37,445 bases of DNA from an uncultured Microcaldota archaeon (GTDB taxonomy: Archaea; Micrarchaeota; Micrarchaeia; Anstonellales; J096). Of this stretch, positions 1 through 37,445 are shown one piece after another; the stretch's first letter is position 1; every line of letters starts with the position of its first letter. Under the pieces are notes generated by a model. That model was given only the letters and a program-made list of their open reading frames with translations, was not told where the DNA came from and did not search any database. The translations under genes were made by a program, and so were the position numbers. The stretch spans positions 1 through 37,445 of the forward strand of contig CALKCX010000006.1 in assembly GCA_938083015.1 (NCBI GenBank). The letters run 5' to 3'.

Positions 1-1
1 A

Positions 2-1306
2 AGATTAGATAAAGCAGAAAGACTAATAGAAACTGCAGATTATAAAAGTTTAAATCAAGAAGAGAGAAAAAAGTATATAGATTCTCTTTTCTATTTGATA
101 TTCTCTAAGAAAGATTTTGAATTATCTAAATTAATTGAAAATTTAGACCAGATTCTTCTAGATTTAAAAGACGACCCTGCTAGTATTGCTGTATTAGCAA
201 CATCTCTACCTGCTCGATTAGATTCATCAGAAAGGAAAGCTCTAACAGATAAACTTAGCAAAATATATTTTAATAGCTTAAATAATAATTCTGGATGGCA
301 GATTTCTACTGAAGAAGATCTTGACAAGATTATTAGCTTAGCGATATTCTCTTTGTTTTTTGAAAGCGATTCTTGGGTTTTTTCACGAATAGATGAGCAA
401 TTGAAAGACGATTTAAAACCTGTTTTTAAGCAAAGATTAGACAGGATTAATGATAAAATGATTCAAAGTTCTTTAGTTAATTGGCAATTTGCAGCTATTG
501 TTTTAGTTCAGACAGCTAAATATATGGATGAACCTTGGAAATATATAGAGACGAAACTTAAATCTTTACCTAGAAGTATAAAAATAGAAGATGGTCTTAG
601 TCAGATAACGAGTAATACTAAGACAAATAATGGACTTGTTAGTTTATTCGATATCTATCAACAACAATACAAACCAAAATTTGATAGATTTGCAGATTTA
701 GCTAAGCAATTAGCTGAACAATTAGAACAAGGTAATAAAGACGATATTTTAAAACAGATGAAAGATGTTTACAAAGATATTGAAGAAGCGCTTAAAAGTT
801 TGTTTTTTTCAATATATGTATTACAAGATAAAGATCGAGCTTCGATTATAGCATTTATGCTTTATGGGGGCATTCCACCTAATCAAAAATTAAACAACGC
901 CAGAGAATTGTTTCAAGAATATATAGGTAAAAAAACTACAATAAGTTTAGGCAATACTATATCAAGTCAAGATAAACCAGAATCGCAGAAACCTATAATT
1001 ATGAAAGTCGATTTAACTAGTTTAGATCTTAATAAAAGAATAGAGATATTTAAAAAAGCTAGAAAGAACGCTTTAGAAAACAGTATTAAAGATAAAACAT
1101 ACATTGATATAAGATCTAAGGTTGAAAATATGTTAAAAGAACTAAATGGAGAGGATAAGGAATTGTTTAAAATGGTATTCGGTGATCAACATACGTATAT
1201 ATACGATAATTTTATTGTGTTAAATAACATGCATTCTAAAAAATTAAATGTAATTGATTATGTGGCAACAATAATATATATGTATAATCAAAATGATAGC
1301 AAATAA
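2..1306 (+). CDS. Hypothetical helical protein, 5' end truncated by window edge
   Basis: The listed ORF 95-1306 starts at TTG, but the same frame is open to position 2 (RLDKAERLIETADYKSLNQEERKKYIDSLFYLIFSKK...), so the true start is probably upstream of the window. No family recognised. Confidence 0.75.
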   Translation, partial: RLDKAERLIETADYKSLNQEERKKYIDSLFYLIFSKKDFELSKLIENLDQILLDLKDDPASIAVLATSLPARLDSSERKALTDKLSKIYFNSLNNNSGWQISTEEDLDKIISLAIFSLFFESDSWVFSRIDEQLKDDLKPVFKQRLDRINDKMIQSSLVNWQFAAIVLVQTAKYMDEPWKYIETKLKSLPRSIKIEDGLSQITSNTKTNNGLVSLFDIYQQQYKPKFDRFADLAKQLAEQLEQGNKDDILKQMKDVYKDIEEALKSLFFSIYVLQDKDRASIIAFMLYGGIPPNQKLNNARELFQEYIGKKTTISLGNTISSQDKPESQKPIIMKVDLTSLDLNKRIEIFKKARKNALENSIKDKTYIDIRSKVENMLKELNGEDKELFKMVFGDQHTYIYDNFIVLNNMHSKKLNVIDYVATIIYMYNQNDSK

Positions 1307-1985
1307 TACAAAACAATTCAAATATATGCTAAGTGGTAGAGTATTGGCCGAGATTATCAATGATGTAAGACCTATTTCAGATGAACAGAAAACCAGAATT
1401 ATAGATTTTTTAATAGATCTATCTAGAGCTGATGATCTAGTTGAAAGAATAGCTTCTCAGAAAGATCAATCTATAAGAAGAGAATTATTTGATCTTAGCA
1501 GAATATTTATACGTAAATATAAAGCCATGGGTTATGCCGAAGTCTATAGATTGTTCTACGCCGATCTAAAATGGAATAGGCGTAAAACTGTACAAGATTC
1601 TATAGAATTGTCTAGAGCAATATATTCTTTCATTGTTAAAAATATAACTGGTTTTTACGATAGACAAGTTGAATCATTGATAATAGCATCAAATCTATTA
1701 GATGATTTTTTCGATATGAGAAAAGACAATACTTTATCTTTTAATTATGCTTTTAATCTTATATTAAGTACTCTTAAATACACTATATTGGCATTTCCAT
1801 TGATTATTAGAAACATCTTTAGAATCTATCAGTTAATATACTTGACTAAGTTTGTTATTGAAGGTGGATTTGATGATGAGCTTTACAAAACCATTTATTT
1901 AAAACCAGAATATAATAATTATGAAGATCACTACTGGAATAGGGGATTCGGGAAAGACCAATTTGATGACAAGAATGGTAAGTAA
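1293..1985 (+). CDS. Hypothetical protein with DDFFDMRKD motif (possible class I isoprenoid-enzyme-like)
   Basis: 230-aa ORF overlapping the upstream ORF by 14 nt in the same direction; contains LLDDFFDMRKD (DDxxD-like). Function not established. Confidence 0.65.
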   Translation: MIANNTKQFKYMLSGRVLAEIINDVRPISDEQKTRIIDFLIDLSRADDLVERIASQKDQSIRRELFDLSRIFIRKYKAMGYAEVYRLFYADLKWNRRKTVQDSIELSRAIYSFIVKNITGFYDRQVESLIIASNLLDDFFDMRKDNTLSFNYAFNLILSTLKYTILAFPLIIRNIFRIYQLIYLTKFVIEGGFDDELYKTIYLKPEYNNYEDHYWNRGFGKDQFDDKNGK

Positions 1986-2406
1986 GACTTCAGTTACAAT
2001 AAAATTGATAGGCAAATTAGATACTATCTTGTCTATAATTGGTTATTCTATAGGTCATGATGAGAAAATAGATCGAGAATTAGATGATGTTCAAGAATTG
2101 ATAAAGATTGTTTTGAATAGTTTATCATATGAAAAAGATATTGATAAAAACATTATAAATGAGTTAGAGAATAAGATGAAGATATGGGAAGATATGGTAA
2201 AAAGTATTGATGGTTTTGTTAAACCAAAAGGTAGATCGGCAATTCTACACATTCTCAGGACTACTATTCGAGAAGCAGAGATAATTGCATGGGAATCCGA
2301 TTATAAAAACATAGCAATATTCTTAAACAGATTATCAGATCATGTTTTCTTAATGGCAATCTATCTATCTAATAAATTAGGAGAATTAGTTTATTTCAAC
2401 AATTGA
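1921..2406 (+). CDS. PduO-type cob(I)alamin adenosyltransferase-like protein (divergent)
   Basis: N-terminal MKITTGIGDSGKTNLMTRMVSKTS resembles the PduO TRTGDxGxTxLxxxxRVSK motif; C-terminal FVKPKGRSAILHILRTTIREAE and FLNRLSDHVFLMA match the PduO-family LHxxRTxxRRAE and YLNRLSDLLF motifs. Confidence 0.7.
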   Translation: MKITTGIGDSGKTNLMTRMVSKTSVTIKLIGKLDTILSIIGYSIGHDEKIDRELDDVQELIKIVLNSLSYEKDIDKNIINELENKMKIWEDMVKSIDGFVKPKGRSAILHILRTTIREAEIIAWESDYKNIAIFLNRLSDHVFLMAIYLSNKLGELVYFNN

Positions 2407-4055
2407 AGATCTTCATATTCTATATTAATAGGATATTTTTTCATCAATTCCTCTTTGCTATAGCTTTTTAATAATTCTCTTAACTTATTCTGATCAAATC
2501 TATATAGATGCGAATAATCTTGATTCTGAATAACAGCTTTTAACACTTCTTTTATAGCTCTTTTAGTTATTTTTTTATTCTTATAAAGATCGAGAACGAA
2601 TCTTATATGATGATCCTCAGGTTCTTTACCTAATTCTCTTCTTATCGATGTAACCGTATCTTCTAATGTTATGGCCAATATCTTTGGATCAATAGATGAT
2701 TTTAATTCATTATAAAGATAAAATCTCTTATTCCATATTATACGATTAGCTAATTCTCTATTTAGTTCTTTTGACAACATTTCTATTGTTTGATCAACAT
2801 CTGGTATTTCTATAGGATTTGGAGTTGATATAATTGGAATATCTGTTTCAGGATACATTCTAGCTGCCCCTGGTAGTGGTCTCATGAATTGAGTACTTCC
2901 ATCTTTTAAAGCTCTACGAGTTTCAGCAGGAATGTTTTTAATAAGCGATCTTTGATAAGCGTATTTCAAGGCCTTTATTGCTTTTTCATACCCATCTATT
3001 ACCAATAACCACCCATCCGAATTTATATATTTTGCCAGATCTTCTAAATTGTATTGATCAGCTTCATCACTATGTATAATACCTTTTACTCCTGCCATTC
3101 TAGCGTAATCAGCTATTTCACTACCGTATCTTCTAAGTCCTATTTTTCTACCAAATATCCCTTTATAACCAGGATATCTTAATAGTAATGCAACTTTATC
3201 ATTAGAAAAGAATTTAGTTAATTTAGGACTATTCTTAATTATCGATGTAACATCTATAGGATTAAACTCTTCTATTGGAATATTCTCTATTTCTGGTAAT
3301 AATCTTAACAGATCTTCTTGTCTTTTTCTTTCATTCTCTATCCATATTGGTATCATCTCTAATTCTTGTGCTCCTTTTATCTCAACTCTATTTCCTTGAT
3401 CTACACTAATATTTAGATCTTGTCTAATACTACCTATTCCTCTAGCTACATATCCAGATAATCTTAATAATAAACCTATGTATTGGGCCACTTGTTTAGC
3501 TTCTTCTCCATTAGTTATATTTGGAGATGTGGATATTTCTAATAAGGCGATACCTAACCTATTTAGATGATAAGTTTTATAATTTTCATTATCTTCTAGT
3601 ATATCTGCACTTTCTTCTTCAAGACAGAGAGTATCTATATTGTATTTTTTACCATTTATCTGAATATGCCCATCCATTCCAATTATAGCAGTTCTTTGAA
3701 ATCCACTTGTATTGCTTCCATCTACTACTATTTTTCTCATAAATCTTATATGCTTAGGAATATACATGTTTAGTCGATTAGCTATAGATACAGCTGCTTC
3801 TAAGGCCTTTGGATTTGGTAAATGTGGGGGCTCTTCATCAAGTTCAACTAAACAACAACTTTGTCTATTTCCTACGTATATGTATTTTTTACCTTTTTCT
3901 AATTCCATCTTAGCTGCTAAATCTATATCACCAGTTTCCGATTTAGAGATGTTTAACATTCTAATTATTGAAAACTCTTGATCATCATATTCGCTGTTAC
4001 AACTACAAAATAATTTCCACAATAATCTTTGGTGTATTTCTAAACCTACCTTCAT
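2391..4055 (-). CDS. gatE: Glutamyl-tRNA(Gln) amidotransferase subunit E
   Basis: MKVGLEIHQRL, EEPPHLPNPKALEAA, IVVDGSNTSGFQRTAIIG, SIRQDLNISV, GAQELEMIPIWIENE. Start set at the internal ATG (MKVGLEIHQ, 4055) rather than the ORF start at 4133, which would run into the divergent promoter region. Confidence 0.92.
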   Translation of the reverse strand: MKVGLEIHQRLLWKLFCSCNSEYDDQEFSIIRMLNISKSETGDIDLAAKMELEKGKKYIYVGNRQSCCLVELDEEPPHLPNPKALEAAVSIANRLNMYIPKHIRFMRKIVVDGSNTSGFQRTAIIGMDGHIQINGKKYNIDTLCLEEESADILEDNENYKTYHLNRLGIALLEISTSPNITNGEEAKQVAQYIGLLLRLSGYVARGIGSIRQDLNISVDQGNRVEIKGAQELEMIPIWIENERKRQEDLLRLLPEIENIPIEEFNPIDVTSIIKNSPKLTKFFSNDKVALLLRYPGYKGIFGRKIGLRRYGSEIADYARMAGVKGIIHSDEADQYNLEDLAKYINSDGWLLVIDGYEKAIKALKYAYQRSLIKNIPAETRRALKDGSTQFMRPLPGAARMYPETDIPIISTPNPIEIPDVDQTIEMLSKELNRELANRIIWNKRFYLYNELKSSIDPKILAITLEDTVTSIRRELGKEPEDHHIRFVLDLYKNKKITKRAIKEVLKAVIQNQDYSHLYRFDQNKLRELLKSYSKEELMKKYPINIEYEDLQLLK

Positions 4056-4097
4056 AAGTATATTAAACTTTTTTAAAATTATACTAATTATAATAGC

Positions 4098-4808
4098 ATG
4101 ATAGAAATCGTTGAACCTGAAAGATTTAAACAAGCTTTAAGATTAGCTAGAACAATATCAGACGAACTTGGTCTAGTAATCGATAACGAGGTATTAAAGA
4201 TAATAGCTCTATCAAATTCTAGTATAGCTTTGTTAGATATGACAAAACCGTTTTCATCTGAAGAAAGATTAGTAACTGGTCTTAGAGAAGATCAAATTAG
4301 TCTTCTTGAAAAAACAATTTCAAACAATATAGAAGCTTTAAAGATAGATATTAGAGATAATCAAATAGTCTTGAAATTCTCTAGAAAAGATGGTAGAGAA
4401 ACCATATTTAAAACAAACATTTCTCAATACGAAATTCCTAGGATAAATTATAATCCGGATAATGAGTTTAAGATAGATGCGGAATTGCTTAATCAAACTG
4501 TAGATGAAGTAGAGAGAATTAGCGAATATATAAGATTTCATCTATCGTCTGATATTGTCAATACTGGATTGATGATAACAGCAGAGAATGAAAATAATCG
4601 ATATGAAAACACAATACCTGCTAATGCATTAGAAGATATAAGAATTTTTGAATCGTTTAACGTAAAGGTAATGCATAAATTTATGAAAGTACTCAATAAC
4701 ATTAAAGGTAAGATTACACTTAAGGCAAAACCTTCTAGACCTTTATTAATAGAATTTGAATATCAAGGATTTTCTTCAAAACTCTATATAGCTCAAACTG
4801 AAGATTAA
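4098..4808 (+). CDS. pcn: DNA polymerase sliding clamp (PCNA)
   Basis: Overall PCNA pattern: IEIVEPERFKQALRLARTISDELGLVIDNEVLKIIALSNSSIALLDMTKP ... EYQGFSSKLYIAQTE. Confidence 0.88.
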   Translation: MIEIVEPERFKQALRLARTISDELGLVIDNEVLKIIALSNSSIALLDMTKPFSSEERLVTGLREDQISLLEKTISNNIEALKIDIRDNQIVLKFSRKDGRETIFKTNISQYEIPRINYNPDNEFKIDAELLNQTVDEVERISEYIRFHLSSDIVNTGLMITAENENNRYENTIPANALEDIRIFESFNVKVMHKFMKVLNNIKGKITLKAKPSRPLLIEFEYQGFSSKLYIAQTED

Positions 4809-4892
4809 CGCCGGGAGAGGGATTCGAACCCCCGAACCCTTGCGGGCACTGGATCTCAAGTCCAGCGCAATCGACCGCTCTGCCATCCCGGC
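4809..4892 (-). tRNA. tRNA-Ser(UGA)
   Basis: Reverse complement GCCGGGATGGCAGAGCGG...CTGGA-CTTGAGA-TCCAG...variable arm...GGTTCGAATCCC...TCCCGGCG; type II tRNA, anticodon TGA, discriminator G. Confidence 0.93.
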
Positions 4893-4910
4893 ATTTATAG
4901 ATCTAATAAA

Positions 4911-4922
4911 GTTTTTAAAAAC
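4911..4922. promoter_or_regulatory. Palindromic TATA-like element shared by divergent tRNA-Ser and downstream gene
   Basis: GTTTTTAAAAAC perfect 12-bp palindrome, about 20 bp from the tRNA-Ser 5' end and upstream of the + strand gene. Confidence 0.5.
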
Positions 4923-4995
4923 ATTGAATTTTATAATAGATGTGTACAGCATAAATGATAAACCATTCGCTGAAAAAAGTAGAGATAAGGCAGAG

Positions 4996-6036
4996 ATGGT
5001 AAAGAGATTCGGAAAATCGTCATTATTATTATATACGGAATTAGAGAATATGAAGACTTTTGAATACAACGATATTGCAATGTTGGCCCAAAAGTATAAC
5101 TTAAATCCACAAGATCTAATTGAATTCTTAGAACAGCGTAAGATTATAATAACTTTAGAAACTGAGCAAGAATCGAAGACAGTTCAAGAGAGTATAAGTG
5201 AAACACCTCAACAGATATCCCCGCCTATACCTATTAAACAACCAGAAAATATTATTCAAAAACAACCAGAAAATGTTATAATACAAAACGCGTCTGAAAA
5301 AAGTATTTACGATAAATATGGAGAAGCAGGAGTAAAAGTATTAAGAGTTTACACACCTAAGAAGAGCTTTTTACAACTAGCAGAAGAAAGTGGAGTAAGT
5401 ATTGATGCTGTTGTTGAAATTGTAGATTACATAAGAACTAATAATTTATATACTGAAGAACAGGAAAATACCAGATTTAAACCTAAAATAGCTACAGATA
5501 TCGAAGAAATAGAGAATGAATTTACAAATATAGAAGAATTCCAAGTAGTTAAAGATATAAAAGATCCGGTTAAAAAATACTCTGTAAAATACAAGATGCC
5601 TTTAGATTTATCTTTAAAATTTGGACAAGATGGAAAAGCTCTAGATAGATATATATCTCAAAATCAAACATTTAAAATTGTAGATATAGCAGTTGGGTTA
5701 AAAATTCCTTTATCAAAACTTAGAGAGATGCTAAATTATATCTCAAAAGAATATGGAATTTTAAATAGTAGAAAAATTACACGAAAAGAACTTAGAACAG
5801 CTTATGGATACGATAGCTATGCAATATATAAGAAGCATGAATTGGAAGGACTAATAATGTATAATCTTTTAGGAGGTGATACTGGGGTAGAGGAATCGAT
5901 AAGACAATTTGTTAAAATCACTCAAATTAACGATCCCCAGAAGATATTGGAAATAATGAATTCTATTAATCAAGTACTTGGAGTAAAAGCAATATTAGAT
6001 CAAGATATTATTGTAAAAGTATTGTCACAAAAATAA
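4996..6036 (+). CDS. Hypothetical protein, possible winged-helix/DNA-binding repeats
   Basis: The ORF given from 4840 overlaps the tRNA-Ser gene. A more plausible start is ATG 4996 (MVKRFGKSSLLLYTEL...) or GTG 4942. Repeated short helical HTH-like segments (DLIEFLEQRKIII, FLQLAEESGVSIDAVVEIVDYIRTNNLY, IAVGLKIPLSKLREMLNYISKEYGIL). Confidence 0.65.
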   Translation: MVKRFGKSSLLLYTELENMKTFEYNDIAMLAQKYNLNPQDLIEFLEQRKIIITLETEQESKTVQESISETPQQISPPIPIKQPENIIQKQPENVIIQNASEKSIYDKYGEAGVKVLRVYTPKKSFLQLAEESGVSIDAVVEIVDYIRTNNLYTEEQENTRFKPKIATDIEEIENEFTNIEEFQVVKDIKDPVKKYSVKYKMPLDLSLKFGQDGKALDRYISQNQTFKIVDIAVGLKIPLSKLREMLNYISKEYGILNSRKITRKELRTAYGYDSYAIYKKHELEGLIMYNLLGGDTGVEESIRQFVKITQINDPQKILEIMNSINQVLGVKAILDQDIIVKVLSQK

Positions 6037-6064
6037 TTAAAAGGTTTTACATATTAAAATAGTT

Positions 6065-6973
6065 ATGAATAAAGATATGATTTGGAGAGGTGTTGCTATA
6101 CTAGCTGTCATCGGTCTAATATTGATAGCTTTGATAAGTTTAATGGCCCTTATTCTTACATCTAAACCTACTTTAGTATCTACTGATTGTGTAGGAGTAT
6201 TAACAATAGATGGTCCTATAGATTTAAAATCTGTTAGAAGTGGCTTTAGATATATTCCAGGTGCAGAAGATTACGCAGATGCAATACGAAAAGCTTCTAA
6301 AGATCCAAGAATAAAAGGGTTGTTTGTAATTATAAATTCTCCTGGTGGAGGAGTTGTAGCTAGCGATATAATATATAGGGAATTGAAGAGATTTAACAAA
6401 CCTAAAATATCTTATATTGAAGAAATAGGTGCTAGTGGCGGATATTACATTGCTCTTGGTACATCTAAGATATATGCACATCAAAATAGTCTAGTAGGAA
6501 GTATAGGGGTGATATTCTATTTATCTGATTATAAAGAATTATTAGAAAAAATAGGTGTAAACATTACTGTAGTTAAATCTGGACCTAATAAAGACATGGG
6601 CAGTCCTTTTAGATATAGAGATGAATTAGAACTTGAAATTATTAAAGATATAGTTAACGAAACTTATAATCAATTTAAAGAAATATTATTAGAATCAAGA
6701 TATATATTGGAAGAAGATATAGATAAGGTAACTGATGGTAGAATATTTACAGGTAGTATGGCCAAAAGATTAGGACTAATCGACGATATAGGTTTGAAAA
6801 ACGATTTTCTAAACAAGTTTATAGAAGAATTAGGCCTACCTCAAGGTAGTATATGCGATATCACACCTAATCAACAGATTCCAAGTATATTTTCATTATA
6901 TGGTATGTTATCAACATTACATCAATTAATAATAACAGATTATGGATATAGATATAGACTCAGAGCTGAATAA
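6065..6973 (+). CDS. sppA: Signal peptide peptidase SppA-like (S49 family)
   Basis: N-terminal TM, VGVLTIDGPI, KDPRIKGLFVIINSPGGGVVASDIIYRELKRF, GASGGYYIALGTSKIYAHQNSLVGSIGVI. Confidence 0.9.
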   Translation: MNKDMIWRGVAILAVIGLILIALISLMALILTSKPTLVSTDCVGVLTIDGPIDLKSVRSGFRYIPGAEDYADAIRKASKDPRIKGLFVIINSPGGGVVASDIIYRELKRFNKPKISYIEEIGASGGYYIALGTSKIYAHQNSLVGSIGVIFYLSDYKELLEKIGVNITVVKSGPNKDMGSPFRYRDELELEIIKDIVNETYNQFKEILLESRYILEEDIDKVTDGRIFTGSMAKRLGLIDDIGLKNDFLNKFIEELGLPQGSICDITPNQQIPSIFSLYGMLSTLHQLIITDYGYRYRLRAE

Positions 6974-7784
6974 GTATAAAAATATTATAGATATAATTGA
7001 AACTCATAATTATGTTAGGGTAAATTGGATAAAGACTAGGGCAAGATTGGCCTATGAACAGACATTTTTGCCCTATATCTATAAATTGCCCAATAACATT
7101 AGAATAGGTACATCTTTAGATTATCTTGCTGGTTATGTGCATTCTCAATCTTTAGCATCAGCAATTCCCGTACATATTCTCGAACCTAATTCTCAAGATA
7201 TTGTATATGATGCTACTGCAGCACCAGGTAGTAAAACTACTCAGATGGCAATGCTTATGAATAACAGGGGAATTATAATAGCTAATGATAAAAAGGAAAG
7301 AATTAAAGCATTGAAATCTAATATTCAAAGATTAGGAGTAATCAATACGACAATAATAAGTAGAGATGCGAAAACAATTCCTAATTTTAACTATTCTAAA
7401 GCACTTGTAGATGCACCTTGTAGCTCTTTAGGTTCACATAGACATGCATGGACTCGAATAAAAGCTTCAATTGTAAAAACTTTATCAGAAGTGCAATATA
7501 AAATCTTAGAAGCTACCTATATGGCCTTAAAACCAGGGGGAATTATGGTGTATTCTACATGTACGCCGATATATTATGAAAATGAAAATGTAGTTTCTAA
7601 ATTGTTAAACAAATACGATGCTAAATTGATGAAAATAGATTTACCTGTTAAAGTAGAACCTGGAATAGATAAAGATTATCAAGATTTAGAATTAAGTATT
7701 AGAGTAACTCCAGATATAGCTGGAGAGTATTTTTACATAGCTAAGATATTTAAACCATTTTCAAGTTCAGATTATATTGCTTAA
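6942..7784 (+). CDS. NOL1/NOP2/Sun-family RNA (cytosine-C5) methyltransferase
   Basis: DATAAPGSKTTQMAML, ANDKKERIKALKSNIQRLG, ALVDAPCSSLGSHRHAW, LKPGGIMVYSTCT with the motif IV and VI cysteines. Confidence 0.9.
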   Translation: MDIDIDSELNKYKNIIDIIETHNYVRVNWIKTRARLAYEQTFLPYIYKLPNNIRIGTSLDYLAGYVHSQSLASAIPVHILEPNSQDIVYDATAAPGSKTTQMAMLMNNRGIIIANDKKERIKALKSNIQRLGVINTTIISRDAKTIPNFNYSKALVDAPCSSLGSHRHAWTRIKASIVKTLSEVQYKILEATYMALKPGGIMVYSTCTPIYYENENVVSKLLNKYDAKLMKIDLPVKVEPGIDKDYQDLELSIRVTPDIAGEYFYIAKIFKPFSSSDYIA

Positions 7785-10455
7785 TCTCAAACTTTTGTCC
7801 ATCTAATTTTTCTTTTCTTATCAACTTAGTTCTAGTCTTATTTTGTAAAACTTCAATATTGTTTTCTATTAGCTCTACAATTTCAGGTGAACCATCATAG
7901 TAAATATTTACAATTTCATTCTTGTCAATCATGTTAATCTTTCTAAAATACTGTATTCTTCTCGATACTTCGTTTAATAACCATTCTTCAGTAAACTCTC
8001 CTTTGTCTATTGATATGTTTACTCCTTCCACATTTAGATCAATTCTATCTGGATTTTCAATTTTTACTAATTTTGAATTTGTCATAATAGCTATTACTTC
8101 TTCAAACCCATTTAGATCGCTTATCTTTATCTGGGCAATAGGCATTCTTAGAGGTAATTTATTAGACTGTCTCCATTCTAAGATACTAGATATAATCTTT
8201 TGGACTTTGTTCATTTTATCTATTATATCTTGATCGTAATCTTCTACATCTTTTATATTTATCATAAATATTGATTCGTACTTTTCGTATTGTCTAAACA
8301 TCTTTTGATAAAGATACTCTGATGTTGCCGGTGTAATTGGTGCTAACATTATTAGAATATCTAATAACACTTTGTACAATGTTTTTATACTCGATTTATT
8401 ATTTTTAACTAGCTTCATATAGAATCTACTTACATCTTCTATCATAAATTCTCTTAAAGCTCTTACAGCTATATAGTATTCAAAATTATGAAAAGATTCA
8501 ATATAAGTTTTTTTCAGCATATTGAGTTTTGCCAATATCCATTTATCCCATATCTTCTGTTCCTCTTCTTCTTGATAATTCTCTTCCAGGTATTTAATCA
8601 TGTTTATTAGAACAAATAGATCTCTCTTAGCTAATTCTAAATCTCTCCAGTTAAATCTCAAATCTTCCCATATATTATTAGATAGTCCAAACAGTCTAAA
8701 TGCATCTGCACCTACTCTTTCTAATATCTGTTCTACAGGAATATAATTGCCTATACTTTTACTCATCTTTTCTCCTTTTTCATCTACAAAAAACCCATGC
8801 ATTGCTACTGCTTTATAAGGCGATTTATCGTAATATAACATACCGGATCCAAGTAAAGAATAAAACCAACCTCTTATTTGATCTTGACCTTCAACTATGA
8901 AATCGGCAATTGTATCTTTTCCTGTACTGGCCCAAACAGCATTTCCAGAATCAAACCATACATCTAATACATCTGGTATTCTTCTCATCTCATCTTCACA
9001 TTTATTACATTTAAACGTTATCTTATCTATATAAGGTCTGTGGGGATCTTCTAATTCCTCTGGTATAGTATCTAATATTTTTATTTCACCGCATTTTTCA
9101 CATTTCCATATAGGTAAAGGAATTCCCCAATATCTTTGCCTAGATATGCACCAATCCGGAGAATCTTTAAGAAAGTTAGTAAATCTCTTCATAGCAAATT
9201 GAGGTATCCATTTTACCTTTTGAGCTTCTTCTATCATCTTATCTTTAAATTCTGTAATAGTTATAAACCATTGATGTGTAGAACGATATATAAGCGGAGA
9301 TTTACATCGCCAACATGTAGGATAACTATGATCTATTGTTTCATGTTTAAACAACAATTTTCTATCTTTTAATATCTCTATTATTTCATTATTCATCTCT
9401 CTAGCTATTCTACCTTTAAATCTTTCTCCAACATCGATATATTTGCCAGCATCATCTACGAATGAGAATGTGGGCAAATTATATCTTAGACCGACTTTAT
9501 AATCTTCCTCTCCATGTCCAGGTGCAGAATGTACCAATCCTGTACCATCTTCCATAGATACGAATTCAGATGACATTACTACTTTTCTATCAAATTTAAA
9601 ACTAAGTAAATCGTCAAAAGGATGCCTATATCTAAGTCCTTCTAATTTTAGACCTGGAAATTCATTAGAGATTTTCCAATCTTTAAAATAATTAATCATT
9701 TTTTCATATCTTGCTTTAGCTAAAATTACTCGCTTGTTATCTGGAGAGATCAATTCTATATATGGCTCTTCTGGATGGGCCATTACAGCAAGATTAGCAA
9801 CTAATGTCCATGGTGTGGTAGTCCATATTAATAAATATCGCCCATCTTCAGTAGGAAACATCACATATATACTAGGATCTTTAAGATTTTTATACTCAAG
9901 TTCGTAATTAGCTAATGTGGTCTGACATCTATAACAATATGGTACAACGTAATCTCCTTCTTTTAATAAACCTTTTTCCCAAGCTTTTTTTATAGTCTTC
10001 CAGGATCTTTCTATGTATTCTCTTTTAAAAGTAATATATGGGTTATCCCAGTCCATCCAAACATGAAATTTTTTCAATTGTTCTGTCATAATCTTTCTAT
10101 AATTCTCGGCAAAATCTCTACATTCTTTTACAAAATTCTCTATTCCTATTTTAGTTTCAATTTCCCATTTATTCTCTATACCAAGTTTCTTTTCGACTTT
10201 TACTTCTATAGGCAATCCATGAGTATCATAACCAGGAGTATCATTTACCCTATATCCTCTCATTCTAAAGAATCTTAGTATGGCATCTTTTATACATTTA
10301 TTCCAAGCAGTACCTGGATGTATTTCACCTGTTACAAAAGGTGGTCCATCGATAAATTCAAAATATTTATCTCCTTTGTCTTTAACTTTATAATATATCT
10401 TATTTTTATTCCAAAATTCTTCAGACCAGTCTTCTATTTCTTTATGATCATACAT
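7750..10455 (-). CDS. ileS: Isoleucyl-tRNA synthetase
   Basis: IHPGTAWNKCIKDAILRFFRMRGYRVNDTPGYDTHGLPIEVKVEKKLG, LLIWTTTPWTLVANLAV, WCISRQRYWGIPLPIW, DVWFDSG, KMSKSIGNYI. Confidence 0.95.
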   Translation of the reverse strand: MYDHKEIEDWSEEFWNKNKIYYKVKDKGDKYFEFIDGPPFVTGEIHPGTAWNKCIKDAILRFFRMRGYRVNDTPGYDTHGLPIEVKVEKKLGIENKWEIETKIGIENFVKECRDFAENYRKIMTEQLKKFHVWMDWDNPYITFKREYIERSWKTIKKAWEKGLLKEGDYVVPYCYRCQTTLANYELEYKNLKDPSIYVMFPTEDGRYLLIWTTTPWTLVANLAVMAHPEEPYIELISPDNKRVILAKARYEKMINYFKDWKISNEFPGLKLEGLRYRHPFDDLLSFKFDRKVVMSSEFVSMEDGTGLVHSAPGHGEEDYKVGLRYNLPTFSFVDDAGKYIDVGERFKGRIAREMNNEIIEILKDRKLLFKHETIDHSYPTCWRCKSPLIYRSTHQWFITITEFKDKMIEEAQKVKWIPQFAMKRFTNFLKDSPDWCISRQRYWGIPLPIWKCEKCGEIKILDTIPEELEDPHRPYIDKITFKCNKCEDEMRRIPDVLDVWFDSGNAVWASTGKDTIADFIVEGQDQIRGWFYSLLGSGMLYYDKSPYKAVAMHGFFVDEKGEKMSKSIGNYIPVEQILERVGADAFRLFGLSNNIWEDLRFNWRDLELAKRDLFVLINMIKYLEENYQEEEEQKIWDKWILAKLNMLKKTYIESFHNFEYYIAVRALREFMIEDVSRFYMKLVKNNKSSIKTLYKVLLDILIMLAPITPATSEYLYQKMFRQYEKYESIFMINIKDVEDYDQDIIDKMNKVQKIISSILEWRQSNKLPLRMPIAQIKISDLNGFEEVIAIMTNSKLVKIENPDRIDLNVEGVNISIDKGEFTEEWLLNEVSRRIQYFRKINMIDKNEIVNIYYDGSPEIVELIENNIEVLQNKTRTKLIRKEKLDGQKFEIKQYNLNLKMV

Positions 10456-10486
10456 ATTTACATTTTTATAGAACTGTTTAAATACT

Positions 10487-11137
10487 CTACTTTTTTATGA
10501 CCTTAAATATTTGAGATATAAAGTTGATTAAGGTTTCAAACTTACTTATGTGCTTTTCAGGTATCTTTTTAACTTCTTGTTCAGGCATATTTACCTTCTG
10601 AGGTAAGCGTTCAGGATTTTCAGGTACCTTTTTAGGTTTACTATTTAGAATCTTCATTATAATTTTATTTTTTTCTTCATCTTCTAAAATATCTTCTAAT
10701 CTATCTGAAGTTTGTTCTTCCAATTCTATCTCTATAGGTGTTTCTTCAACAATTTCATCTATAGAAGCGGCCTTTTCTACATCTTTAGGTATCTCTACTT
10801 TTACAGTTTCCTGTTGTTCCAATTCTTTATTTTCAGTCTTTACTATATCTTCACCAAGTAATTCTGTAAAGGATGTTTTACTACCTACTAAATCTATAAC
10901 CTTTCTCTCTCCTTGATGTTCTACTTCTAAAACATTGCTCTTAACAATTCCAGCAACGATTTCACCTTTAGTTGCTATTAGTTTAGATTCTTTTAATATA
11001 TCTGAAGGTTGCTCTAATTCTTCACCTTGTCTTAACATTTTTTTAATTCTATTTACTTCATCTTCAACAGTCTTATCCCCATCTATCATCCTTCTGTATA
11101 ACCACACTAACCTTAATTTTAATTCTAACTTATTCAT
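10487..11137 (-). CDS. Hypothetical acidic/charged protein with C-terminal amphipathic helix
   Basis: Intact ORF; start at the second Met (MNKLELKLRLVWLYRRM, 11137) reduces overlap with the upstream gene. Central Glu-rich low-complexity region. Confidence 0.65.
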   Translation of the reverse strand: MNKLELKLRLVWLYRRMIDGDKTVEDEVNRIKKMLRQGEELEQPSDILKESKLIATKGEIVAGIVKSNVLEVEHQGERKVIDLVGSKTSFTELLGEDIVKTENKELEQQETVKVEIPKDVEKAASIDEIVEETPIEIELEEQTSDRLEDILEDEEKNKIIMKILNSKPKKVPENPERLPQKVNMPEQEVKKIPEKHISKFETLINFISQIFKVIKK

Positions 11138-11690
11138 AGGCCCCACCAATCGTTCTTATAATTTTCTTATCAAGTTTTGATAGAAAAACTCTAGTATAAT
11201 CTTTATCCAGTTCTTTTAGTTTTTCCAAGTATTGTATTGTTTTATCTATATTATCAATATTGGCAATTATATTTATTACATAATACATTCTCTCATCTCT
11301 AATTTTCCAATATTCTACTAATTCCATATATCTAGCAGAATCTAAATTATTTAATTCTTCTCGAAGATTCATAAGTTGATCAAACTGCATATTATTATAT
11401 ATGTTTTCTATAAGTTCAAACATCTCTTCATATCGAGTATCTGGAAACTCCCCTTCATTTAGAAATTTTATTGTTTCTCTACACATAAAAATAGAGCTAT
11501 CTTCTCTAATAGTATGTAAATAGTCTTTATTTGACGATATTATTTCAAAGAACATCTTTCTTAATCTATTTAAATTCAATATATCATCTCTAGATAATCG
11601 CCTATGTAAATGAGGGTAATGAGATTGGTGTAATATAGCTGATATGTATTTTACTATTTTCTTAAGTTCTTTAAATCTTTGATCCATCAA
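11130..11690 (-). CDS. Hypothetical helical protein
   Basis: 186-aa ORF in line with the RFC-L gene on the same strand; no confident family. Confidence 0.65.
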   Translation of the reverse strand: MMDQRFKELKKIVKYISAILHQSHYPHLHRRLSRDDILNLNRLRKMFFEIISSNKDYLHTIREDSSIFMCRETIKFLNEGEFPDTRYEEMFELIENIYNNMQFDQLMNLREELNNLDSARYMELVEYWKIRDERMYYVINIIANIDNIDKTIQYLEKLKELDKDYTRVFLSKLDKKIIRTIGGAYE

Positions 11691-11715
11691 TTAAATTATA
11701 GAAAACGTTTTTAAA

Positions 11716-12729
11716 TTATTTATTGATTATTAAGTTAAACAATGGTAGATAAGCCAATATTTTTCTATTACTCATATGTAATTCCAAATCTGGTATTTTT
11801 GTATATCTATTATAGTCGGTTTTAACATTATATTTAGACGGTATATAATAATCGGACATTAATGAAATAGCTGCTATCATCCTGGGCACGTATTCTGATA
11901 ATACATAATTGCTCTTTCTCATATATACATCTGCCATAGATATATGCTGATATACCCATAGAAGTCCTTTGTCTCTATAGCTTGTTATAAGATTAGTCTC
12001 TATTAATGGTAGAAGACTCTGATAATCCGAATATATTAAATTTTCATACAGATATTGTAATACCGATCTATAAGTTCTTAATTTTCTAGAATTAAAAATA
12101 ACTCCTAATATATCAAATATATTTTGATTTATCTTTCTCTTTACACCTATAATAATCAATTCTAAATCGTTTAAAGCTGCTCTAATATCAGGATAGTTAT
12201 TATCTAAATTCTCTATGTTTATACCTTCTCGTTTAGCTATTGCATTGATTATGTTTATATAACTTTTCTTACTTATCTTAAGCTCAAATAAAGCAAGCTC
12301 TTTATCTATCTTTTTTCTAATTTCTGCCATACTCTTATCCCAATAGTCAGTACATGTTAATATAACAGGGACTTTTACTTTAAACAATTTATTTAAATCG
12401 AATCTTCTATAAGTCTGTAATATCACATCTATATCATCTACGATTAATAGATTTCTATTGCCATATATATCATAAATATCTATTTCACTTAAATCAACTT
12501 TATCTACATTAATTATATTTAGCTCTATAATATTATATTCAAGATCTCTTCCAATGGCATAAGCTAATGCTGTTTTACCAGTACCATGATGTTCCGAATA
12601 TATCATAAGCTTTTTTATCTCTTGTCTTTTGAATTTATCTCTTAGTAATTCTATCTTTCTTCTATCTATACTTTCCATATATTTGACAAATTCTTCAATA
12701 TTTTTAGGTTTATATTTTTCACTTAACAT
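11716..12729 (-). CDS. rfcL: Replication factor C large subunit-like AAA+ ATPase (divergent)
   Basis: N-terminal LSEKYKPKNIEEFV, Walker A EHHGTGKTALAYAIGRDL, Walker B-like NLLIVDDIDV, LFKVKVPVILTCTDYWDK, C-terminal RFC-type region. Confidence 0.8.
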   Translation of the reverse strand: MLSEKYKPKNIEEFVKYMESIDRRKIELLRDKFKRQEIKKLMIYSEHHGTGKTALAYAIGRDLEYNIIELNIINVDKVDLSEIDIYDIYGNRNLLIVDDIDVILQTYRRFDLNKLFKVKVPVILTCTDYWDKSMAEIRKKIDKELALFELKISKKSYINIINAIAKREGINIENLDNNYPDIRAALNDLELIIIGVKRKINQNIFDILGVIFNSRKLRTYRSVLQYLYENLIYSDYQSLLPLIETNLITSYRDKGLLWVYQHISMADVYMRKSNYVLSEYVPRMIAAISLMSDYYIPSKYNVKTDYNRYTKIPDLELHMSNRKILAYLPLFNLIINK

Positions 12730-12766
12730 ATAGTATAGATAGGTAATTAAATTTTAAACAGTTTAC

Positions 12767-13159
12767 ATGTTAATTATGAAAGTCTTTTATAAAAGCGGTA
12801 ATCAAGAGAAAGTAGACAATATAAACAATATGTATAAACTCATAGCAGATGAGACAATAGAGTTGATAAAGAGTATAACATCTAAGAATTCTAAAGGTAA
12901 ACTATTATCGAAAAAATACGGTTATTTGATTAAAACCAATGTAGAACATGGGGGGAAAAAGATAATTATAGAATACGATGGTCATATAAAATTCTTGAAA
13001 TACTTACCAGAGAGAGTAACCGATGTTAAATACTTGCTACATTTCTATGCTACATCTTTAGATAAGATAGCTTCTCTAATAGGAGAGAAAAATAATGTAT
13101 TGACAGTTAAACAAGTAATATCTGTTTTTCCTGAATTGAAGATAACTAAAAGACGCTAA
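12767..13159 (+). CDS. Hypothetical protein
   Basis: 130-aa ORF (start 12767 or 12776), divergent from the RFC-L gene with a TATA-like AATTTTAAAC upstream. Confidence 0.6.
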   Translation: MLIMKVFYKSGNQEKVDNINNMYKLIADETIELIKSITSKNSKGKLLSKKYGYLIKTNVEHGGKKIIIEYDGHIKFLKYLPERVTDVKYLLHFYATSLDKIASLIGEKNNVLTVKQVISVFPELKITKRR

Positions 13160-13428
13160 TCAAAGAATATAGATCTATCAAGATATTCTTTTATATCGTA
13201 AAATTCTCCATCTTCATATACTTCCAAAGTTTTTTCTACCGAATTATAACATAATGCTTTGCTTGGTAATCTATTTTCAGAAAAATTAATGTATATATAT
13301 GAAAATGGACTAGTCCATGCAATTTTATTTGTAAAAGGATTTTCAACTATTAAAGATATTCTTTTCTCAGTCTTTAATTTCTCTTCACAATAATTTTTAA
13401 TCATCTCTATTTCATCTTCTAAGGCCAT
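13156..13428 (-). CDS. Hypothetical small protein
   Basis: 90-aa ORF between convergent ORF 12767-13159 and divergent tRNA-Arg; ATTTAAAAATATTT upstream. Confidence 0.55.
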   Translation of the reverse strand: MALEDEIEMIKNYCEEKLKTEKRISLIVENPFTNKIAWTSPFSYIYINFSENRLPSKALCYNSVEKTLEVYEDGEFYDIKEYLDRSIFFD

Positions 13429-13463
13429 GTTAATTTAAAAATATTTAAAAATATTTAAATATT

Positions 13464-13537
13464 GCCTCTGTAGTCTAACCAGGATAGGACGTGGGCTTGC
13501 GGAGCCTAAGGTCCGGGTTCAAATCCCGGCAGAGGCG
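13464..13537 (+). tRNA. tRNA-Arg(GCG)
   Basis: GCCTCTG-TA-GTCTAACCAGGATAGGAC-G-TGGGC-TTGCGGA-GCCTA-AGGT-CCGGG-TTCAAAT-CCCGG-CAGAGGC-G folds as a canonical cloverleaf; anticodon GCG. Confidence 0.92.
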
Positions 13538-14205
13538 TTTTTCCTAAAATTCCCTACAATATACACATGGAATACAGGTAACCAGAGCAAAAAAACAATG
13601 TTTATCACAGGCAAAAGCTGTATTATAACGATTAAATAATATAATGAAAATATAGGTAAATTCATCAATATTGTTTTAACAGATATTTGAATACCTGTTT
13701 TTAAAGATTGCAACACATTCAATTTTTTTGTGAACATAAAATAATACGAATAACTAGTTAAGTATTCTGAAATTATATTGGCCATTAATAAGTTCAATAC
13801 GATTATAATTAATAGGGGCAATTCTAAACTAAAGAATGTTATCAACAATATACTTGGTATTGATAAAATTAATAGTATTAATAACTTAACAATAGATATA
13901 GGAATAGCTTTCATTGATTCAATTATCATAATATCTGTCATAGCATTGAATGATTTAGGTTGTTTCGTAATGATTCTATTAAACAAATCCATTTGCGAAT
14001 ACATATAACCTGGGAAGAAGAGTATAATAGCGAGTCCTAATAATTCTAATATTCCTAGGTTTATCCTATAATAGTCGTAAAATATTATTCCTATACCTAA
14101 TACACCAAATATTAATATGTAAAAGAGAATTATACTATAACTAATTCCAAGTATAGATACGCCGATATTCTTGTTTACAATCTCGATTGCAGCTCTAAGA
14201 TTCAT
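13519..14205 (-). CDS. Polytopic membrane protein
   Basis: Multiple hydrophobic segments; start set at MNLRAAIEIVNKNIG (14205), just downstream of a TATA-like AT-rich element. The 3' end overlaps the tRNA-Arg T-arm/acceptor on the opposite strand. Confidence 0.7.
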   Translation of the reverse strand: MNLRAAIEIVNKNIGVSILGISYSIILFYILIFGVLGIGIIFYDYYRINLGILELLGLAIILFFPGYMYSQMDLFNRIITKQPKSFNAMTDIMIIESMKAIPISIVKLLILLILSIPSILLITFFSLELPLLIIIVLNLLMANIISEYLTSYSYYFMFTKKLNVLQSLKTGIQISVKTILMNLPIFSLYYLIVIIQLLPVINIVFLLWLPVFHVYIVGNFRKNASAGI

Positions 14206-14251
14206 AATTAAATATAAAAAAATATTTAAAAATAATCTTAATAGTTTAAAC

Positions 14252-14557
14252 ATGTTATATCGCTTACCTATGGATAGAGATGGACTGTTGACCAAGGTAT
14301 ATTATAATCAAGATAAGAATACTTTAACTTGTTCTGAACATGGAGATATGAATGTAGTAGCTAAAGTAGAATACAAAGGCAAAATAATATTATGGTATAG
14401 ATGTGTTTTCTGTAATGTAGGTGCTGCATACGATGGAGACCCTTCTACTAATCCTAGTAAAGAAGAAATAGCTAAATTAGATCCGAATAAATACTTAAAC
14501 CATCCAGACCCCCCTGAACCTCTTATATTTGTCATTGAGAATTTGAAAAAATCTTAG
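14252..14557 (+). CDS. Small zinc-ribbon-like protein
   Basis: Start MLYRLPMDRDGLL at 14252; contains CSEHGDMNVVAKVEYKGKIILWYRCVFC (CxxH...CxxC). Confidence 0.65.
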   Translation: MLYRLPMDRDGLLTKVYYNQDKNTLTCSEHGDMNVVAKVEYKGKIILWYRCVFCNVGAAYDGDPSTNPSKEEIAKLDPNKYLNHPDPPEPLIFVIENLKKS

Positions 14558-15233
14558 ATACTAGTTTATTAATCTTACTACCGTATTGCAAGGCCTTTTT
14601 AGGTCTATTTATTATATAATCTGGTAATATGTCAATAGCTATACTTCTTAATATACCTTTCTTTCTTTTAGTATCTTGTAATATAGATCTATCATCGTAA
14701 TTATTTATAACATATTCTAATAAAGCTTTATCGTAAAAAGGTAATACGGCTTTCTTATTATAAGCTTGGCAAACCATTTCAATAAATTTTACTTCTCTAT
14801 CTCGAATCATCTCAAATTCAGATATTAAAGTATATTTTATATTATCCGATTTATAATGTCTATCATAACCTGCAAATATCTCTTCACTACCAGTACCAAA
14901 CATAATAGTATTTTCTTGAACTTTACTTACAATCAATTCAATACCTACCATTACCTCTGCTCTAACTCTATCTGTTATGTTTAACCATTTTTTCATCAAC
15001 CCTTCTAATTCACCATTTATTTCTACTAGTTTAAAACCTAGATCTTGGGCAAACATTTTACTATATTTTAGATCTTCTGATTCTGGATGTAATGATAATG
15101 TATACAGCGTCACCTGGGCACCTTTCATTCTTGCCAACACAGCTAAAATACTACTATCCAGTCCCCCAGAAAATGATATAGCTAAATTAGTAACCGGAAT
15201 ATTATTATAAATGATTTTTAAAATCGGATGCAT
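14532..15233 (-). CDS. Asparagine synthase-like PP-loop protein (no GATase domain)
   Basis: LAISFSGGLDSSILAVLARMKGAQVTLYTLS (PP-loop SGGLDSS), MFGTGSEEIFAGYDRHY typical of asparagine synthase domains. Confidence 0.8.
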   Translation of the reverse strand: MHPILKIIYNNIPVTNLAISFSGGLDSSILAVLARMKGAQVTLYTLSLHPESEDLKYSKMFAQDLGFKLVEINGELEGLMKKWLNITDRVRAEVMVGIELIVSKVQENTIMFGTGSEEIFAGYDRHYKSDNIKYTLISEFEMIRDREVKFIEMVCQAYNKKAVLPFYDKALLEYVINNYDDRSILQDTKRKKGILRSIAIDILPDYIINRPKKALQYGSKINKLVSKIFSNSQ

Positions 15234-15242
15234 AATTAATAT

Positions 15243-15899
15243 ATGTATAAAAACCTATTAATTGATGTGCATACTCATGATTATAATTATCATGGTAATG
15301 TATTAACTTTGAAGATCGCCTATAAATATGAGAATTTTCAGAATTCCGATATAATTGGAATTGCCCCTCAGTATTATAAAGAATATAAGTATGATCTTGA
15401 TAAGTATATAGAAGGAAAATTAGGTATAGGTGAAATAGGTCTGGATTATCATTGGGCAATAGATCAAGATTCTAGAATGTATCAAAAGAAGGTATTTTCT
15501 AATCAACTCGAGATTGCCGAAAAATTAGGTTTAGTTCAAATTCATTGTAGAGAAGCTTTTGACGATACTCTAGAAATAATGTCTAGTTATGATATTAAGA
15601 TAGCTATCTTTCATTTTTATTCAGGCAATTTAGAACATTACAAATCTATAATAGATAGAGGATGGTATATATCAATACCACCTAGACCATCTTCTAATAG
15701 AAAAAAAGCTATAAGATATAATACTTCTCATATTATGTGTGAAACCGATTCACCTTATATAATCAATTCTCCTGATCAAGTATTAGAAAGCTATAGATTA
15801 GTGGCAAATTATTTAGATCAAGATATAGAGAAAACGATAGAAATGATAAATCAAAATATTCTAAATATCGACATTCTTAGAAAATTCTGGAAGCTTTAA
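15243..15899 (+). CDS. TatD-family metal-dependent hydrolase
   Basis: LLIDVHTHDYNYHG, GIGEIGLDYHW, QKKVFSNQLEIAEKLGLVQIHCREA, FHFYSG, MCETDSPY. Confidence 0.85.
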   Translation: MYKNLLIDVHTHDYNYHGNVLTLKIAYKYENFQNSDIIGIAPQYYKEYKYDLDKYIEGKLGIGEIGLDYHWAIDQDSRMYQKKVFSNQLEIAEKLGLVQIHCREAFDDTLEIMSSYDIKIAIFHFYSGNLEHYKSIIDRGWYISIPPRPSSNRKKAIRYNTSHIMCETDSPYIINSPDQVLESYRLVANYLDQDIEKTIEMINQNILNIDILRKFWKL

Positions 15900-15928
15900 T
15901 TTTTAAACATATTTGATTAAAATAAAAT

Positions 15929-16855
15929 ATGTATAGATTTTCTAGTATTGAACCAACCATAGGGGGCTTCTTAATAGAGAGAAGAATTAAAGAATTAAAT
16001 ATGTTAGCACCAATTAGTTTACCATATGTAAGACTAGATAATAAACAAAAAGGAACACAATTGTTATTTGTCCCATCTGATAGAATTACTGTAAAAGTTC
16101 GTGAAGATACTGTTGTATATCATTCTATGAAAGCTGAGTTAGAAGCTAAATTATTGCCTAATCTTACAGTACATTTGGATAATAAAAAGACGTTATCAAG
16201 AATTAAACGTGTTATACGGACTCTTATAAGATCAGACGAGATTAGATATGTTTTTTCAAGGTATTCAAAATTAGACATATATGTTATACAAAGACCTGAT
16301 ATTAGATTGTATTTATCTACTGTTTATTTGAATAAATCGAATAATTTACAAGCACGTATATATTTGTCAAGTGACCAAATGCCTGCCCCAGTATTTGAAG
16401 CTGTTTTAATACACGAGTTTGCCCATGTTATCTACGAATATTATAAATCTCAACATAGTACTCTAAAAGATATGAATTTATTTTTACCATTAAAATACAG
16501 ATTAAGTTTAATATTAGAAAGATTACCTGATATCGATCAAAGAAGAGAATGTTTAAAACGTTTAAAAGAAGGATATTATTTTAATCGATCTTTTCCTACA
16601 TTTGGCCATCCACATACAAGTGAAAGTGAATTGTTTGCTTCATCTTTTACAATACTCTATCTTCTTACTTATGAAAAAGAATCGCTATCTAATTTAGAAG
16701 ATGAAAATGCGAGAAACATGGAAAGAGAGGTTAGAACTATGATAGAAGATGAAGCCAGTATATGGAGCTTACTATATTATATTGCTTATAATCTAAATAT
16801 ACCTCCTGATTCTAAAAATATAATATCGATATTAAACACTCCTAGAAATAGGTAA
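15929..16855 (+). CDS. Putative gluzincin-type zinc metalloprotease (HExxH)
   Basis: AVLIHEFAHVIYEYY (HEFAH) with downstream SESELFASSFTILYLL containing a candidate third-ligand Glu. Confidence 0.6.
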   Translation: MYRFSSIEPTIGGFLIERRIKELNMLAPISLPYVRLDNKQKGTQLLFVPSDRITVKVREDTVVYHSMKAELEAKLLPNLTVHLDNKKTLSRIKRVIRTLIRSDEIRYVFSRYSKLDIYVIQRPDIRLYLSTVYLNKSNNLQARIYLSSDQMPAPVFEAVLIHEFAHVIYEYYKSQHSTLKDMNLFLPLKYRLSLILERLPDIDQRRECLKRLKEGYYFNRSFPTFGHPHTSESELFASSFTILYLLTYEKESLSNLEDENARNMEREVRTMIEDEASIWSLLYYIAYNLNIPPDSKNIISILNTPRNR

Positions 16856-16903
16856 GTATTCGTATTATATAAGTTTTAAATATATTATTTTACTATATAA
16901 TTG

Positions 16904-18067
16904 ATGGAATTTATCAATATAGGGACTTTTGGTCATGTTGATCATGGTAAATCGACTTTGACAACTGCATTAACAGGAGTGATTACAGATAGACATAGTG
17001 AAGAAATAAAAAGAGGAATTACTATAAGATTAGGTCATGCAGAATTCTATATTTATGAAAAAGACGGTAATTATTATAACAATTACGTAGAAGGGGCCAA
17101 ACCTGTAAAAGGAGTTTCAATAGTAGATGCTCCTGGTCATGAAGCTTTGTTAGCAATTGCAGTATCAGGTATATCATTGTTAGATGGTGCAATGTTGATA
17201 ATAGCTGCTAATGAACCTTGCCCTCAACCTCAAACTATTGAACATCTATATATGTTAAATTATCTAGGTATAAAAAATATAATAATTGTACAGACTAAAG
17301 TAGATACGGTAAGTAAAGAACAGGCATTGGAAAATTATGAACAAATATTGAAGTTTGTAAAAGGTACTATAGCAGAAGGTGCACCTATAATTCCAGTATC
17401 ATCAACGTATAAAATTAATATTGAATATTTACTAAGAGAACTTGTAAAAATTAGACCAAGTAGAAGAGAATTTAAAGTAAAAGACATAGGATTAGCTGTT
17501 AGAAGTTTTGATGTAAATAAACCCGGAATAAAGGTAGATGAAATGAAAGGAGCTGTATTAGGAGGAGCAATTTTAACAGGAGAATTTAAAATAGGTGAAG
17601 AGATAGAGATAAATCCAGGAATATATATTGAGAAAACGCAGAATTTTACACCAATACAAACTAAAATAGAATCTATATATAGAGAAAATTCAAGATTAGA
17701 GATTGCCAATAGAGATAGTGGTCTTGTAGCAATAGGTACAACTCTTGATCCAAATCTAGCTAAAGAAGATGGATTAGCAGGCAATCTAATTAGTAAACCT
17801 GGAGAATTAAGTGAACCTGTGAAAAGTATTACTGCTAATATAGATCTTGTAAAGAGATTAGATATAAACAATCCACCTCTTTCTATTGGAGAGAATCTAA
17901 TAGTAAACTATCTGTCTATATCTACACCTGCTTTAATAAAAAACATATCAAAAAAGAAAGTAGATATTGTATTAAAAAAACCTATACCTTTTATTAGCGA
18001 TAAGTTTGCAATATTTAGAAAAATTGGAAACAGATGGAGATTTGCTGGATTAGGTAATGTTATTTAA
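16904..18067 (+). CDS. eif2g: Translation initiation factor aIF2 subunit gamma
   Basis: INIGTFGHVDHGKSTLTTALTG, EIKRGITIRLGHAE, VSIVDAPGHEALLA, LDGAMLIIAANEPCPQPQTIEHL, TKVD. ATG at 16904 preferred to TTG at 16901. Confidence 0.95.
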   Translation: MEFINIGTFGHVDHGKSTLTTALTGVITDRHSEEIKRGITIRLGHAEFYIYEKDGNYYNNYVEGAKPVKGVSIVDAPGHEALLAIAVSGISLLDGAMLIIAANEPCPQPQTIEHLYMLNYLGIKNIIIVQTKVDTVSKEQALENYEQILKFVKGTIAEGAPIIPVSSTYKINIEYLLRELVKIRPSRREFKVKDIGLAVRSFDVNKPGIKVDEMKGAVLGGAILTGEFKIGEEIEINPGIYIEKTQNFTPIQTKIESIYRENSRLEIANRDSGLVAIGTTLDPNLAKEDGLAGNLISKPGELSEPVKSITANIDLVKRLDINNPPLSIGENLIVNYLSISTPALIKNISKKKVDIVLKKPIPFISDKFAIFRKIGNRWRFAGLGNVI

Positions 18068-18089
18068 AGCTTTCTTTTGATATAAAGTT

Positions 18090-18452
18090 ATGATACTAAA
18101 CTTAAGTCATAAAGATAAAAGTTATCGAATAGTAGTGGATGGTAAAGAATATCTGTTTTTAAATAAGAAAATAGGAGATGAAATAGATATTTCTCCAATA
18201 TTACCAGGTTATAAGATTAGACTAACAGGAGGTTCTGATGTTACAGGTACTCCTATGAGACCAGATCTTGAAGGTAATACTAGAAAATACCTTCTTGTAT
18301 CAGGAGGTGTAGGGTATAGACCAAAGAGAAAAGGAGAGAAGGCCAGAAAGTTGTTTAGAGGCAATGTCTATGGTCTAGATATAGTTCAAATCAATGCTGT
18401 TGTTTTACAAGCTGGTGATCAAACACCACCACATAGTCCTGCTAAGAAATAA
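18090..18452 (+). CDS. rps6e: 30S ribosomal protein S6e
   Basis: KIGDEIDISPILPGYKIRLTGGSDVTGTPMRPDLEGNTRKYLLVSGGVGYRPKRKGEKARKLFRGN; located directly after aIF2-gamma. Confidence 0.95.
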   Translation: MILNLSHKDKSYRIVVDGKEYLFLNKKIGDEIDISPILPGYKIRLTGGSDVTGTPMRPDLEGNTRKYLLVSGGVGYRPKRKGEKARKLFRGNVYGLDIVQINAVVLQAGDQTPPHSPAKK

Positions 18453-19166
18453 TCAAGTTAATACTACTTGATACTCTCCATCTTTGATTATAGCTACTAA
18501 TTTATTATCATAAAATAATCCTGCATATCCACGTATATTCATATTTAATCTAACTCCATGTATAACTTTTTTATACGTAATTTCATCTATATCAATTCTA
18601 CTCATTCTTAGATAAGGAAACATCTCTTCTATTGAATATATACGTATAGATTTTGGATTTGTAAAAATACGATAAGGGTTTACACTCATACTTTCATCTA
18701 TATCTCCAATAGCTATTCTTCTTAGATCTTCCATCTTTGCCCCTATTTGTTCATTTAATACTCTCATGTAATAGCCAGATTCTACTCTAGCTTTAAATAG
18801 TATTCTATCATTTAACACCTCTAATATCTCTAATTCGTACAATTCTCTATATCTTAATCTCTTAGCTACTGCACTTTGTAAAGGAGGTATTTGGGCATTT
18901 TTACCTATTTTTGACTTTAATCTTTTTATATCTAATTCATTGACTTTATGATCGAATTTAGCTAAACATATATAAGTTTTATCTAATCTAGTAAAGAATC
19001 TTAATAATCTCGTATACCTTCCTAATGCTATTAGCATTACTCCCCCGACATTTGGATCTAAAGTTCCAGAGTGACCTGCTTTAGTATTGTAAAGTCTACC
19101 TATTTTTGCTGTAAGGTCATGAGATAATATATTAGTAGGTTTATCGACAATTAAGATACCATTCAT
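18453..19166 (-). CDS. cbf5: Cbf5/TruB-family pseudouridine synthase (short form)
   Basis: GILIVDKPTNILSHDLTAKI, KAGHSGTLDPNVGGVMLIALGRYTRL (catalytic D), QIPPLQSAVAKRLRYRELYELEILE. Confidence 0.88.
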   Translation of the reverse strand: MNGILIVDKPTNILSHDLTAKIGRLYNTKAGHSGTLDPNVGGVMLIALGRYTRLLRFFTRLDKTYICLAKFDHKVNELDIKRLKSKIGKNAQIPPLQSAVAKRLRYRELYELEILEVLNDRILFKARVESGYYMRVLNEQIGAKMEDLRRIAIGDIDESMSVNPYRIFTNPKSIRIYSIEEMFPYLRMSRIDIDEITYKKVIHGVRLNMNIRGYAGLFYDNKLVAIIKDGEYQVVLT

Positions 19167-19711
19167 TTCAATAGTCCTTTTCTATAAAGCACCATCTCTA
19201 TAAGGGCAATTTCATCTTCTACTGTAAAATACGTAGTGTTGATAATAAGATGAGCTACATCAAACGGTCTACTAATGTCTATGTTGTATACGTTTAAATA
19301 TCTCTCGTAATTCTGCTTATCTCTTAATAATATATGTTTTTTAGCATGTTCATAATCCATTCCATCTCTAATCATTATTCTACGAATTCTTTCCTCTAAA
19401 TCTGTTGTTAAAAATACTTTTACATCAGCATCAGGTATTGTCCATATTGCCAACCAAGTAGCTATAATAGCATGTTGATGTTTTTTTACCTCTTCCTTGA
19501 TGTATCTATCGAATTCCTTGTCTATATTAGGGTTATTTTTAGCTATTTCTTGAAATTCCTCTAAGGTTATTCCCATAGAATTAGCTATATCTTTGAAAGA
19601 CGGTATTATTAATTCTATATTGATATTATGTTTTTCTTTCATATATTTATTTAATTCTTGTGCTAGAGTAGTCTTACCAACACCAACATATCCAGATATA
19701 GCTATTTTCAT
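19163..19711 (-). CDS. cmk: Cytidylate kinase-like P-loop kinase
   Basis: MKIAISGYVGVGKTTLAQELNKYM P-loop, IIATWLAIWTIPDADVKVFLTTDLEERIRRIMIRDGM; overlaps cbf5 by 4 nt, a common archaeal neighbourhood. Confidence 0.8.
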   Translation of the reverse strand: MKIAISGYVGVGKTTLAQELNKYMKEKHNINIELIIPSFKDIANSMGITLEEFQEIAKNNPNIDKEFDRYIKEEVKKHQHAIIATWLAIWTIPDADVKVFLTTDLEERIRRIMIRDGMDYEHAKKHILLRDKQNYERYLNVYNIDISRPFDVAHLIINTTYFTVEDEIALIEMVLYRKGLLK

Positions 19712-19758
19712 GTTTCTATATACGATATCTTTTTAAAAACGATTTTAAAGCTATATAT

Positions 19759-21468
19759 GTGACAGATGTTATCATTGCTGAAAAACCCAATGTTGCTAGG
19801 AAGATAAGTTCGATATTTAGCAATATAAAATACAGAAAATATAAGAATATAGGGTATTTTGAAAATGGGCATGTTGTTGTAATATCAGCAGTTGGACACG
19901 TATATAGATTAGATACGGATAAAAAAGGCTATCCTGTATTTGATGTTCAATGGAAACCGTCTTATCTTGTAGATAAAAAATTAAGTTATACACGCCCTTA
20001 TGTTGAATTAGCAGAGATGTGGAAAGATGCAGATAGAATAATTATAGCTACTGATTTTGATATAGAAGGTAGTTTAATAGGTTATAACTTAGCTAGATTT
20101 GCTATGACAGATCAAAGACTTTACAGGATGAAGTTTTCATCTATTACCTATGCGGAACTTAAGAGAGCTTGGGAAAACTTACAAGAGTTTGATTTTTACA
20201 ATGCATTAGCTGGAGAGGCCAGACATAAAATAGATTGGTTCTATGGTATAAATCTATCAAGATTTTTAATGAACAGTTTAAAAACCCAGAATATTAGTAA
20301 AGTGTTAAGTATAGGTAGAGTACAGGCACCATCTTTATCATTACTAATAGAACGAGAAGAGAGTATAGAGAATTTTATACCTAAAGAATTTTATTATGTC
20401 AATCTTAGAATACAAGATTACGTTTTCTCTAATGATAAAAGATTTGATAGTATAGAAGAACTGGAAAATTATATATCTAATCTTAAAAATAGGGGATTTG
20501 TTAATGTCGAAGATAGTATAGAAGAAATAGCGATATATCCTCTTAATCTTACAGATCTACAACAACTTGCTTATTATAATTATAGACTTTCGCCTAGTAA
20601 AACTCAGAGTATAGCACAGGAATTGTATGAAAAAGGATATATAAGCTATCCTAGAACATCGTCTAATGTATACCCTAAAGATCTAAATGTTAAAAAGATT
20701 CTTGAACAGTTAAAACAGTATGGTTTTGATAATTATATTTCAGAGTTATTACAGCAAGACGATATAAGGCCAAGGAAAGGTAAGAAAACAGATCCTGCAC
20801 ATCCGGCCATTTATCCTACTGGAGAAATACCTAGAGATTTGAATAAACAACAGAAACAAGTATACGAATTAGTATTAAGAAGTTTTATAGCTACTATGTA
20901 TAGACCAGTTGTGATTAAAAAGAAAGTATACAGTATAGATATTGGTGATGTATTCATAGCTAAAAGTTTAGAAATTGTTGATAAAAGCTTTTTAGACGGA
21001 TTATTCAATCTGGCCCCTTATAATAAGATTGAGGAAAAGAAAATATTACTAGAGACCGGCGAATACGATGTAGAATTAGAGAGAAAGACAGGTAAGACAA
21101 AACCTCCAAATAGGTATAATGAAGCTTCTATAATATCTAAACTAGAACAACTTAGATTAGGTACAAAGGCAACTCGAGCTATGATTTTAGATACGCTATT
21201 TGACAGAGGGTATATTAGAAAGACAAAAGGTAAGATATTTGTCAATCATCTAGGTAAGATTGTAAAAAAAGTATTATATCCTTATGTTCCAGATTTATTT
21301 GATGAAAAGTTTACTAGAGAATTAGAGGAAGATTTAGAGAATATACAGACAATAAAAGATGCTGATAAAGTTATTGAAAAAGCTAAAATTAGAATTGAAT
21401 CGATTTTCGAGAATTTAATTGGAAAAGAACAGGAAATTGGAGAATTATTGAAGGAAAATTTATATTAA
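19759..21468 (+). CDS. topA: Type IA DNA topoisomerase (archaeal Topo I/III)
   Basis: TDVIIAEKPNVARKI, ATDFDIEGSLIGYNLARF, VLSIGRVQAPSLSLLIERE, YEKGYISYPRTSSNVYP (catalytic Tyr). GTG start. Confidence 0.92.
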   Translation: MTDVIIAEKPNVARKISSIFSNIKYRKYKNIGYFENGHVVVISAVGHVYRLDTDKKGYPVFDVQWKPSYLVDKKLSYTRPYVELAEMWKDADRIIIATDFDIEGSLIGYNLARFAMTDQRLYRMKFSSITYAELKRAWENLQEFDFYNALAGEARHKIDWFYGINLSRFLMNSLKTQNISKVLSIGRVQAPSLSLLIEREESIENFIPKEFYYVNLRIQDYVFSNDKRFDSIEELENYISNLKNRGFVNVEDSIEEIAIYPLNLTDLQQLAYYNYRLSPSKTQSIAQELYEKGYISYPRTSSNVYPKDLNVKKILEQLKQYGFDNYISELLQQDDIRPRKGKKTDPAHPAIYPTGEIPRDLNKQQKQVYELVLRSFIATMYRPVVIKKKVYSIDIGDVFIAKSLEIVDKSFLDGLFNLAPYNKIEEKKILLETGEYDVELERKTGKTKPPNRYNEASIISKLEQLRLGTKATRAMILDTLFDRGYIRKTKGKIFVNHLGKIVKKVLYPYVPDLFDEKFTRELEEDLENIQTIKDADKVIEKAKIRIESIFENLIGKEQEIGELLKENLY

Positions 21469-21471
21469 CAT

Positions 21472-21557
21472 TGCAGGGGGTGGGATTTGAACCCACGAAC
21501 CCACAACGGGACCAGGTCTTAAGCCTGGCGCCTTTGACCAGACTTGGCTACCCCTGC
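21472..21557 (-). tRNA. tRNA-Leu(UAA)
   Basis: GCAGGGGTAGCCAAGTCTGGTCAAAGGCG-CCAGG-CTTAAGA-CCTGG-...-GTGGGTTCAAATCCCACCCCCTGCA; anticodon TAA, long variable arm, discriminator A. Confidence 0.93.
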
Positions 21558-21594
21558 AGTAATTTATTTAAAAACCTAAAAACATTTAAAAAGC

Positions 21595-24500
21595 ATGAGA
21601 TTAAAACTGCTTAAATTCAAGAATTTTAAATCTTTCAAAAATGCCGAGATTATATTTAATTCTAATCTTAATGTAATACTAGGCCCAAATGGATCTGGTA
21701 AAAGTAATATATGCGATGGTCTAAAGTTTGTTTTAGGAGAAAGATCTTTAACAAGCTTAAGAGTTAAGTCTTCTAAAGAATTAATACATGGTAATTCAGA
21801 TTATGCAGAAGTACTAGCTGTATTTGAATACGATGGAACAGAACTTATATTAGAAAGAGAAATTAAAGATGATAAAAATGTATATAAGGTGAATTCTAAA
21901 AAGGTTACATATGAAGAATATATGGAAGAATTATTGAAGTTAAATTTAGGAAATTCTTACAGATTTTTCATTATGCAAGGACAAGTTGAGAAGATAATTG
22001 GACTTAATAAAAATGAGAAAATGCAATTACTTTATGATGGGGCCGGAATACAGCAATTTGAGATAAGAAAATCAGAAATCCTTGAAGAGATGAAAACAAT
22101 CGATGAGAGAATCTCTCAATTATCTTTATTAATAGGAGAGAAGATGAAGTTTTTAGATGAATTAAAAGTCGAAAGTGAAAGAGCTTCTAATTATATAAAT
22201 ATTAAAAATAGATTAGAGATTTTACGTAATACTTTAGCTTATATTGATTATACGCGTATATCTAAAAACATCGAGACTATTAAGATTAAATTGCAAGAAT
22301 TGTTAAATACAAAAACAGAATTAGAACAAAAACTAGAACAACTTAGATCTCAAATAGAGACTATAAATCGTGAGAGAGAAGCTATATTGAATGAATTTAG
22401 AAGTAAAGAAATGTCTAAAATTCTAATCGATTTGACTGAGCAACAAGAGAATTTACAGAAGAGAAGAGCAGAACTAATGGATAAGCAAAGACTATTATTT
22501 GAGAGAAACAAGATGTATCAAAATCTTCTAACTAAAAGACAAGAAATTATTGAGAGAATTGGATGGTTAAAAAATAAAGTCAAAGATATAGACATGGGGA
22601 ATATACAGCAAAATCTAGATAGGTTGAAATCTATTAATCAAGAATTAATAGAGGTAGAAGCAGAATTGATGAATCTAAATGTAAAATATAGAGAATTTGC
22701 AGATATGTTAAAGAATGTGAATATAGAGCAACTTAAGTTAGAATTAGCTAGATTAAACAATGAAATATTAAACGTTTATAGACAAGATAGAGAATTAAGC
22801 GATCAGATAAAAACTATTGAAGAAGAGATTAGAAAACTGGAGAAAGAGAAAGAATTAAATCAAATACAATCCAATATATTGATATTAGAGAATTTTATTA
22901 AAGAATTAAAAGACAGGGTTGTTGGTATACACGATATGGTAATCAATCTAATAAGTTTTGATCCTAAATTAAAAAACGCAGTAGATGCCTTTGGTACACG
23001 TTTATTAAATATCGTGGTTGATGATGTAGATGTAGCTAAAAAGATAAACGAGATATTGAAAAATAGCAATATTAGATTAGGTAGAATTTCGATTATACCT
23101 CTTGCACAATTAAATGTGCCAAATTATAAAAATGTCAATATAGGTTTAGGACTATTGAAAAATCATATACAAACTGAAAGTAGATTTGAAAAAGTCTTAG
23201 ATTACGTATTTGGTGATGTTGTATTGATGAAAAGTTTTGATGAAGCTAAAATTCATATAGGTAAATACAGAATGGTCACATTAGATGGAGAGATGTTCGA
23301 ACCTACAGGTGTTATTACAATAGGTAGTTCTAATCTTAGTATAAGTTCAGCTAGATTGTACAGTGAGATTGTTAAGAAAATAGACGAATTAAAATCTAAG
23401 AAAGATAGTTTATCTGTAAAAAGAGAAGAGCTTGCTCATAAAATTGCAGAACTAAGAGAGAGAAAAGCAGCATTAGATAGTAAACTATCTGTGTTTTCAA
23501 ACAACCCATCTTTTGAAGACTTGTCTAAAATTGAAGATAGGATAAAAGAACTAACTAAGAGAAAAGAGGAGTTGAATAAAATAAAAGAAAGTCTAGAAAA
23601 AGATATTGCAATATACCAAGATAAGATAAAAGATATAGAAGAAATAGCTGCATTTAAAAAAGAAATCGAATTAAAACAAAGAGAACTTGAAGAGATAGAT
23701 AAGAATATAATAGATTTAGACCAAGAGATAAGAGAGTTAAATATAAATATAAGATCTATGAGTGATCAAATTAGAATAGAGGAATTAGCAATCGCCCAGA
23801 AGAGAAGACAATATTTTGAAATGGATCAAAAGATCAAAGAAAAGATAGAGGAGAGTAAACATAAAGAAGAGATGTTGAAAAATCTAGGATATGAACAACA
23901 AAAGATCTCTGAACAATTAGCAAATGTAGAGAAGAGTTATTACAGATATGAAAGAGAATTAAGTAACATGGAAATAGAGCTAAAAAACATAGCTTATAGA
24001 CAAGATATAGGTGTAATTCAAGGTGATAGAGAACAAATAGAAGCAGAGATTTCCGAACTTGAGTCCAATTTATTATCCTTAGGTAATATTAACTTTAGAG
24101 CTAAAGAAATGTACGATGCCTTAAGCAAAGATATCGGGGAAATAGATCAGAAAATAGAGAAATTAAGAGAAGAGAGAATACAACTTGTAAACATGCTAAA
24201 CGAGGTAGAAGCTAAAAAAGCATTATTTTTTAAAGATTTTATAAAAAGAGTAGACAATAGATTTAGAGAGTTAACTAAAACAATATCTGGTCTAGGGGAA
24301 GGTATTATTGAATTAGTAGATGATAACATTGATATTGTATTAATTAGAGATAATAAAAAGATTCGTTTAGAGTCTCTATCAGGAGGAGAGAAATCCTTGT
24401 TAGGATTACTATTAATATTTGCTATGAATCAAGAAAACCCCTTACCTATAACAGTATTCGATGAAGTAGATGCGGCACTTGATAAGATGAATAAAGATAG

Positions 24501-24645
24501 ATTGAAGAATTTCATATTATTAAATTCGGAAAAGACCCAGTTTATCATAGTTACACATAGTCAAGATTTAGCTAAAATAGGCAAGAACATAATAGGAGTA
24601 TCAAAAGTAGGAGATTCGTCAAGAATAGCGCAAATATCTATATAG
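21595..24645 (+). CDS. smc: Chromosome segregation protein SMC
   Basis: LKLLKFKNFKSFKNAEI, GPNGSGKSNICDGLKFVLGE, coiled coils, hinge region, ESLSGGEKSLLGLLLIFAMNQENPLPITVFDEVDAALD. Confidence 0.95.
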   Translation: MRLKLLKFKNFKSFKNAEIIFNSNLNVILGPNGSGKSNICDGLKFVLGERSLTSLRVKSSKELIHGNSDYAEVLAVFEYDGTELILEREIKDDKNVYKVNSKKVTYEEYMEELLKLNLGNSYRFFIMQGQVEKIIGLNKNEKMQLLYDGAGIQQFEIRKSEILEEMKTIDERISQLSLLIGEKMKFLDELKVESERASNYINIKNRLEILRNTLAYIDYTRISKNIETIKIKLQELLNTKTELEQKLEQLRSQIETINREREAILNEFRSKEMSKILIDLTEQQENLQKRRAELMDKQRLLFERNKMYQNLLTKRQEIIERIGWLKNKVKDIDMGNIQQNLDRLKSINQELIEVEAELMNLNVKYREFADMLKNVNIEQLKLELARLNNEILNVYRQDRELSDQIKTIEEEIRKLEKEKELNQIQSNILILENFIKELKDRVVGIHDMVINLISFDPKLKNAVDAFGTRLLNIVVDDVDVAKKINEILKNSNIRLGRISIIPLAQLNVPNYKNVNIGLGLLKNHIQTESRFEKVLDYVFGDVVLMKSFDEAKIHIGKYRMVTLDGEMFEPTGVITIGSSNLSISSARLYSEIVKKIDELKSKKDSLSVKREELAHKIAELRERKAALDSKLSVFSNNPSFEDLSKIEDRIKELTKRKEELNKIKESLEKDIAIYQDKIKDIEEIAAFKKEIELKQRELEEIDKNIIDLDQEIRELNINIRSMSDQIRIEELAIAQKRRQYFEMDQKIKEKIEESKHKEEMLKNLGYEQQKISEQLANVEKSYYRYERELSNMEIELKNIAYRQDIGVIQGDREQIEAEISELESNLLSLGNINFRAKEMYDALSKDIGEIDQKIEKLREERIQLVNMLNEVEAKKALFFKDFIKRVDNRFRELTKTISGLGEGIIELVDDNIDIVLIRDNKKIRLESLSGGEKSLLGLLLIFAMNQENPLPITVFDEVDAALDKMNKDRLKNFILLNSEKTQFIIVTHSQDLAKIGKNIIGVSKVGDSSRIAQISI

Positions 24646-24646
24646 A

Positions 24647-24718
24647 CGCCCCGGCCGGGACTCGAACCCGGATCACAGGCTCGACAGGCCTGTATGTTCG
24701 CCCTTACACCACCGGGGC
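24647..24718 (-). tRNA. tRNA-Asp(GUC)
   Basis: GCCCCGGTGGTGTAAGGGCGAACATA-CAGGC-CTGTCGA-GCCTG-TGAT-CCGGGTTCGAGTCCCGG-CCGGGGCG; anticodon GTC, discriminator G. Confidence 0.94.
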
Positions 24719-24729
24719 CTAACTTAATA

Positions 24730-25353
24730 TTATAATACTTTTTTTAAACCTTTTATAACTCCAATAGCAGCTTCTAAAGCATTGGCAACATAAATAGCTT
24801 TTTTACATTCTAAACTATTTCCTACTATGTATAACATACCTTTTTTGCCATCTTTCAATGCTAATTGGTATTCTGTTATATCTTCTGGAGAATCTCCTAT
24901 ATATATGAAATGTCTATCAAAATATGGATGTTTTACATCAACATCATCGATTACTTTTCTTATTAGACTAGCAAGATTATATTTTTCTGCCCATGTTTGT
25001 GCTTGAGATGAATGAGTAATCAAAATATTATCAATACCATGATTAAACACAATACTAAGTGCTGTCCTTGTATAATCAAAAGGTTTAGGATCTTTAATAG
25101 CTTCTCTATAAGTTTTTGCATCTCTAACTATACCTTGTACATTATCTTTGCCAATTAGTCTACTTATATATAATGCGTATACGTCCTTTGAATGTTTTTT
25201 AGCGTATGAACTTAGCATACTCCATTCTGATCTAAACTTATCTGGATCTATATTTACATCATGACCATGATCTCTTAAAGCTCTTTCTATTGCTCTTCTA
25301 GTTTTATCAGGTCTAGGTCTAAGTACTCCATCAAGATCCCAGTATACCCTCAT
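24730..25353 (-). CDS. HAD-superfamily hydrolase
   Basis: VYWDLDGVLRPRP (motif I), NILITHSSQAQ (motif II), IYIGDSPEDITEYQLA (motif IV). Confidence 0.8.
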   Translation of the reverse strand: MRVYWDLDGVLRPRPDKTRRAIERALRDHGHDVNIDPDKFRSEWSMLSSYAKKHSKDVYALYISRLIGKDNVQGIVRDAKTYREAIKDPKPFDYTRTALSIVFNHGIDNILITHSSQAQTWAEKYNLASLIRKVIDDVDVKHPYFDRHFIYIGDSPEDITEYQLALKDGKKGMLYIVGNSLECKKAIYVANALEAAIGVIKGLKKVL

Positions 25354-25368
25354 ATTAAATCAGCTCTT

Positions 25369-25460
25369 TGGGCCTGGTGGGATTTGAACCCACGACCTAC
25401 GGCTAGCTTAGACAGAGTGTCCTATAAGACCGTCGCTCTGCCTAGCTGAGCTACAGGCCC
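25369..25460 (-). tRNA. tRNA-Ile(UAU) with 18-nt intron at 37/38 (intron 25405-25422)
   Basis: Mature: GGGCCTGTAGCTCAGCTAGGCAGAGCGACGGT-CTTATAA-GCCGTAGGTCGTGGGTTCAAATCCCACCAGGCCCA. Intron GGACACTCTGTCTAAGCT; full bulge-helix-bulge fold (ACGGT/GCCGT, CTA bulge, CTTA/TAAG, TAG bulge, GACA/TGTC). Confidence 0.9.
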
Positions 25461-25537
25461 TAATTATATCAACAGTTACTATTTTAAATTTTATCAATTT
25501 TACAAATAATTTAAAAAACAATATTTTATATAAACAT

Positions 25538-26608
25538 ATGAAAATTGTAGTAGATTTAGATGGTGTAATAATATCTTTGCCACCTTCTTATAAAGATAAA
25601 GATAAGGTCATATTTGATTACAATATGGTGGAGTTTTTAAAACATAGAAAAAGATTAGGAGACTATATAATAATCTTTTCCTCTAATGGAATGAATAGTA
25701 ATAACAACGATATTGGCAAAGTATATACGAAAAATTATGTTAGAATATTTAATTTGTTAAAAGACAATGACGTACCTTTTGATGAATTAATATTAGGTAA
25801 ACCAAATGCAGATATATATATTGATGATAAAGCTATTCGATATACCAAATATTATAATCTAAATCTTCCATATTTTATAATAACAGCAGCAGGTGCAGGA
25901 AATAGAACTAAAGATATATCTAATTTACCTAAGCCAGTTATACCTATATTGGGCAAACCTATGTTATATTGGGCAATGAAATCTTTACCTTTAGATATAG
26001 CTCAAAAGATAATATTAATATATAGAGACGATATTGTGCTTGAGACCTTTAAAACTAGCTTATCCGAGTTAGGTTATAACGATTATTTTATAGATGAAAA
26101 ATTAGAACATGTTAAAATAGATAAAGTTACTAGAGGACAAGCAGAAACAGTTTTATACGCAGAAAATCTAATAGATAATTCTCCAATAGTTATATATAAC
26201 ATCGATACTTATTTTAGATCTTACTATATTAAATCGAAGTTGTTAACATTTTCAAATAAATATGAAGGAATAATTGGTGGTTTTTATGCTAAAAATCCAG
26301 CTTTGAGTTTTATCAAAGTAGACAATGATAAAGTCGTCGATATTGAAGAGAAAAAAGTTATATCCGAAATAGCAACTACCGGCCTATACGGATTTAAGAA
26401 TTTTTCAATATTTAAACATTATTATGATAATTACGTAGATGAGATAATAAAAAATTATAGAGAAGCTTATATAGCACCTATTTATAAATATATGATAGCT
26501 GATGGAAGAGAAATCTGGTATGATATAGGCGAATGTGCTTATACTTTAGGTTCTAAAACTGAGGTGGAAGAATTTGAAAGATTCTTTAAATCACAAGACC
26601 AGTGTTAA
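25538..26608 (+). CDS. HAD-like domain fused to a sugar-phosphate nucleotidyltransferase
   Basis: N-term MKIVVDLDGVIISLPPSY...IIIFSSNGMNSN...ADIYIDDKAIRY (HAD-like); C-term ITAAGAGNRTKDISNLPKPVIPILGKPMLYWAMKSLP (NTP_transferase signature). Confidence 0.8.
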   Translation: MKIVVDLDGVIISLPPSYKDKDKVIFDYNMVEFLKHRKRLGDYIIIFSSNGMNSNNNDIGKVYTKNYVRIFNLLKDNDVPFDELILGKPNADIYIDDKAIRYTKYYNLNLPYFIITAAGAGNRTKDISNLPKPVIPILGKPMLYWAMKSLPLDIAQKIILIYRDDIVLETFKTSLSELGYNDYFIDEKLEHVKIDKVTRGQAETVLYAENLIDNSPIVIYNIDTYFRSYYIKSKLLTFSNKYEGIIGGFYAKNPALSFIKVDNDKVVDIEEKKVISEIATTGLYGFKNFSIFKHYYDNYVDEIIKNYREAYIAPIYKYMIADGREIWYDIGECAYTLGSKTEVEEFERFFKSQDQC

Positions 26609-27476
26609 TATAGAAATAAAAGATAATAAAGTTATAAAAAAAGCTCAATCTGAAGATTTTCTATATCAAATACGATGGTTCTTAGAGTTACCTAATGAAT
26701 TAAGAGATTTAATACCAAAAGTATATTCTTTCTCTTTAGAAGAGAAGTTTATCGAGCTTGAATACTATCCAGAAGGTAGTATTGATAAATACTTTGTTCA
26801 TGGAAATTATCAAATAATTCAGAATGCACTTTTATTCTTAGATAATATCATAGATAGGTTTTCTAAATATAAAAAAACAGCTAATTCTGAAGATATTTAT
26901 AATATGTATTATGTAAAGACAGTTGAAAGGTTGAATAAATTAAAACAAATAGGTGATCAAGAAATTAGAGATATTTTGCAAAGAGAATACATATATATAA
27001 ATGAAGAGAGAATGTTTGGAATATCGAAGATAATCGAATTATCTAAAAAATATGTTGACAAATTTATTATCAATGAATATCAATTAATACATGGCGATTT
27101 GTGTTTTAACAATATATTAAAATCTAATCAATCTTTTGTGCTAATAGACCCAAGGGGAATGTTTGGCAATACCTTTATGTATGGAGACGTTAAATACGAT
27201 ATTGCAAAGATATCTCATTCTCTATTGGGCGGTTATGATTTTATCATGTTTGATAAATTTAAATTATTGAGGAATGAAGGTTATATATTAGAATATCCTA
27301 AAACAAATATAAGAATTCCGAAACTTCAACATATTCACATAGATGCTAATATAAGATACATCGAGGCCCATTTATTTCTATCTATGACGCCTTTACATAT
27401 ATATAATTTGGAAAGAGTAAAAGCTATGTTGATAAACGGTATTAGACTGTTCAATCTCTATTCCATATATTTATAA
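26574..27476 (+). CDS. APH/choline kinase-like small-molecule phosphotransferase
   Basis: LIHGDLCFNNILKSNQSFVLIDPRGMFGNTFMYGDVKYDIAKISHSLLGGY (HGDxxxxN and the iDP/D motif of APH-fold kinases). Confidence 0.75.
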   Translation: MKDSLNHKTSVNIEIKDNKVIKKAQSEDFLYQIRWFLELPNELRDLIPKVYSFSLEEKFIELEYYPEGSIDKYFVHGNYQIIQNALLFLDNIIDRFSKYKKTANSEDIYNMYYVKTVERLNKLKQIGDQEIRDILQREYIYINEERMFGISKIIELSKKYVDKFIINEYQLIHGDLCFNNILKSNQSFVLIDPRGMFGNTFMYGDVKYDIAKISHSLLGGYDFIMFDKFKLLRNEGYILEYPKTNIRIPKLQHIHIDANIRYIEAHLFLSMTPLHIYNLERVKAMLINGIRLFNLYSIYL

Positions 27477-28630
27477 GGATCGCATGTTAAATAAAATATA
27501 TTGGAAAGAATTGTCATACCTAAGGTAATTAATGATAAGAATAATATTATAGGTATAGAGAATAAAACAAATAATCTATTGATATTAGAATACGATATTT
27601 CGTAATAAGCGTTATCCTCTGGTATTATACAGATTATCTTTGGAGTTAACAATCTATATATGCTTGTTTGTAATCCAAAACCATTACTAGATATTAATAC
27701 ATTCTTTTTATTAAATAATAGTTTAATAATCGCAGATAATCTTGATAAAATTCCCCCTTTATCCATCTCTCTTATATCGAATACATCTGTTGGTTTATCT
27801 ATAGGTTTGTGTTGATTAATAGATTGAAATGTTTTTAGATTAGAATCTTTGTAAAATCTACCAGTATTTCTAGTAATTCCATCGATTATACCTAAGATAG
27901 AAGGAAGTATTGACTTTCTATCGTGAAATATCATAAATAAAATGTCAAAATACATTGACGATATGTATAAAAAATGTTTAAAAATATTTGAAGATTTCGA
28001 CATCTTTATTATTAGATTACGATTTGATAGGTAATTATTAATAGAGAATGGACTTTTTCTATGATATTTTTTGTAATGTTCATGAATTACTTTAAAATTA
28101 TCGATTTTTATTATTTGATTTGGATTTACAGTTTGTAATGCATAAGCATCTTCATAAAAAAAGTATAAGGCCGGACACATATTTACCTTAACATCTTTTG
28201 ATAAAGTAGCGTATCTCCACATTTGATAATCTAAATATCCAGGTTGAGTAAGTGGAATTTTAAGATATCCTTTTTCTCTTATCTTAAATGGCAAATCCAT
28301 ATCTTGAGGATAGCAATCGTCTTCAGCAAAAGTTATAAACTCATAATTATTATCTATAGCGTATTTATAACCTATGTAAAACCCCCCTGCTGGACCATCG
28401 TCGTATTTTCTTTTTATCAATATTACATTATGGGGGTAATTTTTAAGTATTTTCTTTACTTTCTCCAAATCAACTTTATAACCTAAGACCAATATAATAT
28501 CGTATATCGGTGATAGCTTTGATAAGTGTTTATCTATATAATCTAATCTGTCAAACATTACTATTATAATAGCGTGATCATTGATTTTAATACCTTCTAT
28601 TATATCTACGATATTATTAAGATCTTTCAT
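27458..28630 (-). CDS. GT2-like glycosyltransferase with C-terminal hydrophobic segment
   Basis: IIIVMFDRLDYIDKHLSKL, KYDDGPAGGFYIGYKYAI (GGF motif of GT2 rhamnosyl/Galf-like transferases), FAEDDCYP (DxD-like). Confidence 0.7.
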   Translation of the reverse strand: MKDLNNIVDIIEGIKINDHAIIIVMFDRLDYIDKHLSKLSPIYDIILVLGYKVDLEKVKKILKNYPHNVILIKRKYDDGPAGGFYIGYKYAIDNNYEFITFAEDDCYPQDMDLPFKIREKGYLKIPLTQPGYLDYQMWRYATLSKDVKVNMCPALYFFYEDAYALQTVNPNQIIKIDNFKVIHEHYKKYHRKSPFSINNYLSNRNLIIKMSKSSNIFKHFLYISSMYFDILFMIFHDRKSILPSILGIIDGITRNTGRFYKDSNLKTFQSINQHKPIDKPTDVFDIREMDKGGILSRLSAIIKLLFNKKNVLISSNGFGLQTSIYRLLTPKIICIIPEDNAYYEISYSNINRLFVLFSIPIILFLSLITLGMTILSNIFYLTCDPYKYME

Positions 28631-28635
28631 CTATT

Positions 28636-31600
28636 CTATTTTTTCATTTTTCTTAATATTAATATTACTGCTATGACTAAAATTGCTATTAATAGTATTA
28701 ACCACCAATAAGATCCTATATTTCTATCTTTGTTATACTGTTCTATCTGCTTAACCTCTTTTTCTGTATCTTCAATCTTTTGTTCATAATCTGTTTGTTT
28801 AGTTTCTTGTTCAATAATCTTAGGTTTTTCCTTCTCCGTATTATTAGGTAATGTAATGTTATTGTTAGGTAATGTGATATTGGTACTAGGTAATGTAATA
28901 TTTGATTGATTAAATCCGGTTTGTGGAATATTCTGAGTGATATTGGTAATATTTTGACTTATATTTTGATTAGTCGTATTCTGTGTAACATTTTGATTAA
29001 TACTTTGATTTTGTGTAACATTATTGCTTACATTCTGCGTAATATTACTAGATGCATTATTACTAGATCCACCATTATTACTAGATGAACCGCCACTTTG
29101 TCCAGAGCCTCCTTGTACAACATAGAAAACTATTCTAGAAGATTTGTTATTAACTCCGTCTGTACATTCAACAGTAAAATTGTAATTTCCTGTTGACAAT
29201 TGATGAGCTACACTATAAATAGTACCATTTTGAACAGATACTGTATTATAATAACTAGAATTACCGCTTATATTATAACTACATGTTAATACATTAGCAA
29301 GATTATCTGTAACATTGAATCTAAAGTTTACATTACCAACAGAATGCACAGAATTATTAATAGGTGCTATTATATTTACATTAGGTGCCTGATTGTCTAC
29401 AATTCCTCCAAAAGTCAAAGGATAATAATCAATAGAACCATTTATATTATATGGCGCATCACATATGTTATCGTTATCGTTATCTGAACAGGTATCCGAA
29501 TAACCGTCCATATTAGGTGTTGTCCAATAGTTACCACCTATATAAGGTGTATTTATTATACTAGGCCCAGGCTGTCTAGAAGTATTCAATAAAAGTACTG
29601 AATTTTGAATATCAAGTGTTATATTACCCGATATATTTATAATATTATTAAAAAGCCACAATTTACTACCTCTATAAACCCATATTTGTCCACGATTTAG
29701 TCTTATCTTATTATTATTTAAAACTGCACTAGAATTGAAATCAATATAGGCAAATAAGTCATTGTAAAATTCAGAATTAGTTAAGCTTAGATTAGAATAA
29801 TCTAAATATATGCCTCCATATACAAACATATTTTCACTTAAATTAACTTCAGAATAAACAAGGCTAAGACCATATTCGATAAGATTATATTTTATATTGT
29901 TATTAACACTATTTACCTGCAAAAATATTATTGTGTTTATTCTATTGATCATCACGTTTGGCGTATTATTAGTATTCTCCAATGTTATAGAAGCTATTTT
30001 ATTATCTAATATTGTTATGTTATTGTTCTGTCTTCTTATTTTTAGTTGATAAATTTTATTATTTGTAATTAACATATTACTACAATTTTCAATATTTATT
30101 GTTGGCCATCCAAATACACTGCCTTTATAATACATACCATCCATATAGGAATTGGTAACATTAGATATCGTCATTTCTATTGTTGAATCTAATACTCCGA
30201 AATTCGTACCATTAGCTATAAAAGCTGTTATACTATATGTATCAAATTCAGCATTTATAATACTAAAATATGAGAAGTTTCTAAAGAATATATATGTAAC
30301 AAACCTTCTAGTTATCTGATATCCGTTTCCATCTAAAACCTTATTACTGAAATTTTCAATATACAAATTATTATTCATTATTTGTATATCATTTATAAGT
30401 CTAATTATGTTACAATTATTATTGTTAAATGCGTTTATCAATTCTACTTGATTTGATACATTACATACATTTGGTAAATTAGTCAATGTCAATGGATACT
30501 GGTCTATTAAAGATGAAACTTGATAAGGTGAATCACATATATTATTTTGATCCACATCATTGCACGTCTCTGAATATCCTGTTCCATCTGGTTTTGCCCA
30601 ATAGTTACCACCAATGTATTGCGTATCTAATATAGATACCCCCATAATAAGAGGAGAATTAAGCAATATCGAATCACCTTCTATATTGTATTGAGAGGCA
30701 TTGATTATGTTATTATACACTTTTACCATAGAGTTATTTGCCATTATACTAGTATTATAAAGTACATTCTTACTAATCTTAATCGAACTGCTATTGAATA
30801 ACAATAAGCTATTTATAAAGTAAGCTTTTTCTAAAACTTGACCAATCGTATTTTCATAATATATCAAGCTTCTATTGAATACATCGTTTGACGTATTAAA
30901 CACAGATTGAAATATCGATAGGTTTGAATTTCTAAAGTTAGAAATGTTTGATATAAATGTTGATTCAAATAGATTGATGTTACTGTCTATAAATTCAGAA
31001 TTAAAAGATACTACATAAGAAGTATTACTAAAAATCCTGCCAGTTAGATTACTTAAACCTATACCGATTACAGCCATATTTGATGTAACATTGCTATTAA
31101 GATAGCTTAAATAAATAAGCAAAGTACTATTGAAGACAAAAATATTGCTTTCTATTTTAGAATACATTACCTTTATTTCTTGTAAGTTATTAGAAGACAT
31201 GTTACCTCGAACAGTTATATCATAAAAGGTTATAATGTTTGGATTAATTAAATTTAGATTACCAGTCAATATTTTATTATTTCCGTATAAAAATAACGAT
31301 CTGTTTAACGTTAAATTCGAACTTAATCCTATATTATTTAACATTCTTATAGTATTACAGCTATTGTTATTAACTGCTGCTCTTAATTCATTCTCTGTAG
31401 ATACATCACAAAAAGTAAATTGAGTATTATTAGTTAGAGGATAGTAATCATAATGGCCATTATATTGATATGGAACATCACATATATTATTTTGATCCAA
31501 ATCATTGCACGTCTCTGAATATCCTGTTCCATCTGGTTTTGCCCAATAGTTACCACCAATGTATTGCGTACCTATTATACTAGTTCCTTGGGTTAAATGA

Positions 31601-32952
31601 GTATTCAATGATAGACTTGGAGAAGATGTTATTATTATAGGATCTGAGCTAGTATTGAATATGTTATTATAAAATAACAATCTATAATCGGTATTTACGT
31701 ATATTTTAGATAATTGAAATATAGAAGAACTTATTTCTCCTGAAGATTGTTCTTCTAAAGTTAAATTAGAATTGTTTATAAATAGATCATTGCTTATGTT
31801 AAAGTAATTTTTAGTAAGATTAAAGTTAGAAGAAAAGTATGTATTGTTATACGTTTCTACACTGTATTCTTCAGTAGATATATTTGAGAAGTTTATCATG
31901 TTATGCTCCATATTTAAATCTGATCTAAATAGATAAATATAACTGTTATTAACTATACTGGAATTTAAATAAAGACTTGAACCGTATTTTATCTCTAAGT
32001 TACTTGAAGATATTGAAATATTCGTTAAGTATAAATCGGTATCTTCTGTTTTTAATTCTGTGTTATAAATTTTTCCTTTGTTCCAATTCAATTCTATTTC
32101 ACGACCATTACCACCTTGATAGGATTTAAAAGAGATGTTATATAAAGATACGTTTTCAAAATTCACATATATAGTTGGCGATCTTCCATTATATATACTA
32201 ATTTCTCCATTTTCAAATCTACAGTTTAAAACACTTACATCTTCTAAATTATCGGTTTGAGTTAATCTAAATTGAGAATTATTGCTAAATAAACAATCCA
32301 TAATTGCATAGTTACGACCATTGTCTATTTTTAAATTATTATTTAGAAAGGTAGAATTGATTAATTCAAATTGTACTAATTTGTACAATTCAACAGTCCC
32401 ATTTGTAAACATAGAATTTTCTATATTTATAAATTCAGAAAAATCAATACTAATATAAGCGACGATAATACTGTTATTAATATTCATCTCTTCAATTCTA
32501 TTCATACGTATATCAGTAAACAATATTGTTGTATTATCAAAAGCTATGTTTTGCCCATTATTATATGTTAAAGATAAGTTTGTCAATTTAGAATCTTTGA
32601 AAATCAAATCGTCAGTATAGTATAAATATAAATAAGAATTGTTAATTTTAACATTAGTAAAATTTATTAGATAAGAATTTGTTAAATTTAAAGACGTTAA
32701 AATATTTAAGTTAGAAAATGTAATATTATAAGAATAATCTAATCTTAAAGCATATCGACCTGTTAAAGCTTTATCATTTCCCAAAATAATCTTGTGCCTA
32801 ACATTATTCAAAATGTAATGATTGTCAAAAGAGATATCATCTAAAAGATTTATCTGATTACAAGACACATTGTTTAAAGCTGATATGAATTCGGTAATGT
32901 TATTGACATTACAACCAAAAGATACGATAGTCAATATTAATAACCATAACAT
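28636..32952 (-). CDS. Giant surface protein: three beta-helix (NosD/pectate-lyase-like) modules, Ig-like domain, N/T/Q-rich stalk, C-terminal TM anchor
   Basis: N-terminal hydrophobic signal; three copies of a CNV..EL..A..N.CN.I.L..DI cap and of a GGNYW...GYS.TC.D.D.NNICD.PY....DYYPLT end motif; C-terminal WWLILLIAILVIAVILILRKMKK; many NxS/T sequons. Confidence 0.85.
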   Translation of the reverse strand: MLWLLILTIVSFGCNVNNITEFISALNNVSCNQINLLDDISFDNHYILNNVRHKIILGNDKALTGRYALRLDYSYNITFSNLNILTSLNLTNSYLINFTNVKINNSYLYLYYTDDLIFKDSKLTNLSLTYNNGQNIAFDNTTILFTDIRMNRIEEMNINNSIIVAYISIDFSEFINIENSMFTNGTVELYKLVQFELINSTFLNNNLKIDNGRNYAIMDCLFSNNSQFRLTQTDNLEDVSVLNCRFENGEISIYNGRSPTIYVNFENVSLYNISFKSYQGGNGREIELNWNKGKIYNTELKTEDTDLYLTNISISSSNLEIKYGSSLYLNSSIVNNSYIYLFRSDLNMEHNMINFSNISTEEYSVETYNNTYFSSNFNLTKNYFNISNDLFINNSNLTLEEQSSGEISSSIFQLSKIYVNTDYRLLFYNNIFNTSSDPIIITSSPSLSLNTHLTQGTSIIGTQYIGGNYWAKPDGTGYSETCNDLDQNNICDVPYQYNGHYDYYPLTNNTQFTFCDVSTENELRAAVNNNSCNTIRMLNNIGLSSNLTLNRSLFLYGNNKILTGNLNLINPNIITFYDITVRGNMSSNNLQEIKVMYSKIESNIFVFNSTLLIYLSYLNSNVTSNMAVIGIGLSNLTGRIFSNTSYVVSFNSEFIDSNINLFESTFISNISNFRNSNLSIFQSVFNTSNDVFNRSLIYYENTIGQVLEKAYFINSLLLFNSSSIKISKNVLYNTSIMANNSMVKVYNNIINASQYNIEGDSILLNSPLIMGVSILDTQYIGGNYWAKPDGTGYSETCNDVDQNNICDSPYQVSSLIDQYPLTLTNLPNVCNVSNQVELINAFNNNNCNIIRLINDIQIMNNNLYIENFSNKVLDGNGYQITRRFVTYIFFRNFSYFSIINAEFDTYSITAFIANGTNFGVLDSTIEMTISNVTNSYMDGMYYKGSVFGWPTINIENCSNMLITNNKIYQLKIRRQNNNITILDNKIASITLENTNNTPNVMINRINTIIFLQVNSVNNNIKYNLIEYGLSLVYSEVNLSENMFVYGGIYLDYSNLSLTNSEFYNDLFAYIDFNSSAVLNNNKIRLNRGQIWVYRGSKLWLFNNIINISGNITLDIQNSVLLLNTSRQPGPSIINTPYIGGNYWTTPNMDGYSDTCSDNDNDNICDAPYNINGSIDYYPLTFGGIVDNQAPNVNIIAPINNSVHSVGNVNFRFNVTDNLANVLTCSYNISGNSSYYNTVSVQNGTIYSVAHQLSTGNYNFTVECTDGVNNKSSRIVFYVVQGGSGQSGGSSSNNGGSSNNASSNITQNVSNNVTQNQSINQNVTQNTTNQNISQNITNITQNIPQTGFNQSNITLPSTNITLPNNNITLPNNTEKEKPKIIEQETKQTDYEQKIEDTEKEVKQIEQYNKDRNIGSYWWLILLIAILVIAVILILRKMKK
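28846..28908. repeat. Three 21-bp imperfect tandem repeats encoding NITLP(N/S)-type units
   Basis: AGGTAATGTAATGTTATTGTT / AGGTAATGTGATATTGGTACT / AGGTAATGTAATATTTGATTG. Confidence 0.8.
30532..30625. repeat. 94-bp intragenic repeat, copy A
   Basis: Identical to 31477-31570 except one position (30555 C vs 31500 A) by direct alignment. Confidence 0.9.
31477..31570. repeat. 94-bp intragenic repeat, copy B
   Basis: ATCACATATATTATTTTGATCCA[A]ATCATTGCACGTCTCTGAATATCCTGTTCCATCTGGTTTTGCCCAATAGTTACCACCAATGTATTGCGTA, 945 bp from copy A. Confidence 0.9.
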
Positions 32953-33002
32953 ATTATAATAAAAAACAAATAGCTTTTTAAAGATATTTATTTAATTATT
33001 TT

Positions 33003-33689
33003 ATGAATACAAAGCTAGGTGATAGCGTTGTTTTATTGAATCAAAATTTAAGAGCACCTAGCATAGCAATCCCCGATACTAATATATTGTTAGGCGTAAT
33101 GATAGATACTCTTAAATCAGGATCAGATGATCATAATGAATATCTATTGCGTCTTATTAAAATAGCTAGAAAACATCCAATGCTTATACACCCAATCGCT
33201 CTAGGGGAGATGAGAGATAATTTAAGAAGAGCTTTAAAACAAAACAATATGTCAGATAGATATAATCAAGCTGAAAAGATTTGTGGGGAGCTTATGACAA
33301 AAATGAACGGTTATTTAAATAAAAATCTTATAAATCAATTACAAGGTATATTAAATTTATTAGGTAGAGATGTATTAGATAGTATATATTCGACTGAACG
33401 TAATATAAAAATTATACACCAAGAGAGAATTACATATGAAGAACTACATAGATCGCATTTTGACACATATCTTATATTTATGGCCGTTTTATTTAAGAGT
33501 GAATTTAAAGAATTACAAAAATTATTTGGTATTGTTGATTCTAGATTTGAATCTTATGAAACACAAGCTGGACGTATATTAGTGTTCCCCACAATATATG
33601 ATGGCCTATATCCTAAGGAATTGTTTAAAGCAAACATTATCGTGATTAGCAATGACAACACCTTGATTAATTTTCTAAAATCACAATGA
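33003..33689 (+). CDS. PIN-domain-like nuclease
   Basis: IPDTNILLGV (first acidic motif), HPIALGEMRDNL (Glu motif), HRSHFDTYLIFMAVLFK (third acidic motif), IIVISNDNTLINFLKS (C-terminal strand with D). Confidence 0.7.
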   Translation: MNTKLGDSVVLLNQNLRAPSIAIPDTNILLGVMIDTLKSGSDDHNEYLLRLIKIARKHPMLIHPIALGEMRDNLRRALKQNNMSDRYNQAEKICGELMTKMNGYLNKNLINQLQGILNLLGRDVLDSIYSTERNIKIIHQERITYEELHRSHFDTYLIFMAVLFKSEFKELQKLFGIVDSRFESYETQAGRILVFPTIYDGLYPKELFKANIIVISNDNTLINFLKSQ

Positions 33690-34276
33690 TTTATATTAAA
33701 CCTCTTAGATTACCTATTGGACATAGAATAAAAAGTAAAAAGTATATGACAGAAGCTCAGGCAAATGATTTATTTAGTAATCATCTGGTTGTAGAAGAAA
33801 AGATGGATGGAAAGCATACAGCAATAACATTAGATGGTCTTATTCTATTCGTTGAAGATTTGAAATATAGAAGGACAATTCCTTATGTAGTACCAGCTAG
33901 ATACTGTTTATTTGATATATATGATTTGAAGAGACAATTAATACTTGGTAGATCTAGTAAAGAAATGGTTTTCTATATGCTATTAGAAAAATACCCCGAA
34001 TTAATTAATAAAATGTTTCTCGTTAGAAAAATAGCTGATTTAGGTCCTAATATTGATTGGAAAACAGTTATACCGAAACTTGCAGCACAGAGTTCACCTT
34101 ATGTTGAACATGGAATGATGGAAGGAGTTGTTGTAAAGTTAGCACACGATACACCTATACTTAATATACCTAATCCAATATCCGGAAAATTTATTAATCA
34201 AGAATTCTATAATAGAATGACACCTAGTAAGATAACGGGAATGAATAAAATAAACCCATTATTTACAACCTACTAA
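33686..34276 (+). CDS. Minimal ATP-dependent RNA/DNA ligase-like nucleotidyltransferase
   Basis: Motif I VVEEKMDGKHTAI (KxDG), motif III/IIIa-like YCLFDIYDL, motif IV MEGVVVKLA, motif V-like ISGKFINQEF. ATGA overlap with the PIN gene. Confidence 0.72.
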   Translation: MIYIKPLRLPIGHRIKSKKYMTEAQANDLFSNHLVVEEKMDGKHTAITLDGLILFVEDLKYRRTIPYVVPARYCLFDIYDLKRQLILGRSSKEMVFYMLLEKYPELINKMFLVRKIADLGPNIDWKTVIPKLAAQSSPYVEHGMMEGVVVKLAHDTPILNIPNPISGKFINQEFYNRMTPSKITGMNKINPLFTTY

Positions 34277-34654
34277 CTCGACTTCAAGTATTGTGTTATT
34301 ATATATTAAATATCTTTTTGAGCTTAGCTTAATACTACTATTACGACAAGATTCAGCTCCAATTATTATACCATTAATGTATAAATCAATATTAATAGAA
34401 CCGTTTAATATGTTTTCTACTCTTATTTTTCTTAGTAATATTGTGTTCATATCCGCCATATGGCCTTTTTCATCTAATATACCAATTTGTGAGAACATTA
34501 TTCTATTTGCTTCTATAAAATTCATCTTAAATAATTCATACTCAAATATAGATCTTAGATTTGAATTATTCAATATAAGTATTATCAACCCTACTATTAG
34601 AACAAACCCTATTACAGAATTGATCAAATCCAGACTAAGTACCTGTCCTTTCAT
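34259..34654 (-). CDS. Pilin-like protein with class III signal peptide
   Basis: MKGQVLSLDLINSVIGFVLIVGLIILILNNS: KGQ-x-x-S-x-D then hydrophobic helix. Confidence 0.7.
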   Translation of the reverse strand: MKGQVLSLDLINSVIGFVLIVGLIILILNNSNLRSIFEYELFKMNFIEANRIMFSQIGILDEKGHMADMNTILLRKIRVENILNGSINIDLYINGIIIGAESCRNSSIKLSSKRYLIYNNTILEVELVGCK

Positions 34655-34658
34655 ATTC

Positions 34659-35096
34659 TCACCGTATATTTAACATCCGTATGCCGTTATTCGTAATATT
34701 GATTGTAAGTAAATAGCTTCTACCTCCTTCTAAAATTACTTGACTTATATTTAAGACAACATCTCTGAAATGCAATTGACTAGAATATGTAATGTTATTA
34801 TCAAGATTAATATAAATATTCAATATTCCGGCCGTGTTATTATATACCAAACTAATATTATAGTTATGGCCATTTATTTTGTTAGGTAATTCTAATACTT
34901 GATAACCTCCAGGTCCTAATCTTTGTACAGATATAAATTTAGTCTTTATATATTGTTCTACTGCGTATAGATTTGCTCTTTGGGCCTCAAATGCACGATC
35001 TTGTATATATTGGAATATTATATATATTACGCCAGCTACTCCTATAAAAAGAATTATATAATAAAATATATTTTCTATTGCCGCCTGTCCCTTCAT
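34659..35096 (-). CDS. Pilin-like protein with class III signal peptide
   Basis: MKGQAAIENIFYYIILFIGVAGVIYIIFQYI: KG/QAAIE processing-like site then hydrophobic helix. Confidence 0.75.
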   Translation of the reverse strand: MKGQAAIENIFYYIILFIGVAGVIYIIFQYIQDRAFEAQRANLYAVEQYIKTKFISVQRLGPGGYQVLELPNKINGHNYNISLVYNNTAGILNIYINLDNNITYSSQLHFRDVVLNISQVILEGGRSYLLTINITNNGIRMLNIR

Positions 35097-35467
35097 CTAG
35101 AAACACCTATTGTAAAATTTCCAGAATTACAAGCTAAGTTAAATTTAAATAAGCTGCCATTCATCCTATATCCTTGAAAGTGTACGTCTTTTATATAAAC
35201 AACCCCGAATTTTCCCTCTATTCTATTTCCATCTATGATTACATCTGTACCAAAATTATGTTCAAATGTAACATTAAAGTTATTACAACTAACCATGGCC
35301 ATTTTTTTATACTCAATAATTCTATTGTAAAATTCGTATACAGATGCTGACTGCACTATAGGATCTATATCCGATTTTATATAAATAAATGCCCCCAATA
35401 CTAATAGAGATAATAACATAATAATGGATGTAAGTATTAATAATTCTAGACCTACTTGTGCATTCAT
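35093..35467 (-). CDS. Pilin-like protein
   Basis: MNAQVGLELLILTSIIMLLSLLVLGAFIYIK: A/QVGLE processing-like site; 4-nt overlap with the downstream pilin gene. Confidence 0.7.
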   Translation of the reverse strand: MNAQVGLELLILTSIIMLLSLLVLGAFIYIKSDIDPIVQSASVYEFYNRIIEYKKMAMVSCNNFNVTFEHNFGTDVIIDGNRIEGKFGVVYIKDVHFQGYRMNGSLFKFNLACNSGNFTIGVSR

Positions 35468-35468
35468 A

Positions 35469-36899
35469 TTAATTCAATAATAATACCCAAATGCCCAATG
35501 TATTAGCTAGTTCTTCTGATATTCTCGTAGGTTGATTACATTCTAATTTACATCCAGCTAGTCCTCTAATACGTTTACCTGGTTTTGAAGAGTATCTTTC
35601 TGATAGAATAGATGATAAAGAATTATGAATAAAATCATCTTCGATTAAAATAATATCAATTCCATATGTACTGTTCATATTATGGCCTTGTTGTAAAAAT
35701 CTCTGGACATACGATGGGGCCTGATTAGAAAGCTTAAAATAATATCCACAATTAACAAAATCTCTTAGATCTTCTATTCTGTATAGAGAACCTCCTGATT
35801 TAGAAAAAATATCTCCGGTTGGATTGTTAGTTAGAATAAGTATTGTTTTATTATTGTAATCATTAATATCAAGAGGGAGTTGATTATTATGTATTGCTAT
35901 CCAAGGCTTATTAGTCGGATGAATAGATGATATTAAATTGCATTGATAGTTATATCCTATAATAGATCCATTTTGATCATATATCGGTATAGCTTCTTCT
36001 TGATGTCTAATATCATTAAATATGTCTATCTCGGTATCGTTACCATCTAATAAAGTATACATTGGATTTGAATATCTACAATTTCTACTAGTCTTATATT
36101 CAAAATTAGTAATTATAAATCCGTGAACATTAGGGTTGTCTTTATGCTGTCTTACATAGGCAAAATCGCCCATTAATATATTTGGTTCATCATTATCTCG
36201 AATCTCTCTAATATCTGTAAATACTCTGCCATATACCCAACCTTGTCCAAATCCAGATATACTAGCAAGATATATAGATGGATTGTCTCTTACAAATATA
36301 GCTGGGTAGTTGCCATTAAGATTTATATTTTGTCTTTTTGCGTATCTCATAAATAAAGGATCTGGCATTCCGTTTATATCAAAAATATTATTATTGCTAT
36401 TGATTACAACATTCTTTCCAGTTTTATTATAGATATCATAAATTAACAATTCTATTGAATAATTATAAGTTAATTTATCATAATCTGTTTGAGCTATTTC
36501 AAGATTAGCATTTGTTACATTTATCAATATACCCCTCATATTAGCGTCTTGAGAAATTTTATCTATCAAACCTATTACAGATATATTACTAATAAGTCTA
36601 TCGTATCTACCATATATTGTAAGGTTTTTTACAGCTTCATAAAATTCTATTTCATTTCTAAAAGGATTATCAACAGAATAATTAGTAAGAAGCAATAAGT
36701 TATAAGTAAGAGATATATTGAAGGAATCTTTAAAGAAGTCTTCATTTAGATTTTCTATTGTAAACACAATAGCTTGAGATCTAAACATCTCGTTATAAAA
36801 TTCATTAACATTCTTAGAAGCCTCTGCATTTAAATAAATTATTATCATGGCCGATACTAATATTAGTAAAGCAAATAATGTATATACGTAAGCTTTCAT
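35469..36899 (-). CDS. Large membrane-anchored extracellular protein of pilin cluster
   Basis: N-terminal MKAYVYTLFALLILVSAMIIIYL followed by a 440-residue hydrophilic domain rich in NxS/T; 4-nt overlap with the upstream gene. Confidence 0.7.
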   Translation of the reverse strand: MKAYVYTLFALLILVSAMIIIYLNAEASKNVNEFYNEMFRSQAIVFTIENLNEDFFKDSFNISLTYNLLLLTNYSVDNPFRNEIEFYEAVKNLTIYGRYDRLISNISVIGLIDKISQDANMRGILINVTNANLEIAQTDYDKLTYNYSIELLIYDIYNKTGKNVVINSNNNIFDINGMPDPLFMRYAKRQNINLNGNYPAIFVRDNPSIYLASISGFGQGWVYGRVFTDIREIRDNDEPNILMGDFAYVRQHKDNPNVHGFIITNFEYKTSRNCRYSNPMYTLLDGNDTEIDIFNDIRHQEEAIPIYDQNGSIIGYNYQCNLISSIHPTNKPWIAIHNNQLPLDINDYNNKTILILTNNPTGDIFSKSGGSLYRIEDLRDFVNCGYYFKLSNQAPSYVQRFLQQGHNMNSTYGIDIILIEDDFIHNSLSSILSERYSSKPGKRIRGLAGCKLECNQPTRISEELANTLGIWVLLLN

Positions 36900-37375
36900 C
36901 TTGATACAATCACCTTAACATAACCATATAATAAATAATCATCATATCTATTGAGAATATCGTCTAGTCTTTGATTTGAATATACACGACATCTATATAC
37001 TGGATCACCATTTTGATCAGTATTTCTACAGCTTTTATAATAATACATAGGTTCTTTATCAATAATATTTTTTGTCTGTTTACTTACAGGTAATGTAACG
37101 ACAACACCTATTTCTTCTCCAAGACTTTGATTACCACATACATGTCTATCATTGTATATAACTTTATACTTATAATTGCCTAATATGTTATGAACCATAG
37201 AACAATTGTTACTATTGGCATAAACTCTAGCTGCATCCTCAGCAAGTAAAAGCAAATTATACACATCATAATTAGGAGAAGTAGAGAATGTGTTTGAATA
37301 TATTAGTATGACTAACATTAATATCATTATCGAAGCTATTGCTATATCATAAGTAAATGTCAGGCCTTTCATCAT
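36896..37375 (-). CDS. Pilin-like protein
   Basis: MMKGLTFTYDIAIASIMILMLVILIYSNT; the internal tandem ATGs at 37375/37372 put the class III-like MKG motif at the N-terminus. Upstream TTTAAAAAAC as TATA-like element. Confidence 0.65.
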   Translation of the reverse strand: MMKGLTFTYDIAIASIMILMLVILIYSNTFSTSPNYDVYNLLLLAEDAARVYANSNNCSMVHNILGNYKYKVIYNDRHVCGNQSLGEEIGVVVTLPVSKQTKNIIDKEPMYYYKSCRNTDQNGDPVYRCRVYSNQRLDDILNRYDDYLLYGYVKVIVSR

Positions 37376-37445
37376 TTTATATTTTAATAACATAATATTT
37401 AAAGTTTTATTGTTTTTTAAACACTCATTTTAACATTAACGAAAC

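Follow-up and report, generated by a model that had tools for sequence, protein, structure and literature searches.

Overlapping PIN-like and ligase genes in the window

The window analysed here is a 37,445-nucleotide stretch of DNA that makes up the entire contig C6 of an uncultured Microcaldota archaeon (genome G000; 518 kb, 84% complete). Two open reading frames follow each other on its forward strand, and the TGA stop of the first (ORF1) overlaps the ATG start of the second (ORF2). An initial annotation had read them as a translationally coupled PIN nuclease and a minimal RNA or DNA ligase; both ORFs are real, and all the motifs quoted for them are present (PDTN, ALGE, HFDTYL and SNDNT in ORF1; KMDGKHT, YCLFDIYDL, MEGVVVK and GKFINQEF in ORF2). 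The features of the locus are as follows.

32953 to 33002, no strand: 50-bp gap from the divergent surface-protein gene to ORF1, a candidate promoter region by position
33003 to 33689, + strand: ORF1, PIN-like protein, 228 aa (ORF call; four acids; Pfam PIN_12 at E=0.002, below the cut-off)
33686 to 33689, + strand: ATGA, the ORF1 stop (TGA) overlapping the ORF2 start (ATG)
33686 to 34276, + strand: ORF2, predicted one-domain RNA-ligase-type nucleotidyltransferase, 196 aa (Pfam, AlphaFold model, PDB fold matches, motif table)
33075 to 33077, 33207 to 33209, 33462 to 33464 and 33654 to 33656, + strand: putative active-site acids D25, E69, D154 and D218 of ORF1
33800 to 33802, + strand: K39 of ORF2, motif I lysine (motif table)
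34121 to 34123 and 34136 to 34138, + strand: E146 and K151 of ORF2, motif IV (motif table)
34187 to 34189, + strand: K168 of ORF2, motif V lysine (motif table)

On one side the pair is flanked by a divergent gene for a NosD/pectate-lyase-like (beta-helix-type) surface protein, and on the other by a run of convergent pilin-like ORFs without Pfam matches. The surface-protein and pilus setting described at the outset is therefore correct for the window locus but does not hold in general, being specific to the window's genus. Elsewhere in the window (25369-25460) ARAGORN calls a tRNA that, oddly, has only two bases in its anticodon; this tRNA is perhaps intron-bearing or unusual.

ORF2 matches the Pfam RNA_ligase family (PF09414) at E=1e-4, which is under the cut-off, and most of its relatives match it over the cut-off at 1e-8 to 1e-11. 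Its AlphaFold model is confident (pLDDT 83.5, pTM 0.83), and motifs I, III, IV and V are complete (K39-M-D-G, FDI, E146-G-V-V-V-K151 and K168). The best structural matches of the model in the PDB are all Naegleria gruberi RNA ligase (Rnl5 group, PDB 5cou and others; PF09414), with which ORF2 has the nucleotidyltransferase fold and the motifs in common, but ORF2 is shorter by about 140 residues and shares about 15% identity with the Naegleria-type enzyme, at a TM-score of 0.5-0.6 over the query. Whereas Rnl5 enzymes are defined by an N-terminal OB domain together with the nucleotidyltransferase domain, the 196-aa model of ORF2 comprises the catalytic domain alone, which agrees with the earlier remark that the protein would lack an OB domain. 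Sequence and model together make a firm case for ORF2 as a minimal nucleotidyltransferase of the ligase fold and a predicted RNA ligase. No phage relatives of this mini-ligase were returned by tblastn with one relative's ligase as the query.

The PIN half of the proposed identity was borne out in part. The four putative active-site acids of ORF1 stand in the order D, E, D, D, which fits the PIN pattern, and all four are invariant in the syntenic gene of a second genome (G007) despite 31% identity (BLASTP E=0.003). The match of ORF1 to Pfam PIN_12 lies under the cut-off, and its AlphaFold model, built from a two-row alignment, reached a pLDDT of 37. The sequence evidence that ORF1 is PIN-like, and hence a predicted nuclease, is good but not final, and this identity is weaker than that of the ligase. 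A PDB sequence search with both proteins and both profiles as queries gave no usable match, and neither ORF had a match in PHROGs.

Distribution and arrangement of the pair

A ligase profile search across the 303 genomes of the window's Micrarchaeota class found the mini-ligase in 16, a sample of few, mutually related draft genomes. A PIN-like gene immediately adjoins the ligase in nine of them: the PIN gene precedes the ligase collinearly in G000, G007, G107, G104 and G103, the two are divergent in G002, G005 and G035, and in G100 a convergent PIN, present as a fragment only and found with the PIN profile, ends 9 bases from the ligase. We infer a tenth pair in G004, where the PIN and ligase genes each stand at the start of a separate contig, because the flanks of both contigs (SHMT-like; PIN-KH ATPase-like) match the divergent pair of G005. 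In an eleventh genome (G006) decayed remnants of both genes lie at the site that the pair occupies in G000 and G007. The pair is thus found in three orientations and about six neighbourhoods. The initial annotation had named beforehand the lack of co-occurrence in any relative as grounds for giving up the idea of a module, and a PIN neighbour was found in nine genomes, G000 included.

The ATGA overlap recurs in identical form in G007 (L002 1498-1501) and was seen in this genome and G000 alone. In the other pairs the genes are collinear but spaced apart, or else stand in divergent or convergent orientation; the stoichiometric co-translation on which the first interpretation had leaned is therefore not the rule.

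In G009, G076 and G079 both flanks of the ligase can be read and neither holds a PIN gene, and none was seen in G051 and G105, where the ligase lies at a contig end. An intact mini-ligase from an Elusimicrobia relative (L013 5974-6618) is likewise without a PIN neighbour and adjoins an ACT-domain-like gene. In the class survey, genomes without a ligase match gave no PIN-profile match below E=1e-10, an absence that is partly circular because nine of the adjacent PINs served to train the profile, so that fast-evolving orphan PINs may escape it. The PINs of G004 (profile of three others) and G100 were found independently.

Ligase active sites and divergence of the partners

All scored PIN-partnered ligases retain the motif I lysine, the motif IV glutamate and lysine and the motif V lysine; the G103 ligase, which is split over two contigs, was left out of the motif table, and its fragments show KMDG, MEGIVVK and GKIVREEF. 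Where no PIN was detected, four of the five Micrarchaeota ligases (G009, G051, G076 and G079) have lost the motif IV glutamate and either the motif I or the motif V lysine, and these four decayed proteins form the longest four branches of the ligase tree. The fifth (G105) is intact, and its contig begins 46 bp upstream. Motif retention differs between the ten partnered and the five unpartnered ligases at a Fisher p of 0.004, a value not corrected for relatedness. That the active site has decayed in most ligases with no detected PIN strengthens the case for a functional link between the two proteins. The mini-ligases of G079 and G076 (L079 5010-5672 and L080 3580-4236) are diverged, probably inactive open frames that stand beside similar proteins of 622-632 aa, which suggests that they retain a non-catalytic role; the one in G079 also has a CCA-adding-enzyme-like gene as a divergent neighbour.

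Pairwise identity is lower for the PIN than for the ligase in almost every comparison: G000 and G007 share 46% in the ligase but 31% in the PIN, and G005 and G004 share 60% and 35%, respectively; the exception is G007 against G035 (ligase 31%, PIN 32%). Leave-one-out tests place seven compact PINs in one family, to which those of G000 and G007 were not joined. That the window PIN is too diverged to join the other partner PINs by sequence, and that three ligases with both flanks visible (G009, G076 and G079) have no adjoining PIN, is what would be expected if two unrelated genes had come to lie together by chance. This explanation is nevertheless largely refuted and we reject it as very improbable, since the adjacency has been retained over three orientations and about six neighbourhoods, and those same three ligases have lost catalytic residues. 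As a rough estimate, not a measurement, six independent neighbourhoods would arise with a probability of about 1e-10 if a 2% chance of a PIN neighbour is assumed for each locus.

Relation to known RNA-cutting and RNA-sealing systems

All 16 ligase genomes carry RtcB, and 14 of the 15 that were checked carry the tRNA-splicing endonuclease EndA, which rules out the pair as a replacement tRNA-splicing set and indicates that it is an addition to tRNA splicing. EndA-RtcB splicing and the RNA repair systems Pnkp-Rnl-Hen1 and RtcAB have a cut-and-seal or repair logic in common with that proposed for the pair (PMC4411300; PMC7790460), but their nucleases and ligases are unrelated to those described here, and the present pair would not be expected to need end healing.

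Among known systems, HARP-Rnl3 comes closest. A link between HARP, which is an RNase P of the PIN type, and the ATP RNA ligase Rnl3 was reported in 2025, with roles in circularisation and as a toxin-antitoxin discussed, and the two genes are patchily distributed and co-localised (PMC12153264). As is proposed for the window, a PIN nuclease (PIN_5, protein-only RNase P) is combined with an ATP RNA ligase (TIGR01209/PF18330), and the two are patchy in archaea, often neighbours and variable in orientation. The components differ, however. Rnl3 has about 355 aa against about 200 aa in ORF2, which has the catalytic domain only, and no TIGR01209 match was found in G000, ORF2 included. ORF1 has no match to PIN_5 (PF08745) in a Pfam search and is ruled out as HARP itself on this profile evidence. 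The only PIN_5 match of G000, its HARP, lies on another contig (C10:33395-33925; L078 4387-4929) and is not accompanied by Rnl3, so that the PIN and the mini-ligase constitute a separate pair.

In the window's order, HARP and Rnl3 stand tail to tail in G008, G035, G037, G042 and G051, of which G035 carries the mini-ligase pair as well. Every mini-ligase genome of family f1 is without Rnl3, a hint that the mini-ligase may have replaced it there, and in families f18 and f19 the mini-ligase pair occurs in genomes that lack both HARP and Rnl3. Almost every member of families f1 and f3 carries HARP itself. A search with strict filters detected archaeal RNase P RNA in none of the eight genomes of genera g1 and g2, and likewise not in the f3 genus g15; HARP may be the sole RNase P there, as judged from this search for the RNA alone.

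The pair also recalls VapBC, another compact module of two genes that includes an RNase of the PIN type. VapBC is defined by a VapB-type antitoxin; the partner here is a ligase-fold enzyme and not a small DNA-binding antitoxin. The ligase-fold protein could alternatively be an antitoxin of another kind, which modifies or binds the PIN to silence it, as MNT proteins do with HEPN toxins, without sealing any RNA. An accessory two-gene module with a PIN-type RNase would suit such a role, as would the fact that ORF2 is missing the additional domain on which known RNA ligases rely for sealing. We nonetheless regard it as improbable, given that the PIN-partnered ligases keep the full set of ligase motifs, motif V included, that the fold is that of a ligase and not of the MNT type, and that the window proteins have no match to known defence or toxin-antitoxin models.

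A candidate cut-and-seal pair

RNA cut by a PIN RNase as a rule carries a 5'-phosphate and a 3'-hydroxyl at the break. These are the ends that ATP RNA ligases join, as is stated for MthRnl (PMC5599603). If ORF1 behaves like its family, the PIN protein would cut an RNA to leave such ends, and the mini-ligase, to judge from its conserved motifs I, III, IV and V, would charge K39 with AMP from ATP, activate the 5'-phosphate and rejoin it to the 3'-hydroxyl. The break made by the PIN would then be the substrate of the ligase, and no end-healing enzyme would be required, unlike in EndA/RtcB chemistry. Both proteins probably act on one and the same RNA, which the first would cut and the second reseal; this best explains their matching predicted chemistry, their adjacency through rearrangements and the decay of the sealer in most genomes in which no PIN was detected. 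We consider a dedicated two-protein cut-and-seal pair for RNA somewhat better than an even bet, and our best reading is that it is the second such pairing of a PIN protein with an RNA ligase after HARP-Rnl3.

If this reading is correct, the pairing would join a ligase of another kind to a PIN protein that has no match to HARP, and combinations of this sort would seem to be a solution reached repeatedly, not a peculiarity of HARP. Because the active site of the ligase has decayed in most genomes in which no PIN was detected, the targets of the small ATP RNA ligases of archaea can be probed directly with just two small proteins. A one-domain ligase that comes naturally with a cutter could also be of use as an RNA tool.

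Within the cut-and-seal reading, two roles may be considered. The pair could take part in the processing of cellular RNA in the manner of HARP-Rnl3, so that a precursor such as a C/D box RNA would be trimmed or cut by the PIN and then circularised or spliced by its partner, without toxicity. This has a published precedent that is likewise patchy and co-localised (PMC12153264), and the lack of Rnl3 in all f1 mini-ligase genomes would fit a replacement. The f18 and f19 genomes, where neither HARP nor Rnl3 accompanies the pair, and G035, which has both pairs, speak against it, and the greater variability of the PIN in nearly all comparisons would be unusual for a housekeeping processing enzyme. 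Such a maturation role is possible but is the less favoured of the two. Slightly preferred is damage and repair, in which the fast-evolving PIN would be the cutter and the ligase its antidote, because ligases persist without a PIN and no PIN was found without a ligase, an asymmetry that also counts against maturation. We therefore put forward, tentatively and with well under even confidence, an archaeal toxin-antidote system of RNA damage and repair in which an ATP RNA ligase would reseal the cut made by its partner PIN, independently of both EndA-RtcB and HARP-Rnl3.

Variation in PIN genes and their surroundings

The PIN of G103 (L091 9577-10608) is extended at its C terminus by about 130 aa, and a HIT-family-like gene lies upstream of the PIN gene in both G103 and G107. 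In G004 a Fic-like ORF with a HPFIDGNGRAGR motif (L046 648-1559) stands between the PIN and the SHMT gene, and it is absent from that position in G005.
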